Source of the DNA: an uncultured Cellulophaga sp.
Lineage (GTDB): Bacteria > Bacteroidota > Bacteroidia > Flavobacteriales > Flavobacteriaceae
Length of the DNA: 64,000 bases
Direction: 5' to 3'
Assembly (NCBI GenBank): GCA_947492955.1
Contig: CANLOV010000004.1
Location: forward strand, 248,001-312,000
Below the pieces are notes generated by a model. It was not told where the DNA came from. It did not search any database and saw only the letters and a list, made by a program, of their open reading frames with translations. Below, one piece after another: positions 1 through 64,000 of this stretch (position 1 is the first letter of the stretch; the number at the start of each line of letters is the position of its first letter). The position numbers were made by a program, and so were the translations under genes.

Positions 1-2
1 CC

Positions 3-134
3 TTAGAATTAATAGAATTAGCAGAACAAAATAGTTCTAGTGTTAACGATATAGCCGATAAAATAGCAAGAGCTAGGAGAGAAGCTAAAAAAAGAGGAGT
101 AACAATCCAAACCAACCATACCCATAACCATTAA
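3..134 (+). CDS. C-terminal fragment of an unidentified protein
   Basis: An open frame enters from the left edge and ends with TAA at 132-134. The last 43 residues are visible: a charged, probably helical stretch rich in Glu, Lys and Arg, ending in a His/Asn-rich tail (TNHTHNH). The YaiO-like gene starts only seven bases after the stop, so the two are probably co-transcribed. Nothing in the visible part identifies a family. Its identity depends on sequence outside the window. Confidence 0.6.
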   Translation, partial: LELIELAEQNSSSVNDIADKIARARREAKKRGVTIQTNHTHNH

Positions 135-141
135 TTAGATA

Positions 142-1464
142 ATGCATACCAAATACCTATATAGTATTTTATTTTTCGGATTTATCTGCTTTTACTGTAA
201 TAGTCAAGATACATCCAATAATGTATCATACACCAAAGCATATAATTTAGCTTATGAAGGCAAGCATAGAGAAGCTAAAGATATCTTAGTACAAATTGTA
301 GCCAAAAACCCAACAGATACAAAAGCACGTTCTTTATTAGCTAGTACGTATAGTTGGAGTAGACAATATAATAAGGCTAGAAATGAATTTAATAAGCTTA
401 TTTCAAAAAATAAAAATAACAGAAGAGTATGGATCGCTGCAATAAAAAATGAGTTGTATGCAAAAGAAGATGCTATAGCATTAGGAATTGCAAACAAAGC
501 CTTAATGTATGTGCAAAACGATAAAGAAATAGAAAGGTTAAAAGAGATTACTTTAAAAAGAATTACATCTAAAAAATATCCAAAATTAGGATGGTATAAT
601 AAAGAAAGTAGCGTGCAATCTATAAAAGATTCAAAAAAAAAGTCTAAAGAAAAACCTTTAGAGAAAGAAAGTTTAGCTACTAAAACAATAGATACTTTAG
701 ATGTTAAAACACCAACTTATAAAGACCCTCTTAATAATAGATTTTCTATTAGAAACTTAGTTACAGTTTTTAATGATCGGTACGACCCAATGTTTTATTC
801 TAGTATATCTTATAAAAGGCAGACTTTGGCGGGGAGTATTATTCCTAGAATAAATTATAGTCATCGCTTGGGTAAAGATGGAGTGCAGTACGAATTAGAT
901 TTTTACCCTAAGTTTTCTAAGCGCTTTTATGCGTATTTAAATTATGGTTTTTCTAATGCTTCTATATACCCTAACCATAAGTTTGCAGGAGATTTATATA
1001 CCAATTTACCAGGAGCATTTGAGTTTTCTGCTGGTGGACGCTATATAGGTTTTAAAACAAGAAATGTGGTCTCTATTACCAATTCTTTTGGCCATTATAG
1101 AGGGAACTATTATTTTTCTTTACGCTCGTATATTACACCTAGACCCAATAACTTAACTAGAGTATCTGGTAATCTTTTAGTACGTAAATACTTAAAGGAT
1201 GCAGACAATTACTGGGGAGTTAATTTTGGTATGGGAGTTTCTCCAGAGTTACGACAAATAATTTCTGGTGATGTTGTATTAGCAGAAACACAGTTGTTTA
1301 TAGAATCGCAACGTTTAAGCTTAGAATATCAATTTACAGGAAAAAAGAAAAAATCTAATATCTATAAAGCAAATATTGCGGTTAGGAGGCAAGAACAAAT
1401 TATAAACTCTAAAAACTTTTTATGGGCTGTATCTGCAGGAATAACTTATAATGTTAAGTTTTAG
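142..1464 (+). CDS. YaiO-family outer-membrane beta-barrel protein with N-terminal TPRs
   Basis: The 440-residue protein starts with a signal peptide (about residues 1-21, ending in YCNSQ). Residues 30-135 look like two or three tetratricopeptide repeats (AYEGKHREAKDILVQ, SRQYNKARNEFNKL). A Lys/Glu-rich linker of about 60 residues follows. From about residue 200 to the end there are alternating aromatic and polar strands, finishing with a Phe-terminated strand (SAGITYNVKF), the usual last strand of an outer-membrane barrel. This TPR-plus-barrel layout matches the YaiO family, often found with exopolysaccharide or glycosyltransferase genes; the role here is inferred. It closely follows the gene that enters from the left edge. 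Confidence 0.72.
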   Translation: MHTKYLYSILFFGFICFYCNSQDTSNNVSYTKAYNLAYEGKHREAKDILVQIVAKNPTDTKARSLLASTYSWSRQYNKARNEFNKLISKNKNNRRVWIAAIKNELYAKEDAIALGIANKALMYVQNDKEIERLKEITLKRITSKKYPKLGWYNKESSVQSIKDSKKKSKEKPLEKESLATKTIDTLDVKTPTYKDPLNNRFSIRNLVTVFNDRYDPMFYSSISYKRQTLAGSIIPRINYSHRLGKDGVQYELDFYPKFSKRFYAYLNYGFSNASIYPNHKFAGDLYTNLPGAFEFSAGGRYIGFKTRNVVSITNSFGHYRGNYYFSLRSYITPRPNNLTRVSGNLLVRKYLKDADNYWGVNFGMGVSPELRQIISGDVVLAETQLFIESQRLSLEYQFTGKKKKSNIYKANIAVRRQEQIINSKNFLWAVSAGITYNVKF

Positions 1465-1496
1465 ACTCTTGGTTGTTAATTTAGAAAAATTAACTT

Positions 1497-1775
1497 CTAA
1501 ACAGTATACTTTTTAATTTCCGTTAATATCTTTTTTACATTATAATTAAGCTCAGACTCTCCGTTTATTTTTAATACGTTACAAATTAATCTGTTTTATC
1601 CAATTGGTATGAACTTTTATAGTTGTACCATTAAAATTTGGATTATCATACTGATTAGCCCATTCTAAAAACTACTCTGAAGTTTGTTTAGTTTTTTTAT
1701 CAGTTAAAAGTTTTTCTCCGTAGCGTTCGGCTTCAAAATTTGTTTTTCTAAATTTAAGATGACAACTATCAATCC
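1497..1775 (-). pseudogene. Decayed C-terminal gene remnant
   Basis: Read on the minus strand, the gap after the GDPD gene holds protein-like sequence broken by two lesions. A first stretch (about 1772-1675; includes FRKTNFEAERYGEKLLTDKK) meets an in-frame TAG at 1672-1674. The same frame continues as FLEWANQYDNPNF to about 1588, and a one-base shift then gives NVLKINGESELNYNVKK, ending in TAG at 1497-1499. The composition is that of a soluble protein tail, and the FLEWANQYDNPNF stretch reminded me of small P-loop kinase-like ATPases. That family guess is weak. The remnant abuts or slightly overlaps the GDPD stop codon, so the upstream part was probably deleted. Confidence 0.55.
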
Positions 1776-3031
1776 AAAAACCATTTATCTGCATACATTC
1801 CGTATACAAGACCTATTTCATTTTCATGCACATATTTTTCGTCTTTGCCTGGATCAAAATTTACATTATAAACATATACTTTTATACCCTTATCTCTTAG
1901 TTTAAGCATTAATTTAGTTTGGCTGGCTATAATTCTACGAGATAGTGCTACATACTTTATATTATTAACTTCTAAGAAGTTTAACTTATCTCCTTTAAGC
2001 TTCATAAGCGGAGACTGAGATATCATACAATTAATACCGTTTTCAGAGGCTTTTTCTATTGCCATTACGCTAAAGAGTTCCATAATTAATCTGTCTTTAT
2101 CTACAAACTGGTTGGCAAAGGCTACAGGGTCATTAACTTTATCGGTAACTAATATAGCATCTGGGTGTGTTTTAAACCATTTATTTATGCCTTTTAAGTC
2201 TAATGTAGTATAATCCCCATATATTTTATGTTTCATAAATTCCGCATGGCTAGGAGGTAGGGCTCCTGTATAATCTGTGAACCTAGACCACATTTTCCAA
2301 TCATGAGCGGCAACCATTTTGCCGTCAGAAGTTTCTATAATATCTAATTCAAAAAGTCGAAATCCTTTCTTATAATTTTCATTTAAGGCATTTAAAGAGT
2401 TGGTAGATTTTACTCCGTTTATTTCTCCACCAGCATGTGCAATGTATCTATTATTATTAGGTTCAAATTCATAAGTAATCTTAGGAAAATAAATATGAGT
2501 ATCGGCTATGCTTTGTGGAATGTTTAAGCTTACTGTAGATGAGCTATCATCAATCTTTTCATAAATAACACCATTAAAATTATGCATTATATAGGCCTGT
2601 CTTCCTTTTAAGGTACTAAGTACAGCAAAACCCATACTAGCTAGTTTTTTTGCTTGTTTTAATGTATTCTTAGTAGCAGAATCGTGAGCAAGAATTGCAT
2701 ATGTAGCATTATTTTTTTGCATTAGCTCTAAAGTCTGTACCATTTCATTTAGTGCATCTTCGCTAGAATAGGTGTCAAAATTTTTAAACTCAAACTTTTT
2801 ACTAGAATTTAAATGTATAATGGTAAGTCCACGCTCTACATGTTCACTCTGTCCAGAAAAAATGAAATTACTTTTTTTATGAGTATTAAAACTATAACTA
2901 TTAATTATAAGTTTAGATGTTTCTAAAATACTATTGTTTGTACTTTTTTTTGCTAAAGTTGTTTGTAAAAAGCCAAAGAATAGTAGCGTGTATATTAATA
3001 TTTTATTAGAAAATATTTTGTTTCCTTCCAT
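1769..3031 (-). CDS. Secreted protein: ILEI/FAM3-like domain plus GDPD-like phosphodiesterase domain
   Basis: The 420-residue protein has a signal peptide or anchor (about 1-27). Residues 60-155 (ERGLTIIHLNSSKKF, then FDTYSSEDA, then YAILAHDSATKNTLKQAKKL) resemble the ILEI/PANDER fold: a flexible element, an SFDTY-like motif and an AVKDEAS-like stretch. From residue 196 the GDPD pattern begins: AHAGG, ELDIIETSDG and AAHD give the His, Glu-Asp and His-Asp positions of glycerophosphodiester phosphodiesterases. The usual HRG is HAG, which points to an atypical branch. It probably acts outside the cytoplasm on phosphodiesters or glycans, but the substrate is unknown. The ILEI assignment is pattern-based and less certain than GDPD. 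Confidence 0.68.
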   Translation of the reverse strand: MEGNKIFSNKILIYTLLFFGFLQTTLAKKSTNNSILETSKLIINSYSFNTHKKSNFIFSGQSEHVERGLTIIHLNSSKKFEFKNFDTYSSEDALNEMVQTLELMQKNNATYAILAHDSATKNTLKQAKKLASMGFAVLSTLKGRQAYIMHNFNGVIYEKIDDSSSTVSLNIPQSIADTHIYFPKITYEFEPNNNRYIAHAGGEINGVKSTNSLNALNENYKKGFRLFELDIIETSDGKMVAAHDWKMWSRFTDYTGALPPSHAEFMKHKIYGDYTTLDLKGINKWFKTHPDAILVTDKVNDPVAFANQFVDKDRLIMELFSVMAIEKASENGINCMISQSPLMKLKGDKLNFLEVNNIKYVALSRRIIASQTKLMLKLRDKGIKVYVYNVNFDPGKDEKYVHENEIGLVYGMYADKWFLD

Positions 3032-3364
3032 TATAAATGAATTGTAATACTAGAGAATATTATATTATTCTATTCTCTATAAGGTTTGTTTAGTATATAA
3101 TAAACGATACAATAAGAGCAATATTGTTAATTTTTGTTATGGCTTAAGCCAAAATAACTTTAAATAACAATAATTTATTACACAAGTGCGTTATACTTGC
3201 TGATTAGTAATTTTAGCTGTTTTTATAAAATTTAATGAAGAATGTTTTTTCACAACAAAAAAAGCCAACTTCACCACATTTTGTAAAATTGCTTTAAAAA
3301 AAATAATATGTTTACACTATAATTATTGAAAACCCAATCTCAATAACTAAAACCCAAATTTACT
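3032..3364. other. AT-rich intergenic stretch upstream of the mini-ORFs
   Basis: No convincing gene. It holds a 12-bp perfect palindrome (TGGCTTAAGCCA, 3140-3151) without a T-tract, and must contain the promoters for the divergent GDPD gene and for the two mini-ORFs. No clear TAnnTTTG box was found. Confidence 0.4.
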
Positions 3365-3463
3365 ATGTTATACGAAACCTACGGAGAAGAATACCTACAT
3401 TTCCTTCATGACTTAAATGAAATTTTAAGTTTAAATGAATTAACAGAAATTGATTTTATATAG
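3365..3463 (+). CDS. Mini-ORF A, 32-residue acidic peptide
   Basis: ATG at 3365, TAG at 3461. The peptide is acidic and leucine-rich; its core EYLHFLHDLNEILSL looks like a single amphipathic helix. The next mini-ORF, 39 bases downstream, encodes a related peptide (AYQNFIKDLNDILGD), so both share the pattern aromatic-x-x-F-[IL]-x-DLN-[ED]-IL. That likeness is the main reason to think the ORF is real. The function is unknown. Confidence 0.45.
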   Translation: MLYETYGEEYLHFLHDLNEILSLNELTEIDFI

Positions 3464-3502
3464 TTTTTATGCTCTATATAAATTAACAAACACACTTGTA
3501 TT

Positions 3503-3604
3503 ATGGCACGAGAAAATCAAGAAAACGCAGCTTATCAAAATTTTATTAAAGATTTAAACGATATTTTAGGAGATATTAATATTAATAAGCTAAACTTATC
3601 CTAA
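3503..3604 (+). CDS. Mini-ORF B, 33-residue acidic peptide related to mini-ORF A
   Basis: ATG at 3503, TAA at 3602. The core YQNFIKDLNDILGD matches mini-ORF A in position and pattern, and it continues into an Asn/Ile-rich tail. A strong palindromic terminator starts 17 bases after the stop, as expected for a short transcript carrying both mini-ORFs. No membrane segment or signal peptide is visible. The function is unknown; a regulatory or binding peptide is a guess. Confidence 0.5.
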   Translation: MARENQENAAYQNFIKDLNDILGDININKLNLS

Positions 3605-3620
3605 GTAAAATATAGATTTT

Positions 3621-3668
3621 AAAAAGAAAAAGGAGTACAAAATTAATTTTGTACTCCTTTTTCTTTTT
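3621..3668. terminator. 48-bp perfect palindrome, bidirectional terminator
   Basis: A perfect inverted repeat: GGAGTACAAAATT and its complement, flanked by A/G-rich and T/C-rich arms. It serves the mini-ORFs on the plus strand and the sigma-factor gene on the minus strand. Confidence 0.85.
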
Positions 3669-3682
3669 ACAGATGAAATAAC

Positions 3683-4546
3683 TTATCCTAAATACATTTT
3701 AAGTATTTTACTTCTAGAATCTTGTTTTAATTTTCGGATAGCTTTTTCTCTAATTTGTCTTACACGTTCCCTTGTTAAATCAAATGTCTGACCAATTTCT
3801 TCTAAAGTCATAGAATGTTGATCTCCTATACCATAATATAATTTTATAACATCAGATTCTCTAGGAGATAATGTTTCTAATACTCTTATAATCTCTGTGT
3901 TTAAAGATTGCTGAATTAAACCACCTTCAGGGCTAGGAGATTGGTCGGTATTTAAAACATCATACAAATTGGAATTTTCTCCTTCAATTAACGGGGCATC
4001 CATAGAAACATGTCTCCCTGTATTTTTTAATGATTGTTTTACTTCATCAACAGTCATTTCTAACTCCTTAGCAATCTCATCAGGAGAAGGAGGGCGCTCA
4101 TTAGCTTGTTCTAAATAAGAAAATGTTTTCTTTATTTTATTTATAGAGCCAATTTTATTTAATGGTAAACGTACAATTCTAGATTGTTCTGCTAAGGCTT
4201 GTAAAATAGCTTGTCTAATCCACCATACAGCGTATGATATAAATTTAAAACCTCTTGTTTCATCAAAACGTTTTGCCGCTTTTACTAAACCAACATTTCC
4301 TTCGTTAATTAAATCGGGAAGTTTTAAACCCTGATTTTGATATTGTTTGGCTACCGAAACTACAAATCTTAAATTTGCAGTAGTTAACTTTTCTAAAGCT
4401 ACTTGGTCTCCTTCTCTTATTCTTTGTGCTAATTCTACCTCTTCATTTGCAGTAATTAATTCTATTTTGCTGATATCTTGAAGGTATTTATCTAGTGATT
4501 TGGATTCTCTATTTGTTACCTGCTTGATAATCTTTAGTTGCCTCAT
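3683..4546 (-). CDS. rpoD: RNA polymerase sigma factor, RpoD/SigA type
   Basis: The 287-residue protein starts directly at region 1.2 ([20 protein letters not shown]) and lacks region 1.1, as is normal for Bacteroidota primary sigma factors. Region 2 carries [36 protein letters not shown] and the promoter-melting part [15 protein letters not shown]. Region 3 contains RIVRLPLNK, and region 4 ends with [18 protein letters not shown], the helix-turn-helix that reads the -33 element. It directs most transcription from TTTG/TAnnTTTG promoters. Some positions (GNVGLVKAA where I would expect GNLGLIKAA) differ from the version I know best, so a second RpoD-like paralogue elsewhere in the genome cannot be excluded. 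Confidence 0.9.
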
Positions 4547-4719
4547 ATATAGTGTTTAGGTTCAAAGCTTATCATAATACGTTTTATAATTGATAAAAAC
4601 AAGAATTATACTACAATTATGAAAACTTTAAGCTTTTACAAGTATTATTAGGTTAAAAAAGCCTCATAATCCAAGTATTGTTTATTTTTAACAAAAATGA
4701 ATAGGGAATAAAATATGGT

Positions 4720-5229
4720 ATGAGTAAAAGAGCTTTAAAAAAATATTTAACAGATTTAAGTAAAGAAGAAATAGAAGAACAGATATTAGATTTATACCAA
4801 AGGTTTCCTGTTGTAAAAGAGTATTACGATTTTGTTTTTAATCCTAAAGAAGATAAGTTAATACAAGAAGCAAAAATTAAAATTTCCAATGAATATTTTC
4901 CTTTAAAAAGAAAAAAAGCAAAAGCTAGGCGATCAGTTGCTCAAAAATATATAAAGCATTTTATAAAGTTAGGAGTAGCCACTTATTTAATAGCAGACTT
5001 AATGTTATATAACTTAGAAATAGCACAGTCTTTTTCTGGAGAAAAAAAAGTACCAGATACTTTTTACGTAAGCATGAAAAACTCATTTTCCGAGGCTGTT
5101 AATTTTATTGCTATAAATGGAATGCTGTCAGATTTTAAAGAGCGTATTGTAAAAATATATAACACTATAGAAAATCAGGAATGGTATAATATACAGGAGT
5201 TTTCTAGAGTATTAGATAGTATAGAGTAA
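4720..5229 (+). CDS. DUF6155 family protein
   Basis: The 169-residue protein is probably cytoplasmic, has no signal peptide, and is basic in its first half (KRALKKYL, EYFPLKRKKAKARRSVAQKY). The N-terminal pattern, with DLYQRFPVVKEYYDFVFNPK followed by the KxxARRSVAQKYIKHF stretch, is the DUF6155 signature I know from Flavobacteriia. The biochemical function is unknown; the basic patch may contact nucleic acid, which is inference. It is transcribed away from the sigma factor, and 164 AT-rich bases separate it from the helicase gene. Confidence 0.7.
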   Translation: MSKRALKKYLTDLSKEEIEEQILDLYQRFPVVKEYYDFVFNPKEDKLIQEAKIKISNEYFPLKRKKAKARRSVAQKYIKHFIKLGVATYLIADLMLYNLEIAQSFSGEKKVPDTFYVSMKNSFSEAVNFIAINGMLSDFKERIVKIYNTIENQEWYNIQEFSRVLDSIE

Positions 5230-5393
5230 ATATGTAATTCTTAATAAAAGGGATAATATATACTAAATAATTTACTTTTTTTAAAGATTTAACGATATTA
5301 TATTTCATATAACTCTAAAAAACACTTATTTTTAGTAGCTTATTTTTATAATTGCTTTGTGTTTTTATACAAGCATTATAACTAAAACATAAG

Positions 5394-6911
5394 TTGCCTT
5401 TGAAGTTTAAGCAATCAACCATAGAGAAAACGCTCTACGATTATCAGTTAGAGGATTTAAATACCATTTTCGAGAATTTTAAAACATCTTCTCCTGGGTT
5501 TAATTTATTATACCAACTACCAACTGGTGGAGGGAAAACTGTGGTTTTTTCTGAAATAGCTAAAAGGTTTATAAGAGAAACCAATAAAAAAGTGGTGGTT
5601 TTAACACACCGCATAGAACTTTGTTTGCAAACTTCAAAAATGTTAGAAGGTTTTGGAGTAACAAACAAGATAATTAATAGCAATGTAAAAGAAATAGTAG
5701 ACAAAGGCGAATACATGTGCTATGTTGCCATGGTAGAAACCTTAAATAATAGGCTAGAAGACGATAAAATTGAAATTAATGATATTGGACTAGTTATTAT
5801 AGATGAGGCTCATTATAATTCTTTCCGAAAACTATTTAAACATTTTCAAGAGTCATACATATTAGGAGTTACAGCAACACCTTTAAGTTCTAATATAAAG
5901 CTTCCAATGAAAGATAATTATAAAAAACTTATTGTTGGAGAATCTATAAAATCGCTTATAGAAAGAAAGTTTTTAGCAAAAGCTAATGTTTTTAATAGAG
6001 ATGTAAGTTTAAAAACGTTAAAGCTTGGTATTAATGGTGATTATACCGTAAAATCGTCAGAAGAGTTATATGGTAATTTAAGTATGCAGAGTAAGCTTTT
6101 AAGTGCTTACGAAGACATTGCTAAAGGTACAAAAACACTTATTTTTAATAATGGAATAAACACCTCTAAATATGTTTATGAAACTTTTAAAAAGGCAGGT
6201 TATAATATTAAGCATTTAGATAATAAAAATAATGCAAAAGAGCGAAAAGAGATTTTGCAATGGTTTTCTGAAACTCCCGATGCTATTTTAACATCTGTAA
6301 GTATATTAACGACTGGTTTTGATGAGCCATCGGTAGAAACTATTATTTTAAATAGAGCAACAAAATCGTTAACCCTATATTTTCAAATGATAGGTAGAGG
6401 GTCTAGAGTACTTCCTAATAAAAAAGAATTTACAGTAATAGATTTGGGAAATAATGTAGCTCGTTTTGGCATGTGGGATGCTGTTATAGACTGGAAAGAA
6501 ATTTTTCATTTCCCCGATTTTTTTCTGGAGAATATTCGTAATGATGAAGATATAGAAAGAGATTTTGTATATGAAATGCCAGGTGATTTAAAAGAATTAT
6601 TTAAAAAATCTGAGAACATTAATTTTGATATTAAAGCAGAATATAAAAAGGTATTTGCAGAAGGATTAAAATCTAAAATAGTTTTAGAACGTAGTATAGA
6701 ACAACATGCTCAAATATGTGTAGATAATAGCGAAGATGTTTTTGATGCTCGTATATTAGCCAAAAAATTAAGAGAGGAAATAGCGTATAGAGTTCGCTTA
6801 TATTCTTATTGTATTATGAATAATACTAAAAACTATAAAGAATGGCTCGAAGAAGATTATGAACGTAAATTACGTTTAAATATATCTCAGAAGTTTGCTA
6901 AAAAAATGTAG
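5394..6911 (+). CDS. Superfamily 2 DEAD/DEAH-box helicase
   Basis: A 505-residue ATP-dependent nucleic acid translocase with both RecA-like lobes. Visible motifs: a Q-like start (LYDYQLEDL), Walker A PTGGGKT (about 42-48), motif II IIDEAH, motif III TATP and, in lobe 2, motif VI QMIGRGSR. A charged C-terminal extension of about 130 residues follows. The start is TTG: an in-frame TAA lies 12 bases upstream (5379-5381) and the first in-frame ATG falls after the Walker A motif, so TTG at 5394 or 5400 must be used. The layout resembles RadD/YejH-like helicases without their zinc motif. The glycosyltransferase gene follows after 12 bases. Confidence 0.85.
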   Translation: MPLKFKQSTIEKTLYDYQLEDLNTIFENFKTSSPGFNLLYQLPTGGGKTVVFSEIAKRFIRETNKKVVVLTHRIELCLQTSKMLEGFGVTNKIINSNVKEIVDKGEYMCYVAMVETLNNRLEDDKIEINDIGLVIIDEAHYNSFRKLFKHFQESYILGVTATPLSSNIKLPMKDNYKKLIVGESIKSLIERKFLAKANVFNRDVSLKTLKLGINGDYTVKSSEELYGNLSMQSKLLSAYEDIAKGTKTLIFNNGINTSKYVYETFKKAGYNIKHLDNKNNAKERKEILQWFSETPDAILTSVSILTTGFDEPSVETIILNRATKSLTLYFQMIGRGSRVLPNKKEFTVIDLGNNVARFGMWDAVIDWKEIFHFPDFFLENIRNDEDIERDFVYEMPGDLKELFKKSENINFDIKAEYKKVFAEGLKSKIVLERSIEQHAQICVDNSEDVFDARILAKKLREEIAYRVRLYSYCIMNNTKNYKEWLEEDYERKLRLNISQKFAKKM

Positions 6912-6923
6912 CTTACAACTAGC

Positions 6924-8156
6924 ATGAAAAAAATATTAATCATTGGTTTTGTTTGGCCAGAACCTAATGCTACAGCAGCAGGGAGTAGAATGCTGCAATT
7001 AATTAATTTTTTTATAGAAATTAATTACCAAATAACTTTTGCAAGTACAGCGAATGAAACCGATAATTCTTTTGATTTAAGTTCTTTAGGAGTTACTAAA
7101 AAAAAGATAGCGTTAAATAACAGTTCATTTGATACTTTTATAAATGAACTAAATCCTGAAATTGTATTATTTGATCGTTTTTTAATAGAAGAGCAATTTG
7201 GTTGGCGTGTTGCAGCACAAGTGCCTAATGCTATTAGAATATTAGATTCTGAAGATTTACATTCCCTTAGAACTGCAAGACACGAAGCATATAAGGCAAA
7301 AAAAGAATTTTTAATTTCAGATTGGTTAAATATAGATATTACAAAAAGAGAAATTGCGAGTATTTATAGGTGCGATTTTACACTTATAATTTCTTCTTTT
7401 GAAATGGAACTTCTAAAAAAAGAACTAAAGATTGATACTTCTCTTTTGTTACATGTACCATTTATGTTAAATAAAATAGATGCTACAGTAGAAAAAGGTT
7501 GGTTACCATATAAAGAAAAAACTAATTTTATATGCATTGGTAATGGCAAACATGCACCTAATATAGCGGCTATAGATTGGTTAAAAAAAGATATTTGGCC
7601 TTTAATACGTAAACAATTACCTAAAGCAGAATTACACATTTATGGAGCCTATTTACCGCAGCGTATAGCACAAATGAATAAGCACAAAGAAGGTTTTGTT
7701 ATTAAAGGAAAAGCAATAAATTCTATTAAAACTATAGGAGCATATAGAATTAATTTAGCACCATTAGCATTTGGAGCAGGTATAAAAGGTAAATTGGTAG
7801 ATGGTATGTTAGCTGGCACTCCTAGTGTAACAACCACAATAGGAGCAGAAGGGATGCATGATAATTTGCCATGGAACGGTTTTATTAGTAATTCTAATAT
7901 AGAATTGGCAACCAAAGCAGTTGAGCTTTATAACAATGAAAATGAGTGGCAAAAATCTCAAGAAAACGGAGTAGCAATTATAAATTCGTTGTACGATAAA
8001 GAACTGTTATCTAAACAAATAAAATTAAAAATTGAAGCTATTAAAAATGATATAAGTACGCATCGAAATAAAAATTTTATGGGAGCTATGTTAATGCATC
8101 ATACCATGATGAGTACCAAATATCTTTCTCGTTGGATTGAAGCAAAAAATAAATAG
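6924..8156 (+). CDS. Glycosyltransferase, GT-B fold (GT4-like)
   Basis: 410 residues. The N-terminal Rossmann lobe starts MKKILIIGFVWPEPNATAAG, the layout of glycosyltransferases that bind acceptor in lobe 1. The C-terminal lobe has ICIGNGKHAPNIAAIDWL, AELHIYGAYLP and the donor-binding stretch FGAGIKGKLVDGMLAGTPSV with TTIGAEG, typical of GT4-like enzymes. It is cytoplasmic and probably adds a sugar to a cell-envelope glycan; donor and acceptor are unknown. The 12-base gap to the helicase suggests co-transcription, although the two functions are not obviously linked. Confidence 0.78.
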   Translation: MKKILIIGFVWPEPNATAAGSRMLQLINFFIEINYQITFASTANETDNSFDLSSLGVTKKKIALNNSSFDTFINELNPEIVLFDRFLIEEQFGWRVAAQVPNAIRILDSEDLHSLRTARHEAYKAKKEFLISDWLNIDITKREIASIYRCDFTLIISSFEMELLKKELKIDTSLLLHVPFMLNKIDATVEKGWLPYKEKTNFICIGNGKHAPNIAAIDWLKKDIWPLIRKQLPKAELHIYGAYLPQRIAQMNKHKEGFVIKGKAINSIKTIGAYRINLAPLAFGAGIKGKLVDGMLAGTPSVTTTIGAEGMHDNLPWNGFISNSNIELATKAVELYNNENEWQKSQENGVAIINSLYDKELLSKQIKLKIEAIKNDISTHRNKNFMGAMLMHHTMMSTKYLSRWIEAKNK

Positions 8157-8186
8157 TAGTCTCATTTTTAAAAGTACAATTGTTTA

Positions 8187-8194
8187 TATTTTTG
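8187..8194 (+). promoter_or_regulatory. Candidate -7 box for menB
   Basis: TATTTTTG matches TAnnTTTG, 47 bases before the menB ATG. No TTG was found at the -33 position. Confidence 0.4.
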
Positions 8195-8241
8195 CAAAAC
8201 TCTAGGAAACACTATCTTTATTTTTTCAACAAATTATTAAA

Positions 8242-9087
8242 ATGCAAGAAAAGATTAATTGGCAAATAGCCAAAGAATTTGAAGACATAACGTATAAAAA
8301 ATGTAACGGAGTAGCAAGGATAGCTTTTAATCGTCCTAATGTACGTAATGCGTTTAGACCCAAAACAACAAGTGAGTTATATCAGGCATTTTATGATGCA
8401 CAAGAAGATACATCTATAGGCGTAGTTTTATTATCAGCAGAAGGTCCATCAACTAAAGATGGTGTATACTCCTTTTGTAGTGGTGGTGATCAAAAAGCAA
8501 GAGGGCATCAAGGATATGTAGGCGAAGATGGCATGCACCGTTTAAATATTTTAGAAGTACAGCGTTTAATCCGTTTTATGACTAAAGTTGTTATAGCTGT
8601 AGTACCTGGTTGGGCTGTTGGTGGTGGTCATAGTTTACATGTAATTTGCGACTTAACATTAGCAAGTAAGGAGCATGCTATATTTAAGCAAACAGATGCA
8701 GATGTTACTAGTTTCGATGGGGGTTATGGTTCTGCTTATTTAGCAAAAATGGTAGGGCAGAAGAAAGCTCGTGAAATTTTCTTTCTAGGCAGAAATTATT
8801 CTGCACAAGAAGCTTATGAAATGGGAATGGTAAATGCGGTAATACCACATGATAAATTAGAAGATACAGCATACCAATGGGCACAAGAAATATTACAAAA
8901 ATCGCCTACCTCTATAAAAATGCTGAAATTTGCCATGAATTTAACAGATGATGGTATGGTAGGACAGCAAGTATTTGCTGGTGAAGCAACACGTTTGGCT
9001 TATATGACAGATGAAGCTAAGGAAGGTAGAAATGCATTTTTAGAAAAGCGGAAGCCAGACTTTGGAAAAAATAAATGGATTCCATAA
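8242..9087 (+). CDS. menB: 1,4-dihydroxy-2-naphthoyl-CoA synthase MenB
   Basis: A 281-residue crotonase-fold enzyme that closes the second ring of menaquinone by Dieckmann-type condensation of o-succinylbenzoyl-CoA. Supporting sequence: NRPNVRNAFRPKT near the N-terminus, FCSGGDQKARG (oxyanion-hole and substrate loop), PGWAVGGGHSLHVICDLTLA, and the MenB-specific TDADVTSFDGGYGSAYLAK segment followed by GRNYSAQEAYEMGMVN. The C-terminus KRKPDFGKNKWIP is the usual MenB ending. Length and motif order are normal. The other men genes are not in this window, so menB stands alone here with its own candidate promoter and terminator. Confidence 0.96.
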   Translation: MQEKINWQIAKEFEDITYKKCNGVARIAFNRPNVRNAFRPKTTSELYQAFYDAQEDTSIGVVLLSAEGPSTKDGVYSFCSGGDQKARGHQGYVGEDGMHRLNILEVQRLIRFMTKVVIAVVPGWAVGGGHSLHVICDLTLASKEHAIFKQTDADVTSFDGGYGSAYLAKMVGQKKAREIFFLGRNYSAQEAYEMGMVNAVIPHDKLEDTAYQWAQEILQKSPTSIKMLKFAMNLTDDGMVGQQVFAGEATRLAYMTDEAKEGRNAFLEKRKPDFGKNKWIP

Positions 9088-9119
9088 ACTTTATTTATAA
9101 ATAAGAATATCTACCAAAT

Positions 9120-9155
9120 AAAAGAGCCAATAACAAAACTGTTATTGGCTCTTTT
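9120..9155 (+). terminator. Terminator of menB
   Basis: AAAGAGCCAATAACA pairs perfectly with TGTTATTGGCTCTTT around a four-base loop, followed by T-rich sequence. Confidence 0.9.
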
Positions 9156-9184
9156 ATTGTAGTAAAAATAATTAATCACATAAA

Positions 9185-9850
9185 TTATGAGTTAATCATA
9201 AATAGATATGATTTAGTAAGGTCAATTTTTTTATTTAAATCATAAATTACTGCTTCATCCGTATGTGTAAAATATAAAGCCCAATATTTAAAATAATCGT
9301 CTTTAGTATTTATTGAAACTTTAGTATCTAAAATGGTTGAGCTATCTACAAAAATATTTTCTTCAAAAACAGGAATAAATATTTCATAAGGCATTTCTGT
9401 ATGTCCTTTTGTATAATACGTGTAATGATTAGCTAACTGATTTATAATATTTTCTAATTGTTCAGGAATACTATAATCATATATTTTATTTATGATTATA
9501 GATGTATCATTAAAATGAATTGTAAACTCTTCTATATCTATTTTATATGTGTTATTTTTTTCTTGTAGCTCATTAAAAGCTTTTATAAAAGGTGTAGGTT
9601 TTTCATTTTCATGAATGTTACCCCAACTCCCATTATTTATGTAGCTAAGAATCTCAGAGAGATTATAGTTACAATGTATATCTATAATAATATTTTCTAG
9701 ATTATTTTTTTTAGAAAAACTTTCTTGTATTATAACTTCAGCAAAGAAGTTTTTTTCTAAATTTTTTTTAAAAATTACAAGGCTACTAGCTAACTTTACA
9801 CCATATATTTTGTTCAAATTATTCAGAGGGGAAGTTTTTTTCGGTAACAT
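9185..9850 (-). CDS. Hypothetical protein, 221 residues
   Basis: I do not recognise a family. The protein has no clear signal peptide or membrane segment, and is rich in Asn, Ile and Lys, with alternating beta-like stretches (VKLASSLVIFKKNL, EEFTIHFNDTSIIINK). The C-terminal half has several aromatic patches (ANHYTYYTKGHTEMPYEIF, DYFKYWALYFTHTDE). It is a single gene between the menB terminator and the terminator of the downstream signalling operon. Codon use resembles its neighbours. Confidence 0.6.
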   Translation of the reverse strand: MLPKKTSPLNNLNKIYGVKLASSLVIFKKNLEKNFFAEVIIQESFSKKNNLENIIIDIHCNYNLSEILSYINNGSWGNIHENEKPTPFIKAFNELQEKNNTYKIDIEEFTIHFNDTSIIINKIYDYSIPEQLENIINQLANHYTYYTKGHTEMPYEIFIPVFEENIFVDSSTILDTKVSINTKDDYFKYWALYFTHTDEAVIYDLNKKIDLTKSYLFMINS

Positions 9851-9913
9851 AAGCTTTGTTATTTGTTTTTCTACTTATTACAAAGCTAGTTTTAAAAAAT
9901 AGTTATGCATTAT

Positions 9914-9944
9914 ATAAAAACCTTAGAAAAACTAAGGTTTTTAT
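9914..9944 (-). terminator. Terminator of the TPR kinase/regulator operon
   Basis: ATAAAAACCTTAG and CTAAGGTTTTTAT form a perfect stem with an AAAAA loop. A closely similar sequence, sharing TATATAAAAACCTTAGAA, recurs at 13922. Confidence 0.8.
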
Positions 9945-9992
9945 TTGAAAAGGCTAAAAAAAGCCCTTTTTCGATAAAGTGTAATTGAAAAA

Positions 9993-10661
9993 TTAGATAA
10001 AACCTCTAATTTTTGCTTCGTTAATTAAAGCTTGATCATTTTGTTTTTCTATACCAAAAATTACTTTTAAGTGTCTTTTTCTATTTTCTATTCCTGCTAA
10101 TGATAAGGAAATATGGTTTGTTAAATCCTTTGTTTTTGTACCTATTGATAAATGATAAATAATTTTTTTATCGTTTTCGTCTATGGAAATATTGGAAGAC
10201 ATTTTTCTACGAATGGCTTGTAATGCTTTGGAAGAATAATAAGGGGGGTCTTTTAATATGGTATGCACCATATCGTATAATGTTTTTTTGTTTATTTCCG
10301 ATTTAACCATGTATCCATCTGGATCTACAGTAGTTAATATATTATTTATTCTGTAATTATCACTAAAAGAAGACATAAAAACAACTTTAGAATCAGGAAC
10401 TGTTTTTCTTGCAAAAACACCAATATCCTCTCCTGTATGTGGAGTGCCTTCTTCTGTAATGGATAACTGTATGTCTAATAATATAATATCATATTTATAA
10501 GAAATTGTAGATTCTTCAATCTTTTTTATTCCTAATTCAAAAGAATTAGCTGTATCAACTGTAATTTTAAAATCGCAAAAATCGGCATCTTCTAGAATAT
10601 ATTTATATCCAAACATAATCATTTCATGGTCGTCTACTGCTAAAATACGTATGTGTTCCAT
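9993..10661 (-). CDS. NarL/FixJ-type response regulator
   Basis: 222 residues. The N-terminal receiver domain has the acidic pair in VDDHE, the phospho-acceptor Asp in DIILLDIQL, the conserved Ser in VVFMSSF and the Lys in GYMVKSE. The C-terminal part (about 150-222) has a LuxR-like helix-turn-helix layout (DENDKKIIYHLSIGTKTKDL, IENRKRHLKVIFG), somewhat diverged. Its start overlaps the stop of the kinase gene by one base (TAATG), so the two are translationally coupled partners of one two-component system. Target genes are unknown. Confidence 0.88.
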   Translation of the reverse strand: MEHIRILAVDDHEMIMFGYKYILEDADFCDFKITVDTANSFELGIKKIEESTISYKYDIILLDIQLSITEEGTPHTGEDIGVFARKTVPDSKVVFMSSFSDNYRINNILTTVDPDGYMVKSEINKKTLYDMVHTILKDPPYYSSKALQAIRRKMSSNISIDENDKKIIYHLSIGTKTKDLTNHISLSLAGIENRKRHLKVIFGIEKQNDQALINEAKIRGFI

Positions 10662-12727
10662 TATTTATGAAGCTTTGTTGTGTTTTCTTTTTCTTCTTTA
10701 ATTATAGGAATAGAAAGAGTAATTGTGGTTCCTGTATGTTTTTTGCTTTTAAGATTCCAAGTACCTTTAATACTCTCAATTCTAGAAGCTATATTTTTTA
10801 TACCTATACCATTTCTTTCTTTTTTAACGATAAAACCAATTCCATCATCTTTTATAGTAGCTTTAATATGTTTTTCTGTTGCATCTAATGTTAAAAATAC
10901 ATTCTTAGCTTTGGAATGTTTCCTGCAGTTCTGTAAGCTTTCTTGTATAATACGATAAACGTTAATTTTTATATCGGTGTGTAAGGCATCCCAATCTGTA
11001 TTTTTTTCATACCTAAAATGACATTTATATATTTTATAGTTATTTGTTTCATCTACAAGCTCTTGAACTGTATTTATAAAATTATGAATTTTTTGTTGAG
11101 AGGCTGTATATAATCTATGAGATATTTTACGAACAGTTTCTTCTGCAACTTGTAACTGACCTACATAATATTCTCTATCTGTTATAGCATCTTTACTTGT
11201 TTTATCATTAAGCGCTTCTAACATAAGACGTGCACCAAAAACTTTACCTATAATACCATCGTGTATTTCTGCGGAAATACGTCTTTGTTCTTTTTGTAAA
11301 GCCTTTTTTAATTTGCCTTGTTGTGCTAGCATTAAATTAAAAATCTCTTGGTTTTTTTCTTGTTGTTGTTGCTTAAACTTTAGTTTCTGATTTTTTATTT
11401 GTTGTCTAATAATAATTAGTATAGCTGAAACTAATAGACCAATGCCTAGTATTAAACCTAAAAGTATTTTTTGCTGTTCTTCTAAATGCTCATTCTCTTC
11501 GATATACTCATCAGTTTCAAAACGTATACGGGCAAATTTATTTCTAATCTTACGTTCTGCTTGCTGTAAACTATCGTTTAAGCTAATATATTCTTGCGTA
11601 TAATGTGTTGCATTATTTGGATTTATAAGCGTACAAAATTGTAATATTTTTAATAGTCGCGAATAGTTTTTACTTTGCTTTGCATTTATTTTTGCTTGTC
11701 TGGTATATTTTTTTGCCGTTAAAGTATCTTTTTTACTTAAATGATACTCCGCTAAATTATGATTAATGTAGGCTAAGCCTTCTATATCTCCAATACTATC
11801 TTTTAAATGTAATACTTTTTCTAATTGTTGTTGTAAACCTATAGTATCGCCTAACTTTAATCGGTTATATGCTAAGTTATTAAGTGCTTTAGCATAAAAT
11901 TTAGTATCGGTATACAACAAACTATCACTAGTTAACACCTGTTTAAAGTTAGTTATTGCTTTTTTATAATCGCCTTTCGCTGCATACACATAAGCTATAT
12001 TATTTTTAAAAGATAATTGTAGTTCTTTTAAATTTGAACCTTTGTATTTTTTTAAAGCTTCTTCTGCTCTTTTATAAAACTCCAAGGCTTTATCGTATTC
12101 TTTTAAGCCTCTATTGGCTATTGCTAAATTGGTATAACTAGAGCATATGTGATTATACTTTTTTAAAGGTTTTAATAGTTTTAGTGCTTTAATAGCAGTA
12201 ATTTCTGCACCGGTATAATCTTTTACACTAGATTGTATACCAGAAACAAGGTTTTGTATTCTACCCGCTCTATAAGAATCTCCTGTAGCACTATATAATT
12301 TATATGCATTTATAGCATGATAATAAGCACTATCTTGAATACTATTTTTTCTGTAAAAAACACTATAATCCCAATGAGCTAATGCTTGTTTAGCTGAGTC
12401 TTTTAGTTGTATAGAAAGTTGTAAGGCATCTTTATTTACTGACTTAAATAATGATCCATCATTTAGTCTATAACAAGCATAGGAAAGATTTAATAAATAT
12501 TTAGCTTTTACAGAATCATCAGAGGCTTTTTTTAAAGTATTATATGCTTTAGCTAACACTTTTTTTCTTTCAATACCACTAATAGTAGTATTTTTAGCTT
12601 CTTGTATCCATAGCGGTATGCTATCAATATCAGTATTATTAGTAAACACTTGCCTATTATTACTTTTTTCAGAACAAGAAAAAAGTATACAAAAAAAAAC
12701 ACCTAAGACTACAATCTTTTTACACAT
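10661..12727 (-). CDS. TPR-containing sensor histidine kinase (HisKA_3 type)
   Basis: 688 residues. The N-terminus is a lipoprotein-like signal (CILFSC, Cys18). Residues 70-400 form a run of tetratricopeptide repeats (YDKALEFYKRAEEAL, GDYKKAITNFKQVL). One membrane helix lies at about 421-442 (LLGLILGIGLLVSAILIII), then a coiled coil, the HisKA_3 box RRISAEIHDGI with the phospho-accepting His, and a C-terminal ATPase domain with the N-box around NCRKHSKA and DDGIGF. It phosphorylates the overlapping NarL-type regulator. Periplasmic TPRs in kinases of this form are common in Bacteroidota; the stimulus is unknown. Confidence 0.9.
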   Translation of the reverse strand: MCKKIVVLGVFFCILFSCSEKSNNRQVFTNNTDIDSIPLWIQEAKNTTISGIERKKVLAKAYNTLKKASDDSVKAKYLLNLSYACYRLNDGSLFKSVNKDALQLSIQLKDSAKQALAHWDYSVFYRKNSIQDSAYYHAINAYKLYSATGDSYRAGRIQNLVSGIQSSVKDYTGAEITAIKALKLLKPLKKYNHICSSYTNLAIANRGLKEYDKALEFYKRAEEALKKYKGSNLKELQLSFKNNIAYVYAAKGDYKKAITNFKQVLTSDSLLYTDTKFYAKALNNLAYNRLKLGDTIGLQQQLEKVLHLKDSIGDIEGLAYINHNLAEYHLSKKDTLTAKKYTRQAKINAKQSKNYSRLLKILQFCTLINPNNATHYTQEYISLNDSLQQAERKIRNKFARIRFETDEYIEENEHLEEQQKILLGLILGIGLLVSAILIIIRQQIKNQKLKFKQQQQEKNQEIFNLMLAQQGKLKKALQKEQRRISAEIHDGIIGKVFGARLMLEALNDKTSKDAITDREYYVGQLQVAEETVRKISHRLYTASQQKIHNFINTVQELVDETNNYKIYKCHFRYEKNTDWDALHTDIKINVYRIIQESLQNCRKHSKAKNVFLTLDATEKHIKATIKDDGIGFIVKKERNGIGIKNIASRIESIKGTWNLKSKKHTGTTITLSIPIIKEEKENTTKLHK

Positions 12728-12767
12728 TATGTTAAATCATAATAACTCCTAAATTGCTAAAAATACA

Positions 12768-12813
12768 ACATATAAAAAAAGTCTTAAATATATTTAAGAC
12801 TTTTTTTATATGT
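12768..12813. terminator. 46-bp perfect palindrome between small lipoprotein and kinase genes
   Basis: AAAAAAAGTCTTAAATA and its exact complement make a long stem with T-runs on both strands. On the minus strand it lies between the small lipoprotein gene and the kinase gene, so it may end or attenuate the short lipoprotein transcript before the kinase. Confidence 0.75.
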
Positions 12814-12841
12814 TTTAATTATAATAAATACTTAAGAATTA

Positions 12842-13000
12842 TTAATCATCATCATTACTATCTTCTTCAATATGTTCTTCCCCCTCTGTTGCTATAGTAT
12901 CATATAAATTATCTGTTTCTGCTGCATTATTATCTGCCTCACAAGAAAACATCCCTACACTTAAAATTACTACCGCTAAAATACTTGTTACTTTCTTCAT
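12842..13000 (-). CDS. Small acidic lipoprotein, 52 residues
   Basis: ATG at 13000-12998 and TAA at 12844-12842. The peptide begins MKKVTSILAVVILSVGMFSC, a clear lipoprotein signal with the lipidated Cys at residue 20. The mature part of 33 residues is almost all acidic or polar (EADNNAAETDN and a tail ending SNDDDD). It would be a tiny lipid-anchored envelope peptide. It sits between the LytTR regulator and the TPR kinase on the same strand, with three direct repeats just upstream. The function is unknown; a sensor-associated or stress-induced peptide is inference. Confidence 0.8.
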   Translation of the reverse strand: MKKVTSILAVVILSVGMFSCEADNNAAETDNLYDTIATEGEEHIEEDSNDDD

Positions 13001-13084
13001 CTTATTTGTTGTTTAATAGTTAATACTGTTTTAATACACAGTAAAACTATTGAAGAAGAAGAGTGTTAACTATTTAATAAACAG

Positions 13085-13137
13085 TGTTTTAGTATTTAAT
13101 GCTGTTTTGTTAGTGTTTATACTTGTTTTATTAGTAT
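13085..13137. repeat. Three direct repeats upstream of the small lipoprotein gene
   Basis: TGTTTTAGTAT (13085), TGTTTTGTTAGTGT (13103) and TGTTTTATTAGTAT (13124). The last two are exactly 21 bases apart, two helical turns, the spacing at which LytTR proteins such as AgrA and AlgR contact paired sites. A LytTR gene ends five bases away. Operator function is inferred. Confidence 0.5.
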
Positions 13138-13141
13138 TGTA

Positions 13142-13873
13142 TTAATTAAGGGCGAATATTGCTTTATTTGTAAGTTTACTCTTAATAAATTCTACATTTT
13201 CTCTATAAGATTTAGAAAAAGGAATTTTTTCTTGATTACTTTTTAGAATGCATAAACCTTTTCCAAAACTTATTTTAGAAACATGATTACAATTAAGAAT
13301 ATAACTTTGGTGTATGCGAATAAAATTATTTGGCAATCCACATTCAAATGTTTTTAGTGTTTTAAAAGCACTTATAATATTGCCGTTTCTTAAAATAAAA
13401 TCTGTGGCATTATTATCGGCCTTTAAATACAATATTTCATCTGTATTTATATAACTATAGTCTTGATATGATTTTAAGCATATAGTTTGAGAAGGACTTT
13501 CTTTTGGTGATTTCTTTTTTATGCGAAATATAGATTTTCGCACTTCAAAATCGTTAAAAGGCGCTATTAAATAATCAAAGAAGTTATTCTTAATAGCATT
13601 ATATGCATATTCTTTAGAGTTAGATATACCAATTATTAAAGGAATAATTTCTACATATTGGTGTAGTTCCGATACCATATGAAAACATTCTGCTGCTTTT
13701 TCATTTAAAAAAATAAAAACAACATCTGGTTTGTGTTGTAAAATGGCATCCAAAGCGTCAATTGGTGTATTAGATATAGATACACACAAAAATTCTTTGT
13801 ATTGATTTAATAATTCCTGAAAATCTAAATTTATATCATTATCAAGATCTAATATGCTATATGTATATTCCAT
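13142..13873 (-). CDS. LytTR regulator with a degenerate receiver domain
   Basis: 243 residues. The C-terminal 105 residues are a LytTR DNA-binding domain: DEILYLKADNNATDF, FKTLKTFECGLPNNFIRIHQSYILN, ending ISFGKGLCILKSNQEKIPFSKSYRE. The first 120 residues have the length and strand/helix order of a receiver, but the phospho-acceptor Asp is missing (PDVVFIFLNE, Phe at about 55) and the usual KP(F) is APF (FDYLIAPF). The acidic pair is only partly kept (LDLDND). It is therefore unlikely to be controlled by Asp phosphorylation. No kinase gene is directly coupled to it. Direct repeats between it and the next gene may be its binding sites. Confidence 0.83.
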   Translation of the reverse strand: MEYTYSILDLDNDINLDFQELLNQYKEFLCVSISNTPIDALDAILQHKPDVVFIFLNEKAAECFHMVSELHQYVEIIPLIIGISNSKEYAYNAIKNNFFDYLIAPFNDFEVRKSIFRIKKKSPKESPSQTICLKSYQDYSYINTDEILYLKADNNATDFILRNGNIISAFKTLKTFECGLPNNFIRIHQSYILNCNHVSKISFGKGLCILKSNQEKIPFSKSYRENVEFIKSKLTNKAIFALN

Positions 13874-13923
13874 GGCCTTTTAATTTGTATGCAAATTAAT
13901 AAGGCTAAATGTTAATGGGCTAT

Positions 13924-13954
13924 ATAAAAACCTTAGAATATATAGGGTTTTTAT
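13924..13954 (-). terminator. Terminator-like hairpin after the beta-helix lipoprotein operon
   Basis: ATAAAAACC pairs with GGTTTTTAT around an imperfect inner stem. It shares its first 18 bases with the terminator at 9914. Confidence 0.55.
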
Positions 13955-14004
13955 TTTTTAACATTCTGTTAATGAGGTTTTTTAAACTTTTTATAGTTAT
14001 AAGT

Positions 14005-15534
14005 TTAGTTTTCTGTAGTATGTTGGTAAGCTCCTATATCAGGGTTGTTAACTCTACTGTTTCCTAAAATATCTTCTGGTACTAAAAGGGCTATTTCTTT
14101 GTCTCCTTTATTTATAGCAGAAGAATTATTAGCTATATTAAAATTATTTTGAAGAATATTAATAAAGTCTGGTTCCGTATTTAAAAAGATGTTTTTATAT
14201 AAAATAGGGTTGTTATAATTATATAAGGGGTTAGTATTATTCTCAATATTCTTTAAAAGACAATTGCTAAAATTATAGTTGAAACTTTTATTGTTATTTA
14301 CATCTAAAAATAATTCAGATGATTTATTACCATCTATAATACAGTTGTTAAAGTTGGCCTGTACTAAATCTTTGGCATTTATAGCATCTTTAACTATTGT
14401 GTAGTTATTTATTACAAGAGCTGCATTTTCTCTAAAACTAGAACCCCAATGATTGGCTATGGTAGTATGGCTAAAAGTATATGTACCCCCTAAATCACAA
14501 TATAATGATATTTCTCCTGCAGCTCCAAGTACTAAATTTTCTGCTTCTATATAGGCTGTTTTAGCCCATAAATTAATTTCTTGGCTATTATATATTTGAG
14601 AATTTTTTAAGGTTAGAGTAGGGGTAGTTGTATTTTCAACATCAGTAACAAATACTCCCACAGTAGCATTTTTTAGGGTAAGATAGTTAATGGTATTATT
14701 TATACTACCATTTGCTAACCACAATCCTCCCCATTGCCCAGCAATAGTACTAAATTCTGGTTCTAAGCGATCTCCTTCTAAAATAACTTCATTTTCTAAA
14801 ATTAGTTGATCACTGCTTAATTCTCCATTAATATTAATGCTGCCTCCTTCTTTAACTAAAATTCCAGAGCTTTTATGAAAGTGTATGCGTGCACCAGCAT
14901 CTATATTCGCTATTTTGTCTTTAGCTACTGATGCATATCCGTAAATAACGTATGGCTTGTCCTTCGTAAAATGCAATTGCTCATCTGTTAGCTCAAAGCC
15001 TTCAACAATTACTTCTTCTCCATTGTCATTAAGATCTAGGGTTATTTTCTCATTAGTTCCGTCTGCTAACTTTTTTGGATATAAAAAAACAGCATCTTTT
15101 ATTAAAGTAACTAGGGGTAATCTTTGGTTGGTTCCCTGAGCTTCAAATATTAAAGCGTCTGTATATAAAAACTCGTTTTGGTTTACAGTTGAGGCATCAA
15201 AAGTTGTTTCTATAAAAATAAAAAGGCTGTCTTTAGCAAGTAAAGGTATGTTCTGAGCTGTATTTGCGGCAATTCCATCTATATTTAATCGGTATTTACT
15301 ATCATTACCATTTTCTAGTGTAATACTAGGTATATTTATATCTTTTTTACTTCTATTATATACTGTTAACGAATAAGTACTACTTCCAATATTAGAAAAA
15401 ACAGTATCTAAATATATTGTGTCTTTAGAAAAACTTAAATTACCAGGGTTTGTGGTATGCTCAAAATCTTTTCTGCAAGAACTCCATAAAATAAGAATAC
15501 TAAATGTTAGTATAAGGTATAGGAGACGTTGCAT
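14005..15534 (-). CDS. Lipoprotein with right-handed beta-helix fold
   Basis: The 509-residue protein has a lipoprotein signal (LILWSSC, Cys20). Residues 30-150 look like an Ig-like domain (FSKDTIYLDTVFSNIGSSTYSLTVYN). From about residue 200 the sequence has beta-helix periodicity with many Asn ladders (INYLTLKNATVGVFV, LTLKNSQIYNSQ, VQANFNNCIIDGNKS). It ends in the motif INKGD...DILGNSRVNNPDIGAYQ, common in secreted parallel beta-helix proteins of Bacteroidota. It is probably surface- or periplasm-exposed; a ligand or substrate is not evident. Three bases separate its start from the thioesterase gene upstream, so they form one operon. Confidence 0.75.
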   Translation of the reverse strand: MQRLLYLILTFSILILWSSCRKDFEHTTNPGNLSFSKDTIYLDTVFSNIGSSTYSLTVYNRSKKDINIPSITLENGNDSKYRLNIDGIAANTAQNIPLLAKDSLFIFIETTFDASTVNQNEFLYTDALIFEAQGTNQRLPLVTLIKDAVFLYPKKLADGTNEKITLDLNDNGEEVIVEGFELTDEQLHFTKDKPYVIYGYASVAKDKIANIDAGARIHFHKSSGILVKEGGSININGELSSDQLILENEVILEGDRLEPEFSTIAGQWGGLWLANGSINNTINYLTLKNATVGVFVTDVENTTTPTLTLKNSQIYNSQEINLWAKTAYIEAENLVLGAAGEISLYCDLGGTYTFSHTTIANHWGSSFRENAALVINNYTIVKDAINAKDLVQANFNNCIIDGNKSSELFLDVNNNKSFNYNFSNCLLKNIENNTNPLYNYNNPILYKNIFLNTEPDFINILQNNFNIANNSSAINKGDKEIALLVPEDILGNSRVNNPDIGAYQHTTEN

Positions 15535-15537
15535 ATA

Positions 15538-15939
15538 TTATGAAGTTATTTTTGTGAAGAATTGTTTAATTTCTTCAGGTATACGAATGGGTTTTAATGA
15601 GCTTTCATTTAATAAACACCACTTTGTTTCTGATTGAATTAATACTTTATTGGTTGTTGTATTAAACATTTCTACCACCCGTATAGAGGTTACTCCTTCA
15701 GATTTAGAAATATGAGTCTTTATTTTAATAATATCATTTAAAACTGCAGCACTTTTATAATTTATAATGTGCTTTAATACTACCCAAATAATTCCTTTTT
15801 TCATTACTTCAGGAGCTTTAAATTGCCAATGTTCTTTAGCTACATCTTGTATCCACTGTACATAACGTACATTGTTTACATGGTTTAATTCGTCTAAATC
15901 GTCCTTGCAAACTTGTATTGTTTTTTCGTAGGTCTGCAT
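15538..15939 (-). CDS. Acyl-CoA thioesterase, hot-dog fold (4HBT family)
   Basis: 133 residues, the usual size of a YbgC/4HBT thioesterase. The segment DLDELNHVNNVRYVQWIQDV contains the catalytic Asp/His-Asn stretch of the family (D-x-N-x-H-V-N-N). Later strands (KGIIWVVLKHIINYKSAAVLND, IRVVEMFNTTTNKVLIQSE) complete the fold. It would hydrolyse a fatty or aromatic acyl-CoA in the cytoplasm; chain preference cannot be seen. It directly abuts the glutaminyl cyclase gene (stop at 15940) and is three bases from the beta-helix lipoprotein gene. Confidence 0.88.
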   Translation of the reverse strand: MQTYEKTIQVCKDDLDELNHVNNVRYVQWIQDVAKEHWQFKAPEVMKKGIIWVVLKHIINYKSAAVLNDIIKIKTHISKSEGVTSIRVVEMFNTTTNKVLIQSETKWCLLNESSLKPIRIPEEIKQFFTKITS

Positions 15940-16995
15940 TTATTTCTTTTTTATTTGTACTTCAAAAAGCTTATTCCAATTTTTTCCAGTAACAAAAAAT
16001 GTTTTTCGAGTAGGGTGATAGGCAACTCCGTTTAATACCGAATTATTTTCATCCCAATTATCTCCTTTTGTAATTTTCTTTTTTAATCCTCCAAAATTAA
16101 CAACACCCTCAATAGCACCACTAGTTGCATTAATAATCATCATGCTTTCTTTCTGGTATACATTTGCATATATTTTACCATCTATATACTCTAATTCGTT
16201 CGCTTTGTTAAAAATAGAAGTGTTTGTTGCTGTTTCTATATAATCTTCTTCTATAAGCGTTTCTGGATTTAAACGCCATATTTTTTGGGTACCATCACTC
16301 TTAAATATTTTTTTTCCATTATTACATAATCCCCAACCTTCTTTACTTTGGTTGTATTGAAAATTATCTATTTTCTTTAAATCTTTTGTATCGTAAACAA
16401 ATCCTATTTTACTTTGCCATGTAAGCATATAAATTTTATTGTTTAGAATGGTAATTCCTTCTCCAAAATAAACACCATCTAAGTTTACTTTTTTAAGGAT
16501 TTCTCCTGTTTTATAGTTTACTTTTCTAAGTGTAGAGGCACCTCTTTTTCCTGTGCTCTCATATAAAGTGTCGTTATAAAATTCTAAACCTTGCGTATAA
16601 GCACTTATATCGTGTGGATACTCATTTATAATTTCATAGGTATATATTTCTGGACCTTTGGGGGCAAGGAGTTTTATTTTTTTAGAAAGCTCAACAGTAT
16701 GGTCATCATAATTTACCTTAGCGATTAAAGTTTTATGACCTAGTTTAGGTATGTTTAATGTTATTTTATTATCCTTTACTATTAATTCCTTATTATCTAT
16801 AAAATAAGAAACCTTATTAATATTTTTATTCTTTTTGTTTTTTATAGAAACACCTACCGTTTCGTTTTGTTTAAATTTATCTTTATTACCATCTATTTCA
16901 ATATCAAAAAGTTTAGGGTTCGGTGTGTTACCACCACCACAAGAGGCTAATAATACAAATAGCAAGCTGTAAAATACAGATTTTAAAATGTTCAT
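15940..16995 (-). CDS. Glutaminyl-peptide cyclotransferase, lipoprotein
   Basis: 351 residues with a lipoprotein signal (LLASC, Cys19). An Ig-like segment covers about 30-110. The rest is a five-bladed propeller of the plant/bacterial QC type: FPHDISAYTQGLEF-like YPHDISAYTQGLEFYN, ESTGKRGASTLRKVN, YFGEGITILNNKIYMLTW, GWGLCNNGKKI, NELEYIDGKIYANVYQ, and VLNGVAYHPTRKTFFVTGKNW. It converts N-terminal Gln of exported proteins to pyroglutamate, which matches the many proteins in this group whose mature ends begin with Gln after signal cleavage. First gene of the operon with the thioesterase and the beta-helix lipoprotein. Confidence 0.9.
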   Translation of the reverse strand: MNILKSVFYSLLFVLLASCGGGNTPNPKLFDIEIDGNKDKFKQNETVGVSIKNKKNKNINKVSYFIDNKELIVKDNKITLNIPKLGHKTLIAKVNYDDHTVELSKKIKLLAPKGPEIYTYEIINEYPHDISAYTQGLEFYNDTLYESTGKRGASTLRKVNYKTGEILKKVNLDGVYFGEGITILNNKIYMLTWQSKIGFVYDTKDLKKIDNFQYNQSKEGWGLCNNGKKIFKSDGTQKIWRLNPETLIEEDYIETATNTSIFNKANELEYIDGKIYANVYQKESMMIINATSGAIEGVVNFGGLKKKITKGDNWDENNSVLNGVAYHPTRKTFFVTGKNWNKLFEVQIKKK

Positions 16996-17114
16996 TGTGT
17001 TTATTTATTTTATGCAATAGTTTTTAATATACTTATAATCAATTAAGTATAAAGCTCTAGTTTAAGAGCAGTAATTTAAGCAAGGTATTTAATTAAATTT
17101 ACATTGAAAAATGA

Positions 17115-17144
17115 TTGTAATAAATTTAAATGATTGTATATTTG
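17115..17144 (+). promoter_or_regulatory. Promoter of the SRP RNA gene
   Basis: ATTG at the -33 position (TTG 17115-17117), a 19-base spacer and a perfect -7 box TATATTTG (17137-17144). The predicted start of transcription, about five bases on, is where the RNA stem begins. Confidence 0.75.
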
Positions 17145-17148
17145 CGGC

Positions 17149-17245
17149 TGGCAAGTCCTACACGACTAGCTCCTGCAAAATCCCCCAGGGTGGGAACGCA
17201 GCAAGGGTATGTGGTTGAGCAGTGCGATGTAGGTAGCTTGCCTTT
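17149..17245 (+). ncRNA. ffs: Signal recognition particle 4.5S-type RNA
   Basis: About 95 nt. The ends pair as GGCAAG (17150-17155) with CTTGCC (17237-17242), followed by seven T residues. The apical part contains CCCCCAGGGTGGGAACGCAG followed by CAAGGGTA, the conserved Ffh-binding domain with the GGAA-type tetraloop and the symmetric loop with GCAGCAAGGG. This is the short bacterial SRP RNA, which with Ffh targets membrane and exported proteins to FtsY and the translocon. The hairpin end plus T-run serves as its terminator. Confidence 0.93.
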
Positions 17246-17349
17246 TTTTATGCTTTTTTGTTAAAAAGTATCTTTTTAAACTTCTCTTTTATTTACAGTT
17301 TATCTGTTATTTTTATTTGTTAATTTGTACCCTTATACTTAATATACAT

Positions 17350-18159
17350 ATGGAACGCAAAGTTGTGTTAATTACTGGTGGGTCTTCTGGCATAGGAAAA
17401 TCTATTGGTATTTATTTAAAATCAAAAGGATTTATTGTATACGGAACTACAAGAAGCTTAGCTAAATACCCTAATTTTTCCGAGTTTAATTTATTAGAAT
17501 TAGATGTTAGAAATACTGCTACTATAGAAAAAGCAATTGCTACATTAATAGAAAAAGAGGGTAGTGTAGATGTGTTGGTAAATAATGCGGGTATAGGAAT
17601 AACAGGGCCTATAGAAGAAACTCCACACGATGAAATATTAAAAACCTTTGAAACTAATTTTCATGGACCACTACATATGGCGAAAGCTGTGTTGCCGTAT
17701 ATGAGAAAGCAAAAAGCCGGACTTATTATTAATATTACTTCTATTGCGGGTTATATGGGGTTACCCTACCGAGGAATATATTCTGCCTCTAAAGGAGCTT
17801 TAGAAATTGTTACCGAGGCTTTACGAATGGAAACCAAGGATTTTGGTGTTCATTTTACCAATTTGGCGCCTGGAGATTTTGCTACAAATATAGCTTCAGG
17901 GAGGTATCATGCTCCTATAGTAGATAATTCGCCTTACAAAAAACCTTATGCCAACACACTAAAAATAATGAATGATCATGTGGATAGTGGACAAGACCCA
18001 ATTAAAGTTGCCGAAAAGGTTTTCGAGATAATAAATACTAAAAATCCAAAGGTACATTACACTGTTGGTGAATTTTTACAACAATTTTCATTGTTTTTAA
18101 AGAGAATTTTACCCGATAAAATGTATGAGAAACTACTCTTAAACCATTATAAGTTGTAA
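17350..18159 (+). CDS. Short-chain dehydrogenase/reductase (SDR)
   Basis: I start the gene at ATG 17350; an upstream in-frame TTG at 17317 would add eleven hydrophobic residues before the nucleotide-binding strand and is unlikely. The 269-residue protein begins MERKVVLITGGSSGIGKSIG (dinucleotide motif TGGSSGIG). It has NNAGIG, the catalytic Ser in INITSIAGYMGLPYRGIY and Tyr/Lys in YSASK. Acidic and neutral residues at the end of beta-2 (GTTRSLAK) suggest NADP preference. The substrate is unknown. It lies between the SRP RNA and transaldolase genes on the same strand. Confidence 0.88.
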   Translation: MERKVVLITGGSSGIGKSIGIYLKSKGFIVYGTTRSLAKYPNFSEFNLLELDVRNTATIEKAIATLIEKEGSVDVLVNNAGIGITGPIEETPHDEILKTFETNFHGPLHMAKAVLPYMRKQKAGLIINITSIAGYMGLPYRGIYSASKGALEIVTEALRMETKDFGVHFTNLAPGDFATNIASGRYHAPIVDNSPYKKPYANTLKIMNDHVDSGQDPIKVAEKVFEIINTKNPKVHYTVGEFLQQFSLFLKRILPDKMYEKLLLNHYKL

Positions 18160-18224
18160 TTTTGCTACGGATTTTTTATAAAAATCTCTAGAAATAAATA
18201 TTCATAATTTAAAAAAGAATAAAA

Positions 18225-18881
18225 ATGAAATTTTTTATTGATACAGCAAACCTTGATCAAATTAAAGAAGCAGAAGATTTAGGTGTTTTAGACGGTGTAA
18301 CTACCAACCCATCATTAATGGCTAAAGAAGGCATTACAGGTGAAGAAAATATTTTAAATCACTACAAAAAAATCTGTGAGATTGTAGAAGGAGATGTTTC
18401 TGCAGAGGTTATTGCTACAGATTATGAAGGAATGGTAAAGCAAGGAGAAGAATTAGCTGCTTTAAACCCTCAGATTGTAGTTAAGTTACCATTAATAGAA
18501 GATGGTATTAAAGCTTGTAAATACTTTACAGATAAAGGAATTAAAACAAATGTAACTTTAGTTTTTTCTGTAGGACAAGCATTATTAGCTGCTAAAGCAG
18601 GAGCTACTTATGTTTCTCCATTCTTAGGTCGTTTAGATGATATCTCTACTGATGGAATGAATTTAATTGAAGAAATCCGTACAGTATATGATAACTACGG
18701 TTTTAAAACTCAAATATTAGCAGCATCTGTACGTAACACAATGCATATTGTTAATTGTGCTAAATTAGGTTCAGATGTAATGACAGGACCTTTAAGTGCT
18801 ATTAAAGGTTTATTAAAGCACCCATTAACAGATATTGGTTTAGCTAAATTCTTAGCAGATTACGCTAAAGGAAACGCTTAA
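18225..18881 (+). CDS. tal: Transaldolase (short TalC/Fsa-like form)
   Basis: 218 residues, the length of the compact transaldolase/fructose-6-phosphate aldolase group. It moves a dihydroxyacetone unit between sugar phosphates in the non-oxidative pentose phosphate pathway. Visible elements: [29 protein letters not shown], the Schiff-base Lys in [10 protein letters not shown] (Lys87), [20 protein letters not shown] and [11 protein letters not shown], then ILAASVRN. The members named transaldolase in Bacteroidota share this sequence, so I favour transaldolase over aldolase. A strong bidirectional terminator follows. Confidence 0.93.
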
Positions 18882-18905
18882 TATAAAGTTCTTTTTAAAT
18901 AAAAT

Positions 18906-18936
18906 AAAAGCCCATAATTTTTAATTATGGGCTTTT
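18906..18936. terminator. Bidirectional terminator between transaldolase and ribB
   Basis: AAAAGCCCATAATT / AATTATGGGCTTTT, perfect stem with a TTT loop; T-runs on both strands. Confidence 0.88.
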
Positions 18937-18957
18937 TATATTTTTTGAAGTAAATTA

Positions 18958-20091
18958 TTAGTAGGATACGTACGCTGTAATTTCTAAGCCATAACCAACA
19001 AGACCTACACGTTTAATTTGCGTAGAATTACTCATGAGTTTTATTTTACTAATATTTAAATCGTGTAATATTTGCGCTCCAACACCAAAATCTTTTGCAT
19101 CCATACCAATTCTTGGTGCTTTTACTATTTCTTTAGCGTTTTGTTGTTCTTTTAGTTCTTTTAAGCGTCTTAATAAATTAAAAGATTTAGACTGTTGATT
19201 TATAAATACAAAAGCTCCTTTACCTTCTTTATTAATTGCATTAAACATATCTTCTAGCTTCTTATCAGGATTATTAGTAAGTGTTCCTAGAATATCATTA
19301 TTTACAAGCGTAGAATTAATACGAGTTAATACTTCTTCATTTTTTTTCCAAGTTCCTTTGGTAAGTGCAATATGTATTTGGTTATTAGTGGTCTGTTTGT
19401 ATGCTCTTAACCTAAAATCTCCAAAACGAGTTGTAATGGTAAAATCTTCTTGTTTATCTATAAGGCTATCGTGCTCCATACGATAAGCCACTAAGGATTC
19501 TATAGTAACTATTTTTAAATCAAACTTTTTGGCAACATCGTACAACTGTGGTAACCTTGCCATACTACCATCTTCATTCATAATTTCTACAATTACACCA
19601 GCAGGTTTTAAACCCGCTAATCTTGCAAAATCTATGGCAGCTTCTGTATGTCCTGTACGTCTTAAAACGCCACCTTCTTTAGCAACTAAAGGAAATATAT
19701 GTCCTGGACGTGCTAAATCGTGCGGTTTAGTTGTTTCTTTGGTAAGTGCCTGCATGGTTTTAGAGCGATCAGAAGCAGATATACCGGTAGTTACTCCATT
19801 ACCTCTCAAATCTACAGATACTGTAAATGCAGTTTCCATAGGGTCCGTATTATTATTCACCATCATGTGAAGCCCTAATTCTTTACATCTACCTTCGGTA
19901 AGTGGAGCACAAATAAGGCCTTTACCATGAGTAGCCATGAAATTTATCATTTCAGGAGTTGCTAACTCAGCTGCAGCTAAAAAATCTCCTTCATTTTCTC
20001 TATTTTCATCATCTACAACTATAATAACCTTACCGTTTCTAATATCGGCAATAGCTTCTTCAATTGTATTTAGTTGCATTTCTTTTTTCAT
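18958..20091 (-). CDS. ribB: 3,4-dihydroxy-2-butanone-4-phosphate synthase with degenerate GTP cyclohydrolase II domain
   Basis: 377 residues. The first 205 are an intact RibB domain: VIIVVDDENRENEGDFLAAA (acidic metal-binding loop), RPGHIFPL, RRTGHTEAAIDFARLAGL and VIVEIMNEDGSMARLP. It makes the four-carbon riboflavin precursor from ribulose 5-phosphate. The C-terminal 170 residues follow the GTP cyclohydrolase II fold in length and in the ending (RIGMDAKDFGVGAQILHDL, RVGLVGYGLEITAYVSY). However, the zinc-binding cysteines and the GSxRCDC stretch are absent, so that half is probably inactive. Last gene of the minus-strand run from tpx; only six bases separate it from lptF. Confidence 0.92.
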   Translation of the reverse strand: MKKEMQLNTIEEAIADIRNGKVIIVVDDENRENEGDFLAAAELATPEMINFMATHGKGLICAPLTEGRCKELGLHMMVNNNTDPMETAFTVSVDLRGNGVTTGISASDRSKTMQALTKETTKPHDLARPGHIFPLVAKEGGVLRRTGHTEAAIDFARLAGLKPAGVIVEIMNEDGSMARLPQLYDVAKKFDLKIVTIESLVAYRMEHDSLIDKQEDFTITTRFGDFRLRAYKQTTNNQIHIALTKGTWKKNEEVLTRINSTLVNNDILGTLTNNPDKKLEDMFNAINKEGKGAFVFINQQSKSFNLLRRLKELKEQQNAKEIVKAPRIGMDAKDFGVGAQILHDLNISKIKLMSNSTQIKRVGLVGYGLEITAYVSY

Positions 20092-20097
20092 ATGCTA

Positions 20098-21624
20098 TTA
20101 GGTTGAGGCATCAACGTTTTTTTTCTTTGATATTTTTTGAAATAAAGCTTTAAAGAAATCAACAATAATCCCTCCAATATTAATTAAACCTCTATCATTT
20201 GTTGCTCTATGGGTTAAAAAGACTCCCAAAGGAAGCATAATTAATGTAGATAGCCACGCTCCTAATATTGGGTGTATATTTCCTTCTTTAGCATAATTTT
20301 GCGCAAATACACCTAAAAAATAATAGGTTAAAAAAAGTATTATAGCAATTACCATTGGCAAACCTAAACCGCCTTTTCTAATAATAGCACCAAGAGGCGC
20401 ACCTACAAAAAATAGAATAATACAACCTAGAGCCAGTGCGTATTTTTGATGTAAAGATAAAATATGCAGGTTATATATTTTATATCTTCTTTCTAAATCA
20501 TTTTTTTTCCCCTTAATAGAATTAAGGATATTAGTAGTTGTATTTTTTGCTCCAGTAACTAAAGAAGCTCTTTGGAAATCTTTGTATTTATTAATAATAC
20601 TATCTATTGGTAGTACTAGCATTTTATTTAAGTCAACAGTGTCTTTTTCAATAGTATCTGTAACTTTTTTACCATCTATTATTTTTTGAGTCTTTTTCTT
20701 TTTTTCTTTTTGAAAAGCCCCCATACGAGCATTTATATTTTTAGAAAATGCACGAACAATTTTTAGGTTATTATCTTTTAAGGAATCTATATCTTTTAAT
20801 AAACGAGAAACATTCTTCATTTTATTAGTGCTAACATTGCTTTCTGCATCTAAATCTACATTGTTAGCTTTAGATAAATCGGTGTTTATGGTATATGTTT
20901 CAAAATCGGCTTTAACATAAGGATTTTTGTCTTTACCTTTTTTCTTTTTAGATATTACTTCTTTGTAATAATGACCATCTTTTAATACTAACTGAAGAAT
21001 ATCGGAAGACTCACTACTAATAAGTTCTCCTGTTTTTGCTTTAATAACCGTATTATTTATATCGGAATTGTTAACACGTTGTTTTTCATGAATAATTACT
21101 TTTTCTAGAAAACGGTCTTTTTCTCCATATTTTCTATCGACCTTCATATTCATAGAAGTTTCCTCTATATCACTAAAAACACCTTCAGCAATTACCGCAG
21201 ATGGTTTTACTTTGGCTATATTTTTTCTAAGATTGTATATTTTTTGCTCAGAAGCTGGAATTACCGTATTAGCAAAATAAAAAGTTACAAATGCTAAAAA
21301 AACAATAAAAAGAATTAGACTTCTCATGGCTTTTTGTAGCGATATACCAGAAGCTTTCATTGCAGCAAACTCATAATTTTCTGCAAAATTACCAAATGTT
21401 AATATAGATGATAATAAAACTGTTAGCGGTAAAACTTTCTCTGTTAAGTTAGGTGTTAGGTATAAAAGGAATTTACCAACTATAAAAATATCTAAACCCT
21501 TACCTGCTAAATCATCTATGAACAGCCATATAGATTGAAATATGAATATAAACATTAGTATTACAAATGCGCTAACAAAGTTAGATACAAATGTTGTTAA
21601 AATGTACCGGTCTAAAATCTTCAA
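20098..21624 (-). CDS. LptF/LptG-family permease
   Basis: 508 residues, with three N-terminal membrane helices (about 12-34, 55-77, 100-121) and three C-terminal ones (about 393-490), enclosing a large polar periplasmic domain. It starts MKILDRYILTTFVSNFVSAF, the family pattern. LptF and LptG form the membrane part of the ABC machine that extracts lipopolysaccharide from the inner membrane. The periplasmic insert contains a Lys-rich, probably coiled segment (about 290-380) that makes it longer than proteobacterial relatives. I cannot decide between LptF and LptG. It is four bases from the lolA-like gene, giving an envelope-assembly pairing. Confidence 0.87.
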   Translation of the reverse strand: MKILDRYILTTFVSNFVSAFVILMFIFIFQSIWLFIDDLAGKGLDIFIVGKFLLYLTPNLTEKVLPLTVLLSSILTFGNFAENYEFAAMKASGISLQKAMRSLILFIVFLAFVTFYFANTVIPASEQKIYNLRKNIAKVKPSAVIAEGVFSDIEETSMNMKVDRKYGEKDRFLEKVIIHEKQRVNNSDINNTVIKAKTGELISSESSDILQLVLKDGHYYKEVISKKKKGKDKNPYVKADFETYTINTDLSKANNVDLDAESNVSTNKMKNVSRLLKDIDSLKDNNLKIVRAFSKNINARMGAFQKEKKKKTQKIIDGKKVTDTIEKDTVDLNKMLVLPIDSIINKYKDFQRASLVTGAKNTTTNILNSIKGKKNDLERRYKIYNLHILSLHQKYALALGCIILFFVGAPLGAIIRKGGLGLPMVIAIILFLTYYFLGVFAQNYAKEGNIHPILGAWLSTLIMLPLGVFLTHRATNDRGLINIGGIIVDFFKALFQKISKKKNVDAST

Positions 21625-21628
21625 TGTT

Positions 21629-22288
21629 CTAATTTCTTATAATGTAGTAACCTTCTTCTTTGTACTTATTTTCGTCAAATGTAAATAAGGTTTTTGATAA
21701 AGACTGGTTTGTTTTAAAAGAATTAACGATAATTGTTGTTTTTGTAGCATCTTTACCTGTATATATAAGCTTAGAAATATGATCTGTTTCTATATCTATA
21801 CCTAATAAAATTGTTGCTATTTCAGAATTTGTATCGATTGGAATTAATTTTACAAACTGTATTTTTCTTCCTTTAACGTTTTGTAAAATATCCCACTGGT
21901 AGGTATGTCCTTCTTTGTAAAAAGTAAGCATTTTAGAAGGAGAGATACTCTCATCATCTGTTTTAGATTCTATAGTTACTTCTTCGTTATCAGGAACAAT
22001 GGTATATACTTTACTACCATCGAATAATTGCTGTGCTCCAAAAGAATTTAAAACATATTTATCTCCAGATAGTGTTACATTCCCTCTGGTTTCCTGGTTA
22101 ATATTTACTTCGGTATTATTTAAAGTGTATTTAAAATCTACAAATATATTATCGTAGCTTTTTACTTTATTATATACTTTATCTAATAATGTTTTTGCTT
22201 TTTCAGAATTTTGTGCATTCGTAAAAGTTGATGTAAGGATAAGGGCTAATAAGAATAATTTTCTCATTGTTTTTTTATTTTTTTTCAT
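21629..22288 (-). CDS. lolA: LolA-like outer-membrane lipoprotein carrier
   Basis: The frame opens at 22288, overlapping the end of ftsK by 14 bases; an internal ATG at 22267 puts the signal peptide (MRKLFLLALILTSTFTNAQ) right at the N-terminus and is my preferred start. The mature protein has the LolA layout: KAKTLLDKVYNKVKSYDNIFVDFKYTL, GNVTLSGDKYVLN, QQLFDGSKVYTIVPDNEEVTIE and IETDHISKLIYTGKDATKTTIIVNSF. It carries lipoproteins or hydrophobic cargo through the periplasm. Position between ftsK and lptF is, from memory, a common flavobacterial arrangement. Confidence 0.88.
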   Translation of the reverse strand: MKKNKKTMRKLFLLALILTSTFTNAQNSEKAKTLLDKVYNKVKSYDNIFVDFKYTLNNTEVNINQETRGNVTLSGDKYVLNSFGAQQLFDGSKVYTIVPDNEEVTIESKTDDESISPSKMLTFYKEGHTYQWDILQNVKGRKIQFVKLIPIDTNSEIATILLGIDIETDHISKLIYTGKDATKTTIIVNSFKTNQSLSKTLFTFDENKYKEEGYYIIRN

Positions 22289-24650
22289 TGTTAAATAATT
22301 GTTCTAGAGCTATCATGTCTGGTACATAAACTTGTCTTGCTTTACTTCCTTCGAAAGGACCAACAATACCCGCAGCTTCTAATTGATCAATAATTCTGCC
22401 TGCTCTGTTGTAGCCTAGTTTTAGTTTACGTTGTATTAAAGAAGCTGATCCTTGTTGTGCAATTACAATAACTTCGGCAGCTTGTTTAAACATAGCATCT
22501 CTTTCTGATACATTATTATCAAGACTTGTGCCAGAATCTTCGTTGCCTACATACTCTGGTAGTAAATGGGCATCTGGGTAAGCACGTTGTGAGCCTATGT
22601 ATTCTGTTATTTTAGCAACTTCTGGTGTATCTACAAATGCACATTGTATTCTGGTAACATCATTCCCTTGTGTATATAACATATCTCCACGACCAATTAA
22701 CTGATCGGCTCCTTGTGCATCTAAAATTGTTCTAGAATCTATTTTAGAGGTTACTCTAAAAGCAATTCTGGCAGGGAAGTTCGCTTTTATAATACCAGTA
22801 ATAACATTTACAGATGGTCTTTGTGTTGCAATAATTAAATGGATTCCAATAGCTCTGGCCAATTGGGCTAGTCTGGCAATAGGGGTTTCTACCTCTTTAC
22901 CTGCCGTCATAATTAAATCTGCAAATTCATCTATAACTAACACAATGTAAGGTAAAAACATGTGTCCGTCATTTGGATTTAATTTTCGGGTTTTAAATTT
23001 TTCGTTGTATTCTTTTATATTACGAACCATTGCTGTTTTTAATAGCTCATAACGGTTATCCATTTCTATACACAAAGAATTAAGTGTATTTATTACTTTA
23101 GCGTTATCTGTAATAATAGCATCTTCAGAATCTGGAAGTTTAGCTAAGAAATGCCTTTCTATTTTATTAAATAGGGTTAATTCTACTTTTTTAGGATCTA
23201 TTAAAACAAATTTTACTTCAGCAGGGTGTTTTTTATAGAGTAGGGAGGTAAGTACAGCATTTAAACCAACCGATTTACCTTGTCCTGTTGCGCCAGCCAT
23301 TAATAAGTGAGGCATTTTAGCTAAATCTACTACAAAAGTTTCATTACTAATAGTTTTACCAAAAGCTATTGGTAATTGCATTTCTGCTTTTTGAAACTTG
23401 CTAGAGGTTATGGCCGAACGCATAGATACAATAGAAGGGTTTTTATTTGGTACTTCAATACCTATGGTTCCTTTTCCTGGTATTGGAGCGATAATACGTA
23501 TACCTAGTGCTGCAAGCGATAAAGCAATATCGTCTTCTAAATTTTTAATTTTAGAAATACGAACTCCAGCTTCGGGAACAATTTCATATAATGTAACAGT
23601 AGGGCCAATGGTAGCTTTTATTTGCGCAATACCAATCTTGTAGTTTTTTAAAGTCTCTACAATTTTATTTTTATTTTCTTCTAATTCTTCTTGGTTAATG
23701 GTAATGCCACCAGTTACTCCATGTTGATCTAGCAATTCTATTGTAGGGAATTTATAATTACCTAACTCTAGGGTAGGGTCAAACTCACCAAAATCATCTA
23801 CTAACTTATCAGCTAAAGAAGTTATTTCATCTTTTTCTTCTGCAACAGGAGCAATTTCCATAGCTAGTTCGTCCTCTATAACAACTTCTTCTTCTGGAGC
23901 TACTTCTATTTTAAAATCATCGTCAGGAATAATTTCTTCTTCTATAGGAGGAATGTTTTCTTTGTGTGTGTATGTATCTATAATAACAGGAGCTTCTTCT
24001 TTAGTAGTTGTACTGATATTTTCTTCTATATCATCGTTTTTAAACTCAGAAGCGATACTATTTTTCTTTTGTTTAAAGTAACTAATAATACGGTCTGGTG
24101 TAAATTTAAATAAACGTACCAGAATAATAATTAGCCCAAAAATTAACAATAGAAACACACCTATTTTACCCGTGTAATCTTGTAGAAAATCATTCATCTC
24201 ATATCCTATGAGCCCACCAAGTAATGGTTTTGTATTCGCAAAGAATCCAAGTGCAATGGATATCCATATCATAAAAACCAATCCCCATATCCATTTTTTT
24301 AAGTTCTCTTTCTTTTCTAAGCTAAAAAACAAAGAGATACCACTAATAAAAAGTAAAAAGCTTATAATAATTGAAGCTATTCCAAAACCTTTATAAATAA
24401 AGAAATGACTAACACTAGCTCCAAATTTATTTAGTAAATTTTTAGCTTGTTCGTTTCTATTAGAAAATTCTGAAAGTAAGCTTTGATCTTCTTGCCAGTT
24501 AAAATAAAAAGAAACAAAAGAGAAGAATAAAGCTATACTAAAAAGCATTAATAGACTTCCTAGTATAATTTTATTCTGTTTGGATAGTTTAAAATCAGCC
24601 TTTTTCTTAGTAGGTGTAGGCTTTGATTTCTTTTCCTTTTTCTTTGCCAT
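22275..24650 (-). CDS. ftsK: DNA translocase FtsK
   Basis: 791 residues. Four or five N-terminal membrane helices (about 27-190) anchor it at the septum. An acidic linker rich in Glu (about 200-290) follows. The motor domain has Walker A GATGQGKSVGLNA, Walker B IVLVIDEFADL, and the segment LIIATQRPSVNVITGIIKANFPARIAF. The C-terminal gamma winged helix (DAMFKQAAEVIVIAQQGSAS to GIVGPFEGSKARQV) reads the polar chromosome sequences that orient translocation. It coordinates chromosome dimer resolution with division. Length and domain order are normal. The 64-base gap to dgkA upstream shows no terminator. Confidence 0.96.
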   Translation of the reverse strand: MAKKKEKKSKPTPTKKKADFKLSKQNKIILGSLLMLFSIALFFSFVSFYFNWQEDQSLLSEFSNRNEQAKNLLNKFGASVSHFFIYKGFGIASIIISFLLFISGISLFFSLEKKENLKKWIWGLVFMIWISIALGFFANTKPLLGGLIGYEMNDFLQDYTGKIGVFLLLIFGLIIILVRLFKFTPDRIISYFKQKKNSIASEFKNDDIEENISTTTKEEAPVIIDTYTHKENIPPIEEEIIPDDDFKIEVAPEEEVVIEDELAMEIAPVAEEKDEITSLADKLVDDFGEFDPTLELGNYKFPTIELLDQHGVTGGITINQEELEENKNKIVETLKNYKIGIAQIKATIGPTVTLYEIVPEAGVRISKIKNLEDDIALSLAALGIRIIAPIPGKGTIGIEVPNKNPSIVSMRSAITSSKFQKAEMQLPIAFGKTISNETFVVDLAKMPHLLMAGATGQGKSVGLNAVLTSLLYKKHPAEVKFVLIDPKKVELTLFNKIERHFLAKLPDSEDAIITDNAKVINTLNSLCIEMDNRYELLKTAMVRNIKEYNEKFKTRKLNPNDGHMFLPYIVLVIDEFADLIMTAGKEVETPIARLAQLARAIGIHLIIATQRPSVNVITGIIKANFPARIAFRVTSKIDSRTILDAQGADQLIGRGDMLYTQGNDVTRIQCAFVDTPEVAKITEYIGSQRAYPDAHLLPEYVGNEDSGTSLDNNVSERDAMFKQAAEVIVIAQQGSASLIQRKLKLGYNRAGRIIDQLEAAGIVGPFEGSKARQVYVPDMIALEQLFNNEKK

Positions 24651-24714
24651 TAAATAATTAATTCTTTAGGACTAAAATACAAATTTACAAATGAAGCTGT
24701 AAGTATCTCTAGTT

Positions 24715-25080
24715 TTAAAAAATTTTAGGGATGTAAATAATTAGTCCAACAATAGCAGCAGCTATAGCTACTAACATTACTGCGCCGGCAGATACATCTT
24801 TTATAAATCCAATTTTTGGGTCGTATTCTGGTTGTATATAATCTGCAATTTTTTCTACAGCAGTATTTAAACCTTCAGCTCCTAGTATTAAACCAATGGC
24901 AAGTATTTGTACAATCCATTCTATATTAGAAATATCAAAATAAAACCCAAGAATAGTAACTATAATAGCTAAACAAACCTGAATTTTTATACTTGCTTCT
25001 GTTTTTACTAATAGAAAAGCTCCTTTTAAAGCAAATCCTACACTTTTAATTCTATTTACTAGGAACGATTCTTTAGGCAT
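24715..25080 (-). CDS. dgkA: Diacylglycerol kinase, DgkA type
   Basis: 121 residues with three membrane helices, the size of the prokaryotic integral-membrane kinase. The signature is LGAEGLNTAVEKIADYIQPEYDPKIG, holding the Glu/Asn catalytic cluster (family ELNTAIE) and the following acidic metal site, with the conserved amphipathic start RIKSVGFALKGAFLLVKTEASIKIQ. It phosphorylates diacylglycerol or undecaprenol; in Gram-positive relatives undecaprenol is preferred, and the substrate here is open. Its start overlaps the end of tpx by eight bases. Confidence 0.9.
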   Translation of the reverse strand: MPKESFLVNRIKSVGFALKGAFLLVKTEASIKIQVCLAIIVTILGFYFDISNIEWIVQILAIGLILGAEGLNTAVEKIADYIQPEYDPKIGFIKDVSAGAVMLVAIAAAIVGLIIYIPKIF

Positions 25081-25579
25081 CTAATAAAGCTTCTAATGCT
25101 GCTTTGTAATTTGGTTCATCTACAGTTTCTGCAACTTGTTCTGTATATACTACTTTTCCGTCTTCATCTATAACAACAATTGATCTAGATAATAAACTTG
25201 CTAAAGGACCATCTGTAAAGGCTACTTGATACGCTTTTCCAAAATTACCATCTTTAAAATCAGATAATGTTTCTACTTTATCAATACCTTCTGCTCCACA
25301 AAAACGTGCTTGCGCAAATGGTAAATCCTTAGAGATACATAATACCACAGTATTTTCTAATTCTGCAACTTCTGTATTAAATTGGCGTACAGATTGTGCA
25401 CAAGTATCTGTATCTACACTAGGAAATATGTTTAAAACAACTTTTTTTCCTTTATAATCGGCTAATGAAGCACTAGATAAATCGTTTTTTGTTAAATTAA
25501 ATTCAGGAGCATTACTTCCTTTTGCAGGTAGGTTTCCTAATGTATTTAATGCGTTTCCTTTTAAAGTTACAGTAGCCAT
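25073..25579 (-). CDS. tpx: Thiol peroxidase Tpx
   Basis: 168 residues, an atypical 2-Cys peroxiredoxin. The peroxidatic Cys is in PSVDTDTCAQSVRQFN (Cys60) and the resolving Cys in ARFCGAEG (Cys94), positions equal to those of the E. coli enzyme. FAQARFCGAEGIDKVETLSDF and LASLLSRSIVVIDEDGKVVY complete the family pattern. It reduces lipid and alkyl hydroperoxides using thioredoxin. Its stop overlaps the dgkA start by eight bases. It heads the minus-strand run to ribB. Confidence 0.96.
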   Translation of the reverse strand: MATVTLKGNALNTLGNLPAKGSNAPEFNLTKNDLSSASLADYKGKKVVLNIFPSVDTDTCAQSVRQFNTEVAELENTVVLCISKDLPFAQARFCGAEGIDKVETLSDFKDGNFGKAYQVAFTDGPLASLLSRSIVVIDEDGKVVYTEQVAETVDEPNYKAALEALLDA

Positions 25580-25648
25580 AGGTAATTGTTTTAAATTTCG
25601 TGTGAAATTAAAAAATATATAGCTTATATGTAAGGAATTTGAATAAAA

Positions 25649-25674
25649 AAAGCCCTCTATTAATAGAAGGCTTT
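25649..25674 (-). terminator. Terminator of the thioredoxin/DUF6952 operon
   Basis: AAAGCC/GGCTTT around TCTATTAATAGA with one mismatch pair, followed on the minus strand by seven T residues. Confidence 0.85.
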
Positions 25675-25696
25675 GGTTTAAGCAGTATTTACTTAA

Positions 25697-25954
25697 TTAT
25701 TTGTCTATTGAACCTGTAACACGTTGCATAAAATTATTTAATGCATCTTTTTTTGAGGCCCCTTCTTTTATAGATTTATTTACTTCTATTGCACCATATA
25801 GGTTAGAAATTAATTCTCCTATAACATCTAATTCTTCGTCTTTTAATGAAGAAACATCTGTTAAAGCTTCTAATGTTTCAATAGTTTCTATTACGTAATC
25901 TTCATCATTTTCTTCAATGAAGTTCGTAAGATGTTTAATTACTGGTAACTTCAT
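25697..25954 (-). CDS. DUF6952 family protein
   Basis: 85 residues, acidic and all-helical in appearance (VIKHLTNFIEENDEDYVIET, LKDEELDVIGELISNLYGAI, KKDALNNFMQRVTG). I recognise it as the small DUF6952 family that accompanies thioredoxin and peroxiredoxin genes in Flavobacteriia. Its start overlaps the end of the thioredoxin gene by 20 bases, so translation is coupled. The function is unknown; a partner or regulator of the thioredoxin pair is inference from context. Confidence 0.78.
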   Translation of the reverse strand: MKLPVIKHLTNFIEENDEDYVIETIETLEALTDVSSLKDEELDVIGELISNLYGAIEVNKSIKEGASKKDALNNFMQRVTGSIDK

Positions 25955-26249
25955 TTACAAGTTCTTTTAAAACGTCGTACTTATTAGTTTGAACCTGATT
26001 TTTAAACTTTCCGTCTGTAAAAGAGGCAAAAGTAGGTAAGTTGTTTACGTTTGCTAATTTTCTAGATTCTGGAAATTTTTCAGCATCAGCAATTACAAAA
26101 GTAATGGTATCATGAGTAGTAGCTTCTTTTTTAAATTTAGGCTTCATAATACGGCAATTACCACACCATGTTGCAGAATATTGAACTACTACATTTTTAT
26201 TGTTAGCAATTATCTCTTGTAAATTATCTTGTTCTAATTCTAAAAGCAT
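25935..26249 (-). CDS. Thioredoxin-family protein
   Basis: 104 residues with the redox-active motif SATWCGNCR (Cys29 and Cys32; CGNC replaces the common CGPC). The cis-Pro is in NNLPTFASF and the family FVIADAEKFPESR strand is present. No signal peptide, so cytoplasmic. It probably reduces the peroxiredoxin encoded 80 bases upstream. The replacement of Pro by Asn in the active site usually shifts the redox potential, which is family knowledge and not measured here. Confidence 0.92.
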   Translation of the reverse strand: MLLELEQDNLQEIIANNKNVVVQYSATWCGNCRIMKPKFKKEATTHDTITFVIADAEKFPESRKLANVNNLPTFASFTDGKFKNQVQTNKYDVLKELVNEVTSN

Positions 26250-26280
26250 TTCGGGCTATTTTTTTAGATGATTAATAGTA

Positions 26281-26312
26281 ATTACCATTCCCAAATTTTT
26301 AGGAATGGTAAT
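26281..26312. repeat. Perfect inverted repeat between peroxiredoxin and thioredoxin genes
   Basis: ATTACCATTCC and GGAATGGTAAT around a ten-base loop. No T-tract follows directly on the minus strand, so it may be an mRNA processing or attenuation hairpin, not a full terminator. Confidence 0.6.
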
Positions 26313-26329
26313 TTTAATAGTTGTGTAAA

Positions 26330-26974
26330 TTAGTTTACGTGTGCTGCTAAGTACTCCGCTGTACCTTTAGCATTTGCTTGCATAGCATCTTTACCTTCTT
26401 CCCAGTTTGCAGGACAAACTTCTCCTTTTTCTTGTACATGCGTATATGCATCAATTAAACGTAAAAACTCGCTTACGTTTCTACCTACTGGCATATGGTT
26501 AATTCCTTCATGGAAAACCGTACCTTCTTCGTCTATTAAATAGGTAGCTCTGTATGTTACGTTATCACCATCTACTGTAATTACTCCTGTTTCTTCGTTG
26601 TAGTTTTCGTTAGATATATCTAAAATACCTAAAGTAGAAGCTAAGTTTCTGTTGCTATCTGCAAGTAATGGGTAAGTAACACCTTCTATACCACCATTAT
26701 CTTTAGCTGTGCTTAACCATGCAAAATGTACTTCTGCTGTATCACAAGAAGCTCCAATAACTATTGTGTTTCTTTTTTCGAATTCTCCTAAAGCAGCTTG
26801 GAAAGCGTGTAATTCTGTTGGACATACAAATGTAAAATCTTTTGGATACCAAAATAAGATTACTTTTTTGTTGTTCTTTTTTGCTTCTTCTAAAACATTA
26901 AGTTTAAAAGTATCTCCCAATTCGTTCATTGCATTAACATCTAAACTTGGGAATTTTTTACCTACAAAAGCCAT
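26330..26974 (-). CDS. Typical 2-Cys peroxiredoxin (AhpC/Prx1 type)
   Basis: 214 residues. The peroxidatic Cys51 lies in FTFVCPTELHAF and the resolving Cys187 in GEVCPANW. SCDTAEVHFAWL and the GINHMPVGRNVSEFLRLIDA stretch complete the fold, with a C-terminal tail that can give sensitivity to over-oxidation. It reduces hydrogen and organic peroxides in the cytoplasm. It heads a peroxiredoxin-thioredoxin-DUF6952 run, and a -7 box TAAATTTG lies 34 bases upstream. Confidence 0.95.
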   Translation of the reverse strand: MAFVGKKFPSLDVNAMNELGDTFKLNVLEEAKKNNKKVILFWYPKDFTFVCPTELHAFQAALGEFEKRNTIVIGASCDTAEVHFAWLSTAKDNGGIEGVTYPLLADSNRNLASTLGILDISNENYNEETGVITVDGDNVTYRATYLIDEEGTVFHEGINHMPVGRNVSEFLRLIDAYTHVQEKGEVCPANWEEGKDAMQANAKGTAEYLAAHVN

Positions 26975-27007
26975 ATTATAATATTTATTAATTGTTTAAT
27001 TCTGGCG

Positions 27008-27015
27008 CAAATTTA
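27008..27015 (-). promoter_or_regulatory. Candidate -7 box for the peroxiredoxin operon
   Basis: TAAATTTG on the minus strand, 34 bases before the ATG; TTG candidates upstream sit at spacings of 10 and 23 bases, neither ideal. Confidence 0.45.
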
Positions 27016-27219
27016 AGGTTAAAAACAATTTTATTAAACAATAAGAATTTAAAAAACTTATAGTAAAATAGTTGTTATAAATACCATGAAAAAAGGAAGG
27101 CTATTTTTGCATAATTAAAATAAATGCGGCACTAAATTTATGGAGTTGTTGTTTTAAATCTAAATTTTTGATTTTCAATATTTTAGTTGTACTAAATATT
27201 TTTTCAATGTGAATTAAAA

Positions 27220-28620
27220 TTATTCTTTTATAATTATAAACATCTTTGATTTTTCCTTTTCTATTATTTTTAGTCTATAAAAGTCAGGTTTTAAGGTTGA
27301 AATATCAATGCTAAAGTCATTAGAAGTCCCACTTTTTATTAATTTATATTCATAATCATATATTTTATATTGAAAGTCTTTATTTGAATAATTTTTAATA
27401 TTCAATATAGTTGATATTGGATTTGGAGCAATATAAGGCTCTTTTTTAGGAGAATATACTGGGTAGATTTCATTACTTTTTATATTATTACATGATTTAT
27501 CTATGTAAAACTGAATATCATTGGTATGAGTCTTTATGTAGTTTAAACTTTTAGCTTTTTGTAAATAGATACAAGCTTTATTATAATCCTTAATATCTGA
27601 ATATATTACTCCTAAATTTTTTAGAGCATAAGAATTATTTTTATTAATACTTAGTGCTTCGTTTAAATCGCTTATTCCTTTTTCGGTTTCACCAAGTTTA
27701 TGTAATATTAACCCCCTTGTAGTGTATATGTCTCTTTCAGCTTTTCCTGAACTATAATCATAGATAGTTTTTTCACCTTCAAAAGCAATATTTATACATT
27801 TTAATGCTTTTTCATATTCTCCTATATCAGAATATAACATGCCTAATGTCCAATTTGGAAAAAATAGATTATTACCTTTTGTTATTGCTTCATTTAAGTA
27901 ATAAATAGCTAAGTTGTAAGCCTTAATTTGAAATAGATATAATCCAAAATTATATAGAAGTCTACCATCAGTAGGGGAATTTCTTACTGTTTTATATTTA
28001 TAATTTAAAGCAAAATTTTCATTTTCGTATTCTCCATAAATACTCCCTAAAATATCATATATTGTATTGTAATAATATTCAGTGTCTTTAGAATTTGCAT
28101 TCATTGAAGAAGGAATAAACTGTTTTTCAATATGTAAAAAATCATTCAATGCAAGGGTTGTGTTACCTAACCAATATCTAGCATGCGCACGGTTATAAAA
28201 ATCAGATAATGTTTTTGGGTTATAGTCAGTTCTTTCATTTACTTCATTGATTCGTTTGTGAAGATTTATTACTTTTTCTTTATTTTTTTTATTAAAGTTT
28301 ATTTTATGATCAATTCTATTTGTTAATTTTCCGTCACTAAATTGCCATGTAGTTAATTTTTGACCTAATAAATTACGTTGAAAACAATAACCATGATATA
28401 ATCCTTTTTTGAAATAAAAATTTTCGTTAGGTTTTCCAGATTTGTAGAATGTTTTTAAACTGTCAATGATATCATCTGTACCGAACCAACTTTCAGAAGA
28501 AATAACTAAATCTTTATAATATTCTCTTATAACTCTATTTTCTTGAGAGATTATTTTTGAGTTACTAGCTATTAAAAAAAGAATACTTAATACTAGAATA
28601 TACTTATAAGTAAATTTCAT
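27220..28620 (-). CDS. Secreted TPR protein with T9SS C-terminal sorting tail
   Basis: 466 residues. The signal peptide is about residues 1-26. Residues 40-105 include a MORN-like phrase (YHGYCFQRNLLGQKLTTWQF). From 120 to 385 there are TPR-like repeats (AYNLAIYYLNEAITKGNN, GEYEKALKCINIAFEGEK, GETEKGISDLNEALSINKNN, KDYNKACIYLQKAKSL). The last 78 residues (PNPIST at about 399, then YKIYDYEYKLIKSGTSN and FSIDISTLKPDFYRLKI, with final MFIIIKE) are a type A T9SS sorting domain. The protein should be secreted through the outer membrane. Its ATG is five bases after the nhaC stop, so they are probably co-transcribed. Confidence 0.82.
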   Translation of the reverse strand: MKFTYKYILVLSILFLIASNSKIISQENRVIREYYKDLVISSESWFGTDDIIDSLKTFYKSGKPNENFYFKKGLYHGYCFQRNLLGQKLTTWQFSDGKLTNRIDHKINFNKKNKEKVINLHKRINEVNERTDYNPKTLSDFYNRAHARYWLGNTTLALNDFLHIEKQFIPSSMNANSKDTEYYYNTIYDILGSIYGEYENENFALNYKYKTVRNSPTDGRLLYNFGLYLFQIKAYNLAIYYLNEAITKGNNLFFPNWTLGMLYSDIGEYEKALKCINIAFEGEKTIYDYSSGKAERDIYTTRGLILHKLGETEKGISDLNEALSINKNNSYALKNLGVIYSDIKDYNKACIYLQKAKSLNYIKTHTNDIQFYIDKSCNNIKSNEIYPVYSPKKEPYIAPNPISTILNIKNYSNKDFQYKIYDYEYKLIKSGTSNDFSIDISTLKPDFYRLKIIEKEKSKMFIIIKE

Positions 28621-28625
28621 TTTAA

Positions 28626-30287
28626 TTATTTATCACGAACTATTAATTGTTTGATCTTAATATTTAAAGCCGCAAATAATAATGTAGTGAAAGGGCTTAA
28701 CCAGTTAAAAATGGCATATAGTGCATAATCAAATACACTTACCCCTAAAACACCAGATTGGTAAGCGCCACAAGTATTCCAAGGAATTAGTACAGAAGTA
28801 ACTGTACCAGAATCTTCTAGTGTTCTGCTTAAATTCTCAGGAGCCAAACCTTTATCATTATAGGCTTTTTTAAACATTTTACCAGGAATTACTAAAGCAA
28901 GGTATTGATCACTGGCTATGGTGTTTAACCCCAAGCACGCTAATACTGTAGTAGCAAATAAACCAAATACACTTGTAGCAACAGCTAATAAGGATGCTGT
29001 TATTTTAGATAATGCACCTATAGCATCCATAATACCACCAAAAACCATAGCGCAACAAATTAGGTAAATGGTCCAAAGCATGCCTTTCATACCACCAGCG
29101 CTAAACAGTTTTTTAAGTCTTTTAATTGTGATTAGTTTTTTTATGTTCTCAACTTTATAATTTAAAATTGTATTAGGTACATTTTCTTTAAAAAATAATT
29201 TTTGAAGTTCTTTATCTGAAAATATTTTCTTTAAATCATCATCATTAAATAAGGTTTTTAAATCTTTATCTGATTTTAGCATTGTTAGCTCATCTTTAGA
29301 AAAAGTAGAAACATATTCAGTATTATCAATTTTGATATTAGTGTCAATAAAAATTGCATTGAAAACACTTGTGACTTCAGATTTATTTAAATTTTTTAAA
29401 ACACTTGGTTGAAAAATCATTGAAAAAACAGCAGCTAAGCCAATACCAGCACCAAGGGCAATAAGGGGTCTTACTTTAAATAGGATTAATAATATAACAG
29501 CTGCAGGTACAATAAAAAGATAAGGGGTAATATTAAAACTAGAATTTATAGTTTGCATTATAAATTCTGTGTTTGCGCTACCAGTTGTGTCCATATTAAA
29601 ACTAATGATGGTAAAAACGATTAAAGTAATAAGTATGGTTGGTATCGTTGTAATAGCCATATACCTTATATGAGTATATAAATCGGTACCTGCCATTGCT
29701 GGTGCAAGGTTGGTAGTATCGCTCAAAGGAGACATTTTATCTCCAAAATAAGCACCAGATATAACTGCACCGGCAATCATTCCTGTGGGTATTCCCAAGG
29801 CGGTTCCAATACCTACTAAAGCAATACCAACAGTAGCAGAGGTAGTCCAAGAACTTCCAGTAGCAATAGAAATTATAGCAGCAATAATTACAGATGCTGG
29901 TAAAAATATAGTTGGATTTAATATTTGTAAGCCATAATAAACCATTGCAGGTATAATACCACTAATAAGCCAAGTACCTGCCAGAGCACCTACTAAAAAT
30001 AATATCATTATGGGAACAAATACACTTTTTATATTTTCTAGTATTTCTTTGCCCATTGTAATTACAGAGGTTTTATACATAAAACCAACAATAGCAGCAA
30101 TAGCCCCACCAATTAAGAGTATAAACTGATTAGAATAGGCACCTAATGCTTCACCGTCAGCAAAAAAGATGTTGTATGCTAACATTAGCATTAATAAAAA
30201 AACGGGAATTAATGATGCTACAATATTTAACTCCTTATTCTCTACGATATTTTCATTCACAGGGTCGGAGGTCATATTGTTTTTCAT
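28626..30287 (-). CDS. nhaC: NhaC-family Na+/H+ antiporter with an inserted repeat loop
   Basis: 553 residues with about twelve membrane helices. Family signs are ATGSSWTTSATVGIALVGIG, SGAYFGDKMSPLSDTTNLAPA and the C-terminal LEDSGTVTSVLIPWNTCGAYQ. It exchanges Na+ for H+ across the inner membrane. Unusual is a charged insertion at about residues 310-395 between two membrane helices, where relatives I know go almost directly to the SGGM stretch (here SAGGM). The insertion contains 9-residue units such as DLKTLFNDD, DLKKIFSDK and ELQKLFFKE. A good promoter lies 53 bases upstream of the ATG. It is followed at once by the TPR/T9SS gene. Confidence 0.9.
   Translation of the reverse strand: MKNNMTSDPVNENIVENKELNIVASLIPVFLLMLMLAYNIFFADGEALGAYSNQFILLIGGAIAAIVGFMYKTSVITMGKEILENIKSVFVPIMILFLVGALAGTWLISGIIPAMVYYGLQILNPTIFLPASVIIAAIISIATGSSWTTSATVGIALVGIGTALGIPTGMIAGAVISGAYFGDKMSPLSDTTNLAPAMAGTDLYTHIRYMAITTIPTILITLIVFTIISFNMDTTGSANTEFIMQTINSSFNITPYLFIVPAAVILLILFKVRPLIALGAGIGLAAVFSMIFQPSVLKNLNKSEVTSVFNAIFIDTNIKIDNTEYVSTFSKDELTMLKSDKDLKTLFNDDDLKKIFSDKELQKLFFKENVPNTILNYKVENIKKLITIKRLKKLFSAGGMKGMLWTIYLICCAMVFGGIMDAIGALSKITASLLAVATSVFGLFATTVLACLGLNTIASDQYLALVIPGKMFKKAYNDKGLAPENLSRTLEDSGTVTSVLIPWNTCGAYQSGVLGVSVFDYALYAIFNWLSPFTTLLFAALNIKIKQLIVRDK
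29097..29294 (-). repeat. Coding 27-bp repeat units in the nhaC insertion
   Basis: Successive 9-residue units (ELTMLKSDK, DLKTLFNDD, DLKKIFSDK, ELQKLFFKE) and, after twelve residues, NIKKLITIK and RLKKLFSAG. The period is seen at the protein level; the DNA copies have diverged. Confidence 0.65.
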
Positions 30288-30339
30288 GCAAAAAAAGAAT
30301 TAGTTATCTTGTAATATTACGATTTTGACTATTGTTGTG

Positions 30340-30370
30340 CAAATTGATAAAACTCATTTGTGTTATCAAT
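30340..30370 (-). promoter_or_regulatory. Promoter of nhaC
   Basis: On the minus strand: ATTG, 19-base spacer, TCAATTTG (one mismatch to TAnnTTTG). Confidence 0.5.
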
Positions 30371-30474
30371 AAACTAAACTATATATTGTTACACGAAATA
30401 CAATAAACAATTGTTTATATTAGATAGTCACAAAAACACTTGTGCAATGTTGTATTTTTATCTGTGATGCGCTG

Positions 30475-30503
30475 TTGTATACAGAAAAATAGCAGTAATT
30501 TTA
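30475..30503 (+). promoter_or_regulatory. Candidate promoter of lpd
   Basis: GTTG, 18-base spacer, TAATTTTA (last base differs from the consensus), 30 bases before the ATG. Confidence 0.35.
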
Positions 30504-30532
30504 CATTAATTATAATATAATAATATTGATTT

Positions 30533-31939
30533 ATGAGTTCATTTGATGTTGCCGTTATAGGCTCTGGTCCTGGTGGGTATGTTGCAGCTATTCGTTGTGC
30601 GCAATTAGGGATGAAAACAGCACTAATAGAGAAATACTCAACTCTAGGGGGTACATGTCTTAATGTTGGTTGTATACCTTCTAAAGCATTACTAGATTCT
30701 TCGCATCATTATGAAGATGCAGTAAAACATTTTAACGATCACGGAATAGAAGTTTCTGGTGAAGTAAAAGTGAATTTAGAAAAAATGATTGCTCGTAAGC
30801 AAGGGGTTGTAGATATGACTACTAAGGGTATTCAGTTTTTAATGGATAAAAACAAAATTACTGTTTTTGAAGGCTTAGGTAGTTTTAAAGATGCTACACA
30901 TATAGATATAAAAAAGAACGATGGGGCTACAGAAACCATAGAAGCTAAAAATACTATTATTGCAACTGGCTCTAAACCATCAACATTACCTTTTATTACG
31001 TTAGATAAGAAAAGAGTTATTACTTCTACAGAAGCTTTAGAATTAAAAGAAATACCAAAACACTTAGTTGTTATAGGAGGTGGCGTTATTGGCTTGGAAT
31101 TAGGACAAGTATATAAAAGGCTAGGAGCAGAAGTTACTGTGGTAGAATACGCAAATCGTATTATTCCAGGGATGGATGCAGGACTTTCCAAAGAGCTAAT
31201 GAAAGCGATGAAGAAGCAGAAAGTTAAATTTAATCTTTCTCATAAAGTAAAGTCAGTTGTAGCTAAAGGAAAAGAGGTTATTATTAAAGCAGATGATAAA
31301 AAAGGAGAAGAAGTAACAATCTCTGGAGATTATTGTTTAGTTGCTGTTGGTAGAAGACCTTTTACAGACGGATTAAATTTAGATGCTGCAGGTGTAAAAT
31401 TAGATGATAGGGGTAGGGTAGATGTTAATGCGCATTTACAAACCAATGTCGCTAATATATATGCTATTGGTGATGTTATTAAAGGAGCAATGTTAGCACA
31501 TAAGGCGGAAGAAGAAGGAACTTTAGTTGCAGAAATATTAGCAGGACAAAAACCACATATAGATTATAATTTAATTCCTGGAGTTGTTTATACTTGGCCA
31601 GAGGTTGCTGCTGTTGGTAAAACAGAAGAAGAATTAAAAGAAGCTGGTGTGGCTTACAAAACAGGACAATTTCCAATGCGTGCTTTAGGGCGTTCTAGAG
31701 CTAGTGGGGATGTAGATGGATTTGTAAAGATATTAGCAGATAAAACTACAGATGAAGTTTTAGGAGTACATATGATTGGAGCACGTTGTGCAGATTTAAT
31801 TTCAGAAGCTGTTACAGCAATGGAATTTAGAGCATCTGCGGAGGATATATCACGTATGAGTCATGCACACCCAACATATTCAGAAGCTGTAAAAGAAGCT
31901 GCATTAGCGGCAACAGAAGATAGAGCTTTACACGTTTAA
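30533..31939 (+). CDS. lpd: Dihydrolipoyl dehydrogenase
   Basis: 468 residues. FAD-binding GSGPGGYVAAIRCAQLG at the N-terminus, redox disulfide in GGTCLNVGCIPSK (Cys42, Cys47), NAD-binding GGGVIGLELGQVYKRLGAEV, second FAD motif IYAIGDVIKGAMLAHKAEEE, and the catalytic His/Glu pair in HAHPTYSEAVKEAA. It reoxidises lipoamide in 2-oxoacid dehydrogenase complexes. The fused E1 gene 13 kb downstream is a possible partner. It is monocistronic with its own strong terminator. The second residue block (SSFDVAVIGSGPGG) fits the chosen start. Confidence 0.97.
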   Translation: MSSFDVAVIGSGPGGYVAAIRCAQLGMKTALIEKYSTLGGTCLNVGCIPSKALLDSSHHYEDAVKHFNDHGIEVSGEVKVNLEKMIARKQGVVDMTTKGIQFLMDKNKITVFEGLGSFKDATHIDIKKNDGATETIEAKNTIIATGSKPSTLPFITLDKKRVITSTEALELKEIPKHLVVIGGGVIGLELGQVYKRLGAEVTVVEYANRIIPGMDAGLSKELMKAMKKQKVKFNLSHKVKSVVAKGKEVIIKADDKKGEEVTISGDYCLVAVGRRPFTDGLNLDAAGVKLDDRGRVDVNAHLQTNVANIYAIGDVIKGAMLAHKAEEEGTLVAEILAGQKPHIDYNLIPGVVYTWPEVAAVGKTEEELKEAGVAYKTGQFPMRALGRSRASGDVDGFVKILADKTTDEVLGVHMIGARCADLISEAVTAMEFRASAEDISRMSHAHPTYSEAVKEAALAATEDRALHV

Positions 31940-31956
31940 AATAAATTACATACATA

Positions 31957-31985
31957 AAAAAGAGCAACCTAAGGTTGCTCTTTTT
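31957..31985 (+). terminator. Terminator of lpd
   Basis: AAAAAGAGCAACCT and AGGTTGCTCTTTTT about a single central base. Confidence 0.88.
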
Positions 31986-32097
31986 GTTTATAAGCATTAG
32001 GATAAATAATTTATCCTTAGCGTGGTCTTTACAAGAGACAAGGTAGTCTAAAGTATCTTTATTAGCATAAAAGATAGCTGGCTTTCCTTGTTATTAA

Positions 32098-32658
32098 TTA
32101 TAAATTTTCTACTGCAATAACATCAGCTAGTTCTAAATCTTCATCTATACCATTGTTTATAGGCATAGAATTTTTTAATTCATTAAACTTTTTTATTTGC
32201 TCTAGTTCATCTTCATCACCAGAAAAATAAGGAAATACATCTATAATTGGAGATTCTGATATTGCTGGTATGGTAAACTCACTTAAGGTATCTTTTAATA
32301 CTTTAAACGTATTTTCATAAGCTTCTTTTACATCATTAGCTTGTACTAGTAAATATTGATTTGTTTTTCTTTCTTTACCACTTTCCTCATCAAAAGCAAT
32401 TAGTGACACTTTAGATTTAAACCATCTGTCCGAATTCTCAAATGGGTGTATTTCGGCGTAGTTAGCAACTTTTATATTTGTAATCTTAATTTCATCGCTA
32501 TCACTTAAATAAGCCGATACTTCTTTTGTAATTCTGCTTTCTGCCTCGGTGTAAGAAATGGCATCTACAAGAAAAGGTTCAGTTTTTACTTTTTGCATAC
32601 CAGATGCTTCATCTAATTTTCTATATTTCACCTTACATTCATACCAAGTAGCACTCAT
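32098..32658 (-). CDS. DUF4494 domain-containing protein
   Basis: 186 residues. The start MSATWYECKVKYRKLDEASG and the phrase PFLVDAISYTEAESRITKEV are the DUF4494 pattern seen across Bacteroidota. The second half repeats the theme (WFKSKVSLIAFDEESGKERK, QYLLVQANDVKEAYENTF), so the protein looks like two copies of one strand-helix unit. It is cytoplasmic, without signal or membrane segment. The function is unknown. Single gene, convergent with lpd. Confidence 0.85.
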   Translation of the reverse strand: MSATWYECKVKYRKLDEASGMQKVKTEPFLVDAISYTEAESRITKEVSAYLSDSDEIKITNIKVANYAEIHPFENSDRWFKSKVSLIAFDEESGKERKTNQYLLVQANDVKEAYENTFKVLKDTLSEFTIPAISESPIIDVFPYFSGDEDELEQIKKFNELKNSMPINNGIDEDLELADVIAVENL

Positions 32659-32828
32659 ATCTTTTATATTTTAAAAGCGCCAAATATAGAATTTAGGAGT
32701 ATTAAAAAAGTAAAAAAAGAGAATAGATATTCACAATTTTAACGAGTATATTGTATCTCTTTTATCTTTAATTAGTTAGCAGCAATAAAGAGCTGCATTA
32801 TAAATTTGACGCTACTTTTATAAAAAAC

Positions 32829-32856
32829 AAACCTGTAAAGTTATCTTTACAGGTTT
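32829..32856 (-). terminator. Terminator of the 128-residue exported protein gene
   Basis: AAACCTGTAAAG / CTTTACAGGTTT with a four-base loop, followed on the minus strand by TTGTTTTTT. Confidence 0.85.
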
Positions 32857-32878
32857 TTATATACAGAGTTGTATATAA

Positions 32879-33265
32879 CTACTCTTTTTTACTCTCTTCG
32901 GCTTTTTCTTTAAGTTTTCTGTGCTTTTTTATTGATTCATTATAGATTATGAATTTCATTTTCTGAATCTCATTTTTTATCTTAAATTCTATTTCATCAT
33001 TAGAAGAAAGATATTCTCCTTGGTAAATATAATCCCCATCTTCTTCATCTAACCTTAATTTAACTTTTTCTCCTATAGCATTAGCAGTCTCTACCACTAG
33101 GTATACTATTTTATCTTCTACTCTTGCGCTTGTAATTCGTTCTCCATCCATATTTTCAAAATACATTTCTTTAAATTCTGGAGATGGTTTCTCTTTTTTT
33201 TGAGCGCTTAAGGCTGTAGTTACTAATATTAAAAATACTGTGGTTAAAATTCTAAATTGTTTCAT
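32879..33265 (-). CDS. Hypothetical exported protein, 128 residues
   Basis: Signal peptide MKQFRILTTVFLILVTTALSAQ. The mature part is highly charged: a beta-rich centre (VEDKIVYLVVETANAIGEKVKLRLDEEDGDYIYQGEY, given here only as a description of alternating strands) and a C-terminal Lys/Glu helix. I do not recognise a family. The layout, with a strand pattern around a G-E-K-V-x-L-x-L-D core, recalls small bacterial Ig-like or TssD-like folds, but this is a loose impression. It stands alone between DUF4494 and the LRR protein. Confidence 0.65.
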   Translation of the reverse strand: MKQFRILTTVFLILVTTALSAQKKEKPSPEFKEMYFENMDGERITSARVEDKIVYLVVETANAIGEKVKLRLDEEDGDYIYQGEYLSSNDEIEFKIKNEIQKMKFIIYNESIKKHRKLKEKAEESKKE

Positions 33266-33388
33266 TATTGTTTTTTTAGTAAATATATGTGTGTAATAGT
33301 TTTTGTTGTATGCTTTAACCTATATCTGTAGCGCATGATTTTATATCCGATACCATTTTTAGGTATTAAATAAACTTAAGATGTATAC

Positions 33389-34627
33389 TTACAAATTAAT
33401 CTTTGCCTTTGAGTTTAGTTTTTTTATTCTCTTTTTTTCTGCTTCGGAAAACTTATTACCTTTAAGCGTTAGTTTTTCTAGACTAATTAATTTACTTATA
33501 TCTAAAGAGAAATTTGTGAGTTCATTTTCTTCAACATATAACCTTTCTAATTTTGTTAATTTTTCTATACTTAAAGGCAAGTATTGTAATTTATTGTTAT
33601 TAATATTTAAATGTCTTAAATTAATAAGTTTATCTATTTCTTTAGGAATACTTGTTAGTTGGTTGCCATTAAGACTTAGGGATTTTAACTTTATTAATAA
33701 ATCTATTGTTTTTGGAACAGTTTTTAATTGGTTTTTTTTTATATGAAGCCCTGTTAAGCTACTTATATTTCCTATTTCGTTAGGAATATTAGTTATTTGA
33801 TTTTCATTAATTGAAAAGAAACTAAGCTTGGTTAATTTTTCAATTTCTTTAGGTATACTTGTTAATTCATTATTGTTAATACTAAACCATTTTAAGTTAG
33901 ATAGTATACCAATTTCTTTAGGGATATTTTTTAATTTATTATCATTTAAATTAAAATTATTCAATTTTGTTAAGGCTAATATTCCTTTAGGAAAAATAGA
34001 TAGTTTATTTTTTTCTAGAAAAAGTAATTCTAAGTTAGCTAGTTGCTCAATTTCTACAGGAAGTTCTATTAAATTATTGTTATTAAGCTCAAGAACTTTT
34101 AATTGTTTTAGTAGCCCTATTTCTGGAGGTAAGCTTATAAGATTATTATGCTTTAAATGGAGGTTTTTTAAATTGATTAACAATCCAATTTCTATAGGAA
34201 GTCTTGTTAGTTCGTTCTCGTTTAAATAAAGAGCATTAAGTTTTTTTAATTGCCCTATTTCATCAGGAAGTGTTATTAATTTATTAGCTCTAAGGTTTAG
34301 AATTTTTAAATTAATTAACTGTCCTATTTCGTTAGGAAGTAGAGTTAATTTGTTTTCTTTTAAATTTAGGGTTCTTAAGTTTTCTAATTGTCCAATTTCA
34401 TTAGGAAGCATTGTTAACTTATTTCCTTTAAGCTTAAGTCTTCTTAAATGAGTTAAATTGCCTATCGTAGTGGGTAAACTTGTTAAATTTTGATTAGATA
34501 AATCTAATTCATATACTTTATCTGCATTTTTAAGCGCTTTTTTTAAAGAATAATATATTTTTCCCTTTTGAGCAATTAGGCTATGTACTCCAAAAAAAAG
34601 TATAAATAGTAAAAGTATTTTCTTCAT
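33389..34627 (-). CDS. Exported leucine-rich-repeat protein
   Basis: 412 residues. Signal peptide MKKILLLFILFFGVHSLIAQ, then a short helical cap, then about fifteen 23-residue leucine-rich repeats of the form LPxEIGxLxNLxxLxLxxNxL covering residues 38-400. The repeats are regular, without islands, so the domain is one solenoid. This is the LRR type familiar from Leptospira and plant-like bacterial proteins. A C-terminal basic tail (KKRIKKLNSKAKINL) follows, with no T9SS tail or membrane anchor. It is exported at least to the periplasm and probably binds a protein or glycan ligand. Frames on the opposite strand are by-products of the repeats. Confidence 0.88.
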   Translation of the reverse strand: MKKILLLFILFFGVHSLIAQKGKIYYSLKKALKNADKVYELDLSNQNLTSLPTTIGNLTHLRRLKLKGNKLTMLPNEIGQLENLRTLNLKENKLTLLPNEIGQLINLKILNLRANKLITLPDEIGQLKKLNALYLNENELTRLPIEIGLLINLKNLHLKHNNLISLPPEIGLLKQLKVLELNNNNLIELPVEIEQLANLELLFLEKNKLSIFPKGILALTKLNNFNLNDNKLKNIPKEIGILSNLKWFSINNNELTSIPKEIEKLTKLSFFSINENQITNIPNEIGNISSLTGLHIKKNQLKTVPKTIDLLIKLKSLSLNGNQLTSIPKEIDKLINLRHLNINNNKLQYLPLSIEKLTKLERLYVEENELTNFSLDISKLISLEKLTLKGNKFSEAEKKRIKKLNSKAKINL

Positions 34628-35088
34628 GTTTCAGTTTTTTACAATCTAAAAATAGTATCAAAGTCTCTTTAGCTTTATAAGAAACTTATATTTGATATAA
34701 TTGGATGTATATTCGAAGAAAGAGATATATTTATAAAAGATAATCTAAATTAGATAGACCTAACAGTTATAGAAAACATAAACGATTTAAAATTAGGTGT
34801 CACAATAAAATAGTTGTTTTTTATTAAGACAATTATTTTTACATTTGTTATACGATATATTAAGTCAGAGTTTCTTATAGAAAATTGTATCTTATTTATG
34901 AAGTTATTGAATATTTTAGTTTTGAAAATATTCTATTGTAAAATAAAACATAACATAACAATATGTTCATATATTGATTTATATAATAGACAAAGATTTA
35001 AAATAATATTAAATAGGTTTCAATTTTATAAATTAAGTATTCATAATACTTTATAAATAACAAGCTTCACTTTAAAATTAAAAGAATA
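34628..35088. other. AT-rich intergenic stretch, 461 bases
   Basis: Extremely AT-rich. An 80-codon frame on the plus strand (34814-35056) has poor codon choice and no recognisable protein features, so I do not call it. It should contain the promoters of the divergent LRR and 35089 genes, but no convincing box was seen. Confidence 0.4.
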
Positions 35089-36249
35089 ATGAAATTCATT
35101 TTATTTTTTTTAATTACAACATTTTCACACTCTCAACTTAAAACTGTTGAGCAATGGAAATCTGATTTTGATAGTAATACTTCAGAAGACACTAGAAACT
35201 TACTGCTTTCAAATTCTAACGATGATGATGATAACTATTATCTAGATTTTAGTGTATACACGAATATGTATGAAGCTACAGGAGATGAATCCTATTTAGA
35301 TTTTGCTGTACAATTATTTGAAAATAAAGTGGCGCAATCTTCTTTAATGTCAGATGGGTATTACGGATGGTTACGAGATGAAGATAATAGTCACGGAGGA
35401 ATCACTAGCGGAGGACATGGAATAGATAATACAGAAATATCACTATCTCAAACAAGGGGATTTGGAAGAACTGCTGCTCGTATGTTTTGGATTTTGAATA
35501 AAGCTAAAGATTATTTGATCAAGGGTGCTAATCAAAACCGATATGATATTAATTACGCATGGTTTAAAAGAAATATATGCGAAAAATGGAGATTACGAGG
35601 TCTAGGAAATATCTATAGAATACGCACGCATATGATGGCTCATTGGGCGTATATAGGTTATTTTATGAATGAGATTGAACCTAATTCTATTTATAGAAAA
35701 TGGTATGATGACTTTAATAAAGATATATCTGATGGTGCTTATTCTGGAAATATGAGGAATCAACTTGTTGAAATTCATTTAGTTGGGGGTGAAGGTTATA
35801 AATGGTCAGGAGAATGGGGTAATACAACTAATACGAATGATGTTAATCATGCAAATGCAGAAGTAGAATTGATGGTTATTGGTGCTGAATATGGTGATTA
35901 CTGGACTTATTCTGATATTGAAAAAATAACAAGAACTTTTAAGCAAGTAATATTTGTAAACGAAATAAAAGGAACAGAATATATAGATGGTACAGTTGAT
36001 ACTGACAATGATCCTAGGCAAGTCTGGGCACAAGGTTGGCTTAAACTTGGTAGGTTCGATATGGGTTTACAGTTACGGCTTCAGGATAGAAATGAAAATA
36101 CAGATGTTTCTTTTTTTTATTACAAGAGAGGAATCTCAGAAATGGCATATAATAAAGCCTATTTAGACAAAAAAATATATCCCTTAGAAAATAGAACCAC
36201 AAATAAAAACCTTTTTTTAGGGAATTTTAATAAAAAATATTCGGAATAA
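35089..36249 (+). CDS. Secreted protein of unknown function, probable alpha/alpha-toroid
   Basis: 386 residues with a signal peptide (MKFILFFLITTFSHS) and mature start QLKTVEQWKSDF. The sequence is dominated by helix pairs with aromatic ends (YTNMYEATGDESYLDFAVQL, FGRTAARMFWILNKAKDYL, RTHMMAHWAYIGYFMNEI, VNHANAEVELMVIGAEYGDYW, QVWAQGWLKLGRFDMGLQLRL). The phrase YEATGDESYLDFAVQ is typical of six-hairpin (alpha/alpha) glycoside hydrolases and polysaccharide lyases, so a glycan-active role is possible, but I see no defined family or catalytic pair. No T9SS tail. It borders the decayed LamG/repeat region. Confidence 0.65.
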   Translation: MKFILFFLITTFSHSQLKTVEQWKSDFDSNTSEDTRNLLLSNSNDDDDNYYLDFSVYTNMYEATGDESYLDFAVQLFENKVAQSSLMSDGYYGWLRDEDNSHGGITSGGHGIDNTEISLSQTRGFGRTAARMFWILNKAKDYLIKGANQNRYDINYAWFKRNICEKWRLRGLGNIYRIRTHMMAHWAYIGYFMNEIEPNSIYRKWYDDFNKDISDGAYSGNMRNQLVEIHLVGGEGYKWSGEWGNTTNTNDVNHANAEVELMVIGAEYGDYWTYSDIEKITRTFKQVIFVNEIKGTEYIDGTVDTDNDPRQVWAQGWLKLGRFDMGLQLRLQDRNENTDVSFFYYKRGISEMAYNKAYLDKKIYPLENRTTNKNLFLGNFNKKYSE

Positions 36250-36394
36250 TTAATGTAAAGAATGTAGTTTGCTTTTACTATTGGTACTTTCATCATTATG
36301 ATATATATAGTTGAAAGCGCGTAATATTTTTGAGAGTTAAGGATACTTATAGTGAGTAGTAGTAATTTTTTTGCTAGTTCATAACAATATCATC
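36250..36394. other. Spacer before repeat R1
   Basis: 145 AT-rich bases; no gene or clear terminator seen. Confidence 0.4.
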
Positions 36395-36919
36395 AGTTAC
36401 CATGTTTTCTAAAATATAGCGATTGAGTAGTGATTGTTTCCAAAGTTTTGTGCAGCCTTGATTTTTTGTTTCTTTTTTTATCAAGAAAAAAAGATAATAA
36501 TAAACGGTTAATAGTCACGATTTCAAATTTCAGGTTCTAAACGTTGTTTAAACAGTTCAAATCAAAAAAGGTAGAATTATAGCATAATTAGAGCAAGTGT
36601 ATAGAAATTTCTTTCACTTAAATTTTATACTCTTGCGGAAACCTTTACGAGAATGTCGTAGAAAAAAATATTGTAGGATTATTATCGAATACGCGATTTT
36701 TAAATAACTCTAAAAGGTTTAGCTTTTTTTGGTGTGGTCAAGCGTTGGCAAATTGAGTTTAGAAATAAATACCATAAAGCATTTAATTTTTTAAAAACAA
36801 TAAAGCGGTTGGGCGCAGCAATTTTACATAGCGTCTAATTATAGTACAAACAGCAGAATGTTTCTTATTTAGTAATAAACCCAAAAGCCAAATGTTTAAT
36901 GACCCCAGTACTAAAGTTT
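36395..36919. repeat. Decayed repeat copy R1
   Basis: About 525 bases that align in order with R2 (37397-37976). Shared blocks include ATGTTTTCTAAAATATAGCG, GCAGCCTTGATTTTTTG, GAGCAAGTGTATAGAAATTT, TTTTATACTCTTGCGGAAAC, AAGCGTTGGCAAATTG, AGCCAAAT and GTACTAAAGTTT. R1 ends about 15 bases from the point where the LamG reading frame is cut. In one frame R1 reads KRWQIEF then FLKTIKRLG, which recalls the end of IS4-type transposases, but stops follow and the likeness is weak. Confidence 0.6.
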
Positions 36920-36934
36920 ATTGTGCGTTCAAGA

Positions 36935-37165
36935 CTATCTGGGAAAACTATATCCACCTCCTTGTTTGGTTGAAATAAGATAGTCGTTAGAACCTAATGA
37001 AGATGGATTAATCCAAGCTGCTAAGGTAATTTGATTCGGGTAAAGATTCGGTTGATTATCTACCTTTACATAATCATTGGAACCATCGAAGTTAAGTGAA
37101 TAACTCTGAGTGAAAGAAAGATTAATACCTAAAATTATTAATAGGAGGGGTAAATATAATTTCAT
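36935..37165 (-). pseudogene. Truncated LamG-domain exported protein
   Basis: Only the first 76 residues remain. A signal peptide (MKLYLPLLLIILGINLSFTQ) is followed by the start of a LamG/concanavalin-like domain (SLNFDGSNDYVKVDN, QITLAAWINPSSLGSNDYLIS, TKQGGGYSF). A LamG domain alone needs about 150 residues and these proteins usually reach many hundreds. The frame ends in PR and a stop where unrelated sequence begins, next to repeat R1. This is a broken 5' end of a large secreted protein gene, possibly a T9SS substrate. Confidence 0.8.
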
Positions 37166-37396
37166 AATTAGTTCTTTGAAAATTTTTTCGAAGATAAATA
37201 ATTAATTCTTGAATTTTTATTTCAACTTGGGGAATTAAGAAATATCAAGTAAATCACCCAGATGAAGCGGTGGCAAAACGGCCTCAGAAAACTTTGGCTA
37301 AAACAATAGGTGAATGAGCGTACATATTTTAGAGGGCTAGTAATACATATTCTTAATAACAACAAGGTTTAAGGTTAGTTTAAAATAATCTTAATG
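37166..37396. other. Spacer between truncated LamG gene and repeat R2
   Basis: 231 bases. On the plus strand 37225-37317 can be read as a short fragment ending NHPDEAVAKRPQKTLAK and a stop, which has protein-like composition but no start; a further relic is possible. No intact gene. Confidence 0.3.
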
Positions 37397-37976
37397 AGTT
37401 ACAATGTTTTCTAAAATATAGCGATTGAGCCGTATAGTTTTATGCAGCCTTGATTTTTTTGTTTCTTTTTTCATCAAGGAAAAAAGATAAACATTATGAG
37501 TTGTTAATAATCGTAATTTTCAAATTCAGTTCTAAAGTTTTAAAAACTCTCAAATCAAAAATGTTTAATCGGAGTTCTACATTGAGCAAGTGTATAGAAA
37601 TTTTTGTGCAGATGATGTGGCTGGAAAATTTTATACTCTTGCGGAAACCTAACGAGAATGCTGTAGAAAAAAATCTTGCAGGATTATTATTAAATACGAG
37701 AATTATGAAGGCTACCTAAAAGTTAGCTTTTTTATGCGGCTGGAAAGCGTTGGCAAATTGTGTTTAAAAAAATTACTGCGTAGCATAATTATTTTTAAAA
37801 AACAATCGAGCATTTGCGAGCGGCAATTTTACATAACGGCTAATTATAGATACAAATGTGTGTTCGAATGTTTCTTGAGAATCGCGTATTTAAAAAATGT
37901 TGAAGGATTGTACAGAATATTCAATTTAAACGAAAAGCCAAATATGAATGTTTAATGACCCAAGTACTAAAGTTTC
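37397..37976. repeat. Decayed repeat copy R2
   Basis: About 580 bases matching R1 in the same orientation, roughly 1 kb apart. Both contain CTTGAT ... ATCAAG around a T-rich loop near the left end. Small open frames inside (37450-37719, 37734-37955) show no conservation of frame with R1 and are not called. Whether this is an insertion-sequence relic or another mobile repeat cannot be told from two copies. Confidence 0.6.
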
Positions 37977-38000
37977 TTTAGAAGACTGAATATTGTGGGA

Positions 38001-38096
38001 TATTTTACATAATATAGAATTATAGCTTACAAACTATATTTCAAGGCTAAAACTGAATATGATATATTTGTACTATAATTTATATTATGTAAAATA
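38001..38096. repeat. 96-bp element with near-perfect 24-bp terminal inverted repeats
   Basis: Left arm 38001-38025 (TATTTTACATAATATAG plus AATTATAG) and right arm 38073-38096 are exact complements except for one extra G. The interior is 47 bases. GA flanks both ends. This looks like a MITE or a very large hairpin. It lies 94 bases before the kinase gene and its interior carries a TATATTTG box (38063-38070). Confidence 0.65.
38063..38070 (+). promoter_or_regulatory. Candidate -7 box for the LytS/LytTR operon, inside the inverted-repeat element
   Basis: TATATTTG; no TTG at the -33 position. Would give a leader of about 110 bases. Confidence 0.35.
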
Positions 38097-38189
38097 GAAT
38101 TCAATGTAATTTGTGTTCACATTCCTTTATTATTAATTCCAAATATACTTTATTAAAAATATTTTATTACTTTCAGTTTTTATAAAAGA

Positions 38190-39245
38190 ATGTTTTCAAT
38201 ACAGAAAAAGAATAAAAAAGAATATGTTGTTTTAGTATTAGCTTGGCTATTTTGGGCTTTAGCTGAAGCTGTATCATGGAAATATTATGATCATAAAACA
38301 CCATACCCCAAAGTTGTTTTTGTAATTTTTATACAATTTATTGTAGCCATATTTTTTAATCTTGTTTTAATTAAAGCCTTTGTCATAGTTCAAAAAAAGA
38401 AATTTAATAATCAAAACACAACATATACTTTATATACATTTTTAGTCATAGTTTTCTCAATTATAATAGTTCTTTGTAATTCATCTTTTTTTGCCTTTTA
38501 TATAAATGTTAATACTCCTATATTAAATATTCATAATCTATTAATTAATGTACTTCAAAAAAATATTTATTTAACAGGGTTTACTACATTATTTTTTATG
38601 ATTAGAAACTTAAAAGAACTTCAATATCAAAAAAATGAAGCTATGGCAGCACAAAAATTAGCTGCAGAATCGCAACTTCAATTATTACAACAACAAATAA
38701 ACCCACACTTTTTATTTAATACTTTAAACTCATTAAGAAGCTTAATAAATTCAGATACCCAAAAGGCTAGAAAAATGGTAAATTATATTTCTGAATTTTT
38801 AAGAGAATCTCTTCTAACAAACAATTTAACAACTAAGTTTATTTCTGAAGAGATTAAAGTATTAGATAATTATTTAAATATTCAGAAAATTAGATGGGGA
38901 AACGAATTAATGGTAAAAAAAGAAATTAGTAAAGATCTTTTAGAGTTAAAAATTCCTAGTCTTATTCTTCAATCACTTGCCGAAAATGCTATTAAGCATG
39001 GAATGATATCTAATGAAATACTTACTATTAAAGTTCGTATTAAAAAGGAATGTAATACATTATTTATATCTATTATTAACAATGGTAAATTGGCACAACT
39101 AAATAAAAAAGAAAAAGGAGGAAATTACAATATAATTAAGCGTCTTGATTTATTGTATGGAAAAGATGCAAGTTTTGAGGTTAAAGAGTTAGACAATAAT
39201 GTTTACTCTAATATTATCATAAAAAACATAGCTATTGAAAACTAG
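38190..39245 (+). CDS. LytS-type sensor histidine kinase
   Basis: 351 residues. Four membrane helices lie in the first 145 residues (YVVLVLAWLFWALAEAV, VVFVIFIQFIVAIFFNLVLI, LYTFLVIVFSIIIVL, ILNVL-type helix). The His-kinase box LQLLQQQINPHFLFNTLNSL follows at about 168, with the phospho-accepting His in NPHFLFN. The ATPase N-box is in LAENAIKHGM, and GGNYNIIKRLDLLYG is in the G-box position. There is no separate periplasmic sensor domain, so it probably senses within the membrane or through a partner. Its last codons overlap the regulator gene by 11 bases. Confidence 0.92.
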   Translation: MFSIQKKNKKEYVVLVLAWLFWALAEAVSWKYYDHKTPYPKVVFVIFIQFIVAIFFNLVLIKAFVIVQKKKFNNQNTTYTLYTFLVIVFSIIIVLCNSSFFAFYINVNTPILNIHNLLINVLQKNIYLTGFTTLFFMIRNLKELQYQKNEAMAAQKLAAESQLQLLQQQINPHFLFNTLNSLRSLINSDTQKARKMVNYISEFLRESLLTNNLTTKFISEEIKVLDNYLNIQKIRWGNELMVKKEISKDLLELKIPSLILQSLAENAIKHGMISNEILTIKVRIKKECNTLFISIINNGKLAQLNKKEKGGNYNIIKRLDLLYGKDASFEVKELDNNVYSNIIIKNIAIEN

Positions 39246-39957
39246 AATCTGTATTGTTGATGATGAGCAGTTGGCTATAGATGAATTAAATATACTATTA
39301 TCTGATTTCAAGGATATTGAGGTTTGTGGAACAGCAAAGTCTAGCAAAAAAGCAACTGAAATCATTAATGAAACAAAACCAGACATCGTTTTTCTTGATA
39401 TTCAACTTAAAGAAATTAATGCTTTTTCTATTTTGGAGTTTATAAAGGTTAAAACTCATATTATTTTTGTTACAGCTTATGATGAATATGCTGCTAGAGC
39501 TTTTGAAATAAATGCTTTAGATTATTTATTAAAGCCTGTACTACAACCTAGATTAAAAGAAGCTATTAATAGATTTTATTCTAATTCTGTACGTTTAAAA
39601 ACACAAGAGTTAACATATAAGTATTCCGATAGAATAATATTAACAGAAAAAAATGAATACAAACTAATTTCAATTAATGAAATTGTATCTATTGTTTCAG
39701 ATGGTGATTATACCTGTTTATATTTAAAAAATAACACTAAAAAATTAATATTAAAATCAATGTCTACTTGGGAAAAACTACTTCCTAATCAATACTTCGA
39801 ACGAATACATAGAAGCACCATAATTAATCTAGAATTTATTGAAAAAATAGAAAAAAGTTTTAATAATACCTGTAAGGTGTATTTAAAAAGTATAAATCAA
39901 AGTTTTCAAATGAGTCAAAGGTATACCTCAAAATTCTTAAGTAAATACAAAGCTTAA
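39235..39957 (+). CDS. LytTR response regulator
   Basis: 240 residues. The start is TTG (39235), inside the end of the kinase gene, which gives a complete receiver: IVDDEQ, phospho-acceptor in DIVFLDIQL, VTAYDEYAARAF and YLLKPV. The C-terminal LytTR domain has RIILTEKNEYKLISINEIVSI, LKSMSTWEKLLPNQYFERIHRSTIIN and the final FQMSQRYTSKFLSKY. All activation residues are kept, in contrast to the LytTR protein at 13142. It is the partner of the overlapping kinase. A tandem 20-bp repeat just downstream of it may be a binding site for the following genes. Confidence 0.92.
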   Translation: MKTRICIVDDEQLAIDELNILLSDFKDIEVCGTAKSSKKATEIINETKPDIVFLDIQLKEINAFSILEFIKVKTHIIFVTAYDEYAARAFEINALDYLLKPVLQPRLKEAINRFYSNSVRLKTQELTYKYSDRIILTEKNEYKLISINEIVSIVSDGDYTCLYLKNNTKKLILKSMSTWEKLLPNQYFERIHRSTIINLEFIEKIEKSFNNTCKVYLKSINQSFQMSQRYTSKFLSKYKA

Positions 39958-39968
39958 ATTACTTATCT

Positions 39969-40008
39969 ATTATTATTATCACTTACCGATTATTATTATC
40001 GCTCACCT
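39969..40008. repeat. Tandem 20-bp direct repeat upstream of the lectin lipoprotein gene
   Basis: Unit 1 (39969-39988) and unit 2 (39989-40008) share ATTATTATTATC followed by [AG]CT[TC]ACC. The pair lies 74 bases before the ATG and 11 bases after the regulator stop. Period 20, about two helical turns. Operator role is inferred. Confidence 0.55.
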
Positions 40009-40082
40009 ATAACTCTATTTAAATACTAAATTATCAATTCTAAATTGTAATGAATTAATTCTAATTAAATCATTAAACAATT

Positions 40083-40961
40083 ATGAAAGAACTAAAAAAA
40101 TATCATGTTTTAAATTCAGAAATCAATTTATTATTAATTTTATTATTTATACTTTTTAATGCTTGTAAAAGTGATGACGTAAATTTAATTTTAAGTGATA
40201 AAAAAATAATATCAGAATTTAAAATTTTCAATATATCTGCAGAGATTAATTCTTTAAACAATACAATTAACCTTAGTTTACCAGAGAATACAGATATAAC
40301 TAAGCTCTCCCCTACTATAACCATATCAGAGAAAGCTACATTAGAACCAGCTTCGAATACTGAGCAAGATTTTACTAATTCAATTACCTATACTGTAACT
40401 GCAGAAGATAATAGCTCACAAAAATATGTTGTAACAGTTGAAGTAGAAAAAAACGAGAATGTGCATGATTTTATGTATGATAATAAAAAATATGAAATTA
40501 TAAAAGAAAAAAAGACTTGGGAGGAAGCTGCTCAATATGCTTCAAAAAGAGGTGGATATTTAGCTGAGATTAATACATCAGAAGAAAATATAGCACTTTT
40601 TGATGAAGCAAAAAATAATGCTAATATAACTTTAAGTTCAACTGCTGCAGCTGATGGTGGCGGAGCTTCTTATATATGGTTAGGAGGTAATGATTTAAAA
40701 GAAGAAGGTACTTGGGTTTGGAATGGTAATAATAATTCTGAATCTACTCAATTTTGGCAAGGGAAAGCAGACGGAAATGCTGTTAATGCTTTGTATAATA
40801 ATTGGGGTAATGAGCCAGACGATTATCAAAATGCTCAAGATGCATTAGCTCTGGCTTTAACACAATGGCCGGTTAGCTCAGGAACTTTAGGCAAAGCTGC
40901 AGAATGGAATGATGTAAGTGAAAAAAACAATCTTTATTTCGTAATTGAATATGATAATTAA
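40083..40961 (+). CDS. C-type lectin domain lipoprotein
   Basis: 292 residues. Lipoprotein signal with the lipidated Cys in LFNAC (Cys28). Residues 38-125 form a cadherin-like or DUF5018-type Ig domain (SLPENTDITKLSPTITISE, ITYTVTAEDNSSQKYVVTVE). Residues 130-290 are a C-type lectin fold: YEIIKEKKTWEEAAQYASKRGGYLAEI (family loop W..A...C..GG.LA.I without cysteines), YIWLGGNDLKEEGTWVW, FWQGKAD, NNWGNEPDDYQNAQDALAL and AAEWNDV. The EPDD and WND motifs are the usual calcium/sugar-binding positions. It probably binds a surface glycan. It follows the two-component pair and precedes the 40975 gene. Confidence 0.87.
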   Translation: MKELKKYHVLNSEINLLLILLFILFNACKSDDVNLILSDKKIISEFKIFNISAEINSLNNTINLSLPENTDITKLSPTITISEKATLEPASNTEQDFTNSITYTVTAEDNSSQKYVVTVEVEKNENVHDFMYDNKKYEIIKEKKTWEEAAQYASKRGGYLAEINTSEENIALFDEAKNNANITLSSTAAADGGGASYIWLGGNDLKEEGTWVWNGNNNSESTQFWQGKADGNAVNALYNNWGNEPDDYQNAQDALALALTQWPVSSGTLGKAAEWNDVSEKNNLYFVIEYDN

Positions 40962-40974
40962 TTTTTATATAGTT

Positions 40975-42288
40975 ATGAAAAAAATACAAACAAAATGCCC
41001 TAAGAATATACACATAATACTTTTGTTTACTATTGCTATTAGTTTACATCAAATTGCTTTAGCAAATGATTACTTATCAAACATAACCATTAATTCTATA
41101 GATTATATCGAATACAAAGGAAAAGTAATTGATTTTAATACTAAAAAACCATTAGCATTAGCTACGCTAGTCATTGAAAAAACAAACATAAGTACGATAA
41201 CAAATTCTGAAGGAGATTTTATTTTAAAAGTTCCAAAAGAAAGTATTAACAAAACAATTGTTGTTTCTTTTTTAGGATACGAATCAAAAGTTATCCCTAT
41301 AAATAATTTAAAGGAAAAAAATAATATAATAGTTTTAATCAGTTCAATTATTAAACTAGAAGAAGTTAATATTAAAGTTTTACGAGATGCTAAAAGTTTA
41401 GTAAAAGAGATCTTTGATAAAAGAGAAGAAAATTATTTAAACACACCCACAATAATGACAGCTTTCTATAGAGAAACTATTAAAAAGAAACATAAAAATG
41501 TCTCTCTTTCTGAAGCAATAGTTAAAATTTATAAAAGTTCTTATACATCTATTAGAGATGATGATGTAGAATTATTTAAATCTAGAAAAAGTACCAATTA
41601 TAAAAAATTAGATACAATAGCTCTAAAGTTACAAGGAGGCCCATTCAATACACTTTTAATGGATATTATGAAATATCCTGAGTATATTTTTTCTGAAGAT
41701 AAAATAGAAGATTATATTTATACTTATGATTATTCTACAACAATTAATAATAGAATTGTTTCTATAATTTCATTTAAACAAAAAGAAAACAAAAAAGAAG
41801 CCTTATATAAAGGACATCTTTTTATCGATGCAAAAAATAAGGTTTTAATTAGTGCCAATTATGCTTTAGATGTAACAGATAAAGAACATGCCTCTAAAAT
41901 ATTTATTAAGAAAAAACCAACTAAAGCAAGTGTATGGCCAAAGAAAATAAATTATAGAGTAGATTACATAGAAAAAGACGGTAAATGGTATCATAGTTAT
42001 AGTAATGCTTTCTTAGAGTTTAAAGTCAATTGGACTAATAAATTATTTAATTCAACATATTCTATGGTGGCAGAAATGGCTGTTACAGATTGGAAAAATA
42101 ATTTAAATGAAGTTAAACTTAAACCTAAAGATAAATTAAAGAAAGCTATTATTTTAACGGATAAAATTGCGGGTTTTAATGATACAGAGTTTTGGGGGAA
42201 GTATAACATAATTGAACCAGAAAAATCAATTGAGTCTGCCATAAAAAAGATAAAAAAGCAATTAGAAAAATCAAAAGCTAAGAATTAA
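40975..42288 (+). CDS. Exported protein with carboxypeptidase-regulatory-like domain (DUF5686-like)
   Basis: I place the start at ATG 40975, 13 bases after the lipoprotein stop; an upstream ATG at 40945 lies inside that gene and would precede the signal peptide. The 437-residue protein has a signal (about 1-30). A CarboxypepD_reg-like beta-sandwich covers about 45-130 (YIEYKGKVIDFNTKKPLALAT, ISTITNSEGDFILKVP, VVSFLGYESKVI). A long domain follows (LVKEIFDKREENYLNTPTIMTAFYRETIKK, ALKLQGGPFNTLLMDIM). This matches the N-terminal parts of DUF5686/outer-membrane assembly-like proteins, but there is no C-terminal barrel. It is in one direction with the lectin gene. Confidence 0.8.
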   Translation: MKKIQTKCPKNIHIILLFTIAISLHQIALANDYLSNITINSIDYIEYKGKVIDFNTKKPLALATLVIEKTNISTITNSEGDFILKVPKESINKTIVVSFLGYESKVIPINNLKEKNNIIVLISSIIKLEEVNIKVLRDAKSLVKEIFDKREENYLNTPTIMTAFYRETIKKKHKNVSLSEAIVKIYKSSYTSIRDDDVELFKSRKSTNYKKLDTIALKLQGGPFNTLLMDIMKYPEYIFSEDKIEDYIYTYDYSTTINNRIVSIISFKQKENKKEALYKGHLFIDAKNKVLISANYALDVTDKEHASKIFIKKKPTKASVWPKKINYRVDYIEKDGKWYHSYSNAFLEFKVNWTNKLFNSTYSMVAEMAVTDWKNNLNEVKLKPKDKLKKAIILTDKIAGFNDTEFWGKYNIIEPEKSIESAIKKIKKQLEKSKAKN

Positions 42289-42289
42289 A

Positions 42290-42323
42290 AAAAAGCTCTG
42301 TTATTATTTTAACAGAGCTTTTT
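42290..42323. terminator. Terminator at the end of the two-component/lectin cluster
   Basis: AAAAAGCTCTGTTA / TAACAGAGCTTTTT with a six-base loop; serves both strands. Confidence 0.9.
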
Positions 42324-42348
42324 ATATCAATTTTAAATAATAATAAAA

Positions 42349-43119
42349 TTAATGTCCTTTAGAAAGTTTCTTTTGGTATTTAGATTGTATAACATCTACA
42401 ATAACTAAAACTACAATCACAAAATAAAATGTAGTTTTACTCATTGGCGTTACTTCATTACCAAATAATTTTAAATGAGCTAAATGTCCACCTTCAGATA
42501 ATAGCATTATACCCACAATAAATAATATAAATAAGCCTAATACTTCATACATTCTATTTTTCTTTAAAAACTCGGAAACACGCCCAGATAACCATATCAT
42601 TAAAACTCCGCCTATTACTATTGCAGCTGTCATAACCCAAAAAACATTAGTTAATGCCATAGCACTTAAGATAGAATCAAAAGAAAAAACAAGATTCATA
42701 ATAACAATAGATGTAATAATCATATTAATAGATTTAGGCTTTTTGTGTTCATTACTATGCTCATCTTCTAATTTTAACATATGCCAAATTTCTTTTACGG
42801 CCGTATACATTATAAAGGCACCACCTAGTAATACAATAAGACTATGTAAATTAAAATGACCTTCTAAAATATCTTTAAAATCAAAACCAAATAACGGATC
42901 CTGAAAATAAGCTATTACTCTAATAAGTACAAAGAGTAGTATAATACGTAATACAATGGCCATACCTATACCTAAAGTTCTAACTTTAGATTGTTGGTCT
43001 TCTGGTGCTCTTTTAGATTCTAAGGAAATATATAATAGATTATCTAAACCTAATACTGCTTGTAAAAGCGTTAACATTCCTAGCGTTATAAAGTTATCCA
43101 AAGTAAAAATTCCGTCCAT
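42349..43119 (-). CDS. TerC-family membrane protein
   Basis: 256 residues with seven or more membrane helices. FITLGMLTLLQAVLGLDNLLYISLESKRAP contains the conserved GLDN metal-binding site, repeated later as MNLVFSFDSILSAMALTN (SFDS), the two half-sites of the TerC/Alx family. These proteins export Mn2+ or support membrane-protein metallation; the substrate here is not determined. Between the halves is a His/Glu-rich cytoplasmic loop (LEDEHSNEHKKPKS). A perfect -7 box lies 32 bases upstream of the ATG on the minus strand. Confidence 0.9.
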   Translation of the reverse strand: MDGIFTLDNFITLGMLTLLQAVLGLDNLLYISLESKRAPEDQQSKVRTLGIGMAIVLRIILLFVLIRVIAYFQDPLFGFDFKDILEGHFNLHSLIVLLGGAFIMYTAVKEIWHMLKLEDEHSNEHKKPKSINMIITSIVIMNLVFSFDSILSAMALTNVFWVMTAAIVIGGVLMIWLSGRVSEFLKKNRMYEVLGLFILFIVGIMLLSEGGHLAHLKLFGNEVTPMSKTTFYFVIVVLVIVDVIQSKYQKKLSKGH

Positions 43120-43150
43120 AGTAATAATCTAAATGATTTTTATTTATGCT

Positions 43151-43158
43151 CAAATATA
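43151..43158 (-). promoter_or_regulatory. Candidate -7 box for the TerC gene
   Basis: TATATTTG on the minus strand, about 30 bases before the ATG; no TTG at -33. Confidence 0.4.
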
Positions 43159-43233
43159 GATTAATTTGGCTAAAAAGTAAACTAACTAATTTGCCGAAAT
43201 TATTAGTTTTAGAATTACTTCTCTCTATTTTTA

Positions 43234-43241
43234 TATATTTG
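43234..43241 (+). promoter_or_regulatory. Candidate -7 box for the FKBP gene
   Basis: TATATTTG, 24 bases before the TTG start; the -33 region is T-rich without TTG. Confidence 0.4.
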
Positions 43242-43264
43242 CCAGAACTCAAAAATTAATTGCT

Positions 43265-43738
43265 TTGAAATATATTTACTTATTACTTACCACCCTAGTT
43301 ATAACAACTTCTTGTTCTATAGATAATAATGAAGAAATAAAAAATCAAGCCCCTATTGATTATACTGCTGAAAATGAAGCAGCTATTAAAACTTTTATAG
43401 AGCAGAATAATTTAAACGCTGTTAAGAGTGATTCTGGTTTATATTATGTTATTAATGAATTAGGCACTGGTGCACAACCAACAGCAACTTCTAACGTTAC
43501 TGTTGCCTATAGAGGTACTTATGTTAATGGACAAGTTTTTGACCAAAGTACAACAGGTATTAGTTTTAATTTACAAGAGGTAATTGCTGGTTGGACAGAA
43601 GGTATTACCTATTTTAAAGAAGGCGGTAGTGGATTATTGCTTATCCCCTCTCGTTTAGGCTATGGAAGTAATGATTTTAGAGGTATCCCCGGTGGTTCTG
43701 TTTTAATTTTTGAAATAGATCTTTTAAGTGTAAACTAA
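43265..43738 (+). CDS. FKBP-type peptidyl-prolyl isomerase, lipoprotein
   Basis: 157 residues starting with TTG. The lipoprotein signal is MKYIYLLLTTLVITTSC (Cys17). After a polar linker, the FKBP fold runs from about 50: SGLYYVINELGTGAQPTATSNV, VAYRGTYVNGQVFDQSTTGI (aromatic/Asp active-site strand), VIAGWTEGITYFKEGGSGLL, IPSRLGYGSNDFRGIPGGSV and LIFEIDLLSV. It would catalyse proline isomerisation in folding of exported proteins, anchored to a membrane. The TTG start is the only one that gives a full signal peptide. Family length is normal. Confidence 0.92.
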   Translation: MKYIYLLLTTLVITTSCSIDNNEEIKNQAPIDYTAENEAAIKTFIEQNNLNAVKSDSGLYYVINELGTGAQPTATSNVTVAYRGTYVNGQVFDQSTTGISFNLQEVIAGWTEGITYFKEGGSGLLLIPSRLGYGSNDFRGIPGGSVLIFEIDLLSVN

Positions 43739-43762
43739 AGATTGTATTATTTTATATAAAAA

Positions 43763-43802
43763 AGGGGTTAAAATTTTGCATAAGCATTATTTTAACCCTT
43801 CT
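43763..43802. terminator. Terminator of the FKBP gene
   Basis: GGGTTAAAAT / ATTTTAACCC around a loop containing TTGCATAAGCA; T-rich flank. Confidence 0.7.
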
Positions 43803-43822
43803 TTGTTTTTCTAAGATACTAA

Positions 43823-44161
43823 TTAATAGCTTCTTACACTATTAAAGTAATTATCCACACCTGTTTGCAGGTCGTTTATTGCTTTAAATTGATTTTTTAC
43901 AAATTCAATCTCTTCTTTTAATATTTGTTTTTGCTGTTTAAAAGAATTAAGGATTTCAATATTGGTTTTTTTTAGGGTATTCATTTTGTGCTTTAAACCT
44001 TCACTCTGCTCAAATAAACTTGTAGTATTAGGTTCATAAATATATGAACTCATTTTTTTATGCATTTGAGATAGAATTCTATCGTTACGTTCTAATTGTA
44101 CAATACATTTTTTTGGTTCAATAGCACTATTTGTTAACTCTACTGTTGTCATTACGTTCAT
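43823..44161 (-). CDS. Hypothetical coiled-coil protein, 112 residues
   Basis: No family recognised. The C-terminal two-thirds (LFEQSEGLKHKMNTLKKTNI, QQKQILKEEIEFVKNQFKAI) have heptad-like spacing of hydrophobic residues and should form a coiled coil. The N-terminal 40 residues are mixed (LTNSAIEPKKCIVQLERNDR). There is no signal or membrane segment, so it is cytoplasmic. The ATG at 44161 may be replaced by Met4. Single gene, convergent with the FKBP gene. Confidence 0.65.
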   Translation of the reverse strand: MNVMTTVELTNSAIEPKKCIVQLERNDRILSQMHKKMSSYIYEPNTTSLFEQSEGLKHKMNTLKKTNIEILNSFKQQKQILKEEIEFVKNQFKAINDLQTGVDNYFNSVRSY

Positions 44162-44350
44162 ATGAGTTGGGGTTTTTATGAATTATGATTAACACAAACA
44201 AATGTAAGATTAATTCTACAATTAAAATAAATTTTAACACTTTTAGAGATAAAAATTAATACTATTACCCTTAAAAAAGTGCATATCATCTTACCTTTTA
44301 GGTCTATTTATCATTTGTAGTAATTACTATGTAGCTCCCCTATTTAATTG

Positions 44351-44358
44351 TATTTTTG
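44351..44358 (+). promoter_or_regulatory. Candidate -7 box for the pseudouridine synthase gene
   Basis: TATTTTTG, 20 bases before the ATG. Confidence 0.4.
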
Positions 44359-44377
44359 GCTTTGTAAATATCTATGA

Positions 44378-44962
44378 ATGATAAAGCATCAGCATTTTAT
44401 AATCTACAAACCTTATGGAGTCCTAAGTCAATTTATTAGTAATGATGTTAAGAGTTATAAAAAACGATTTTTAGGAGAATTACATTCATTTCCTAAAGGA
44501 ATAATGGCTATTGGTAGATTAGACGAAAAATCTGAAGGCTTATTATTACTTACTACAGATGGTAAATTAAGTGATACGGTAAATAGTTCTAAATACGAAA
44601 AAGAATATTATGCATTGGTAGATGGTGATATTTCTTTAAAGGCTTTACAAACGCTAAAAAAAGGTGTTGAAATAGGCTTTGAAGGCAAAAAATACAAAAC
44701 AAAACCTTGCGAAGTAAAAAAGCTAACATTAGCACCAGAATTACCAGAACGTTCTAAAAAAATACGAGATAATAGGCACGGTCCTACTTCTTGGATTGCT
44801 ATAACACTCACCGAGGGTAAATTTAGACAGGTTCGCAAAATGACAGCTGCTGTTGGCTATCCTACACTACGCTTAGTTCGTATTCGTATAGGAAATATAA
44901 AATTAGAAACTATGAAAGTTGGCGATGTAAAGAAGTTAGAAACATCCCCATTACTTTTTTAA
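44378..44962 (+). CDS. rluE: Pseudouridine synthase, RluE/RsuA type
   Basis: 194 residues, without an S4 domain, as in RluE. The protein starts HFIIYKPYGVLSQF (family phrase KPxGxLS). The catalytic Asp is in GRLDEKSEGLLLLTTDGKL, and the C-terminal part includes WIAITLTEGKFRQVRKM and LRLVRIRIGNIKL. It isomerises one uridine in 23S rRNA; RluE acts on a single site (U2457 in E. coli), and the same target is inferred here. It overlaps tail-to-tail by four bases with the E1 gene. Confidence 0.9.
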   Translation: MIKHQHFIIYKPYGVLSQFISNDVKSYKKRFLGELHSFPKGIMAIGRLDEKSEGLLLLTTDGKLSDTVNSSKYEKEYYALVDGDISLKALQTLKKGVEIGFEGKKYKTKPCEVKKLTLAPELPERSKKIRDNRHGPTSWIAITLTEGKFRQVRKMTAAVGYPTLRLVRIRIGNIKLETMKVGDVKKLETSPLLF

Positions 44963-46935
44963 TAGGCCAATAGCGATAAAACTTCTTTTTTAAAGCGTTT
45001 TTTGGGTAAATAGTTTTCTTCTAAGTTTTTAGCAAAAGGTATCGGAGTTTCTATACTCGCTACTCTTTTTACTGGCGCATCTAAATATTCAAAGCAATTC
45101 TCCATAACCAATGCAGATATATCGCTAGATATACTCCCAAACAAGCTATCTTCGTGTAAAATAATAAGTTTTCCTGTTTTTTTTACAGAATCGTATACCG
45201 TGTTAATATCTAGGGGCTGTAACGTTCTTAAATCTATTACATCTGCTTTTATTTCAGGATATTCTTCTAATGTTTCTAATGCCCAATGTACCGCAGCACC
45301 ATAAGAAACAATAGTAAGCTCCTCCCCTTTTTTTATATAACTAGCTTTACCAAAAGGAAGCGTATAATAATCTAAAGGAACTTCTTGGTACTTATTTCGA
45401 TACAAACCTTTGTGTTCAAAAAACAATACTGGATTTGGGTCATTAATTGCCGTTGCCAACAAACCTTTAGCATCAAAAGGAAAAGCAGGGTATACAACTT
45501 TTAACCCTGGGGTTTTGGTAAACCAAGCTTCATTAGTTTGCGAATGAAAAGGCCCTGCTCCAATACCACCACCACAAGGCATACGAATTACCACGTCTGC
45601 ATTTTGCCCCCAACGATAGTAAGATTTTGCTAAAAGATTTACAATAGGGTTAAAACCACTACTAGCAAAATCTGCAAATTGCATTTCTATTACCGATTTT
45701 ATACCATTAATAGCTAGCCCCATCGCTGTAGAAACAATTACGGATTCGCATATAGGTGTATTACGCACTCGTTCTTTTCCAAAACTATTTACAAAACCCT
45801 CCGTAATTTTAAAAACACCACCATATTCAGCAATATCTTGCCCCATTACAACTAAATTATTGTACCTCTCCATAGATTGTTTTAAACCATCAGATATGGC
45901 ATCAACAAAACGGGTTCTTTTTACAATGTTGCTAGGTTTAAACTCTTGACTTTTAGCTTTTTTAAAAACATCATTTAATTCATTACTAATGGTCGATGTG
46001 CGGTTTTCTTCTTTAAAAGATAAGTGTACATTTTCATTAATTTCGGTTTCTATACTAGCTTTTATAGTAAGTATTTCATCTTTACTTATACTATTTTCTT
46101 CTAATAGAAATGCTTCATAATTACTTATAGGGTCTTTTTTAGCCCAATGCAGCAGCAATTCATCTGAAACATATTCAGTACCACTAGCCTCTTCGTGTCC
46201 ACGCATTCTAAACGTATCAAACTCAATTAAAATAGGCCTTGGGTTTGTACGCATATTATCGCATAATTCTTTAACCCTAGTGTATACTTCTATAATATTA
46301 TTACCTTCTATCTTATGAGCTTCTATTCCATATCCTATGCCCCTATCTGCTAATTGTTTACATCGGTATTGTTCATTGGTCGGTGTAGAAATACTATAGC
46401 CATTATTTTCTATACAAAATAAAACAGGTAAATCCCAAACAGATGCTACATTCAAGGCTTCATGAAAATCTCCTTCACTAGTACCACCTTCACCAGTAAA
46501 AACAGCTGTAACTTTTTTTTCTTTTTTTAAGAGTGATGCAAATGCTATACCATCTGCTACTCCCATTTGAGGTCCTAAATGAGAAATCATCCCTATAATT
46601 TTATGTTCTTGAGAACCAAAATGAAAACTACGATCTCTTCCTTTTGTAAATCCACTAGCTTTGCCTTGCCATTGAGCAAATAAACGGTTTAAAGGCACAT
46701 CTCTAGATGTAAATACCCCTAAATTACGGTGCATGGGCAATATATACTCTTCTGCATGCAAAGCACTTGTAACACCTACAGCAATAGCCTCTTGCCCTAT
46801 ACCACTAAACCATTTAGATATTTTCCCTTGGCGCAGTAAAATAAGCATTTTCTCTTCTATTAATCGTGGTTTTAACATTCCACGATATAAATTTAGGAGT
46901 ATTTCTTTAGAAATGTTTGTGGCTTTATATTGCAT
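44959..46935 (-). CDS. Fused alpha/beta E1 of a 2-oxoacid dehydrogenase (branched-chain type)
   Basis: 658 residues in which the alpha and beta subunits are one chain. The alpha half (1-320) has GQEAIAVGVTSAL, the thiamine diphosphate site GEGGTSEGDFHEALNVAS to CIENNGYSIST, and RMRGHEEASGTEY. The beta half (about 340-658) has TRFVDAISDGLKQSMERYNN, GQDIAEYGGVFKITEGF, RVRNTPICESVIVSTAMGLA, and the C-terminal transketolase domain with EELTIVSYGAAVHWALE and LHEDSLFGSISSDI. It decarboxylates branched-chain 2-oxoacids and transfers the acyl group to E2 lipoamide. E2 is not in the window. The beta half is closest to BCKDH or acetoin-type E1. Confidence 0.88.
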   Translation of the reverse strand: MQYKATNISKEILLNLYRGMLKPRLIEEKMLILLRQGKISKWFSGIGQEAIAVGVTSALHAEEYILPMHRNLGVFTSRDVPLNRLFAQWQGKASGFTKGRDRSFHFGSQEHKIIGMISHLGPQMGVADGIAFASLLKKEKKVTAVFTGEGGTSEGDFHEALNVASVWDLPVLFCIENNGYSISTPTNEQYRCKQLADRGIGYGIEAHKIEGNNIIEVYTRVKELCDNMRTNPRPILIEFDTFRMRGHEEASGTEYVSDELLLHWAKKDPISNYEAFLLEENSISKDEILTIKASIETEINENVHLSFKEENRTSTISNELNDVFKKAKSQEFKPSNIVKRTRFVDAISDGLKQSMERYNNLVVMGQDIAEYGGVFKITEGFVNSFGKERVRNTPICESVIVSTAMGLAINGIKSVIEMQFADFASSGFNPIVNLLAKSYYRWGQNADVVIRMPCGGGIGAGPFHSQTNEAWFTKTPGLKVVYPAFPFDAKGLLATAINDPNPVLFFEHKGLYRNKYQEVPLDYYTLPFGKASYIKKGEELTIVSYGAAVHWALETLEEYPEIKADVIDLRTLQPLDINTVYDSVKKTGKLIILHEDSLFGSISSDISALVMENCFEYLDAPVKRVASIETPIPFAKNLEENYLPKKRFKKEVLSLLAY

Positions 46936-46957
46936 ATAGATACCTAAAAAGGGACTT

Positions 46958-46965
46958 CAAAAATA
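46958..46965 (-). promoter_or_regulatory. Candidate -7 box for the E1 gene
   Basis: TATTTTTG on the minus strand, about 23 bases before the ATG. Confidence 0.4.
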
Positions 46966-47022
46966 CTAAAAATGCTTAGGCTAAAAATGACATTTTAAAC
47001 TTTAATTTTATACTTATTTTAG

Positions 47023-47030
47023 TAAATTTG
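47023..47030 (+). promoter_or_regulatory. Candidate -7 box for the 2OG-Fe oxygenase gene
   Basis: TAAATTTG, 24 bases before the ATG. Confidence 0.45.
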
Positions 47031-47053
47031 ATATATCACAAAATATAGAAGTA

Positions 47054-48004
47054 ATGAGCAATATTCCTAGTGTTAACCTAAAAGATTTTTTATCTGGAGA
47101 TTCTAATAGAAAAGAAAAATTTATTAAAGAAATTGGTAGTGCTTTTGAAAACATTGGTTTTGTTGCTTTAAGTGGTCATTTTTTATCTGATGAATTAGTA
47201 GATAGTTTATATAAAGAAATTAAACAGTTTTTTCAGTTGCCACAAGAAACAAAAGATACTTATGAAATTGAAGGTATTGGTGGGCAACGTGGCTATACTT
47301 CTTTTGGAAAAGAACATGCTAAAGGAAGAAAAGAGGGTGATTTAAAAGAGTTTTGGCATTTTGGTCAATATGTAAGTGATACTTCAAAATACAAAGAGGA
47401 ATACCCTGAAAATGTATTTGTTAAGGAATTACCAAAGTTTAATGAGGTTGGCAAAGAAACCTATAAAATGCTAGAAAAAACGGCAAAGTATGTATTACGT
47501 GCTTTAGCTATACATTTAAATTTAGAAGAAACTTATTTTGATGCTTTTATAGAAGAAGGAAATTCTATTTTAAGACCTATACATTATCCGCCAATTACTA
47601 CAGAACCCAAGAATGCAGTCCGTGCGGCTGCTCATGGCGATATTAATTTAATAACCTTATTAATGGGGGCGCATGGTAAAGGCTTACAAGTAAAAAATCA
47701 TGCAGATGAATGGGTAGATGCTATTGCACAACCAGATCAGTTAATGATTAATGTAGGGGATATGCTTTCTAGGTTAACAAATAACAAACTAAAATCTACT
47801 GTACACCAAGTGGTAAACCCACCTAAAGAGTTATGGGGAACCTCTCGTTACTCTATTCCGTTTTTTATGCATCCGGTAGGCGATATGTCTTTAAATTGCT
47901 TAGATAATTGTATTGATGCTGAAAACCCAAAACTATATGATGATATTACTGCTGGCGAATTTTTACACGAGCGTTTAATAGAATTGGGCTTAATTAAAAA
48001 GTAA
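47054..48004 (+). CDS. Isopenicillin-N-synthase-like 2OG-Fe(II) oxygenase
   Basis: 316 residues. The N-terminal DIOX_N part has IPSVNLKDFLSGD, EIGSAFENIGFVALSGH and FFQLPQETKD. The catalytic part has the iron ligands in AAHGDINLITLL (His-x-Asp) and the distal His in STVHQVVNP, followed by the 2-oxoglutarate-binding Arg/Ser in SRYSIPFFMHP. It is soluble and cytoplasmic. It couples 2-oxoglutarate decarboxylation to oxidation of an unknown substrate. Bacterial members are mostly uncharacterised. Divergently transcribed from the E1 gene. Confidence 0.9.
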   Translation: MSNIPSVNLKDFLSGDSNRKEKFIKEIGSAFENIGFVALSGHFLSDELVDSLYKEIKQFFQLPQETKDTYEIEGIGGQRGYTSFGKEHAKGRKEGDLKEFWHFGQYVSDTSKYKEEYPENVFVKELPKFNEVGKETYKMLEKTAKYVLRALAIHLNLEETYFDAFIEEGNSILRPIHYPPITTEPKNAVRAAAHGDINLITLLMGAHGKGLQVKNHADEWVDAIAQPDQLMINVGDMLSRLTNNKLKSTVHQVVNPPKELWGTSRYSIPFFMHPVGDMSLNCLDNCIDAENPKLYDDITAGEFLHERLIELGLIKK

Positions 48005-48071
48005 AAGAGTCTTCCTGCTTCCTATTATTTTGTTTTAATAGATAATTTTTTCTGTGATCAAGGCTAATATG

Positions 48072-48079
48072 TACCTTTG
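48072..48079 (+). promoter_or_regulatory. Candidate -7 box for the MutS2-like gene
   Basis: TACCTTTG, 110 bases before the ATG; no TTG at -33. Confidence 0.35.
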
Positions 48080-48189
48080 TTACTGTAAATTAATATGAAA
48101 TCTATTTTGTAACGATTATCTATATATATTTATACAACCAAGTATTAGCTTGGTAAATACCGCCCATAAATAGGGATTAAAAAAAGAGC

Positions 48190-50361
48190 ATGAATAGCAT
48201 ACATACCAAAACCCTTCAGGATTTGGAATTTTATACAGTCTTAGAACAACTTTCTATGCGCTGTTATACCCAATTAGGAAAAGAAGAAGTTCTTAAAGTT
48301 GTTCCGTTTGGTTCAGAAGAAGCTATACGCAATAGTTTGGGGCAAACCTCAGAATATTTGGCTTCTTATACGAATGAAAACACATTTCCTAATCATGTTT
48401 TCGATGCTATACCTCAAGAATTACATTTACTTAAAATAGAAAATTCTACCTTAGAAATAGGTAGTTTTAGGAGAATAAGCATAATATGTGCTACCACTAC
48501 TACCCTACTTAAATTTTTAAAAAAATTTAAAACCTATTATCCTTTATTAGCTGCTGCATCTGAAAATATTGAAATAAATACTGAAATTCCGGCGCATATA
48601 AATGTTGTTATTAATCGTTTTGGAGAGATTAAGGATAAAGCTTCTAACAAACTATGGAATCTTAGGCAAGATATTAATAGTGTAAAAGGTAAAATAAACC
48701 AAAGTTTTAGATCAGCCTTAAGTTCTTATATAGCAGCAGATGTGCTAGATGAAATAAAAGAATCTGTTGTAGACAATCGTCGCGTACTAGCTGTAAAAGC
48801 AATGTATCGTAAAAAAGTAAAGGGTTCTGTAATGGGTTCTTCTAAAACAGGAAGCATTGTTTATATAGAACCAGAAGTAACTTTAAGGCACAGTAGAGAG
48901 CTTAATAATTTAGAATTTGAAGAAAAAGAAGAAATACAACGTATTTTAAACGAACTTACAGACCATATTAGACCTTATGGTTGGTTGCTATTAAAATACC
49001 AAGAGTTTCTTACACATATAGATATTACGGCTGCTAAAGCAAAATATGCTGCTGATATGGATGCCGTTTTACCAGAAATAAGCACGGAAAAAGAATTGTT
49101 TTTGCGAGATGCTTATCATCCTTTATTATACCTAACTAATAAGCGTAAAAAAGAAAAAACATACCCACAAACTATTACCTTACATAAAGAGAACAGAATT
49201 ATTGTTATTTCTGGGCCCAATGCCGGAGGAAAAAGTATTACCCTTAAAACTATTGGCTTGCTTCAGGTAATGTTGCAAAGTGGTATATTAATTCCTGTAC
49301 ATGAAAGAAGTAAGGTTAGTTTTTTTGGAAAAATATTAACGGATATAGGAGATAATCAATCTATAGAAAACCATTTAAGTACCTACAGTTATCGTTTAAA
49401 AAACATGAATAATTTCTTGCGTAAATGCAATGATAACACCTTGTTTTTAATAGATGAATTTGGAACTGGTAGTGATCCAGAATTAGGTGGTGCTTTGGCA
49501 GAAACTTTTTTAGAAGTTTTCTACGAGCGTGGTTCTTACGGTGTTATTACCACACATTATGCTAATCTTAAAATGTTAGCTAATGAATTACCACATGCAA
49601 CCAATGCTAATATGCTATTTAATGCAAAAACATTAGAGCCTACCTACCAATTAGTATTAGGGCAAGCAGGTAGTTCGTTTACTTTTGAAGTGGCACAAAA
49701 AAATGGAATCCCTTATAGTTTAATTAATAAATCTAAGAAAAAGATAGAACGTGGTAAGGTTCGTTTTGATGCTACTATTGCTAAATTACAGAAAGAGCGT
49801 AGTAAAATGGAAAGCACAGGTTCTAAGCTTAGAGAAGAAGAAACAAAAGCTAGAGACGAAGCCAAGCGTTTAGAGGTATTAAATACTAAAATTAAATCTA
49901 AACTAGAGAATTATCAGGAATTGTATGATCATAACCAGCGTATGATTTATTTGGGGAATAAAGTAAATGATGCCGCCTCTAAATATTTTCAAGATAAAAA
50001 GAAGCGTCCGTTAGTTTCTGAGCTGTTACGTATTGTAGAAACGGAAAATAGCAAGCGTAAAAAGAAATCTGCTAAAGAAGTTAAAGTAGAAAAACAAAAG
50101 AAAATAGAGGTTGCTAAAGAATTAGAACAAAAAATAGTAGTTGTTCGTAAGGAGAAAAAAATAGAAAAGAAAAAGGCTGTTATTAAAGAAAAAAACAAGC
50201 CTAGACCTGTTTTTAAAGTGGGAGATCGAGTGCGTATGCTAGATGGTAAAGCTGTAGGTACTATTGATAAGCTAGAAAAGAAGAAAGCGGCAGTTAATTA
50301 TGGTTTATTTATGACCAATGTAGCTATAGACCAGTTAGAACTAGTACAAGCTAAAAAATAA
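48190..50361 (+). CDS. MutS2-family ATPase lacking the Smr domain
   Basis: 723 residues. The N-terminal half is the MutS core/clamp of the MutS2 type (TLQDLEFYTVLEQLSMRCYT, SKTGSIVYIEPEVTLRHSREL). The ATPase has Walker A GPNAGGKSITLKTIG, the stretch LTDIGDNQSIENHLSTYS, Walker B LFLIDEFGTGSDP and THYANLK. A long charged coiled coil (about 520-660) follows, then a KOW-like C-terminus (VFKVGDRVRMLDGKAVGTIDKLEKK shortened here as a description). Full-length MutS2 ends in an Smr nuclease domain, absent here. MutS2 proteins act on recombination intermediates or on collided ribosomes, so a nuclease-free version is informative. Confidence 0.87.
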   Translation: MNSIHTKTLQDLEFYTVLEQLSMRCYTQLGKEEVLKVVPFGSEEAIRNSLGQTSEYLASYTNENTFPNHVFDAIPQELHLLKIENSTLEIGSFRRISIICATTTTLLKFLKKFKTYYPLLAAASENIEINTEIPAHINVVINRFGEIKDKASNKLWNLRQDINSVKGKINQSFRSALSSYIAADVLDEIKESVVDNRRVLAVKAMYRKKVKGSVMGSSKTGSIVYIEPEVTLRHSRELNNLEFEEKEEIQRILNELTDHIRPYGWLLLKYQEFLTHIDITAAKAKYAADMDAVLPEISTEKELFLRDAYHPLLYLTNKRKKEKTYPQTITLHKENRIIVISGPNAGGKSITLKTIGLLQVMLQSGILIPVHERSKVSFFGKILTDIGDNQSIENHLSTYSYRLKNMNNFLRKCNDNTLFLIDEFGTGSDPELGGALAETFLEVFYERGSYGVITTHYANLKMLANELPHATNANMLFNAKTLEPTYQLVLGQAGSSFTFEVAQKNGIPYSLINKSKKKIERGKVRFDATIAKLQKERSKMESTGSKLREEETKARDEAKRLEVLNTKIKSKLENYQELYDHNQRMIYLGNKVNDAASKYFQDKKKRPLVSELLRIVETENSKRKKKSAKEVKVEKQKKIEVAKELEQKIVVVRKEKKIEKKKAVIKEKNKPRPVFKVGDRVRMLDGKAVGTIDKLEKKKAAVNYGLFMTNVAIDQLELVQAKK

Positions 50362-50375
50362 ACACGGTATTTAAA

Positions 50376-50789
50376 GTGGAATTACCAGAGAATAAAAAAA
50401 TAGTTCTTTTTGATGGCGTTTGTAACCTTTGCAATAGCTCTGTACAGTATGTTATAAAAAAAGATAAGAAAGATGAATATCGTTTTGCAGCATTACAAAG
50501 TAGTTTAGGACAAAAATTACTTGTAGAAAGAAATATAGATACCCAATCGGTAGATTCTATTGTTTTAATAGAACCAGGTATTGCGTATTATACCAAATCT
50601 GCAGCTGCATTAGAAATAATAGGTTCTTTTGGTGGTATATATACTTTAGCTAGAATTTTTAAATGGCTTCCACAAGGCTTTAGAAATTCTGTTTACGATT
50701 ATGTTGCAAAAAACAGATACAAATGGTACGGTAAACAAGAGGCTTGTATGATTCCTACTCCTGAATTAAAAGCTAAGTTTTTAGAATAA
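50376..50789 (+). CDS. DCC-family thiol-disulfide oxidoreductase-like protein
   Basis: 137 residues starting at GTG, 14 bases after the MutS2 stop. The DCC (DUF393) signature is FDGVCNLCNSSVQYVIKKD with the CxxC pair (Cys16, Cys19), then FAALQSSLGQKLL and SIVLIEPGIAYYTKSAAALEI. The C-terminus YRWYGKQEACMIPTPELKAKF-like ending (YKWYGKQEACMIPTPELKAK) is common for the family. The fold is thioredoxin-like but its substrate is unknown. No signal peptide. Confidence 0.88.
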   Translation: MELPENKKIVLFDGVCNLCNSSVQYVIKKDKKDEYRFAALQSSLGQKLLVERNIDTQSVDSIVLIEPGIAYYTKSAAALEIIGSFGGIYTLARIFKWLPQGFRNSVYDYVAKNRYKWYGKQEACMIPTPELKAKFLE

Positions 50790-50901
50790 GAGGATACCTT
50801 ACCCAAAGTACCTGTTTACTATTTAAAAAGTAGTACTCACCCATTTGTGGTTTTAGAATTATAGTATATATCATAGGTTTATATCAATTCTAAAACCAAC
50901 A

Positions 50902-52971
50902 ATGATGAAAAAAGCAATATTTATTTTTATTCTCTTTCCAATACTTATATATGGAAATAAAACAGAAACACCTTCTAAAATAGATAAAGTAATAGTTTAT
51001 TTAAATGGAGCATCTATATCTAGAACAGCTACTTGCAACTTAAACTCTGGCGTTTCTGAAATTACATTTACAAATTTATCTACAAAAATAGACGAAACAA
51101 GTATTCAGGTTTCGGGTTTAAAATCTGCCTCTATATTATCTATTTCTTATGATATTAATTATTTAGATAAAACCACAGCTTCTCCTGAATCAAAAAAATT
51201 ATTAAATGCTATTGAAAAGCTAAATTTAGAAGTTTCATTACTTAAGAATACTATTTTAGGTTTAGAAGAAGAAGAGCTTGTTATTACTAGTAATAGAGCC
51301 GTAAATTCCAGATTAAAAACACTCGACTTGGAAAAAATTAAAAGTATAAGTACCTATTACAGAAAACGTATTACTGAAATTAAAAATGAAATTTATACCA
51401 CTAATTTAAAAGTTAATGCGTTAGCTAAAAAAATTAAAAACATACAACAACAACTGGCAGAATTAAACAGCACTCCTTCCGAACCACAAGGAGAAATTAC
51501 TATAAAGTTCGATTCTCCTATACCAGTTTCATTAAATCTAAATTTAAAATATAATGTTCAAAATGCAGGATGGATTCCTAATTACAATATTAAATCTAAA
51601 AATATAGAAGACCCTTTACAACTAACATATAAAGCGCATGTATACCAAAAAACGGGGGTAAATTGGGATAATGTAGCTATTAGTTTATCTACAGGAAACC
51701 CCAATAGGTTTGTTACTAAACCAGAAGTGAATGCGCATTACTTAAACTTTGGAAGAAGAAAAAATTATCAAGCAAAATCAAATATAAAACAGAAATACAA
51801 TTACAATCCAATAGTGCGAAAGGTTACAGGTATTGTTACCGATGAGTCTGGAGCACCATTGCCAGGTTGTAATGTAATAGTAAAAGGAACAAGTAATGGT
51901 ACAGTTACCGATTTTGATGGTTTTTATGCTATGGATATTACCAACGGTCAAGAATTAGAATTTTCATACATAGGTTTTTCTTCTACAAGTATCCCTATTT
52001 ATTCTTCTCTAATAAATATAAAATTAGAAGAAGACGGGAGTCAGTTAGAAGAAGTTATAGTTGTTGGTTATGGAGCACAGAAGAGAAGTGCTGTAACAGG
52101 GGCGGTTACTAGTGTTAAAAATGAAAGAATAGGAAAGAGTAAAAATATAAGAATTAGAGGAGCTTCTAACGTTGTACAAGAACAAAAACCGCTTTATGTT
52201 ATAGATGGTATTCCTGTAGAAGATTATGAAGATGGAGACTTAGATCCTAATGAAATACAAAGTATAGACGTTTTAAAAGATGAGGCTTCTACAGCTATTT
52301 ATGGCAGTAGAGGAGCCAATGGAATAGTAATTATAACTACCAAAAAGAGTACTGTAGAAGAAGATATTACTACCGTAAAGTTTAATATTAAAAAAACATA
52401 CTCTATTGTTTCTGATGGAGATATTACTGCAATAGAGATTAATACTTTTAATTTAAATGCTTCTTATGAGTATTTTGCTGCTCCTATATTAGATGAAAAT
52501 GTATTTTTAACAGCTACATTTAAAGATTGGGAAAAATTAAATTTATTACCTGGTGAAGCCAATATTTATTTTAATGGAGCTTATGCAGGAAAAACAAATT
52601 TGAACCCATACACAACAAAAAAGGAAATTACGGTTTCTATGGGTATGGATGATGCTATTGAAATAACAAGAAGCCATAATAGAAATTTTAAAAGCAAATC
52701 TTTTACAGGCAGTAGCAGAGTTTTAGACAGAACTTATGATATTGAAATAAAAAACAATAAAACAATTCCAATTAATTTAAAATTAGTAGACCGCATTCCT
52801 ATTTCGCAAAACAAGGAAATTAAAGTAGATAATATAGAAACCTATAACGCTACTCATGACAAGAAAAAAGGAATTTTAACATGGCAATTAAAACTAAATG
52901 GTAAAGAAGATAAAAAAGAAAGTTTTTCGTACCAAGTTAAATACCCTAGAGGAAAGCAAATAACACTTTAG
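50902..52971 (+). CDS. MuiA-like DUF4139 protein with an internal carboxypeptidase-regulatory plus TonB-plug insertion
   Basis: 689 residues. Signal peptide about 1-19 (IFIFILFPILIYGNK). Residues 26-120 are the DUF4140 N-terminal domain of mucoidy-inhibitor (MuiA) proteins (IDKVIVYLNGASISRTA). A coiled coil covers about 140-190. DUF4139 begins about 198 (LNLNLKYNVQNAGWIPNYNI, VYQKTGVNWDNVAISLSTGNP) and is interrupted at about 303-483. The insertion contains a CarboxypepD_reg domain (VTGIVTDESGAPLPGCNVIV) and a SusC-type plug (EEVIVVGYGAQKRSAVTGAV, PLYVIDGIPVEDYE, IDVLKDEASTAIYGSRGANG). DUF4139 resumes and ends at the C-terminus (TYDIEIKNNKTIPINLKLVD). No outer-membrane barrel follows the plug. 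Confidence 0.85.
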   Translation: MMKKAIFIFILFPILIYGNKTETPSKIDKVIVYLNGASISRTATCNLNSGVSEITFTNLSTKIDETSIQVSGLKSASILSISYDINYLDKTTASPESKKLLNAIEKLNLEVSLLKNTILGLEEEELVITSNRAVNSRLKTLDLEKIKSISTYYRKRITEIKNEIYTTNLKVNALAKKIKNIQQQLAELNSTPSEPQGEITIKFDSPIPVSLNLNLKYNVQNAGWIPNYNIKSKNIEDPLQLTYKAHVYQKTGVNWDNVAISLSTGNPNRFVTKPEVNAHYLNFGRRKNYQAKSNIKQKYNYNPIVRKVTGIVTDESGAPLPGCNVIVKGTSNGTVTDFDGFYAMDITNGQELEFSYIGFSSTSIPIYSSLINIKLEEDGSQLEEVIVVGYGAQKRSAVTGAVTSVKNERIGKSKNIRIRGASNVVQEQKPLYVIDGIPVEDYEDGDLDPNEIQSIDVLKDEASTAIYGSRGANGIVIITTKKSTVEEDITTVKFNIKKTYSIVSDGDITAIEINTFNLNASYEYFAAPILDENVFLTATFKDWEKLNLLPGEANIYFNGAYAGKTNLNPYTTKKEITVSMGMDDAIEITRSHNRNFKSKSFTGSSRVLDRTYDIEIKNNKTIPINLKLVDRIPISQNKEIKVDNIETYNATHDKKKGILTWQLKLNGKEDKKESFSYQVKYPRGKQITL

Positions 52972-52977
52972 ATTAAA

Positions 52978-53011
52978 AAAGAGCATAAAACCTTATGGTT
53001 TTATGCTCTTT
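52978..53011. terminator. Bidirectional terminator between the MuiA-like and symporter genes
   Basis: AAAGAGCATAAAACC / GGTTTTATGCTCTTT with a TTAT loop. Confidence 0.9.
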
Positions 53012-53026
53012 ATAGTTTTTGTTTAA

Positions 53027-54352
53027 TTATTTCACAGTTTCTAAATGATCATCCCAATTTTTAACATTGGGCTTACTTAATTTCCCAACAGATTTAGCTA
53101 CCATCATAGATACGGTAGCGTCTCCCGTAACATTAACTACTGTTCTACACATATCTAAAGGCCGATCTACAGCAAAAATTAAAGCTAAACCTATGGCTAA
53201 TTTATCTGCAGGAAAACCAATAGATTCTAATACAATTACAAGCATTACCATTCCTGCTCCAGGAACAGCTGCAGAACCAATAGAGGCTAATAATGCTGTT
53301 AATACTATTGTTAATTGATCAGCTAAAGTTAAGTCAAAACTTAAAGCTTGGGCAATAAATACAGCAGCAACACCTTGGTATAAACTAGTGCCATCCATAT
53401 TTATAGTTGCGCCTACAGGCAAAACAAAGCTAGAAACCTCTTTATCTACACCAATATGTTCTTCTACACGCTCCATAGTAACTGGTAAGGTAGCTGCACT
53501 AGAACTAGTAGAAAAAGCCAATAGTTGAGCAGGACTCATTTGTTTTAAAAACCAAAATGGATTTTTCTTAGTGTAAACAGACACTAAAATGCAGTAAAAA
53601 ACAATCATTAATAACAAACCAACCACCACTACTCCTGCATACTTTAATAAAGCTAACAATAAATCAGGGTCACTAGAAGATACTACTACGTTTGCTAATA
53701 AAGCAAATACAGCAATAGGAGCAGATAGCATAATTAAATCTACCATTTTAAGAACCACATCGTTTAAAGAATCAAAAAAGTTCTTTAAGGGTTCTGCTTT
53801 TTTTTCTCCTATTAAAAGCATGGATACTCCAAAAAATATGGCGAAAAATATAACCTGTAACATAAGTCCGTTATTACTCATAGCTGCCATTGCATTATCT
53901 GGAACCATATCTTCTAAAAACTGTAAAGGTCCAGCATTTTTTTGGTTGGTAGCTTCTGCAATTTTAGAGGTCACTCCTTTGTTATTGGCATATGTTTCGG
54001 TAAGCTTTGTAATGGTTTCTTCTGAAATACCATTTCCCGGTTGTAAAATATTAACTAGTACTAAACCAATAGTAATTGCTATTACTGTAGTTCCTATATA
54101 AATTAAAATAGTTCGTAAACCTATATTTTTAAATTTAGAAATATCTTTTAAATCAGATATCCCTTTTATTAAAGAGGCTAATATTAATGGTATGGCTATT
54201 AGTTTTAATAATTTAATAAAAATTGTACCTAATGGTTTTATCCAATTTAAGACAAATGTTTCTCCTCCTTGTAATTGCGTCATACCATAACCAAAAACAA
54301 GCCCCAATAACATTCCAATAAGAATTTTCCAGTGCAATTCTAATTTCTTCAT
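53027..54352 (-). CDS. Dicarboxylate/amino acid:cation symporter (DAACS)
   Basis: 441 residues, eight membrane helices plus two re-entrant hairpins. Signatures: LAFSTSSSAATLPVTMERVEE (HP1, serine-rich), GATINMDGTSLYQGVAAVF (TM7 NMDGT motif), ASIGSAAVPGAGMVML (HP2), and FAVDRPLDMCRTVVNVTGDA with the Asp and Asn of TM8. It imports glutamate, aspartate or C4-dicarboxylates with Na+ or H+. The Arg in DRPLDMCRT is the residue that binds acidic side chains in glutamate/aspartate carriers, which favours those substrates. Single gene. Confidence 0.94.
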   Translation of the reverse strand: MKKLELHWKILIGMLLGLVFGYGMTQLQGGETFVLNWIKPLGTIFIKLLKLIAIPLILASLIKGISDLKDISKFKNIGLRTILIYIGTTVIAITIGLVLVNILQPGNGISEETITKLTETYANNKGVTSKIAEATNQKNAGPLQFLEDMVPDNAMAAMSNNGLMLQVIFFAIFFGVSMLLIGEKKAEPLKNFFDSLNDVVLKMVDLIMLSAPIAVFALLANVVVSSSDPDLLLALLKYAGVVVVGLLLMIVFYCILVSVYTKKNPFWFLKQMSPAQLLAFSTSSSAATLPVTMERVEEHIGVDKEVSSFVLPVGATINMDGTSLYQGVAAVFIAQALSFDLTLADQLTIVLTALLASIGSAAVPGAGMVMLVIVLESIGFPADKLAIGLALIFAVDRPLDMCRTVVNVTGDATVSMMVAKSVGKLSKPNVKNWDDHLETVK

Positions 54353-54417
54353 ACCATAAAAGTTATATTATAATCTGAAAGATACTATTTTGATAGTACA
54401 TCTGATAATTATCACAA

Positions 54418-54452
54418 AAAAAGTCCTAAGAAATATATCCTTAGGACTTTTT
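54418..54452 (-). terminator. Terminator of aroC
   Basis: AAAAAGTCCTAAG / CTTAGGACTTTTT around a nine-base loop, with a T-run on the minus strand. Confidence 0.88.
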
Positions 54453-54476
54453 AAACTTTATACTTAGAATTTTAAA

Positions 54477-55538
54477 TTATTTCTTACCCAAATTTAATAA
54501 AGTGTAATCTGCCATAACTAAAGCAGCCATAGCTTCTACAATAGGTACTGCTCTAGGAACAACACATGGATCATGACGCCCTTTACCTTTGGTAGTAACT
54601 ATATTTCCTTTTTTATCTATAGTATCATAAGGCTGTATAACAGTTGCTACAGGTTTAAAAGCTACACTAAAGTATATATCCATACCATTGCTTATACCAC
54701 CTTGTATACCGCCACTATAATTGGTTTTAGTAGAACCATCGGTGTTAAACTGATCGTTATGATCACTTCCTTTCATAGCTACACCATCAAATCCGCTACC
54801 ATATTCAAAACCTTTAACAGCATTTATAGAAAGCATAGCTTTACCTAATTCTGCGTGTAATTTATCAAAAACTGGCTCTCCAAGTCCAATGGGTACATTT
54901 TGAATAACACAGGTAATAACGCCACCTATAGTATCACCTTCTTTTTTTATTTTTTTAATGTATGTTTCCATTTCAGCAGCTTTTGCTGTATCTGGACAAC
55001 GTACAGGGTTAGATTCTATTAAAGAGAAATCTAGTTCTTTGTAATCTTTGTTTAATTTTAATTCACCTACCTGAGAAACGAAAGCATTAATTTTTATTTC
55101 AGGAATAAATTGCTTTGCTATGGCACCAGCCACTACTCTACTAGCAGTTTCTCTTGCAGAACTTCTACCGCCTCCTCTATAGTCTCTAAAACCATATTTT
55201 TGATCATACACATAATCTGCATGCGAAGGTCTGTAAGAATCTTTTATATGAGAATAATCGTGAGATTTTTGATTTGTATTTCTAATTGCAAAACCAATAG
55301 AAGTACCCGTAGTTTTTCCTTCGAAAATGCCTGAGAAAAACTCAACTTCATCGGGCTCTTTTCTTTGCGTAACTATAGCAGATTGCCCTGGTTTTCTTCT
55401 ATTTAATTCATTTTGAATTGCTTCAAAATCTAATGTTATTCCTGCCGGACAGCCATCTAAAACACCTCCAATTGCTACTCCATGAGATTCGCCAAAAGTT
55501 GATAATTTAAAAAGGTTCCCAAAAGTATTCCCTGCCAT
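54477..55538 (-). CDS. aroC: Chorismate synthase
   Basis: 353 residues. [21 protein letters not shown] at the N-terminus, [32 protein letters not shown] shortened as the conserved flavin-binding stretch, [30 protein letters not shown] and the C-terminal [26 protein letters not shown] are all chorismate synthase signatures. It removes phosphate from 5-enolpyruvylshikimate 3-phosphate using reduced FMN, the last step to chorismate. A clear promoter lies upstream. Chorismate feeds aromatic amino acids and the menaquinone route in which MenB, encoded 46 kb away, acts. Confidence 0.97.
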
Positions 55539-55555
55539 ATCTTATAAATATGCTG

Positions 55556-55588
55556 CAAAGGTAAATCTTAAAAACCTCTAAAACAAAA
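55556..55588 (-). promoter_or_regulatory. Promoter of aroC
   Basis: On the minus strand: TTTTG, 20-base spacer, TACCTTTG, about 18 bases before the ATG. One of the two best two-box promoters in the window. Confidence 0.65.
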
Positions 55589-55723
55589 TTTATGCGTTTT
55601 CCAATTTTTATGCTTTATAAGTAACAATAAAACAGAAAATTAACAATTTCCTTAAAAATCAATAATATATAGTTAATGTACTACATTGTTTTTTAATGTT
55701 AATTTACGTAAACATAATTTTTT

Positions 55724-56626
55724 GTGAAAAAAAGAAAAATAGATATAGCAGTAATTTCGGATGTGCACCTTGGTACTTATGGTTGTCATGCAGAGGAGCT
55801 TCTTGTGTATTTAAGTAGTATTCAACCAAAAAAGTTAATATTAAACGGAGATATTATAGATGTATGGCAGTTTAATAAACGTTACTTTCCTCCTGCTCAT
55901 TTAAAAGTTGTAAAGAAAATAATAGGAATGGCTTCTAAAGGTGTAGAAGTAATTTACATTACAGGAAATCATGATGAAATGTTACGAAAATTTAGTGATG
56001 CTTCTATTGGTAAATTTAGTGTTGTAAATAAATTAATATTAGAGTTAGACGGTAAAAAATGTTGGTTTTTTCATGGCGATGTTTTTGATGTTTCTATACA
56101 GAATGCCAAATGGTTGGCTAAATTAGGTGGTTATGGGTACGATCTACTTATTTTAATTAACAGAATTATTAATTGGTGCTTATTAAAACTAGGCAGAGAA
56201 AAGTATTCGCTTTCTAAAAAAATTAAGAATAGTGTTAAAGGTGCTGTTAAACATATTAATAATTTTGAAAAAACAGCTGGAGATTTAGCTATTGAAAATG
56301 GCTATGATTATGTAGCATGCGGACATATACACCAGCCTAAAAAGGAAACCTATGAAAATAAAATAGGTAAATGTATTTATTTAAATTCGGGTGATTGGGT
56401 AGAGAATTTAACTGCTTTAGAATATTCTTTTAAACGTTGGAAAATTTACCGATACAACCACGATAAGTTATCTCCTTTTTTTATGGATGAGGATTTAAAA
56501 GAAATGGATTTTAATGAACTACTGGCTTCTATTAAAGATAACAATAAAGTAAAACCTATTTCTACAGATAATAATGAAGAAATAAGTTTTACTCCTTTAA
56601 AAAAAGAAAATTCATCAATCGATTAA
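55724..56626 (+). CDS. LpxH-like metallophosphatase (UDP-2,3-diacylglucosamine diphosphatase family)
   Basis: 300 residues starting at GTG. The five metal-binding blocks are visible: ISDVHLGTYG, NGDIIDVW, TGNHDEMLR, FFHGDVFD and CGHIHQPK. The order and spacing fit the LpxH/LpxH2 group that hydrolyses UDP-diacylglucosamine in lipid A synthesis; related proteins in Bacteroidota carry this annotation, but the C-terminal tail (IKDNNKVKPISTDNNEE) is variable. The start GTG directly precedes KKRKIDIAVISDVHL, leaving no room for another. Its end overlaps the YdiJ-like gene tail-to-tail by 12 bases. Confidence 0.85.
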   Translation: MKKRKIDIAVISDVHLGTYGCHAEELLVYLSSIQPKKLILNGDIIDVWQFNKRYFPPAHLKVVKKIIGMASKGVEVIYITGNHDEMLRKFSDASIGKFSVVNKLILELDGKKCWFFHGDVFDVSIQNAKWLAKLGGYGYDLLILINRIINWCLLKLGREKYSLSKKIKNSVKGAVKHINNFEKTAGDLAIENGYDYVACGHIHQPKKETYENKIGKCIYLNSGDWVENLTALEYSFKRWKIYRYNHDKLSPFFMDEDLKEMDFNELLASIKDNNKVKPISTDNNEEISFTPLKKENSSID

Positions 56627-59527
56627 AGCTTCTTTTAAAATTGTAATAGGATGTTTTGCTTCTCTTTTTGTGCCATCATATATTTGATGTCTACAACTGG
56701 TACCATTTGCAGCTATTATAGTCTCTTTTGATGATTTACGAACAGAAGGAAATAATTTTAGCTCGCCAACGCTCATACTAACTTCATAGTGTTCTTTTTC
56801 GTATCCAAAAGAACCCGCCATACCACAACAACCAGAACTTATAATAGAAACGGTATAGTTTTTTGGTAAATTTAAAACATCAAAAGTTACCTTTTGGTTC
56901 GATAATGATTTCTGATGGCAATGGTTATGTATTTTTACTGTTTTACTTTCATCTGTAAAATTAGTTGCTGTTATATTGCCTTTTTCTATTTCTGAGGCTA
57001 AAAACTCTTCTATAATAAAAGAATGATTGGCTACTAAAGTTACCGTTTCTTTATCTTCTAATAAACGCTTATACTCATCTCTAAAAGATAAAATTGCTGA
57101 AGGTTCTAAACCAATAATTGGTAATCCTTGCTTTGCATAAACTCCTAATTTTTCAACATTTTCTGCTGCTAATTTTTTAGCTTCTTTTAAAAAACCTTTA
57201 GAGATATAAGTTCTTCCGCTTTCACCATAAAACAACTCCACATCATATCCTAAACGAATTAGTACTTCTATAGCATCTTTACCTAATTCTATGTCTAAAT
57301 AATTAGTAAACTCATCAATATATAAAATAACTTTTTGTTTGTTTTTAATATGCTGATTTTTATATAATTGAAGGTGTTTATCAAAATTAAAATTATAAAC
57401 TTTAGGAAGTGCTCTTTCTTGCGCTACGCCAGATACTTTTTTTATTAAACTACTTAGTGGTTTAGAATCGAATATAGCATTGGTTAAACCAGAAAATTTA
57501 CTTCCTAGTTTATTAGATTTTGTACTAGTAGCAAATAGTTTGCTACGAAAAGGGTACCCGTTTGCTTCTTGGTATTGGTATAAAAATTCTGCTTTTAAAG
57601 TAGCTACATCTACGTTACTAGGGCATTCGCTAGAACATGCTTTACAACTTAAACATAAATCAAAAACTTCTTTTAATTCTTTCTGATTAAATTGATTCTC
57701 TTTATCAGATGCAGTTAAAAATTCGCGTAAGGCATTAGCTCTACCTCTGGTGGTATCTTTTTCATTTTTAGTAGCATGGTAACTTGGGCACATTGCTCCT
57801 GCAACTTCACTCGTTTTTCTGCAATCTCCACTACCATTACATTTTTCAGCCGCTTTTAAAATTCCTTCGCTATCAGAAAAGTCTAATAAAGTCTTTATTT
57901 CTGGCTCTTTACGATCAATATCATATCGTAAAGATTCGTCCATTGGGTAAGCATCTACTATTTTTCCCGGATTAAATATGTTATTAGGGTCAAAATAAGA
58001 CTTAATTCTTTTTAATAATTCATAATTAGTATCACCAATCATTAAAGGAATAAACTCCGCTCTTACAATACCGTCTCCGTGCTCTCCACTAAAAGAGCCT
58101 TTGTATTTTTTGGTAAGTTTGGCAACATCTGTTGTTATTGCTCTAAATAATTTTACATCTTCAGACTTTTTTAAATTTAAAATAGGTCTTAAATGTAATT
58201 CACCAGCCCCAGCATGTGCATAGTAGACTGCATTCTGGTTATACCCTTTCATTATTTGAGTAAACTCACCAATAAAATCTTTTAAATCTTCTAGAGCAAC
58301 AGCAGTATCTTCTATACAGGCTACAGCTTTACTATCGCCAACCATATTTCCTAACAGGCCTAAACCTGCTTTTCTAAGTTGTAGTGCTTTGTTTATATCT
58401 TTACCATTTAGCACCGGATTTGCATAACTTAATCCAGATTGCTGAATAGTTTTTAATAAATCTTCTATCTGATTTTTTAATTCTTCTTCTGTATCTGCTT
58501 TTACCTCTAGCATTAATAAGGCTTCTGGGTCGCCTTCTACAAAAAATCTATTTGCTAATTGTGCTCTGTTATTTTTAGTGCAGTCCAAAATAATTTTATC
58601 CATCATTTCGCACACATGTAAACTATGCTTCATAACTGGCACTACATCACTAAGGCAATCTTCTAAAGTTTTATAATGCGTTACTACCATTGCAGCATGC
58701 TTAGGCGGAATATCGTCTAATTGCAATGTAATTTCGGTAGTAAATGCAAGAGTACCTTCACTACCACTTAGTAGTTCACACAAGTTTATATGGTTATTTG
58801 CACCTCCAAAAACAGTACTTTTTAATAATTCATCTACCGCATATCCTGTACTTCTCCTGTGTATTTGTGGCTTTGGAAACTGCTCTTGTATTTCTTTTTG
58901 TAACTCTTTATTATTTAAATCTTTAGATATATTTTTGTAAATACTTCCTTCAAATGTATCTAGCTGTTCTTTTTGTTTAAACTCTTCTGGAGTTAAGGTT
59001 TTAAATTCAGCTTCATTACCATCTGCTAAAATTGTTTTTAAAGAAACAACTTTATCTCTTGTAACGCCATATTGTATAGAAGTGGTACCAGAAGAATTAT
59101 TACCCACCATACCACCTATCATACATCTATTAGAGGTGGATGTATTAGGTCCAAAAAACAATCCATAAGGAGCTAAATATAAATTTAACTCATCTCTAAT
59201 AACACCTGGCTGTACTGTTATTTGCTTTTTATCTTTATCTAAATTAATAATTTTAGTAAAGTTTTTAGAAACATCTACCACAATACCATCACCCACACAT
59301 TGCCCTGCTAATGATGTTCCTGCTGTTCTTGGTATTAAACTTGCTTTGTTCTCTTTTGCAAAAACAATAAGTTTTTGAATATCAGCAATTGTTTTAGGAA
59401 AAGCTACAGCCAATGGCATTTTCCTATAAACAGAAGCATCTGTAGCGTATAACGTTGTTGTAAGTTTATCTAGAAGTAACTCCCCTTCTAAATTATCATT
59501 TAATTGTAGTAATAAATCTGTATCCAA
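56615..59527 (-). CDS. FAD/Fe-S oxidoreductase of the YdiJ (D-2-hydroxyacid dehydrogenase) type
   Basis: 970 residues, start TTG. The N-terminal FAD-binding part has LIPRTAGTSLAGQCVG, NRCMIGGMVGNNSSGTTSIQYG, SGSEGTLAFTTEITL and the C-terminal GEHGDGIVRAEFIPLMIG with FDPNNIFNPGKIVD. Next come a ferredoxin-like section with CNGSGDCRKT and MCPSYHATK, then DLCLSCKACSSECPSNVD, giving two [4Fe-4S] motifs. The last 250 residues carry the CCG-type cysteine domain (NHCHQKSLSN, SSGCCGMAGSFGYEKEHYE). It oxidises a D-2-hydroxyacid such as 2-hydroxyglutarate or lactate; the substrate is inferred from homologues. Confidence 0.9.
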   Translation of the reverse strand: MDTDLLLQLNDNLEGELLLDKLTTTLYATDASVYRKMPLAVAFPKTIADIQKLIVFAKENKASLIPRTAGTSLAGQCVGDGIVVDVSKNFTKIINLDKDKKQITVQPGVIRDELNLYLAPYGLFFGPNTSTSNRCMIGGMVGNNSSGTTSIQYGVTRDKVVSLKTILADGNEAEFKTLTPEEFKQKEQLDTFEGSIYKNISKDLNNKELQKEIQEQFPKPQIHRRSTGYAVDELLKSTVFGGANNHINLCELLSGSEGTLAFTTEITLQLDDIPPKHAAMVVTHYKTLEDCLSDVVPVMKHSLHVCEMMDKIILDCTKNNRAQLANRFFVEGDPEALLMLEVKADTEEELKNQIEDLLKTIQQSGLSYANPVLNGKDINKALQLRKAGLGLLGNMVGDSKAVACIEDTAVALEDLKDFIGEFTQIMKGYNQNAVYYAHAGAGELHLRPILNLKKSEDVKLFRAITTDVAKLTKKYKGSFSGEHGDGIVRAEFIPLMIGDTNYELLKRIKSYFDPNNIFNPGKIVDAYPMDESLRYDIDRKEPEIKTLLDFSDSEGILKAAEKCNGSGDCRKTSEVAGAMCPSYHATKNEKDTTRGRANALREFLTASDKENQFNQKELKEVFDLCLSCKACSSECPSNVDVATLKAEFLYQYQEANGYPFRSKLFATSTKSNKLGSKFSGLTNAIFDSKPLSSLIKKVSGVAQERALPKVYNFNFDKHLQLYKNQHIKNKQKVILYIDEFTNYLDIELGKDAIEVLIRLGYDVELFYGESGRTYISKGFLKEAKKLAAENVEKLGVYAKQGLPIIGLEPSAILSFRDEYKRLLEDKETVTLVANHSFIIEEFLASEIEKGNITATNFTDESKTVKIHNHCHQKSLSNQKVTFDVLNLPKNYTVSIISSGCCGMAGSFGYEKEHYEVSMSVGELKLFPSVRKSSKETIIAANGTSCRHQIYDGTKREAKHPITILKEALID

Positions 59528-59546
59528 TTTGGAAGTATTTTAGGCA

Positions 59547-59554
59547 CAAATTTA
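59547..59554 (-). promoter_or_regulatory. Candidate -7 box for the YdiJ-like gene
   Basis: TAAATTTG on the minus strand, 20 bases before the TTG start. Confidence 0.4.
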
Positions 59555-59671
59555 AGTTATATTATTGATTTGGGCTTTATTTAATTTTAAAACTAAATTT
59601 ATGAGATGGGTGAAATTAATAGAACTATTATTCCTATTTATAACAAGCTTTTTTTTACGTTATATATTAAG

Positions 59672-59679
59672 TACATTTG
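59672..59679 (+). promoter_or_regulatory. Candidate -7 box for the TlpA-type lipoprotein gene
   Basis: TACATTTG, 21 bases before the ATG; no TTG at -33. Confidence 0.45.
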
Positions 59680-59699
59680 CTTGAAACAAAATTATAAAA

Positions 59700-60806
59700 A
59701 TGAAAAAAATTCTAATATTAGCAAGTTTTATTGCCACTTTGGTTGCTTGTAAATCTACTCCAGAAGGATATGTAGTAACTGGTACTATTACAGGAGAGTT
59801 AAAAGATAGTACACAAGTATTTTTAAAAAAATTAGATGCTAGAAAACAACCGATAGATTTAGATACAGCTTTTGTAAAAAACGGAGAGTTTATTTTTAAG
59901 GGTGTGGCTAATGATTTAGAATTACGATTTGTTTTTATTGATAAAGCGCAAGGGTATATTTCTTTTATTACTGAGAATGGAGAAATTAATATAAATGCCC
60001 AAAAAGATAGTTTAGGTTTTGCTAACGTAGAAGGTACTATACAAAACGATATTTATGGTGATTTCAATGATAACATGAGAGCTTTAACCAATAAATACAC
60101 ATCTATTAATAAAGATTATAGAAATGCTAAAAATTCTAATGATGCAGCTACTGCAGAAGCATTAGAAGATGAGCTTAAAGAATTAATAGAAGAAAGAAAA
60201 GATTTTGAAAAAAGTTTTGTAAAAGAAAATCCGAATGCATTGATTTCTGCATTTTTATTACAAAGCATGCTTGCTTCTAAAGTTTTCCCTGAAGAAGAGG
60301 TTAAAAGTATGTTTGATGCTTTTACACCAGAAATTAAGGCTACAGAACCTGGTAAAGAAATACAAAAAATTATAGAAAAAGGTAAAGCAGTAGCCGTTGG
60401 TTCTAAAGCCCCAAATTTTTCTGCTCCTACACCAACAGGTGAAAAATTAGCTCTTTATGATGTTTTAGGTAAAATAACAATTATAGATTTTTGGGCTGCT
60501 TGGTGTAAACCATGTAGAGCAGAAAACCCTAATGTAGTTAAGTTATATAATAAATATCATGAAAAAGGACTTAATATATTAGGTGTTTCTTTTGATAAAA
60601 CTCCAGGGGCTTGGAAAAAAGCAATTGAAGACGATGGTTTAATTTGGGATCACGTATCAAACGTTCAATATTTTGATGAAATAGCAAAACTTTACAATTT
60701 AAATGCTATCCCTGCTACAGTTATTTTAGATGAAAAAGGAATTATTTTAGCTAAAAATTTAAGAGGAGCTGCATTAGAAGAAAAAATTGCTTCGTTACTT
60801 CAGTAA
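59700..60806 (+). CDS. TlpA/AhpC-TSA thioredoxin-like lipoprotein with DUF4369
   Basis: 368 residues. Lipoprotein signal LASFIATLVAC (Cys17). Residues 24-120 are a DUF4369 beta-sandwich (YVVTGTITGELKDSTQVFLKKL), then a helical linker rich in Glu/Lys (about 125-230). The C-terminal thioredoxin domain has SKAPNFSAPTPTGEKLALYD and the redox pair FWAAWCKPCRAENP (Cys269, Cys272), the cis-Pro in NAIPATVIL. It is membrane-anchored in the periplasm and reduces or rearranges disulfides. This two-domain design is common in Bacteroidota. It has its own promoter box and strong terminator. Confidence 0.93.
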   Translation: MKKILILASFIATLVACKSTPEGYVVTGTITGELKDSTQVFLKKLDARKQPIDLDTAFVKNGEFIFKGVANDLELRFVFIDKAQGYISFITENGEININAQKDSLGFANVEGTIQNDIYGDFNDNMRALTNKYTSINKDYRNAKNSNDAATAEALEDELKELIEERKDFEKSFVKENPNALISAFLLQSMLASKVFPEEEVKSMFDAFTPEIKATEPGKEIQKIIEKGKAVAVGSKAPNFSAPTPTGEKLALYDVLGKITIIDFWAAWCKPCRAENPNVVKLYNKYHEKGLNILGVSFDKTPGAWKKAIEDDGLIWDHVSNVQYFDEIAKLYNLNAIPATVILDEKGIILAKNLRGAALEEKIASLLQ

Positions 60807-60827
60807 AGAGAAATAAATTTAAAAATA

Positions 60828-60865
60828 AAAAGGTTCAGAATATATTATCATATTCTGAACCTTTT
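60828..60865. terminator. Bidirectional terminator after the TlpA-type gene
   Basis: AAAAGGTTCAGAATAT / ATATTCTGAACCTTTT with a six-base loop. Confidence 0.92.
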
Positions 60866-60896
60866 ATATTTTAGAAAACAAATTAGTTAGTATCGT

Positions 60897-63800
60897 TTAT
60901 TTAAAACTTAATATTTTTAACTTCTTATCATTCGGGGCTAATATAAATTCTATTTCTTTATTATCCCCTATTTTGATAGTTTTTATATCCTTAATTTCAT
61001 CTAATACAAATAAATTACTTTCACTAGGTTTTACAACTCTTAAAACCCCATTTTCACCCCCTGTAATTACTAAGCCTATGCTGGCATCATTTCTTGGTGT
61101 TTCAACTTCAGATTCGTATAAGTTACCAGCTATCATTAAATCTGGATATTCATCTCCATTATAATTAAATTGTTTAAATTTATTTATAGAAGAAAACTGT
61201 GTTTCGTTGGGTAATTTATGCATTTCATAAGTACCATTTCCTTTATTTTCTATCCATTGATGCGCAAAACTATTTACTTTATAATGTAAAGAATTTTCTA
61301 AAACTTGTTCTCCATAAATAGTATTTAAATCTGCATTGGCAAACGATTCAAAAGTTTTAAATCTTTTTTTAATTACTGGTATTTGCTCCGAAGAGCATTC
61401 TCTACCTCTTAAAGGTAGTTTTTTACCATCTTTTTTATAACTTAAAACAATATCTGAGCTTCCGTTTTGATCAAAATCGTTAGCATATACTTCAAAAGAT
61501 TCTTTATCTGTAGCCTTATATTTATAGTTAAGTCCTAAGTTCCCAGCAAAGTAATCCATATCTCCGTCTGCATCTATATCAACCTTTTCTAAACTATACC
61601 ACCAACCAGTGTTTTGATCTAAACTTAGATCATGAGTAACCTCCTTAAAGCTACCGTTTAAATTTTTAAAAAAACGAATTGGCATCCATTCTCCTGTAAT
61701 TATTAAATCTAATGCTCCATCATTATTAAAATCGTCCCAAATAGCAGCAGTAACTAAACCAGCTTCTAAAAGTTGTGGTGCAATATCTTTGGTTACCTCT
61801 GTATATTTAAGATTTAAGTCTTTGCCTCCATCATTTCTTAAAATATGACTTTTAGAAGGATATGGATATTTACCTGGTACAATTCTACCACCTATAAACA
61901 AGTCTAAATCTCCATCGTTATCATAATCACCAGAAATTACTTTAGAACCACTTGTTGTTATTTTAGGAAGAGTATTACTGGTTTTTATAAATCCATTTTC
62001 TGTATTTATATATAGCCTATCTTGGTAATATTGTTCTTTTACATTAACATTATTACCTCCGCTAACTACATATAAATCTAAATCTCCGTCTGCATCTGCA
62101 TCAAAAAATAGTGCATCTGTATCTTCATATTTAGCATCTTCTTCCCAAACACCATTCACAACATCAAATGTTGCTTGTTTATTTTGAATAAATAGTTTAC
62201 CAGAACTACCAGCTGCATTACCTACAAAAAAATCTTCTAAATCATCTCCATTTACATCTCCTACAGCTATTCCTGGTCCTATTTTAGAATTTTTATGTGG
62301 TAGTAAAGGTTCATAAGTAAAATCATTATAACTATCTTCCTTATGCTCGTAGTTTAGTTCTAATTGTTCTGTAATATTTTTAAATATACTTTTTGTAACA
62401 ATAGATTCTTCTTTTTTTTCTCTTATAAGAATGGAATCATAAGAAATTTTAATTAACTGATTTGGTTTTATATTATGTAATATTTGTTTTTTTTGATTTG
62501 GCCAAAGTACAATTACTTCTTCTACATTTAAACTAGTACCTAATCCAAAGTGTAATATAGGTGCTACACTAGATTGATATCCTTTTGTTAAAGTTAATTC
62601 TTGTGTTTGTGTTAAAAGAGGTGTTTTTACTAATATTTTGGCTCCCAAACCATTAGGATTATGTTTCTCTCCTATTAACTTTATTTTTAAATAATTGTTA
62701 TTGTTATTTTCTGCATTATTTACATAAACAGATGCTTCTATATCTATATTATTAATGATTAAATCTAAATCTCCATCATTATCTAAATCGGAATAAACGA
62801 AACCATTAGAAAATCCTTTTTTAGATAAACCCCAGTCTTTAGTACTATTAGTAAAGGTATAGTCGCTATTATTCTTAAATACATAGTTTGATATTGGTGT
62901 ACTAGGCATTAATGAATAATCTTGCTTTTTATTATTACCAAACAAAGAAGTAGTTCTATATGTTTCATTAACATCATTATTATTTACATCTCTTTTAACT
63001 CCATTAGATATAAATACATCTTTCCAACCATCATTATCTAAATCCATAAACATAGCTCCCCAACTCCAATCTGTAGTTGCCATACCTGCAAACCTAGAAA
63101 TATCACTAAACACAGGCGTACCATTATTAAAACCATTGTTTAATTGAAGAGAATTTTGCATGTATTGATGGTTAAAACCTAAATCTATAGCTTCATAAAA
63201 AGTTTCAGGACTCATACTTGCCATATTAGTTTTAGAACGTTTATAATCCTCTGCAGTCATGTCTACTTGCAAAAAGTCTATTAACTCATCATTATTAAAA
63301 TCTGCAGCATCTATCCCCATGCCAAACATAGAAGTGTGTCTTGTAGATTTTTTAGAAATTTCTGTAAACGTACCATCTCCATTGTTTTGGTACATGTAAT
63401 CTGGTACATTAAAATCGTTTGAAAGGTATAAATCTGAAAAGCCATCGTTATTAAAATCAGACGATATTAGCCCCAAGGTTAAACCAAATTTTTGTACTCC
63501 GGCAGCTGCTGTAACGTCTGTAAAAGTTCCGTTTCCATTATTTTTATATAGATGTCCAGAATCTTCATATTTGTTTTCATCCATTTTATGTTTGTAATAT
63601 AAGTTTCCCATACTTACCAAAACATTTGGATAATTTGCTACAAATAAATCTAGTAGACCATCTTGGTCATAATCAAAAAAAGTAGATTGTATAGATATAC
63701 TTTTATCTGCTATACCATATTGTTCTGCTTGTTCTGTAAAAGTGTTATCTCCATTATTTATAAATAATTGATTTGCAGTATTTGTAAACTTACCGGATAC

Positions 63801-64000
63801 ACTAAGATATATATCTAAATAGCCATCATTATTAACATCTGCCATAGTGGTTCCTGAATACCATCTATTATCCCCTGCAATACCTGCCGACTCTGTAATG
63901 TCTTCAAATTCTAAATTTCCTTTATTTAAATATAATTTATTAGATGTTAAATTTCCTGTAAAATATAAGTCTGGTAAACCATCGTTATTAATATCTCCTG
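60897..64000 (-). CDS. FG-GAP/VCBS-repeat protein with ASPIC/UnbV domain, 5' end outside the window
   Basis: The visible part is 1,034 codons and the open frame runs off the right edge; an internal ATG at 63845 is not the start, because the upstream codons are also repeat sequence (GDINNDGLPDLYFTGN). It has many calcium-binding FG-GAP units with the pattern DxNxDGxxDLxxS, for example ADVNNDGYLDIYLSVSG and DFNNDGFSDLYLSND. An ASPIC/UnbV segment lies in the middle (NYLKIKLIGEKHNPNGLGAK to VEEVIVLWPNQKKQI). The protein is probably a surface or periplasmic beta-propeller lipoprotein, of the kind often near SusC/SusD loci. Its C-terminus has no T9SS tail. Confidence 0.9.
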   Translation of the reverse strand, partial: GDINNDGLPDLYFTGNLTSNKLYLNKGNLEFEDITESAGIAGDNRWYSGTTMADVNNDGYLDIYLSVSGKFTNTANQLFINNGDNTFTEQAEQYGIADKSISIQSTFFDYDQDGLLDLFVANYPNVLVSMGNLYYKHKMDENKYEDSGHLYKNNGNGTFTDVTAAAGVQKFGLTLGLISSDFNNDGFSDLYLSNDFNVPDYMYQNNGDGTFTEISKKSTRHTSMFGMGIDAADFNNDELIDFLQVDMTAEDYKRSKTNMASMSPETFYEAIDLGFNHQYMQNSLQLNNGFNNGTPVFSDISRFAGMATTDWSWGAMFMDLDNDGWKDVFISNGVKRDVNNNDVNETYRTTSLFGNNKKQDYSLMPSTPISNYVFKNNSDYTFTNSTKDWGLSKKGFSNGFVYSDLDNDGDLDLIINNIDIEASVYVNNAENNNNNYLKIKLIGEKHNPNGLGAKILVKTPLLTQTQELTLTKGYQSSVAPILHFGLGTSLNVEEVIVLWPNQKKQILHNIKPNQLIKISYDSILIREKKEESIVTKSIFKNITEQLELNYEHKEDSYNDFTYEPLLPHKNSKIGPGIAVGDVNGDDLEDFFVGNAAGSSGKLFIQNKQATFDVVNGVWEEDAKYEDTDALFFDADADGDLDLYVVSGGNNVNVKEQYYQDRLYINTENGFIKTSNTLPKITTSGSKVISGDYDNDGDLDLFIGGRIVPGKYPYPSKSHILRNDGGKDLNLKYTEVTKDIAPQLLEAGLVTAAIWDDFNNDGALDLIITGEWMPIRFFKNLNGSFKEVTHDLSLDQNTGWWYSLEKVDIDADGDMDYFAGNLGLNYKYKATDKESFEVYANDFDQNGSSDIVLSYKKDGKKLPLRGRECSSEQIPVIKKRFKTFESFANADLNTIYGEQVLENSLHYKVNSFAHQWIENKGNGTYEMHKLPNETQFSSINKFKQFNYNGDEYPDLMIAGNLYESEVETPRNDASIGLVITGGENGVLRVVKPSESNLFVLDEIKDIKTIKIGDNKEIEFILAPNDKKLKILSFK

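Follow-up and report, generated by a model that had tools for sequence, protein, structure and literature searches.

A SusC-type receptor front end without a barrel in the DUF4139 linker of a MuiA-family protein, and its relatives in Bacteroidota

We found that a MuiA-family gene of an uncultured Cellulophaga sp., located in a stretch of 64,000 nucleotides analysed here as a whole (hereafter, the window), encodes the front end of a SusC receptor (a carboxypeptidase-regulatory domain, a TonB box and a plug core) within its DUF4139 domain. The insertion site is a permissive linker of DUF4139 that is common across relatives; across the phylum, this linker is empty or contains plug relics, a plug alone, a regulatory domain with a TonB box, or all three. 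The best-kept element is the regulatory domain together with its flexible TonB box, which points to docking as the likely job of the insert, and the explanation that we favour, tentatively, is that a captured receptor front end has been kept as a docking handle for TonB–ExbBD or another envelope partner. The protein consists of known domains in a new arrangement, and its interest comes mainly from the presence of the NTE and the box outside a receptor. In the PMC literature (most subscription papers are outside its scope), we found no description of this arrangement, no paper joining DUF4139 with TonB or the mucoidy inhibitor with TonB and the plug, none joining the plug domain and SusC with BlaR1, and none joining any two of the TonB-dependent receptor plug, M56 and the carboxypeptidase-like regulatory domain.

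Host protein and anatomy of the insert

Pfam and NCBIfam matches agree with the preliminary description in placing a SusC-type regulatory domain, TonB box and plug without a barrel in the protein encoded from position 50902 (Table 1). The body of the protein has DUF4140 followed by DUF4139 (Pfam), the order found in the MuiA family, and is matched above the cut-off in two stretches by the MuiA model TIGR02231 (NCBIfam). DUF4139 was recovered as a single Pfam match (residues 213–683, 157.7 bits) with a large internal gap over the insert, and homologues that lack the insert align to the sequence flanking it on either side; the earlier claim that the module lies within one DUF4139 domain therefore holds, and this domain, judging from the alignments, probably closes around the insert. 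The protein is probably secreted and periplasmic.

Table 1. Features of the MuiA-family gene and its product, with positions in the window.
Feature	Residues	Position	Strand	Basis or remark
MuiA-family gene	689 aa	50902..52971	+	reading frame uninterrupted; TIGR02231 253.6 bits, cut-off 112.6
Signal peptide, probable, without lipobox cysteine	1–18	50902..50955	+	by eye
DUF4140	30–124	50989..51273	+	Pfam PF13600, 73.1 bits
Helical stretch, probably coiled-coil	95–189	51184..51468	+	helices 95–131 and 143–189 in low-confidence model
DUF4139, first part	213–284	51538..51753	+	Pfam PF13598; homologues
Carboxypeptidase-regulatory domain, SusC NTE type	306–382	51817..52047	+	Pfam PF13715; top Foldseek match is NTE of SusC BT3090
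TonB box EEVIVVGYG	383–391	52048..52074	+	place and letters as SusC TonB box (VDEVVV in Bt1763)
Linker left from lost N-terminal third of plug	392–415	52075..52146	+	lowest conservation in genus
Plug core IRIRG...PLYVIDG...YGSRGANGIVIITTKK	416–484	52147..52353	+	Pfam Plug profile 37–107; TIGR04057
DUF4139, second part	494–683	52381..52950	+	Pfam PF13598; homologues

The segment initially delimited at 51817–52350 does correspond to residues 306–483, but the true insert is slightly longer (approximately residues 300–487). It was matched by CarbopepD_reg_2 (PF13715; residues 308–387, 58 bits, cut-off 32.2) and by the SusC/RagA signature TIGR04057 (NCBIfam; residues 451–481, 57.1 bits, cut-off 46.2). 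Contrary to the preliminary description, it is not a clean copy of the N-terminal part of SusC: the Pfam Plug match (residues 403–475, 44.1 bits) begins at profile position 37 and extends to position 107 of 107, so that the plug is incomplete, and the ALQGKVAGV...GAPG stretch of SusC proteins from the same genome has no counterpart in the alignment. The SusC receptor model TIGR04056 reached 213.7 bits, under its cut-off of 368.25, and no family of the 22-strand outer-membrane barrel was present among the Pfam matches of the protein, DUF4139 lying on both flanks. The module thus resembles SusC/RagA (TIGR04056) in having the regulatory domain, TonB box and plug core in identical order, together with the TIGR04057 signature, and differs from it in lacking the N-terminal third of the plug and the barrel and in being located inside DUF4139. 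Against SusC proteins of its own genome, the best match reaches 53% identity across residues 308–421, giving no sign of recent conversion.

An AlphaFold2 model of the whole protein, built from a shallow alignment (6 sequences; mean pLDDT 46.4), was used for the coiled-coil helices only. A model of the insert alone (8 sequences) had a mean pLDDT of 64.4, with approximately 80–89 in the regulatory domain, <50 in the box and the following linker, and approximately 56–71 in the plug core. With this model, the first two Foldseek matches were SusC NTE domains; the rmsd was 0.8 over 72 columns for 9hfj and 12.3 over 95 columns for 6ytc, which hence superposes in part only, and matches reaching a SusC plug ranked far lower (8aa4, rank 41). 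The closest solved relatives by sequence were SusC and RagA chains: all 14 matches of a PDB sequence search (whole-protein alignment, E up to 0.01) are in the insert region, and none of them covers the DUF4139 body.

The upstream neighbour of the gene is DCC1-like (Pfam), and, judged by eye on their sequences, other neighbouring genes in the window encode MutS2, a dicarboxylate symporter and chorismate synthase. A second Cellulophaga locus (L009) has the same gene order with two extra genes in between. No tonB, exbB or susC gene was seen next to the MuiA-family gene (64-kb window, by eye), which counts against the docking reading.

Insertion site, distribution and origin

Using a profile made from 18 proteins with neither regulatory domain nor plug, we mapped the inserts to approximately profile positions 290–340, a poorly conserved linker of DUF4139. 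The body of the window protein exceeds the cut-offs of the MuiA and DUF4140–DUF4139 models (TIGR02231, PF13600 and PF13598); these models have no such insert, and the linker of insert-less relatives is 27–71 residues long. DUF4139 was present in 29 of 60 genomes searched, including all 18 of the window's genus (its own genome counted), and spanned 1,350–1,413 bases in these 18 members versus 909–978 in the insert-less proteins of the same search. Each of the 17 other genus proteins was read and contained a regulatory domain and a plug. With the insert carried by 18 of 18 genomes and the frame open throughout, an assembly chimera, which the first reading of the sequence had already discounted, is ruled out.

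We then classified a panel of 95 proteins, which is not a random sample: 2 initial proteins, 29 of the 30 loci of the 60-genome search (the duplicate of the window being dropped), and the 30 best and 34 further matches of a wider search, these 34 remaining from 40 hand-chosen matches after removal of 6 weak or unmatched loci. On the basis of profiles built from the SusC-type front ends of nine loci (six SusC proteins and a YfbK-type protein of the window's genome, and two SusC proteins from other genomes), 27 panel proteins had the regulatory domain alone, 22 had it together with the plug, 7 had a plug alone and 39 lacked both. The 39 include L042, whose 178-residue insert was missed by the profiles and has a Pfam regulatory domain just below the cut-off (31.6 versus 32.3 bits). 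No relative was found among viral contigs.

Within the family, DUF4139 was found in 95 of 397 genomes. Its span in 91 full-length places (13 partial rows excluded) was 299–320 residues in 17, 393–436 in 30 and 454–500 in 44; these 44 carry an insert of the size seen in the window, and the architecture, at first taken to be singular, is instead widespread. We read 49 family loci (29 returned by the search and 20 hand-chosen, broken and partial ones among them), and the 46 usable segments contained neither domain (10), the regulatory domain only (18) or both (18; one place twice), indicating that insert size tracks domain content, with most of the 91 places classed by size alone. The search for the same architecture in Flavobacteriaceae, which had been proposed as a check, thus returned many relatives, and a rare assembly artefact is ruled out. 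The inserts form a gradation: some have a nearly complete plug (L023, L076 and L188–L190), those of the genus a shortened one, and others a TonB box followed by an LxGKVAGVxIRG remnant.

The remaining three of the 49 loci (L185–L187) were broken. At L185, the MuiA frame is interrupted in or near the insert by an internal stop and a frame change, and at L186 a frame change lies inside the plug of the MuiA gene; each represents a pseudogene or a sequencing error. At L187 (784–3999, + strand), the second part of a MuiA protein with a plug end (by eye) is directly behind an 806-residue open reading frame, the last 367 residues of which match the barrel family OMP_b-brl_3. The first part of this MuiA gene is absent from the match list of that genome, and the arrangement is either a rearrangement or an assembly join.

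Traces of the module were also detected in linkers assigned to neither domain. We compared 37 such linkers of >30 residues with 500 shuffles and with random stretches from the bodies of the same proteins, using motif patterns written after the sequences had been viewed. An LQGxVAG-like motif was present in 5 of 37 linkers (shuffle mean 0.04, maximum 1; body stretches mean 0), as was a TonB-box-like motif (shuffle mean 0.1, maximum 1; body stretches mean 0.06), and an IRG motif in 3 of 37 was not above the shuffles (mean 0.25, maximum 3; body stretches mean 0.13). The relics are compatible with a complete front end in an ancestor that eroded in parallel in different lineages.

In a tree of the bodies (95 rows, insert removed), the four insert states required 13 changes versus 46.5 in shuffles. 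The proteins with regulatory domain and plug formed one group needing one change (support 60), and a 24-row clade that includes the plug-less L087 had a support of 100. A tree of the regulatory domain (93 rows, 86 columns), the resolution of which is limited to the family, contained 12 changes between MuiA and SusC or other proteins, only 2 of which were forced by starred branches. Here, the same 24 rows formed a single group (support 80) from which 15 SusC-type rows were separate, among them those of the window's genome. Within the family, the module would be old, inherited along with the MuiA gene and trimmed differently by different lineages. Either many lineages once possessed a complete front end or the module was captured several times.

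By eye, the inserts of L013, L083, L103 and L104 contain plug-derived pieces ordered unlike those of SusC (for example, an LQGxVSG stretch ahead of a TonB-box-like stretch). Those of L019, L042, L045 and L098 contain a VRGxR...YYVDGV-like stretch that recalls the plugs of non-SusC receptors (by eye). Pfam Plug was matched below the cut-off in L042 and L019 (E of 0.012–0.015) and had no match in the inserts of L045 and L098. These inserts may represent a second source of capture.

Conservation and possible role of the insert

Comparison of the 18 genus proteins (mean identity of 153 pairs) showed that the TonB box (residues 383–391) is the most conserved part (76%), followed by the second part of DUF4139 (71%), the regulatory domain (66%), the plug core and the first part of DUF4139 (65% each), DUF4140 with the coiled coil (58%) and, lowest, the linker behind the box (residues 392–417; 46%). 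In 23 close pairs, which exclude the window protein and have many dS values near saturation, dN/dS was 0.08–0.28 for the insert and 0.04–0.30 for the body, indicating purifying selection on the insert, slightly weaker than that on the body. Two of these comparisons count against the docking reading: in 19 of 23 pairs the insert has a higher dN/dS than the body, and in one of the 18 genus members (L021) the box region is shortened, EEVIV being followed by a gap. It is very improbable that the insert is a functionless passenger, that is, a set of slowly eroding segments captured from receptor genes by a tolerant linker. Graded sizes, relics and re-ordered pieces at one site, as well as reading frames that are disrupted within the insert at L185 and L186, are consistent with such a history, but the purifying selection, the box being conserved most, and an insert that stays in frame in all 18 genus members argue against it.

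The box is also well kept where the plug has been lost. In 45 plug-less inserts with a regulatory domain, the information content was 2.64 bits in the box columns, 1.95 in the domain and 1.03 in the linker that follows. A strict TonB box pattern was matched by 35 of these 45, by 37 of 40 inserts that have a plug and by 6 of 49 linkers containing neither domain; by eye, 8 of the 10 plug-less inserts that fail the strict pattern hold a near variant (SEVVV, for example). Retention of the box has exceptions: only 1 of 7 plug-only inserts has the strict form. That plug-less inserts usually keep the box argues against a plug-centred role, such as the decoy or cap suggested at first, with the barrel-less plug competing for TonB or binding either a ligand or an empty barrel. 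We regard such a role as improbable: although the genus has retained both box and plug core under selection, the regulatory domain is kept and the plug domain lost in 27 of 95 panel proteins and 18 of 46 further segments, and the plug of the window protein is without its N-terminal third.

The docking reading draws on studies of receptors and secretion. According to the part of PMC7782687 on which we rely, the TonB box VDEVVV of Bt1763 is required for growth on levan and follows the NTE (PF13715), outside the folded NTE, in a flexible stretch; its authors state that the role of the NTE in SusC receptors is unknown and suggest that it may confer specificity for TonB orthologues. The corresponding part of PMC12204202 describes the regulatory domain as implicated in TonB interaction (citing Pollet 2021) and, on this ground, proposes force transduction to PorE. 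By the same logic, the best-kept piece of the insert would be a TonB docking peptide. Two further observations were counted in favour of docking: the box of the window protein falls in a stretch with pLDDT <50, which parallels the flexibility of the box in Bt1763, and the window's genome contains six TonB_C matches. The MuiA-family protein carries the SusC regulatory domain, TonB box and plug in its DUF4139 linker; we propose that TonB of the ExbBD motor may bind the box, and that this binding would tether or pull the envelope protein; the plug remnant would be a secondary part, frequently lost. Alternatively, the box may be retained because it contributes to some other binding strand.

The partner might also differ. 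If the regulatory domain serves Bacteroidota generally as a periplasmic adaptor, the module would dock to the outer-membrane assembly machinery (BAM) or to SusC receptor complexes, which we consider unlikely. Deletion of the NTE in Bt1763 abolishes growth, perhaps through biogenesis (PMC7782687, in the part used here), and the Foldseek matches of the insert include a BAM complex chain from F. johnsoniae (9n2d_E; E of 1.3e-4, rank 11), but the identity of this chain as BamP is only putative. Similarly, the folded domains of BamP bind BamD and POTRA domains, according to the portion of PMC12611786 drawn on here, and the NCBIfam BamP model weakly matches residues 1–131 of the YfbK-type protein (33.1 bits, cut-off 230), yet the window protein has no BamP match at E up to 1 and the word carboxypeptidase is absent from PMC12611786. 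Docking to BAM or SusC also leaves the retention of a flexible TonB box unexplained.

Other barrel-less plug proteins

The window's genome contains 47 Plug matches, 45 of which are above the cut-off; 4 of the 47 are in three proteins that, when read, have no barrel (the barrel check covered these three proteins). Besides the window protein, these are a YfbK-type VWA protein (L124:4700–6790, − strand, contig C3 of the same genome) and a 218-residue protein with two plug-like units that is encoded by the adjoining gene (L124:6795–7451, − strand). The YfbK-type protein resembles the window protein in having a regulatory domain, TonB box and plug without a barrel, and differs in that its module is N-terminal and followed by VWA and YfbK_C domains. 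PorE (PG1058) of the type IX secretion system is likewise a barrel-less envelope protein with a carboxypeptidase-regulatory fold and a proposed role in force transduction, but has TPR, propeller and OmpA-like domains, and no plug is mentioned in the part of the source used.

It is possible, if somewhat unlikely, that MuiA/DUF4139 proteins, YfbK-type VWA proteins and perhaps others form a class of barrel-less TonB clients in Bacteroidota that acquired a receptor front end, the NTE and box of which would allow tethering or pulling by ExbBD–TonB; the motor would then drive work in the envelope beyond import. If TonB does bind the insert, TonB would have clients that are not transporters. The MuiA insert and its partial relatives separate the NTE, the TonB box and a dispensable plug from the membrane barrel in a protein that is probably soluble, and thus offer a simple way to learn what the NTE and box bind.

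A further plug-containing protein is encoded on contig C5 of the same genome (L125:1801–3522, + strand), where a BlaI-type repressor is followed by an M56/BlaR1-type protein that has two plug halves at its C terminus, with the SusC/RagA signature at 52 bits (cut-off 46.2).
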